A stretch of DNA of 16,445 nt, taken from NCBI GenBank assembly GCA_022567775.1, contig JADFGH010000004.1:1-16445 (forward strand), written 5' to 3'. Each line of letters begins with the position of its first letter. Position 1 is the stretch's first letter. Positions 1 through 16,445 of the stretch are shown here, piece after piece. A program made the position numbers and the translations under genes. The notes under the pieces were generated by a model, which was not told where the DNA came from, ran no database searches, and was given only the letters and a program-made list of their open reading frames with translations. The DNA is from Pseudomonadota bacterium (GTDB lineage Bacteria > Pseudomonadota > Gammaproteobacteria > Steroidobacterales > Woeseiaceae).

Positions 1-128
1 ATTTCGGCTACCTCGCGCTGGGATGGGTTACGATGGGACAGGTCCTGACGGCCCCGATGATTTTGATTGGTGCCCTACTTTTATTCCTGGCCTACAGGAA
101 TAAGCGAACAGCGGAGGCAACGGCCTGA
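1..128 (+). CDS. lgt: Prolipoprotein diacylglyceryl transferase, C-terminal end (partial)
   Basis: The frame starting at base 3 is open from the window edge to a TGA at 126-128 and gives the last 41 residues of a membrane protein. The piece reads [19 protein letters not shown], then a hydrophobic run, then a short basic and polar tail ([11 protein letters not shown]). This matches the conserved C-terminal helix of Lgt, which carries the GWxTMGQ-type segment. Lgt is an inner-membrane enzyme that moves diacylglycerol from phosphatidylglycerol to the lipobox cysteine of prolipoproteins. The substrate class is present in this window: rlpA encodes a lipoprotein. The thyA start follows its stop by one base, as in the lgt-thyA pair of Escherichia coli, so the two are probably cotranscribed. 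The active-site part lies outside the window. Confidence 0.88.
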
Positions 129-129
129 C

Positions 130-924
130 ATGCAACAATACTTGTCGATGATGCGCCATGTTCGTGACCACGGTGCACGCAAGGATGATCGCACCGGCAC
201 CGGAACACTCAGCATATTCGGCCACCAGATGCGCTTCGATCTCAGCCAGGGTTTTCCGCTGGTGACTACCAAGAAGTTGCACACCAAATCAGTCATCCAT
301 GAACTGCTCTGGTTCCTGCGTGGCGATTCCAATGTTCGTTACCTGCAGGAAAATGGCATCTCAATCTGGAATGAATGGGCGGACGAAAACGGCGAGTTGG
401 GGCCGATATATGGCGTTCAGTGGCGCAGCTGGCCGACGCCTTCCGGTGAGTCCGTGGATCAAATCAAGGAAGTCGTCGACCTGCTGCGCGACGATCCGGA
501 TTCGCGGCGCATTCTGGTCAGCGCATGGAATGCTGCCGAGATATCGAATATGGCTTTGCCGCCTTGCCATACGATGTTTCAGTTTTATGTTGCCGACGGC
601 AAACTGTCATGCCAGTTATACCAACGCAGTGCAGATACCTTCCTCGGCGTGCCATTCAACATCGCTTCCTATGCATTATTGACGCATATGTTGGCGCAAC
701 AGACTGACCTTAAGGTTGGTGACTTCGTATGGACGGGTGGCGATTGCCATCTGTACCTGAATCACCTTGAGCAGGTTGAAGAACAGTTGTCACGTCAGCC
801 ACTGGCCCTGCCCCGGCTCGCGATCAAGCGCCGGCCCGACAGCATTTTCGACTACCAGTTTGAGGACTTCGAAATTCTGAATTACGAATGCCATCCTCAC
901 ATTAAAGCTGCCGTCGCAGTCTGA
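130..924 (+). CDS. thyA: Thymidylate synthase
   Basis: ThyA makes dTMP from dUMP with methylene-tetrahydrofolate and releases dihydrofolate. The product is 264 residues, the length of the E. coli enzyme. The catalytic cysteine is C146 in [12 protein letters not shown]. The [17 protein letters not shown] segment that holds dUMP and folate, and the N-terminal phosphate-binding R21 in RTGTGT, are all present. The frame is open further upstream, to an ATG at 67, but that part lies inside lgt; starting at 130 gives the family N-terminus ([11 protein letters not shown]). A GGAGG at 113-117 lies 12 bases before the ATG, a little far for a Shine-Dalgarno site. The gene sits one base after the lgt stop and six bases before folA, whose product regenerates the tetrahydrofolate that ThyA uses up. 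No abnormality is seen. Confidence 0.98.
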
Positions 925-930
925 TTCCCG

Positions 931-1419
931 ATGAAAGTGTCAATGATCGTCGCCGTATCGGCGAATAACGTCATTGGCGTAGATGGTGGCCTGCCGTGGC
1001 GCTTGTCGGAGGACCTCCGACGATTCAAGGAAATTACGCTGGGCAAACCCATGATCATGGGCCGGCTGACTTTCGAATCTATTGGCAAGGCTCTGCCCGG
1101 CCGACGCAGTATTGTCATTACCCGGCAGGCGAATTACGAAGCAGAGGGATGTGACGTTGTTACCACAATGGATGCGGCCCTCGAGCTCGCAAGTGATGCT
1201 GACGAGGTCATGATTATTGGCGGCGGCAAGGTCTATGAGCAATTGTTGCCGATGACAGATCGTATCTATCTGACGAGAGTGCATGCAGATTTTGACGGCG
1301 ATACATTTTTTCCGGAAATCAGGGAAGACGAATGGCAGATTGTGTCGAGTGAACCATTGCCGTCGAACGACGAGCGTCCGTTTTCGATCAGTTTTCAGAC
1401 CTTGGAGCGCATCTCATGA
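931..1419 (+). CDS. folA: Dihydrofolate reductase
   Basis: This 162-residue protein is a chromosomal-type dihydrofolate reductase, which reduces dihydrofolate to tetrahydrofolate with NADPH. Visible hallmarks are the N-terminal MIVAVSANNVIGVDGGLPW, the substrate-binding acid D28 in LPWRLSEDLRRFK, the cofactor segment GKPMIMGRLTFESIG, the LPGR motif, and VMIIGGGKVYEQLLP near residues 92-106. The length equals the usual 159-165. It starts six bases after the thyA stop with no clear Shine-Dalgarno site, so translation is probably coupled to thyA. Its stop codon TGA overlaps the ATG of a short downstream ORF in an ATGA arrangement. No resistance-type feature such as a plasmid Dfr signature is seen. 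Confidence 0.97.
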   Translation: MKVSMIVAVSANNVIGVDGGLPWRLSEDLRRFKEITLGKPMIMGRLTFESIGKALPGRRSIVITRQANYEAEGCDVVTTMDAALELASDADEVMIIGGGKVYEQLLPMTDRIYLTRVHADFDGDTFFPEIREDEWQIVSSEPLPSNDERPFSISFQTLERIS

Positions 1420-1538
1420 ATCGCCAACTGCGGCGGGTTCTTACGGGAATTTTTTGTTTATCCGGACGCCTGAAAATTGTAGAAACGATTCGTAGGAGCT
1501 CGCCCCAGCGAGCGACAAACATTGAAGGGCATGTTTAA
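1416..1538 (+). pseudogene. Short ORF coupled to folA, possibly a truncated gene
   Basis: An ATG at 1416 overlaps the folA stop (ATGA) and has GGAG at 1404-1407, eight bases upstream, which is a good ribosome-binding site. The reading frame gives about 40 residues beginning MNRQLRRVLTGIFCLSG, a basic then hydrophobic start like a signal peptide or membrane anchor. After about 25 codons the frame enters the REP-like element at 1491 and ends at TAA 1536-1538, inside the palindrome. I do not recognise the protein. The well-placed start suggests a real gene once followed folA and lost its remainder when the repeat arrived. It could also be a short peptide or chance. Confidence 0.35.
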
Positions 1539-1620
1539 AAAACATGCCCTTCAATGTTTGCAAAGGATGAATCATCCACCGTCAGTTAACGAAGATCGCC
1601 CGCTGGGGCGGGCTCCTACG
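1491..1620. repeat. REP/REPIN-like element: inverted repeat pair around a 21-bp palindrome
   Basis: The outer arms are 1491-1514 and 1597-1620. Each begins or ends with CGTAGGAGC/GCTCCTACG and contains CGCCCCAGCG/CGCTGGGGCG; they are reverse complements with two mismatches. Between them is a perfect inverted repeat, 1516-1536 against 1540-1560, with only AAA as loop, and a smaller one, GGATG-AAT-CATCC, at 1565-1577. The GTAGGAGC core resembles REP sequences of Pseudomonas and Xanthomonas genomes that RAYT transposases are thought to mobilise in inverted pairs. It lies between the convergent ends of the folA and kynU units and may stop transcription or protect 3' ends. The palindrome lacks a U tail, so it is not a typical intrinsic terminator. 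The kynU stop codon is inside the right arm. Confidence 0.8.
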
Positions 1621-2890
1621 CTTCGCGCAACGCAATCTCGAGCCGCTCCGTAAATTCATAAACGTCTTCGAAACCGTTGTAGAGAGGTACTGGCGCTACG
1701 CGAATGACATCTGGTTCACGCCAGTCCACGGTGATATTGAGCGCCTCAAGCTTCCTGAAAACCGATTTGGCATCCACACTGTCATCACAAATGACAAGTG
1801 ACAACTGGCAGCCGCGCGCGTCTTCCGGCGTGATGATCTCAAGGCGTCCGGAGAAGCCCTGTTGCAGCAAAAAGTCCAGGTATCCGGTCAGCTCGATTGA
1901 CTTCGCCCTGAGTTTGTCGATGCCAGCTTCCGCAAAAATCTCGAGTGATGCCAATAATGGTGCATGCGCCAGGATTGCCGGGCAGCTAAGTTGCCAGGCA
2001 TCGACTCCTTGCGCGGGCACGAACGTCGGCGACATCCTGAATCGTGTCGCTTCTTCATGGCTCCACCAGCCAAGCAGCAGTTTGTTGTCTGCGGAATCCA
2101 GGTGCCGTGAATGTACGAACGCGCCGCCGACCGAACCGGGACCGGTGTTCAGATATTTGTACGTGCACCAAATCGCGAAATCCGGTGCCCAGTCGTGTAA
2201 CGCCAAAGGCACATTGCCAATTGCGTGGGCGAGGTCGAGCCCAAGAGCGCATCCTGTGGCGTCGGCCAGCTTGCAGAGTTCGGCCATTTCAAGTACCTGG
2301 CCATTGTAATATTGCACACCGGGCAACAGCAGCAACGCAATACTCTCGCCTTGCTCGTCAAGCAGTGCTTCGAGATCAGCCATGTGAAGTTTATGGTCAT
2401 CGCGCGGTTTCCACTCGAGCAATGCGTCATCCGGATCAAAACCGTGCAGGCGAATCTGCGACATCACTGCAAAACGATCAGATGGAAACGCAGTCGACTC
2501 AATGACGATCTTGTACCGCTCTGCGTCAGGACGATAGAAGGTCGTCATCATGAGGTGCAGGTTGACCGTCAGGGAATTCATCGCGACGACTTCGTTTTCG
2601 TTTGCGCCAGTCAAATATGCGAGGCCCCCCGTTGTCTCCCGGTGATACTGCATCCACGGGCGGCGCCCGTGGAAGTGGCCATCCACACACATATCGGCCC
2701 ATTTCTCCAGTTCTTCCCCGATGTACTGCACCGCAAGATTTGATTGCAGGCCGAGAGAATTTCCGCAGAGGTAGATGTTCCGTCTGCCGTCTTTGTCCAC
2801 AGGGAAATTAAAATAGTCGCGAAACCGGCGCAACTCGTCTGCCGCATCGAGTGATTGTGCGAATTCACGTGAAGCTTCGAAATCTGTCAT
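1616..2890 (-). CDS. kynU: Kynureninase
   Basis: KynU is a PLP enzyme that cuts kynurenine to anthranilate, or 3-hydroxykynurenine to 3-hydroxyanthranilate, plus alanine. The 424-residue length fits the family. Visible motifs are YLCGNSLGLQ (40-49), HFHGRRPW (72-79), AMNSLTVNLHLMM (103-115), FPSDRFAV (135-142), LPGVQYYNGQ (189-198), the PLP-contacting D219 and H222 in GLDLAHAIGN, and the Schiff-base lysine K245 in CTYKYLNTGPGS. The ATG overlaps the stop of the ACMSD remnant (ATGA), and AAGGA at 2897-2901 gives a ribosome-binding site six bases upstream. With haaO just upstream, the likely substrate is 3-hydroxykynurenine. The TAG stop at 1616-1618 is formed by the REP-like element, so the last codons may have been reset by that insertion. 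Confidence 0.97.
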   Translation of the reverse strand: MTDFEASREFAQSLDAADELRRFRDYFNFPVDKDGRRNIYLCGNSLGLQSNLAVQYIGEELEKWADMCVDGHFHGRRPWMQYHRETTGGLAYLTGANENEVVAMNSLTVNLHLMMTTFYRPDAERYKIVIESTAFPSDRFAVMSQIRLHGFDPDDALLEWKPRDDHKLHMADLEALLDEQGESIALLLLPGVQYYNGQVLEMAELCKLADATGCALGLDLAHAIGNVPLALHDWAPDFAIWCTYKYLNTGPGSVGGAFVHSRHLDSADNKLLLGWWSHEEATRFRMSPTFVPAQGVDAWQLSCPAILAHAPLLASLEIFAEAGIDKLRAKSIELTGYLDFLLQQGFSGRLEIITPEDARGCQLSLVICDDSVDAKSVFRKLEALNITVDWREPDVIRVAPVPLYNGFEDVYEFTERLEIALREA

Positions 2891-2988
2891 TCAAAATCCT
2901 TGCGATTGAGGGCCAGCCATTCCAGTGCAGCATTGGCGAGGAGAGTAGAGCGCGTATTGATGTGCGTGTGAATTTCCATCTTGAGCAT
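2887..2988 (-). pseudogene. Remnant of ACMSD (2-amino-3-carboxymuconate-6-semialdehyde decarboxylase)
   Basis: The gap between haaO and kynU holds a 33-codon frame. It starts MLKMEIHTHI, which lines up with the N-terminus of ACMSD (as I recall the human protein, MKIDIHSHI), including the metal-binding HxH. It continues NTRSTLLANA and then ALEWLALNRKDFE, which lines up with the ACMSD C-terminus (human form as recalled: AGNALAFLGLERKQFE). The roughly 300 residues between are missing, and the two ends are in one frame. The TGA at 2887-2889 overlaps the kynU ATG. I infer an internal in-frame deletion of an ACMSD gene that once lay between haaO and kynU. The peptide cannot be an active decarboxylase. 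The scar may persist because it supplies the kynU ribosome-binding site and coupling. An assembly gap closed wrongly would look the same. Confidence 0.72.
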
Positions 2989-3006
2989 ACGGGCTTAGAG
3001 TTACCC

Positions 3007-3525
3007 TCAAGATTCTGGCTCAGGCATCACGGTGCCGCATTTTTCGCAGGTCCGGTTCTCCGCGGAAGCGTAGAAACGGTCAAAGATGGGCGGCAACTGA
3101 CCGACGATATCGCTAATGTACAAAAACTCTTCATATAATTTGTGATTGCAGTTATCACAGAACCACATGAAGCCATCGAGTTCTTCCGGCAAACGCTTAC
3201 GCTCAATGACCAGACCGACCGATTCGGCAAAGCGCTGCGGAGAATGTGGAACTCTCGGTGGCAATAGCAGAATTTCGCCTTCGCGAATCGGAATATCATT
3301 GCGCCCGCCATCCTGTATCGTCTGCAGCAACATATCGCCTTCAAATTGGTAGAAGAATTCCGGGCCCTCGTCGTAGTGAAAATCCTTGCGCGAGTTGGGG
3401 CCACCGACAACCATCACAATGAAGTCGTCTTCTTCAAATACCTGCTGGTTACAAACCGGCGGTTGCAGCAGGTGTCGGTGTTCGTCAATCCACTGCTGGA
3501 AATTGAATGCCATCAGAGACTGCAT
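3007..3525 (-). CDS. haaO: 3-hydroxyanthranilate 3,4-dioxygenase
   Basis: HaaO is a cytosolic Fe(II) cupin enzyme that opens the ring of 3-hydroxyanthranilate to 2-amino-3-carboxymuconate semialdehyde (ACMS). With the start at 3525 the product is 172 residues. Iron ligands are H50, E56 and H94, and substrate residues R46, R98 and E108 are in place, each one position before those of the Cupriavidus metallidurans enzyme as I recall it. The C-terminus has the rubredoxin-like pairs CDNC (123-126) and CEKC (160-163) of bacterial HaaO. The frame opens at 3558, but the start at 3525 has GAGGA about eight bases upstream and gives the family N-terminus (MAFNFQQWIDEH follows). It starts 49 bases after the apaH stop and precedes the ACMSD remnant and kynU. 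Confidence 0.96.
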   Translation of the reverse strand: MQSLMAFNFQQWIDEHRHLLQPPVCNQQVFEEDDFIVMVVGGPNSRKDFHYDEGPEFFYQFEGDMLLQTIQDGGRNDIPIREGEILLLPPRVPHSPQRFAESVGLVIERKRLPEELDGFMWFCDNCNHKLYEEFLYISDIVGQLPPIFDRFYASAENRTCEKCGTVMPEPES

Positions 3526-3574
3526 TTTCCGTTCCTCAGTTTTTTCTCGCATCCGCAATGCATTCTCTGGAATA

Positions 3575-4390
3575 TCATTTTTTGCATCGTACCTGGATTA
3601 CTGTCGGACCCTTGTCCAGCCGCACAGCCGTCAACTGCCGCCCCCAGACACACCCCGTGTCCACGGCAATCAGGTCATCGTTGACAATCAGGCCCAGGGC
3701 GCTCCAGTGGCCGCAGACGATGCGTGTACCCCTCCATTTTGCATCCTCCACGGCAAACCACGGAAGCAGGCCCTTTGCTGCATCGTCAGGCGGGCCCTTG
3801 TGCGAAAAATCAAGAGCCCCGCCTTTCCGGATCATGCGTATGCGCGTGAGGCTGTTGACGATGAAGCGACGGCGCTGGTTGCCAGTCAGTTTGTCAGACC
3901 ATTTGCGCGGTTTATCGCCGTACATTTCCTCGAGAAAATCGACGTAGGAGTCGCTTCGCAATGCTTTTTCGAGTTCTGCGGCGCACCCGAGGGTATCGTC
4001 GACAGACCACTGTGGTGGCAGGCCAGCGTGCACCATCAAGGTATTCAGGTCGGCACTGTAATGTGCGAGCGGACGAAATCGCAGCCAGTCGATCAACTCG
4101 CCGCAATCGTCCTTCGTGAGGATTTTCTTCAGCGACTCATAGTTGTTTCCTGCCTGCCTGATGTCATTGGCCAATGCGATGAGGTGTAAATCATGATTGC
4201 CGAGAACCGTAATCGCGGCCTCACCGAGACTTCTTACGTAGCGCAGCGTCTTGCGTGATTTCGGGCCGCGATTGACGAGGTCACCCGTAACCCACAGGCG
4301 ATCCCTATCTGGATCGAAAGCAATTTTGTCGAGCAGGCGCCGAAATGGGTCGTAGCAGCCTTGCAGGTCGCCTATTGCGTACTGAGCCAA
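3575..4390 (-). CDS. apaH: Diadenosine tetraphosphatase (symmetrical)
   Basis: ApaH splits Ap4A and related dinucleoside polyphosphates into two ADP; recent work on the family also gives it a role in removing Np4 caps from mRNA. The protein is 271 residues with the metallophosphatase motifs GDLQGCY (7-13), GDLVNRGP (36-43) and GNHDLHL (64-70), then HAGLPPQW and GHW further on. The first motif has Q where many phosphatases have H (GDxHG), but GDLQG is common in ApaH and is not a defect. The start is TTG at 4388-4390, directly after the apaG TAA with no base between, so translation depends on coupling with apaG. It is the last gene of the classical lptD-surA-pdxA-rsmA-apaG-apaH run. Confidence 0.96.
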   Translation of the reverse strand: MAQYAIGDLQGCYDPFRRLLDKIAFDPDRDRLWVTGDLVNRGPKSRKTLRYVRSLGEAAITVLGNHDLHLIALANDIRQAGNNYESLKKILTKDDCGELIDWLRFRPLAHYSADLNTLMVHAGLPPQWSVDDTLGCAAELEKALRSDSYVDFLEEMYGDKPRKWSDKLTGNQRRRFIVNSLTRIRMIRKGGALDFSHKGPPDDAAKGLLPWFAVEDAKWRGTRIVCGHWSALGLIVNDDLIAVDTGCVWGRQLTAVRLDKGPTVIQVRCKK

Positions 4391-4771
4391 TTAATGTAAT
4401 ACGCCGGGAACGGCGAGAGTAAAGGGTGGAATCGGCGCATCGAAGCTTGTGCCGTTATCGGTTTCCATGCGATAGCTGCCCTGCATCGCGCCGACAGGCG
4501 TTTCCAGCACCGCAGCACTTGAATAGCGAAACGTTTCGCCCGGTTTCAGATGAGGCTGTTCGCCCACAACACCGTCGCCCGTTACTTCCTGAACCTTGCC
4601 ATTTGCGTCGGTAATTATCCAGTGGCGGCTGACTAACCTGGCGGGGAGATCGCCGAGATTTTCGATCGTTATCGTGTAGGCGAAAACATACCTGCCGATG
4701 TCCGGTTCGGACTGGTCAACAACGTATTTTGTAACAACCTCGATCCTGATTTCGTACTTATTACTTTCCAT
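4391..4771 (-). CDS. apaG: ApaG domain protein (Co2+/Mg2+ efflux-associated family)
   Basis: ApaG is a small fibronectin-III-like beta-sandwich protein; its biochemical role is not settled, though Salmonella ApaG (CorD) has been linked to cobalt and magnesium efflux. The product from the ATG at 4771 is 126 residues, the family's usual length. Hallmarks include YVFAYTITIENLGD, the segment RHWIITDANGKVQEVTGDGVVGEQP with its conserved GxGVVGxQP element, LKPGETFRYSS and GAMQGSYRM. The frame is open up to 4918, but that extension lies within rsmA and is not family sequence. It starts 40 bases after the rsmA stop and abuts apaH. Confidence 0.95.
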   Translation of the reverse strand: MESNKYEIRIEVVTKYVVDQSEPDIGRYVFAYTITIENLGDLPARLVSRHWIITDANGKVQEVTGDGVVGEQPHLKPGETFRYSSAAVLETPVGAMQGSYRMETDNGTSFDAPIPPFTLAVPGVLH

Positions 4772-4811
4772 TTGCAGGTATTCTAGCCCGAATGTCGCGG
4801 CCGCTGCCGTC

Positions 4812-5588
4812 CTATTTGCTACTGGCCAGTAGATTAGCCAACCTGATCCAGCCATCGACCGGGATTTGCTCGGGCCGCTTGCCGCGTTCAAGACCGGCGG
4901 CCTCGATGTCCGCCTCACTGGCGAGCCCCTGCAGCGCGTTACGTAAAGTCTTACGCCGCCTGGAAAAGGCCTGCTTCACGATTAACTCGAGCATGTGCGC
5001 ATCCTGAATATCGAATCGATTATGCGGAAATGGACGCATTCTTACGACAGACGACATGACTTTGGGTGGCGGCGTAAAAGCATCCGGTGTTACGTCAAAC
5101 AGTGGCACGATCTCCAACTGGCAGCCGAGCATGATGGTTAATCGGCCGTAGTCCTTGTTGCCTGGTGTGGCCGACATGCGATCGACTACTTCCTTTTGCA
5201 GCATAAAGTGCATATCGGTCACGATGTTTCTGAACGTCAACAGGTGAAAGAGCAGGGGTGTCGAGATGTTGTAGGGCAAATTGCCGACGATGCGTAGTTC
5301 GTCACCGAGTGTCGAAAAATCGAACTGCAATGCATCTGCCTCGTGAATGGTCACGTTTGCACGATTCTGAAACTGCCTGTTGAGCTTTGCAATCAGATCG
5401 CGGTCGAATTCGATTGCGTGCAAGGTCGTCGCGGAATTTGCGAGTGGCGCTGTGATGGCGGCCCGACCCGGGCCGATCTCGACTATCGTTTCACCTTCCT
5501 GTGGCGCAATGGCCGACACAATCTGCTCGATCGTGTCGCTCGAGGTCAGGAAATGCTGGCCGAATCGCTTGCGGGCCTGATGGCTCAC
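4812..5588 (-). CDS. rsmA: 16S rRNA dimethyladenosine transferase
   Basis: RsmA (KsgA) dimethylates two adjacent adenosines (A1518 and A1519 in E. coli numbering) in the 3'-terminal hairpin of 16S rRNA during late 30S assembly, with S-adenosylmethionine as donor. The 258-residue protein has the N-terminal ARKRFGQHFL, motif I EIGPG (37-41), the acidic E60 in HAIEFDRDL, the D85 region HEADALQFDF and the catalytic NLPYNIS (103-109). The C-terminal half carries AFSRRRKTLRNAL, the rRNA-binding part. The start is GTG at 5586-5588 in a GTGA overlap with the pdxA stop, so the two are translationally coupled. Motif I continues RAAIT where E. coli has a glycine-rich stretch, a mild difference within the fold. 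Confidence 0.97.
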   Translation of the reverse strand: MSHQARKRFGQHFLTSSDTIEQIVSAIAPQEGETIVEIGPGRAAITAPLANSATTLHAIEFDRDLIAKLNRQFQNRANVTIHEADALQFDFSTLGDELRIVGNLPYNISTPLLFHLLTFRNIVTDMHFMLQKEVVDRMSATPGNKDYGRLTIMLGCQLEIVPLFDVTPDAFTPPPKVMSSVVRMRPFPHNRFDIQDAHMLELIVKQAFSRRRKTLRNALQGLASEADIEAAGLERGKRPEQIPVDGWIRLANLLASSK

Positions 5589-6562
5589 CTTGCAGAGGCT
5601 AGTTGCGCAGCCATGTTGACTGCCGCCAGCATGCTGCCGGCGTCAGCGGTGCCCTGACCGGCTATGTCGAGTGCGGTGCCGTGATCGACGGACGTGCGAA
5701 TGATCGGCAATCCCAGGGTCAGGTTCACCGCTGTTCCGAAGCCTGCGTACTTGATTACCGGCAGCCCCTGGTCATGGTACATCGCGAGTACCACATCAGC
5801 CGGACCTGCGGCAGGCGTGAACGCCGTATCCGCTGGAACAGGCCCGACGACATCCAGGCCGTTTTCCTGGCACGACCTGATAACCGGTTCGATAACGTCC
5901 TGCTCTTCATTGCCGAGGTGGCCCCCTTCACCGGCATGCGGGTTCAGGCCGCAAACCAGGATTCTAGGAGTCGCGATTCCAAACTTTTCCCTTAATTCGC
6001 TGTGCAGGACCTGGATCACGGCGGCGATGCGTTCCCTGGTCAGATAGCCAGGGACTTTGCTGAGCGGCATATGCGTGCTCACCAGTGCAACCCGCAATTC
6101 CTTTGCAACCAGCAACATAACGGGTGTTTCGGTTGATGTCAGATTGGCGAGAAACTCGGTGTGGCCGGTGAAGTCAATGCCGGCATCATTGATTACGCTT
6201 TTGTGCAGTGGTGCCGTGATGAGCGCCGAAAATTCACCGGACTGGCAGCCGCTGACTGCACGCTCGATTCCATCCAGCAGCGATCGCGCATTGCCGGGAT
6301 CCAACGTTCCACAAACCGCGGGATTTTCGAGTGGTTGCGGTAATACCTGCAAGCCGCCGCCGTGGCGTGATGAACCAGCTCCGTATTCGCAAAGTGATAC
6401 GTCGATGCCGAGCATGCGAGCCCGATCTGCAAGCATGTCGGGATCGGCGATGACGACGATCTGCTTCGCCCAGGGCGAAGCAGCGAGCGCAAGGCACAAG
6501 TCGGGACCGATGCCGGCGGGTTCGCCGGAGGTGACGACAAGAGGTTTAAACAGATTCGTCAT
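5585..6562 (-). CDS. pdxA: 4-hydroxythreonine-4-phosphate dehydrogenase
   Basis: PdxA oxidises 4-phosphohydroxy-L-threonine with NAD in the DXP-dependent route to pyridoxal phosphate; the product then reacts in the PdxJ step. The protein is 325 residues, the family length. It shows SGEPAGIGPDL at 12-22, the substrate region GHTEFLA (133-139), and the metal ligands H164 (STHMPL), H209 (LNPHAGEGG) and H263 (MYHDQGLPVIKY), matching E. coli H166, H211 and H266 within a few residues. The end of the barrel, TSVDHGTALDIAGQGTAD, is intact. Its ATG lies after a 202-bp gap with several stem-loops, and its stop overlaps the rsmA start. PLP made by this route would serve KynU, whose gene lies nearby, among other enzymes. 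Confidence 0.97.
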   Translation of the reverse strand: MTNLFKPLVVTSGEPAGIGPDLCLALAASPWAKQIVVIADPDMLADRARMLGIDVSLCEYGAGSSRHGGGLQVLPQPLENPAVCGTLDPGNARSLLDGIERAVSGCQSGEFSALITAPLHKSVINDAGIDFTGHTEFLANLTSTETPVMLLVAKELRVALVSTHMPLSKVPGYLTRERIAAVIQVLHSELREKFGIATPRILVCGLNPHAGEGGHLGNEEQDVIEPVIRSCQENGLDVVGPVPADTAFTPAAGPADVVLAMYHDQGLPVIKYAGFGTAVNLTLGLPIIRTSVDHGTALDIAGQGTADAGSMLAAVNMAAQLASAR

Positions 6563-6764
6563 CCTTGCCCGCCCGGCCTGGGTCAGAGACTGCTGGTGTG
6601 GCTGGCAGGCTCACAAAAATAAATTTTCCCGCGGGCCTGCCAGTTGGTACAAGGTCGTACCGACATTTTCGATGGCTATAAGCCATTGAAAATGAAAGCG
6701 GTCTGAAAATCGCATTGATCGGTCATTGAAAAAGTCATGGATGGCTTTTTCAATCTTCTACAAG
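6563..6764 (-). promoter_or_regulatory. surA-pdxA gap with four consecutive stem-loops
   Basis: Most junctions of this operon overlap or are separated by at most 50 bases, but this gap is 202 bases. It contains inverted repeats at 6725-6738/6741-6754 (14 bp, one G-T type mismatch), 6664-6677/6681-6694 (14 bp, one mismatch, loop ATA), 6646-6650/6657-6661 (5 bp) and 6602-6610/6635-6643 (9 bp perfect, CTGGCAGGC/GCCTGCCAG). The first begins 10 bases after the surA stop. These could form a weak terminator, a processing site or a 3'-stabilising structure that sets pdxA output relative to lptD and surA. No clean U-tract terminator and no riboswitch family is recognised. Confidence 0.5.
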
Positions 6765-8066
6765 TCAGATTCGCGAGTCGACGAATGCTTCGTCTCTGAT
6801 TCTTCGAACCCAGAGTTCAGATTCATTGGCGAGCTTGCTGTTTTGCACGCGTTGTACGCAACTCTGTTCTTTCAGATCCTCAGTGTTATCGTAGATACGG
6901 CGGTCCAGGACCTCAATGACGTGCCAGCCGAACCTGCTGCGGAACGGCTCGGACATAACACCAAGTTCCAGGTTGTTTGCCACTTCCTCAAACTCAGGCA
7001 CAAAAGTTCCGGGGTTGGTCCAGCCCATGTCACCGCCGTTATTGGCGGAGCCTGGATCGTCAGACAAAAGCTTGGCAACTTCACCGAAATCCTCACCGCC
7101 CCTGATGCGCTCAACCGCATCTTCGAGCCGTTGCTTTGCCGTTTCCTCATCAATGATTTCATCTGGCGTGATCAGAATGTGCCGAACCAGGCTCTGCTCT
7201 ATTTCGCTTTTCTGAATGACTCCGCGAAGGTCCAGGATCTTGACGAGGTGAAATCCGCTTATCGTTCTGATGGGTTTCGAATAGTCGCCAATTGACATGT
7301 TTCCCACTACGTCCGAGAACATGGTTGGCAACTGATTACCCTCACGCCAGCCGAGGTCGCCGCCCTCGAGTCCGGTCTGGCTATCCGAATAACGAATTGC
7401 GAGCCGGCCAAAATCGGCGCCATCCTCAAGGCGTGAGTAAACGAGGTTGGCTTCTTCTTCTGCTTCCAGGATCTGGTCAGCAGTGGCCGACTCCGGTATC
7501 GATATCAGTATGTGCGCGAGTCTATATGAAGACTCAACCACCACATTATTTTCAAGATCCGCGAGACACTGCTGAATTTCCCGCGGAGAAACCGATATGC
7601 GGCTGGTAACATCGATTTGCCGCAGTTGTTCCAGGGTCATCTGCCGGCGCATGTCGCGTCGATATTCACCATAGTCAACTCCGTCCTGAGCGAGAATTTG
7701 CGGCAGTTCCTCGAACGAAAATCCGGCTTGATCTGCAATCCGCGAGATCGCGGTATTCAACATCTGATCGGAAATCTGAATGCCAATCCTGTCAGCGCGT
7801 TGCATCTGAATTTCTTCGACAATCAGGCGCTCCAGTACCTGCTCCAGCAGGATGTGTGCCGGCGGCAGTTCGATACCTTGCTCGGTGGCGCGTTGAATGA
7901 TCAGGTCGGTCTGCCGATTCAGCTCACTTTTCAGCACAACACCGTCGTTGACGACTGCGGCGAAGCCGTCCAGGAATTGCCCGGTCTCCGATAATTCGTC
8001 CGAGAGCGCTGATGCTGCGCTCATCGACATCACGATCGAAGTCAATAAGTATTTGATTTTTCTCAT
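6765..8066 (-). CDS. surA: Periplasmic chaperone and peptidyl-prolyl isomerase SurA
   Basis: SurA escorts unfolded outer-membrane proteins, LptD among them, across the periplasm to the BAM complex. From the ATG at 8066 the product is 433 residues, close to the E. coli 428. A signal peptide is clear: MRKIKYLL, a hydrophobic core, and ASA before LSDE, with cleavage near residue 20. The N-terminal chaperone domain covers about 21-170. Two parvulin domains follow at about 181-283 and 293-391, each with the HILI start, GGDLGW or GGDMGW centre and GFHLV or GWHVI end. The frame continues upstream to 8141, but that part overlaps lptD and would bury the signal peptide, so 8066 is preferred although its ribosome-binding site is weak. 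The gene lies 37 bases after the lptD stop. Confidence 0.96.
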   Translation of the reverse strand: MRKIKYLLTSIVMSMSAASALSDELSETGQFLDGFAAVVNDGVVLKSELNRQTDLIIQRATEQGIELPPAHILLEQVLERLIVEEIQMQRADRIGIQISDQMLNTAISRIADQAGFSFEELPQILAQDGVDYGEYRRDMRRQMTLEQLRQIDVTSRISVSPREIQQCLADLENNVVVESSYRLAHILISIPESATADQILEAEEEANLVYSRLEDGADFGRLAIRYSDSQTGLEGGDLGWREGNQLPTMFSDVVGNMSIGDYSKPIRTISGFHLVKILDLRGVIQKSEIEQSLVRHILITPDEIIDEETAKQRLEDAVERIRGGEDFGEVAKLLSDDPGSANNGGDMGWTNPGTFVPEFEEVANNLELGVMSEPFRSRFGWHVIEVLDRRIYDNTEDLKEQSCVQRVQNSKLANESELWVRRIRDEAFVDSRI

Positions 8067-8103
8067 ATTAATAAAGGAAGCAGCGAGCCTCGAGGGCAGC
8101 ACG

Positions 8104-10311
8104 TCAGAGCGTTGGTGAATAGCCAAGAATACCACGTTCAAGAAGCCTGTCTGCCTTCGTACCGACGCTGGTCATTCCCTTCAACACAAGCTGCAGAGCC
8201 ACTGAAGAGTCCCGGGTTCCATCGCGTGCGGATATGTAGCGTCGTGACACTAACCTCAGGCCCCAGCAGCAGCTCTCATATTCGAGACCGTAGAATTGTT
8301 CGAGCACTTCGTCGTCTCGAAACGAAAAGTTGTACCGTCCGACGAAATTCCAGCTTTGCGAAAGTGGCCATGACCAGGAAACGTCTCCCTGCTCCAGCGA
8401 CTGCCTGCGGAAACGGTAGGCGAAATTGAGGATCTTGTTCGACTGTGGACGATATTGCAGTCGTGCTTCGGATTGCGCCGTGCCTCCCTCGCCACCCCAT
8501 TGATGGCCAACATCAAAATTGAGGTTCTCATAGACAAGGAATCGTATTTCGGCGATGTAGTCTGATGAGTCTGAAACAATCGGCGACTCTCCGGGCAGGG
8601 TGACGTTTTGTTCGCTCAGATAGAGCGCCTGTCCGATCGTTGCGGACATTAGCTCGCGCCCGGTATTCACGTCTATGATTCGCGACGTTATACCGATACT
8701 CAACTGATCCATATCAGCAATTCGATCGACGCCAAGAAATCGATTCTTGCGGTAGAGCTGCACCAGGTTCAGATCTGGTGTAATCGTGTCGAACACCGGC
8801 AAGCCGGACTGCTCACGGTGTGGCACATGTACGTATAACAGTCGAGGTTCGAGCGTCTGCACACGCTGTTCCTCGAATTTCATCAGCCGTTCAAACTTTA
8901 GTCCTGTATCAAGACTTACTATCGGCACCGTGCGGCTCGGTTGTTTATCCTGACCGACTGAGGTGTTTTGCAGATCGTATCGAGTGTGATCGACAGCCGC
9001 AGCGGGAATCACGAACCAGCCCGGTTTCTCAATTGGTAACGCAACCTGTGGTGCTGCATTCAAGCGCCACCCGGTAACGCCAACGTCGCGGTCAAAGTAG
9101 ACCAGTTCTGTATCCAGGCTATAGGTCAGGCCCAGTATATTGTCGGGCCAGTATCCGCGGGCATAAATCTGTGGCAGTCTCCGATATGGTTCATCTTCCG
9201 GCAGGATCGCAGAATCTATGGTTTGAAATTCCTGCACGCGGCCAAACAGGGACCAGTTCTCGCCAAAAAAATCGAAAGCCAGGCTTCGGTTGAGATGAGT
9301 AATACTGGCAGCGCTCAACGACCCGCCGAGGTCCTCGAAGTACTGATTGTCCGACACATCGCGAAAATCGATCTGGTTTCGCCATCCGCTTGCAAACAAG
9401 GTCTGATGCTCAAATCTGATTTGATGACGGTTCTCGTCAAACTTGGTGTCGTCAGGCAAATATTCGACTTCCAGTATGCCGTCGCTGTTCTCAAGCAGGT
9501 AACGGAACTCTGTGCCGAATTGCAGACCACGCTCCGTCAACAGACGAGGGGTCAAGGTCGCGTCATAGTTCTCCGCGATATTCCAGTAATAAGGAATACT
9601 TAGCTCATTGCCGCTGCGACCGGTACTGCCGATTTCCGGTGTCAACACTCCGGATTTTCGTGCATCCGTGATTGGAAATGATAAGTAGGGCGTGTAAAGA
9701 ATCGGCACACCCTGAAATCGCAAACGAACGCCGCGAGCTTTGCCAACGCCAGTTCGGGTATCGAGTTCGATCTCGCTCGCTTCGATGATCCAGTCATTCG
9801 ATTCCGGCGGGCAGGTGGTATAACCTACATCGACAAGCCGAAGCCTGCCGTCCTGGCTTATTTCCAGAACACTGGCTTCGCCTCGGGCATTATCTGGCCC
9901 GACCTCAAACTCCGCGCCCTCAAATCGAATGAGTCCACTGTCGTAGCCAAACTCCGCCGAGTCACTCAATATCAGCGAATCCGGATCTTCATATCGTACG
10001 CCACCGGTTAGCTTCAGTGCCCGCTGCACGGAGTCAAATGTTGCCGTTTCCGCGCCGGCCAGGCGGTTGCCACGGCGTAGCACAACGCCGCCGGACATCG
10101 ATGCAGCCGGACGCTCGCCCATCACAGCCTCAAACTCGCCGGCCAGGAGTTCGATAACATCCGGATCACCCACACCGTACAGCTCCAACAGGGAACCTTC
10201 GGCCAATTCCCGTGCCGACGGCGACTCGCATGCAAGACGATCCTGTGCCCTGGCGGGGCTGATCACCATAAGGAGCAAAAGGCTAAATAATATGCGTGAG
10301 TATGTGGACAA
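8104..10311 (-). CDS. lptD: LPS-assembly outer-membrane protein LptD
   Basis: LptD with the lipoprotein LptE forms the outer-membrane translocon that inserts lipopolysaccharide into the outer leaflet. The 735-residue protein has a signal peptide (R6, core LFSLLLLMVIS, cleavage after ARA near residue 22), an LptA-like beta-jellyroll domain at about 60-200, and a large C-terminal beta-barrel rich in alternating aromatic strands. All four cysteines of the two inter-domain disulfides are present: C28, C167 and the adjacent pair C681-C682 in YESCCWG. The start is a TTG at 10309-10311, chosen because it gives a complete signal peptide and no ATG or GTG precedes it before an in-frame stop. The downstream neighbour surA encodes its chaperone. 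A possible sigma-E promoter lies upstream. Confidence 0.97.
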   Translation of the reverse strand: MSTYSRILFSLLLLMVISPARAQDRLACESPSARELAEGSLLELYGVGDPDVIELLAGEFEAVMGERPAASMSGGVVLRRGNRLAGAETATFDSVQRALKLTGGVRYEDPDSLILSDSAEFGYDSGLIRFEGAEFEVGPDNARGEASVLEISQDGRLRLVDVGYTTCPPESNDWIIEASEIELDTRTGVGKARGVRLRFQGVPILYTPYLSFPITDARKSGVLTPEIGSTGRSGNELSIPYYWNIAENYDATLTPRLLTERGLQFGTEFRYLLENSDGILEVEYLPDDTKFDENRHQIRFEHQTLFASGWRNQIDFRDVSDNQYFEDLGGSLSAASITHLNRSLAFDFFGENWSLFGRVQEFQTIDSAILPEDEPYRRLPQIYARGYWPDNILGLTYSLDTELVYFDRDVGVTGWRLNAAPQVALPIEKPGWFVIPAAAVDHTRYDLQNTSVGQDKQPSRTVPIVSLDTGLKFERLMKFEEQRVQTLEPRLLYVHVPHREQSGLPVFDTITPDLNLVQLYRKNRFLGVDRIADMDQLSIGITSRIIDVNTGRELMSATIGQALYLSEQNVTLPGESPIVSDSSDYIAEIRFLVYENLNFDVGHQWGGEGGTAQSEARLQYRPQSNKILNFAYRFRRQSLEQGDVSWSWPLSQSWNFVGRYNFSFRDDEVLEQFYGLEYESCCWGLRLVSRRYISARDGTRDSSVALQLVLKGMTSVGTKADRLLERGILGYSPTL

Positions 10312-10439
10312 AATTTCGGCTGAACTATCTGAGAAATACTGATCAGACAGGAATTATGGAGAAAAGATGTTATCAGCTATCCTGATTTGCTACCTTCGCA
10401 TAAGTTTTTAGGCCCTTCAACGAGTTATGGAGAAATAAC
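10312..10439. promoter_or_regulatory. Divergent lptD / amgK intergenic region
   Basis: This 128-bp region must hold the promoters for lptD (minus) and amgK (plus). On the minus strand, AACTT at 10402-10406, a 16-base spacer and TCAGG at 10381-10385 resemble a sigma-E promoter (AACTT, about 16 bases, TCTGA or TCAAA); E. coli lptD is sigma-E dependent. The match to the -10 is imperfect. The segment TTATGGAGAAA occurs twice on the plus strand, at 10354-10364 and 10425-10435; the second copy carries the likely ribosome-binding site of amgK. I see no convincing sigma-70 promoter for amgK. Confidence 0.35.
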
Positions 10440-11462
10440 ATAGCTGCACCAGGTCAGAAGACCGATCATCGCTACCACGAGTTGCTTGGCTGGCTGGCGC
10501 AATTCGACGGTCTCGGAGACAGCGAGCCGCAACCAGCTTCGGGTGATGCGAGTTATCGACGCTATTTTCGAGTCGATCGGGGCACAGAAAGTTTCATCGC
10601 GATGGATGCGCCACCGCCGCACGAGAACTGCCGGCCGTTCGTGCAAATCGCCGGCTACCTCGAAAGTATGGGGCTGAACTGCCCGCGCATACTCGGCGCT
10701 GATTTAGAAAACGGTTTTATCCTGATGACCGATCTTGGATCGACGCAATACCTCGATGAGCTCAAAAAGAACCCGGGTCACGCGACAGACCTCTACAATG
10801 ACGCGATCGATGCATTGCTCGTGCTGCAAGAAAATGGTGATGTGTATCAGCAGCAATTGCCGAGTTACGATTACGATTTCGTTGCGTTCGAACTATCCAT
10901 CTTTCGTGACTGGCTCTGCGGGCGCCATCTTGGCATTGACTTTTCCATCGACGAAGAGAGGCAATGGCAGGAATGTTGCGAAGTGTTGATCAACAATGCA
11001 TTGCGGCAAAGGCAGGTCTTCATGCATCGTGATTACCATTCCAGGAACCTGATGCTGACCGCCGAAAATAATCCCGGCATACTCGATTTTCAGGATGCTG
11101 TTGAAGGACCGCTAGCATACGACGTCGTGTCGCTATTCAAGGACTGCTACATTAAGTGGCCGGCCGACAGAGTGAAAGAGTGGGCATTGCAATACTTCGA
11201 TCGCCTCAATCCGGAATTAAAAGGCGACCTGGTCGCGGGCGACTTTATTCAACAGTTTGATTTGATGGGCGTGCAACGCCATTTGAAAGCGGCCGGGATA
11301 TTCGCGCGCTTGTTTCATCGCGACGGAAAATCAGGATACCTGAACGACATTCCGCGGACGCTCAGCTACATCACGGATACCGCCCCGCAATACGCGGGCT
11401 TGAGCTTTCTTTCGAACCTGATCGAAGAGAAGATTTTGCCGTCGATGGAAACGACTAAATAA
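10440..11462 (+). CDS. amgK: N-acetylmuramate/N-acetylglucosamine kinase AmgK
   Basis: AmgK phosphorylates the anomeric carbon of MurNAc and GlcNAc with ATP, the first step of the MurNAc-1-phosphate recycling route known from Pseudomonas putida. It belongs to the aminoglycoside-phosphotransferase fold: the N-lobe has SGDASYRRYFRV and MDAPPPHENCRPF, the catalytic loop is HRDYHSRNLM, and ILDFQDAVEGPLAYD gives the metal-binding aspartate. The start is uncertain. The first accepted start codon in frame is TTG at 10482 (326 residues) with no ribosome-binding site. The residues encoded just before it, DHRYHE leading into LLGWLAQF, look like family sequence. An ATA at 10440 sits six bases after GGAGA (10429-10433) and gives 340 residues. 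The stop TAA overlaps the murU ATG by one base. The position next to lptD is as in Pseudomonas. Confidence 0.93.
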   Translation: MAAPGQKTDHRYHELLGWLAQFDGLGDSEPQPASGDASYRRYFRVDRGTESFIAMDAPPPHENCRPFVQIAGYLESMGLNCPRILGADLENGFILMTDLGSTQYLDELKKNPGHATDLYNDAIDALLVLQENGDVYQQQLPSYDYDFVAFELSIFRDWLCGRHLGIDFSIDEERQWQECCEVLINNALRQRQVFMHRDYHSRNLMLTAENNPGILDFQDAVEGPLAYDVVSLFKDCYIKWPADRVKEWALQYFDRLNPELKGDLVAGDFIQQFDLMGVQRHLKAAGIFARLFHRDGKSGYLNDIPRTLSYITDTAPQYAGLSFLSNLIEEKILPSMETTK

Positions 11463-12118
11463 TGGCTGCGATGATCCTCGCCGCCGGCCGGGGCGAACGT
11501 CTTCGACCGATCAGCGATACAACGCCAAAGGCACTGTTGGAGGTAGATGGAGTCAGCCTGCTGGATCAGCACCTGCGAAGACTGGCGGCTGCAGGAATCA
11601 AAACGGTCGTCATCAATCTCGGCTGGCTCGGCGAGCAGATCGCCGAGCGCACTGGTTCGGGACAGCAGTTTGGTTTGCAGGTTATCTACAGTCCCGAGTA
11701 CGACAACATCCTTGATACTGGTGGCGGCATTCAACGCGCATTACCGCTGCTCGGCAGTGCGCCGTTCTGGGTGATCAACGCAGACGTTTATACGGACATG
11801 CCACTGCCAAATGAAAAACCACGCGCGGATAGCCTCGCGCACCTGGTTCTTGTTCCAACACCGGCGTACAAGGCAAACGGAGATTTCGAACTGCGCGACG
11901 GCAAAGTCGGAAATTCAGATAATCAGGACCTGACCTACAGCGGCATCGCGATTTACCGGCCAGAGTTTTTTGCCGGTTCAGGGCGCGGCCGTTTTTCGGT
12001 GGTGCCGTTACTGCGCGCCGCGGCCGATCGTGGCCAACTGGATGGCAGTATTTACGAGGGTATTTGGGAAGACGTTGGTACGCCGGAGCGGCTGCATGCT
12101 CTGATCAAAAATACATGA
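11462..12118 (+). CDS. murU: N-acetylmuramate alpha-1-phosphate uridylyltransferase MurU
   Basis: MurU joins MurNAc-1-phosphate to UTP to give UDP-MurNAc, feeding recycled cell-wall sugar back to the Mur ligases and bypassing MurA, the fosfomycin target. The 218-residue protein is a sugar nucleotidyltransferase: LAAGRGERLRP at 6-16 with the signature G-x-G-x-R, then PKALLEVDG with its lysine, YDNILDTGGGI, the metal aspartate in VINADVYTD and IWEDVGTPERL at the end. It is one base coupled to amgK, and the pair forms the complete MurNAc to UDP-MurNAc segment. It is shorter than GlmU-type enzymes and lacks the left-handed helix domain, as expected. Its stop TGA touches the first repeat of the following terminator. 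Confidence 0.95.
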   Translation: MAAMILAAGRGERLRPISDTTPKALLEVDGVSLLDQHLRRLAAAGIKTVVINLGWLGEQIAERTGSGQQFGLQVIYSPEYDNILDTGGGIQRALPLLGSAPFWVINADVYTDMPLPNEKPRADSLAHLVLVPTPAYKANGDFELRDGKVGNSDNQDLTYSGIAIYRPEFFAGSGRGRFSVVPLLRAAADRGQLDGSIYEGIWEDVGTPERLHALIKNT

Positions 12119-12201
12119 AAAACCGGGGTCGAACAAAAACCGGGGTAAAAACCGGGGTCGAACCGAGGTATTTGAAAACCTCGGCTCGACCCCGGTTTTT
12201 T
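12118..12201. terminator. Bidirectional terminator between murU and lipB with triplicated arm
   Basis: The arms 12147-12169 and 12178-12200 are inverted repeats of 23 bp with one mismatch and an 8-base loop. The stem is GC-rich at its base and flanked by five A and six T, so both convergent transcripts end with a U run. The left arm start, AAAAACCGGGGT, is present three times in tandem: 12118-12134 and 12147-12163 (both extended by CGAAC) and 12135-12146. The right arm can therefore also pair with the first copy over 15 bp. The lipB stop codon (12200-12202) uses the final T residues. The whole gap between the genes is this structure. Confidence 0.85.
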
Positions 12202-12868
12202 AATAGTCGCTGACCACTTGCCTGTCGCTCATGCGCAAATGACGCAGCAGGTTCCGCTGCACGCGTTCCTGGATTGCCGCCGGCGGCTCGACTATTCCGA
12301 GTGCGGCGAGATCGGTCACCTCCAGATCGTGGAAGCCACAGGGATTTATGCGGGAAAACGGTTCCAGGTCGACGTCGATGTTCAACGCCATGCCGTGATA
12401 GCTGCTACCGCGGCGCACCCTCAGGCCCACGCTGGCGATTTTCCTCTCCTCGACATAGACGCCCGGCGCATCCTTGCGGCTCGCTGCCTCGATGCCGAAA
12501 TCGGCAACCAGGTTGACGACCGTTTGTTCGAGCGCCGTTACGAGGTCACGAACGCCAAGTCCTGCACGTTTGAGATCGATCAGCGGATAGATCATGAGCT
12601 GGCCCGGACCGTGATAGGTGACTTGTCCGCCCCGATCCACCTGAATCACCGGGATATTGCCCGGTGTAAGCAGATGCTCACGACTTGCGTTTAGTCCGAG
12701 GGTGAACACCGGTGGATGTTCGGTAAACCAGATTTCGTCAGGTGTTAGCGACGAGCGAGATTCCGTAAATCGCTGCATGGCGCGCCACAGCGGCTCGTAA
12801 TCGTGTAGTCCGAGCAGGCGCGCTACGATCAGATCGGATTCGGGCAATTTTTCGGCGGGCAAGGTCAT
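12200..12868 (-). CDS. lipB: Octanoyl-[acyl carrier protein]:protein octanoyltransferase
   Basis: LipB moves the octanoyl group from acyl carrier protein to the lipoyl domains of the 2-oxoacid dehydrogenases and GcvH, after which LipA adds sulfur. The 222-residue protein carries the catalytic cysteine C177 in [12 protein letters not shown] and lysine K143 in [13 protein letters not shown]. The [18 protein letters not shown] segment (79-96) shapes the acyl site. The ATG overlaps the ybeD stop by four bases (ATGA). In many gammaproteobacteria lipA follows lipB; here murU lies convergent and lipA is not in the window. The stop lies at the edge of the terminator. Confidence 0.97.
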
Positions 12869-13137
12869 AAGGCGACCAGTATGTCCTCGTGATTACTCAA
12901 ATCATTATAGATGTTATCGAGCTGTTCCTGGCTTTGAGCGTTGATCGTGACGGTCACTGACAAAAAATTACCATGCCTGCTTGCCGACGTCTGGATGGCG
13001 TTTGCCGCGACGGATCCAACATGCTGTTCGATCAGGCGAACGGCAATATCACTGAACTCAGCATCAGCCCGCCCCATCATCTTGATTGGGAAACTGCAGG
13101 GAAACTGGAGTAGCTTGTGCGATTCCGATTCGCTCAT
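12865..13137 (-). CDS. ybeD: YbeD/DUF493 family protein
   Basis: This 90-residue protein matches the DUF493 family by length (E. coli YbeD is 87), by motif and by place between dacA and lipB. It starts [16 protein letters not shown] and ends with [21 protein letters not shown] beta and helix elements (here [13 protein letters not shown]) and a LVAL tail. YbeD has an ACT-like ferredoxin fold; its function is not established, though proposals tie it to lipoate or small-molecule binding regulation. The ATG directly follows the dacA TAG with no spacer, and its TGA overlaps the lipB ATG, so the three are probably translated as a chain. Confidence 0.93.
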
Positions 13138-14286
13138 CTACTCGAACCAGAGTTCGACCCCGTCTCGCGTCCGCTGCCAGAGCGAACCACTCGGGTTTTC
13201 CTCAAGCGCTCGCAATGGTTCGTTGACAAGACTGTTGCCGTTCAGACTGACTTGCAATTCAGCCAGCGGCTGGCCATGTGCCACAGGCGCCATCAATACG
13301 GCTGGCATATTGAGGACAGACTCCACATCGTCAAAAGATCCGCGTGGAATCGTTATATACAGGTCTTGTATCACGCCCAGCGGCGTGAATTCTTTTTCTG
13401 ACTTCCAGATTTTAGCCCTTGCCACGGTCTCGCCGGCGCGATACAGCAATCGGGTTTCAAAAAAGCGGAAGCCGTAGTTGATGAGCGCCTGGCTGCCGTC
13501 AACGCGGGCTTTGGCGCTGGCAGTACCCAGCACGACGGAGATGACTCGCATGCCGTCCCGGCTGGCTGATGATACGAGGCAGTAACCGGCGTCCTCTGTA
13601 CGTCCGGTCTTCATGCCATCGACACTGTCATCACGCCACAACAAATTGTTTCGGTTAGGTTGCTTAATGTTGTTGTATTCGTATTCCCTGATCGAGTACC
13701 ACTCATAGTAGTCCGGAAATTCCGAGATGATTCTTTTCGCCAGAATTGCCAGATCACGCGCCGTTGAATAGTGGTCTTCATTCGGCAGTCCGGTAGCGTT
13801 TGTGAAATTAGTAGAAGTCATCCCGAGCTGTACGGCATACTGATTCATGATTGCGGCGAAAACCGCCTCCGTGCCCGCGAGATGTTCCGCAAGCGCGACG
13901 CTTGCATCGTTGCCGGACTGGACGATCATCCCGAGCAACAGTTCCTGGACCGATACCCGGGAACCGACCTCGATAAACATCCGCGAGCCTTGGGTGCGCC
14001 AGGCCTTTTCGCTCACGGTGACCTGGTCTTCGAGGCTCACCTGGTCTTCTGAAAGCGCGCGGAAAATCGCATAGGCAGTCATTAGCTTGGTCAAACTGGC
14101 AGGCGCCTGCCGCTTGTCGGGCTCAAGCGAGGCCAGTTCGACGCCGGTGCTGCCGTCCATGAGCATAAAGCTCTTGGCGCCAACGATTGGCGGCGCCGGT
14201 ACCGGCATCATGACCGCTGCGTTTACGACGGCCGACGCCATCAGGAGGATCAGGGAAATCAGACTGGATCGAATTCGAAGTGCCAT
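13138..14286 (-). CDS. dacA: D-alanyl-D-alanine carboxypeptidase (PBP5/6 family)
   Basis: DacA trims the terminal D-alanine from peptidoglycan pentapeptides at the outer face of the inner membrane. The 382-residue protein has a signal peptide ending near VNA (residue 23) and the penicillin-binding motifs SLTK (S64-K67), SGN (124-126) and KTG (226-228). The C-terminal PBP5 beta domain covers about 290-375, and the end, VELWFE, fits the short amphipathic membrane anchor of this family. It is encoded after rodA, mltB and rlpA, all acting on the same sacculus, and abuts ybeD. A 65-bp gap before the ATG contains a small hairpin and a TACAAT box, so dacA may also have its own promoter. Confidence 0.96.
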   Translation of the reverse strand: MALRIRSSLISLILLMASAVVNAAVMMPVPAPPIVGAKSFMLMDGSTGVELASLEPDKRQAPASLTKLMTAYAIFRALSEDQVSLEDQVTVSEKAWRTQGSRMFIEVGSRVSVQELLLGMIVQSGNDASVALAEHLAGTEAVFAAIMNQYAVQLGMTSTNFTNATGLPNEDHYSTARDLAILAKRIISEFPDYYEWYSIREYEYNNIKQPNRNNLLWRDDSVDGMKTGRTEDAGYCLVSSASRDGMRVISVVLGTASAKARVDGSQALINYGFRFFETRLLYRAGETVARAKIWKSEKEFTPLGVIQDLYITIPRGSFDDVESVLNMPAVLMAPVAHGQPLAELQVSLNGNSLVNEPLRALEENPSGSLWQRTRDGVELWFE

Positions 14287-14309
14287 AAGCGGGGGCTGCC
14301 CAGGTTAAA

Positions 14310-14329
14310 AGGCGCGTATTGTAGCGCCT
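14310..14329 (-). promoter_or_regulatory. rlpA-dacA gap: small hairpin with TACAAT box in loop
   Basis: On the minus strand AGGCGC and GCGCCT (14324-14329 and 14310-14315) form a 6-bp stem followed by TTTT, a weak terminator-like structure after rlpA. Its loop contains TACAAT (14318-14323), a good -10 match, but no good -35 lies 16-18 bases upstream. Either role is possible and neither is firm. Confidence 0.3.
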
Positions 14330-14351
14330 GCCAATAAAAATGTGTGCTTGC

Positions 14352-15170
14352 CTATTCAGTGACCAGGTGCGTCTCCGAAATTCCGATGCCCTGTAGCTGT
14401 TCGACGATGAAATCATATTGAAGCACGTTGGCGATGGGCCCTATCCTAACGCGATACAGGGCAGGTGAGGTGCTTTTGTCCTTATGCACAAATGCCTTGT
14501 CGATACCTACGTCGCGTAACAGTGAGTAGCGGCGACGGGCATTTTCAGGCTCACCAAAGGCGCCGACCTGCACAAATATGGTTTCCACCCGGTGCCTGGC
14601 CGGTTTCGTGGTAATGACCGGCTCTGCAGGCTGCGGCGATGGCTTGTCGAAACTGATCGCGGTAACTTCCACGAGGCTGGTGCCAGTGGTCACCATATCG
14701 AGTTTCATGGCTGCAGCGTACGAAAGATCGATCAGGCGATTGTCTACGAAGGGACCGCGATCATTGACGCGCACAATAACGCTCCTGCCGTTGCGCAGAT
14801 TACGAACCTGCACATAACTAGGAAGCGGCAGCGACTTGTGCGCCGCCGTCATCGCGTACATGTTGTACGTTTCCTGGTTCGACGTCAGGTGGCCATGAAA
14901 TTTATTGCCGTACCACGATGCGACGCCGCGCTCCCGGTAGCCAAAATTCGTGTCGAGGACTTCGTAGGTCTCCCCATTTACCTTGTAATACGGCCCATTG
15001 CCATAACGGCTTCGCGGCTCATCGCGCGGAATCGCGTCACCCGGAAGATCCGCTACATTCGAGCCACCTGGTGGCGGCCCGCTGTCGTACACGGGCTGCA
15101 AGCCGCAAGCCGACAGAATTGAAAAAAGGGCAATGAGATGCAGGGATTTGAAGCGCTCAGGTTTCGCCAC
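14352..15170 (-). CDS. rlpA: Septal ring lytic transglycosylase RlpA (lipoprotein with SPOR domain)
   Basis: RlpA is an outer-membrane lipoprotein that, in Pseudomonas aeruginosa, cuts peptidoglycan strands lacking stem peptides at the septum. The 272-residue protein has a lipobox with the modified cysteine at C22 (ILSACG). The double-psi beta-barrel covers about 82-172 with GVASWYGNKFHG, TAAHKSLPLPSYV and VRVNDRGPF; E100, H111 and D137 correspond to catalytic-site positions. A SPOR domain at about 196-272 (FVQVGAFGEPENARR) would bind the denuded glycan. The start is GTG at 15168-15170 with GAGGT (15176-15180) five bases upstream, overlapping the mltB end by 14 bases. It is a likely Lgt substrate. 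Confidence 0.96.
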   Translation of the reverse strand: MAKPERFKSLHLIALFSILSACGLQPVYDSGPPPGGSNVADLPGDAIPRDEPRSRYGNGPYYKVNGETYEVLDTNFGYRERGVASWYGNKFHGHLTSNQETYNMYAMTAAHKSLPLPSYVQVRNLRNGRSVIVRVNDRGPFVDNRLIDLSYAAAMKLDMVTTGTSLVEVTAISFDKPSPQPAEPVITTKPARHRVETIFVQVGAFGEPENARRRYSLLRDVGIDKAFVHKDKSTSPALYRVRIGPIANVLQYDFIVEQLQGIGISETHLVTE

Positions 15171-16143
15171 GATTTACCTCGATCGCAATTTCCTGCCCAA
15201 GCTGGTGGACGGCCAGCGCGTACATCACGCTGCGGTTATAGCGCGTGATAACAAAGAAATTATGAAAACCAACCCAGTACTCCTCGCCATCGTCGCCTAT
15301 TAATGTCAGAAGCTGGCTTCGGTGATCTCCTGGTAGATCCGTGGCAAACAATACGCCCTGGTGACTGAGCGAGGTAACCGTTTCTTGCGGTTTCAACGTG
15401 TTCTCGGGCGGGTCTCCCCGCCATTGGCTGCTCAGGCTGGCTTGTGTGACTATCTGCTTGTCTGGTCTCCAGCCATGGCGCACGAAGTAGTTCGCAATGC
15501 TGCCAATGACGTCCGCCCAGTTGCTCCAGATGTCGCGCTTGCCATCGGCACTTGAATCGACGGCATAGGCACGATAACTCGACGGCATGAATTGTGGTCT
15601 GCCCATTGCGCCGGCATAGGAGCCGGTTGCATCGGTGGCGTCCATGCCCTCTTCGCGGACCAGCAACAGGAACTGAACAAGCTCGCCGCGAAAGAATTTG
15701 GCGCGCGGCGGGTATTCGAAAGCGAGTGTAGCCAGCGCATCCAGAACGCGATAGTTGCCGGTGATTGTCCCGAAATAGGTCTCGACACCGATGATTCCCA
15801 CCAGTATTTCGACGGCGACGCCGGTTTCCTCGCCGATCCGCCGCAAATCCTCGCTATGCTCACGCCAGAAAGCAGCGCCGGCCTTTATGCGCGCGTCAGT
15901 CAGGAAAATATCCCGGTACTCGTGCCATTCCTTGATGCGCTCCGCGGGTTTGGCGATCGCCTCCAGTATCGCTTCCTGGGTCCGTGCCTGCTGCAAAACA
16001 TGTTCAAGTGTGCTGCGATCGTAGGCATGATCGCTGACCATCGAGTCAATGAAGTTCCTGACGTCAGGAATTTCGACATCGATCGCCTGTGCGGACGGGT
16101 CGCCAATAAAAAGTAACAGTAGAAATGCGAGCCTGAATTCCAT
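15157..16143 (-). CDS. mltB: Membrane-bound lytic murein transglycosylase B family protein
   Basis: MltB-type enzymes cleave the MurNAc-GlcNAc bond and form 1,6-anhydro-MurNAc ends, the material that recycling enzymes, including AmgK and MurU, later return to synthesis. The 328-residue protein has a signal sequence (MEFRLAFLLLLFIG, AQA near 20) and the catalytic glutamate E121 in IIGVETYFG. Further motifs are YAGAMGRPQFMPSSYRAYAVD and DIWSNWADVIGSIANYF. I see no lipobox cysteine in the leader, so it may be a soluble periplasmic form, unlike the E. coli lipoprotein. The start lies 10 bases after the rodA stop and has no strong ribosome-binding site. Its last 14 bases overlap rlpA. Confidence 0.94.
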   Translation of the reverse strand: MEFRLAFLLLLFIGDPSAQAIDVEIPDVRNFIDSMVSDHAYDRSTLEHVLQQARTQEAILEAIAKPAERIKEWHEYRDIFLTDARIKAGAAFWREHSEDLRRIGEETGVAVEILVGIIGVETYFGTITGNYRVLDALATLAFEYPPRAKFFRGELVQFLLLVREEGMDATDATGSYAGAMGRPQFMPSSYRAYAVDSSADGKRDIWSNWADVIGSIANYFVRHGWRPDKQIVTQASLSSQWRGDPPENTLKPQETVTSLSHQGVLFATDLPGDHRSQLLTLIGDDGEEYWVGFHNFFVITRYNRSVMYALAVHQLGQEIAIEVNRGET

Positions 16144-16153
16144 GGCAGTAAAT

Positions 16154-16445
16154 TTAGTGAGGCAATAGTTTCCGGTGATTGTGAATCGACATGAGAATAC
16201 CGAAACCGGCCATGAGGGTCACCATGGAGGTTCCGCCAAAGCTGACCAGCGGCAGGGGGATGCCAACGACCGGCACCAGTCCCGTCACCATCGCAGTATT
16301 CACAAACACATAGACAAAAAATGTGAGGCTAATACTCCCGGCCAGAAGCCGCGAAAAAGTGTCACGCGCCTGCGTCGCGATAGTCAGGCCGCGGCCAATA
16401 ATGAATACATACAGACCCAGTAGACTCAGGACGCCGAGTAGCCCG
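16154..16445 (-). CDS. rodA: Rod-shape-determining SEDS glycosyltransferase RodA, C-terminal end (partial)
   Basis: The minus frame entering at the window edge encodes the last 96 residues of RodA (MrdB), the SEDS peptidoglycan polymerase of the elongasome, ending with TAA at 16154-16156. It contains three hydrophobic segments, the conserved [20 protein letters not shown] and the closing [15 protein letters not shown], all typical of RodA rather than FtsW. The start and the catalytic aspartate lie outside the window. It heads the rodA-mltB-rlpA-dacA-ybeD-lipB run. Confidence 0.94.

Follow-up and report, generated by a model that had tools for sequence, protein, structure and literature searches.

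An ACMSD gene remnant between haaO and kynU marks a kynurenine operon probably stripped of its degradative branch

ACMSD decides the fate of ACMS, which is either burnt or turned to quinolinate for NAD; ACMS, the product of HaaO, cyclises spontaneously to quinolinate unless it is decarboxylated by ACMSD. Bacteria that lead tryptophan through quinolinate to NAD without an ACMSD are described in a passage of PMC4217691 that refers to earlier work (Kurnasov et al. 2003; Lima et al. 2009), and a passage of PMC6742747 presents AmnE of Pseudomonas sp. AP-3 as a 2-aminomuconate deaminase of the RidA family. A term search found neither tryptophan nor kynurenine in PMC12175321 or PMC7082342, our literature search returned nothing linking the Woeseiaceae with kynurenine or Woeseia with kynureninase, and among the papers found on ACMSD, bacterial NAD and operon remnants no title or abstract start reports an ACMSD scar. 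The novelty of the case described here is modest: deletion remnants as such are commonplace, and this one belongs to a pathway and a family on which our searches found nothing in print.

The window, i.e. the whole stretch of 16,445 nucleotides that was analysed, comes from a member of the Woeseiaceae (contig JADFGH010000004.1 of assembly GCA_022567775.1) and carries intact haaO and kynU genes between apaH and folA (Table 1). Both encoded proteins match solved structures over nearly their whole length and score above curated cut-offs, with HaaO reaching E 1.4e-53 against a 3-hydroxyanthranilate dioxygenase in the PDB; its ATG at 3525 was chosen by comparison with relatives, the open frame extending further to a TTG at 3558. 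In related genomes the fullest version of the locus reads apaH, RidA, haaO, ACMSD, kynU, KMO-like gene, folA, and apaH lies upstream of the operon in every locus that could be read far enough, except in G034 and G049. A near full-length ACMSD gene, at 70% identity or more, is present in 23 of the 60 genomes compared (the window's own genome included among the 60), in all 23 cases between haaO and kynU, while G007 and G023 have ACMSD pieces cut by contig ends. The relatives' enzymes are 335 to 342 residues long (18 loci measured), mostly begin with LKIDIHTHI or LKVDIHTHI, end in G004 with ADLLADSALEWLALNRKDFE, and find their best PDB match in human ACMSD (E 8e-138 over 335 residues). Among the 120 ACMSD matches listed, out of 7,978 in the protein database, three are labelled Woeseiaceae.

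Table 1. Features of the kynurenine locus, numbered by position in the window.
Feature	Position	Strand	Basis
folA, downstream neighbour, end of locus	931..1419	plus	
REP-like palindrome	1486..1625	none	kynU-folA interval, where many relatives carry a KMO-like gene
kynU, kynureninase, intact	1616..2890	minus	TIGR01814 430.4 bits (cut-off 246.4); PDB kynureninase E 7e-111
ACMSD gene remnant, 33 codons, in frame	2887..2988	minus	sequence comparison with relatives' ACMSD
ACMSD last 23 codons and stop	2887..2958	minus	21/23 residues as in P0115
ACMSD codons 1-10 (MLKMEIHTHI), two changes: I to M, D to E	2959..2988	minus	
haaO, 3-hydroxyanthranilate 3,4-dioxygenase, intact	3007..3525	minus	NF009763 267.2 bits (cut-off 220)
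RidA-family gene scar, last 8 codons and stop (CIADARKN, stop)	3536..3562	minus	comparison with G007
apaH, upstream neighbour of the operon	3575..4390	minus	

At the place of ACMSD the window has a frame of 33 codons, which by sequence comparison is an ACMSD gene remnant left by an in-frame deletion. Ten N-terminal ACMSD codons are fused in frame to 23 C-terminal ones, and the translation runs MLKMEIHTHI, then NTRSTLLANAALEWLALNRKDFE and a stop (full reading MLKMEIHTHINTRSTLLANAALEWLALNRKDFE). The first-pass annotation had read the two ends of ACMSD into this frame and had proposed that the body of the gene was lost with the frame kept; this is borne out exactly at 2988-2887 on the minus strand, and relatives have an intact ACMSD at the same place. 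On alignment both ends of the peptide match ACMSD: eight of the ten N-terminal residues agree with the consensus, and the C-terminal part is closest to that of the database relative P0115, NTRSNLLANAALEWLALNRKEFE, with 21 of 23 residues identical (the best among the 120 relatives listed of 7,978 matches). The joint falls between HTHI and NTRS, at window positions 2959/2958, and is placed there because P0115 also has N-T-R-S. Scored against the start and the end of ACMSD together, the peptide reaches 130.7, its residues giving at most 31.8 when shuffled 20,000 times, and a search of the whole genome with a relative's ACMSD independently finds the site of the remnant (E 3.6e-5). Neither Pfam nor NCBIfam has a model that reports the 33-residue peptide, as expected for one so short, and a plasmid search with it at the protein level gave no match.

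The remnant is not an unaltered copy of the ACMSD start. The third and fourth residues after its first are M and E, where all 120 relatives listed (of 7,978) have I or V and D; these relatives continue with IHTH in 117 cases and VHTH in three. Compared with the relatives' codons, both changes are third-position, residue-altering substitutions, as expected of a remnant start that is no longer under selection. The remnant has thus probably drifted and a fresh misassembly is unlikely, two changes being support rather than proof. The metal-binding residues of ACMSD we take to be H6, H8, H174 and D291, and the catalytic residue H224 (relatives' numbering); of the conserved histidines and aspartate only H6 and H8 survive, about 303 of 336 residues being gone. 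With the rest of the barrel missing from its sequence, the remnant cannot yield an enzyme. Its 3' end is joined to the next gene: its stop codon and the start of kynU overlap in an ATGA (2890-2887), an arrangement found in seven of seven loci examined from the same genus, and a ribosome-binding-like AAGGA lies inside the kept ACMSD codons, 6 bases before the kynU ATG. The ribosome-binding-like site and the ATGA overlap, both of which had been ascribed to the kept end, are present.

A second scar lies on the other side of haaO. Twelve bases after apaH the window reads TGCATTGCGGATGCGAGAAAAAACTGA, which translates as CIADARKN and a stop and is followed after 10 bases by the haaO ATG; in G007, whose kynU comes closest to that of the window (70%), the RidA gene ends in CIAVARNK and a stop, with the same spacing of 10 bases to haaO. 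Because both the ending and the spacing match, we read this as a RidA gene deleted down to its last eight codons; in all 13 relatives compared, RidA ends in KCIA plus a variable tail. The G007 gene belongs to the RidA family (TIGR00004 107.0 bits, cut-off 106.25; PF01042) and, judging from its place, is a candidate 2-aminomuconate deaminase of the same degradative branch as ACMSD.

On the far side of kynU the KMO-like gene is not at its operon place in the window, and a REP-like palindrome is found there. The kynU-folA gap of 196 bases (1420-1615) consists mostly of this element, which contains GTAGGAGCYCGCCCCAGCG and supplies the kynU stop codon in two contigs of the same assembly, C187 and C101; its outer arms of 30 bases (1486-1515 and 1596-1625) are 87% complementary and enclose an inner hairpin with perfect 21-base arms (1516-1536 and 1540-1560). 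Of 126 loci, four contain an 18-base stretch of the arm, all of them on the assembly's own contigs C187, C101 and C50. Copies were seen in the window at 1486-1625, in L043 (contig C101) at 101-118 and in L102 at 4679-4725, the remaining loci having none. G005, G006 and G013, whose operons are otherwise full, likewise have no KMO-like gene in the kynU-folA interval. The label KMO is a name taken from place and pathway, since the KMO-like gene stays below the curated cut-off of every one of the 25 NCBIfam matches listed out of 75 (best VioC, 175.8 against 760).

How the loss of ACMSD is to be understood depends on what the relatives carry. Over the 60 genomes, haaO was found in 40, near full-length ACMSD in 23, KMO in 37 (taken at E up to 1e-30 and including distant types of 37-41% identity), TDO in 41, nadA in 20 (19 over the cut-off, the twentieth being G021, just below it) and nadC in 54. 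The 24 genomes with both haaO and ACMSD, a set that counts G007 with its ACMSD split by a contig break and omits G023, in which haaO was not found and the end of an ACMSD lies at the edge of a contig, have nadA in two cases (G044 and G057), nadC in 22, KMO in 19 and TDO in 21. The first-pass annotation had proposed a pathway switch, in which loss of ACMSD turned a tryptophan-degrading cluster into a source of quinolinate. The drain has indeed been lost, but this loss is probably not what made the cluster a source of quinolinate: 22 of the 24 ACMSD-bearing genomes already lack nadA and 22 of 24 have nadC, so that relatives probably used quinolinate as their NAD source before any loss of ACMSD, which then amounts to the removal of a drain.

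Relatives without ACMSD complete the picture. Leaving aside the window's own genome and G034, which has an ACMSD type of 44% identity, 14 haaO-bearing genomes have no ACMSD, and 10 of these also lack nadA, all 10 having KMO, TDO and nadC; G032 (99% complete), with apaH-haaO-kynU-KMO, is an example. A route to quinolinate that does without ACMSD is viable among the relatives. Of the 21 ACMSD-bearing loci read far enough on the upstream side, 17 have RidA immediately before haaO, against none of the 10 ACMSD-less haaO loci read (G015, G033 and G035 fall outside the first count and G017, G021, G027 and G036 outside the second), and the joint loss of RidA and ACMSD accordingly fits the loss of one branch. 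The two genes are not strictly linked, as ACMSD occurs without an adjacent RidA in G025, G029, G031 and G043; in G034 the RidA next to the 44%-identical ACMSD type is 42% identical.

Several further arrangements were observed in passing. Among the 12 genomes of the window's genus, only G003 (75% complete) has nadA, in a nadA-nadC-nadB cluster (G003:C159, L072) whose nadB is cut by the contig end and scores under the cut-off; no haaO was found in this genome, nor a true kynU, its kynU-like matches all being weak, and an aspartate route apparently stands in place of the kynurenine route. The place of nadC in G002, between glutaredoxin-like and amidase-like genes (G002:C298 18962-22117, L101), has serine-hydrolase-like and deacylase-like genes. 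Hybrid clusters of the order nadA, haaO, kynU, KMO, TDO occur in G021:C59 (22682-28077) and G027:C15 (11585-17363), and without TDO in G017:C1; they place both quinolinate routes side by side, and their haaO scores lie below those of the usual type. In G058 the gene between haaO and kynU resembles a cyclase of the kynurenine-formamidase type and is putatively read as such. The kynU genes of G007 and G013, which belong to different genera, are 73% identical and their apaH genes 64%, and kynU may have been exchanged between these genera. A KynU scan of genome contigs yielded one Tenacibaculum locus, which was uninformative.

We consider it likely that the window holds the remnant of a Woeseiaceae-type kynurenine operon which lost its degradative branch (ACMSD and RidA) and kept haaO and kynU, leading toward quinolinate. 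A deletion of about 0.9 kb (estimated as 336 minus 33 codons, or 909 bases) would have taken out the ACMSD body in frame, a separate deletion would have cut RidA to its last eight codons, and the KMO-like gene is gone from its place, where the REP-like palindrome now sits. In both scars it is the 3' portion of the lost gene that survives, lying at the start signals of its downstream neighbour or containing them, and with these ends in place haaO and kynU should still be translatable. From the known chemistry, ACMS made by HaaO would close to quinolinate once ACMSD is gone; without RidA the path below would probably be closed too, and the locus would retain only the part that leads to quinolinate, its degradative branch gone. 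Such a drain-less locus would depend on 3-hydroxykynurenine or 3-hydroxyanthranilate, for which the assembly shows no source. Most likely, then, it is a locus stripped of its drain, with NAD supply as a putative function. More tentatively, the operon may be modular, RidA and ACMSD having been shed as a unit by deletions, the last codons spared for the start signals of the next gene, and a dual-purpose tryptophan pathway trimmed to a quinolinate-only form in which haaO and kynU continue to be translated.

The strongest competing explanation is that the pathway as a whole is eroding: the species would be losing kynurenine-based NAD synthesis step by step and heading toward a kynU-only state, with haaO a leftover or a detoxification enzyme. 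It owes this rank to the fact that TDO, KMO, nadA and nadC were not found in the window's own assembly (403 contigs, 83% complete, 3.1% contaminated) and that the place of nadC lies beyond a contig end; the failure to find TDO, KMO or nadC there also weakens the preferred explanation. Beyond these four, the gene search of this incomplete assembly turned up a single match to the nadB model, at 275.4 bits below the cut-off of 452.75, and no NAPRTase-family salvage enzyme, a family with a match in only four of the 60 genomes. We did not count the missing nadC as a lost gene: contig C210 covers the flank of nadC but stops within the adjacent amidase-like gene, short of the usual place of nadC, so its non-detection means little. 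The KMO place in the operon is observed to be empty. In G001, TDO is followed by a flavin-monooxygenase-like gene; the putative counterpart of that gene in the window's assembly, a match of 69% identity, lies on contig C50, with no TDO within 3 kb before it.

Stepwise erosion would also agree with the absence of the KMO-like gene, RidA and ACMSD from one locus, with the existence of kynU-only loci (apaH-kynU-folA) in G016, G020, G022 and G030 (L024, L019, L025 and L021), three of these four genomes having nadA, and with the state of G002, a member of the same genus. Here haaO is missing from the locus, where a RidA-ACMSD fusion is found, and neither TDO, KMO nor nadC was found in the genome; its nadC place is assembled and taken by other genes, the KMO place lying beyond a contig end. 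Against erosion, neither haaO nor kynU is shortened in the window, and both show about the same slow pace of evolution as their counterparts in full-operon genomes. The dN to G004 is 0.118 for haaO (0.126 for that of G007) and 0.278 for kynU (0.234 for that of G007), dS being about 3 or not estimable and dN/dS a rough guide only; from these substitution rates haaO seems as constrained as in G007, and kynU, evolving slightly faster than its G007 counterpart, slightly less. Moreover, G006 (94% complete), in which neither TDO nor KMO was found, still keeps RidA, haaO, ACMSD, kynU and nadC, so that missing TDO and KMO do not by themselves mean a dead locus. On balance we regard erosion as possible rather than probable.

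The G002 fusion bears on a different reading, namely that the 33-codon frame is a working small gene maintained by selection, for instance one whose leader peptide serves the translation of kynU. In G002:C291 (L037) a frame at 2190-2621 follows apaH, opens with RidA sequence and passes in frame into the end of ACMSD (from about residue 225), and its stop overlaps the kynU start as ATGA. This second, independent deletion, like that in the window, keeps the 3' end of the gene preceding kynU, and in the window the frame, the ATGA overlap and the ribosome-binding-like site have all been kept. Two in-frame outcomes would, however, arise by chance about once in nine cases, the start of the peptide has changed, and of the conserved histidines and aspartate of ACMSD only H6 and H8 are left, the rest of the barrel being lost. 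A working small gene is thus unlikely, while selection for translational coupling behind the in-frame deletions is plausible.

An assembly artefact, either a contig misjoined over an intact ACMSD or two populations mixed in the bin, is very unlikely. The bin does contain a second population, seen in contig C101, whose identity to the window is 87% for thyA and folA and 89% for the 3' end of kynU; its kynU-folA interval likewise has no KMO-like gene. But when the first 70 bases of ACMSD were compared with the last 120 in 10 relatives, exact repeats reached no more than 6-10 bases in any of them, with shuffle maxima of 8-13, and with no repeat beyond chance between the ACMSD ends there is nothing for an assembler to confuse. 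The remnant start is altered at two positions that do not vary in this way in the 120 relatives listed (of 7,978), the contig that bears it also has the RidA scar and the loss of the KMO-like gene, the latter shared with C101, and the reading frame is kept across the joint. A search of the assembly with a relative's ACMSD found no further piece of the gene. Three Amidohydro_2 genes on contigs C351 and C327 were considered as a second ACMSD and rejected, being too dissimilar at 23-31% identity over about 140-220 residues (a range that sets aside short non-significant stretches); one of them, of 359 residues, sits in a cluster that resembles protocatechuate 4,5-cleavage, a putative reading. A chance resemblance of a spacer to the ACMSD ends has a negligible probability, for although the peptide counts 33 residues only and no domain model reports it, the best shuffle scores less than a quarter of the observed value, the remnant sits exactly at the relatives' ACMSD place, and the own-genome search and the P0115 match refute such a reading as well.

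Related bacteria with full, drain-less, eroded and kynU-only states of the operon form a natural series, which lets the trade-off between the NAD route and tryptophan breakdown be tested, and the genome described here has legible scars. Compared with AmnE, the G007 gene that precedes haaO is likewise of the RidA family; its putative role in 2-aminomuconate deamination is suggested by its place. The ends of the remnant match the relatives' ACMSD, itself a full-length match to human ACMSD (PDB 2wm1/4ofc), from which the remnant differs in having lost about 303 of 336 residues. The ACMSD-free route from tryptophan to quinolinate differs in that KMO, TDO and nadC were not found in the 83%-complete assembly of the window; in common with it, the window has haaO and kynU without ACMSD, and ten relatives have TDO, KMO and nadC and no nadA. 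Set beside the Woeseiaceae-type operon of its relatives, the window lacks RidA, ACMSD and the KMO-like gene and bears scars from the first two, while the neighbours, the gene order and the intact haaO and kynU are the same.
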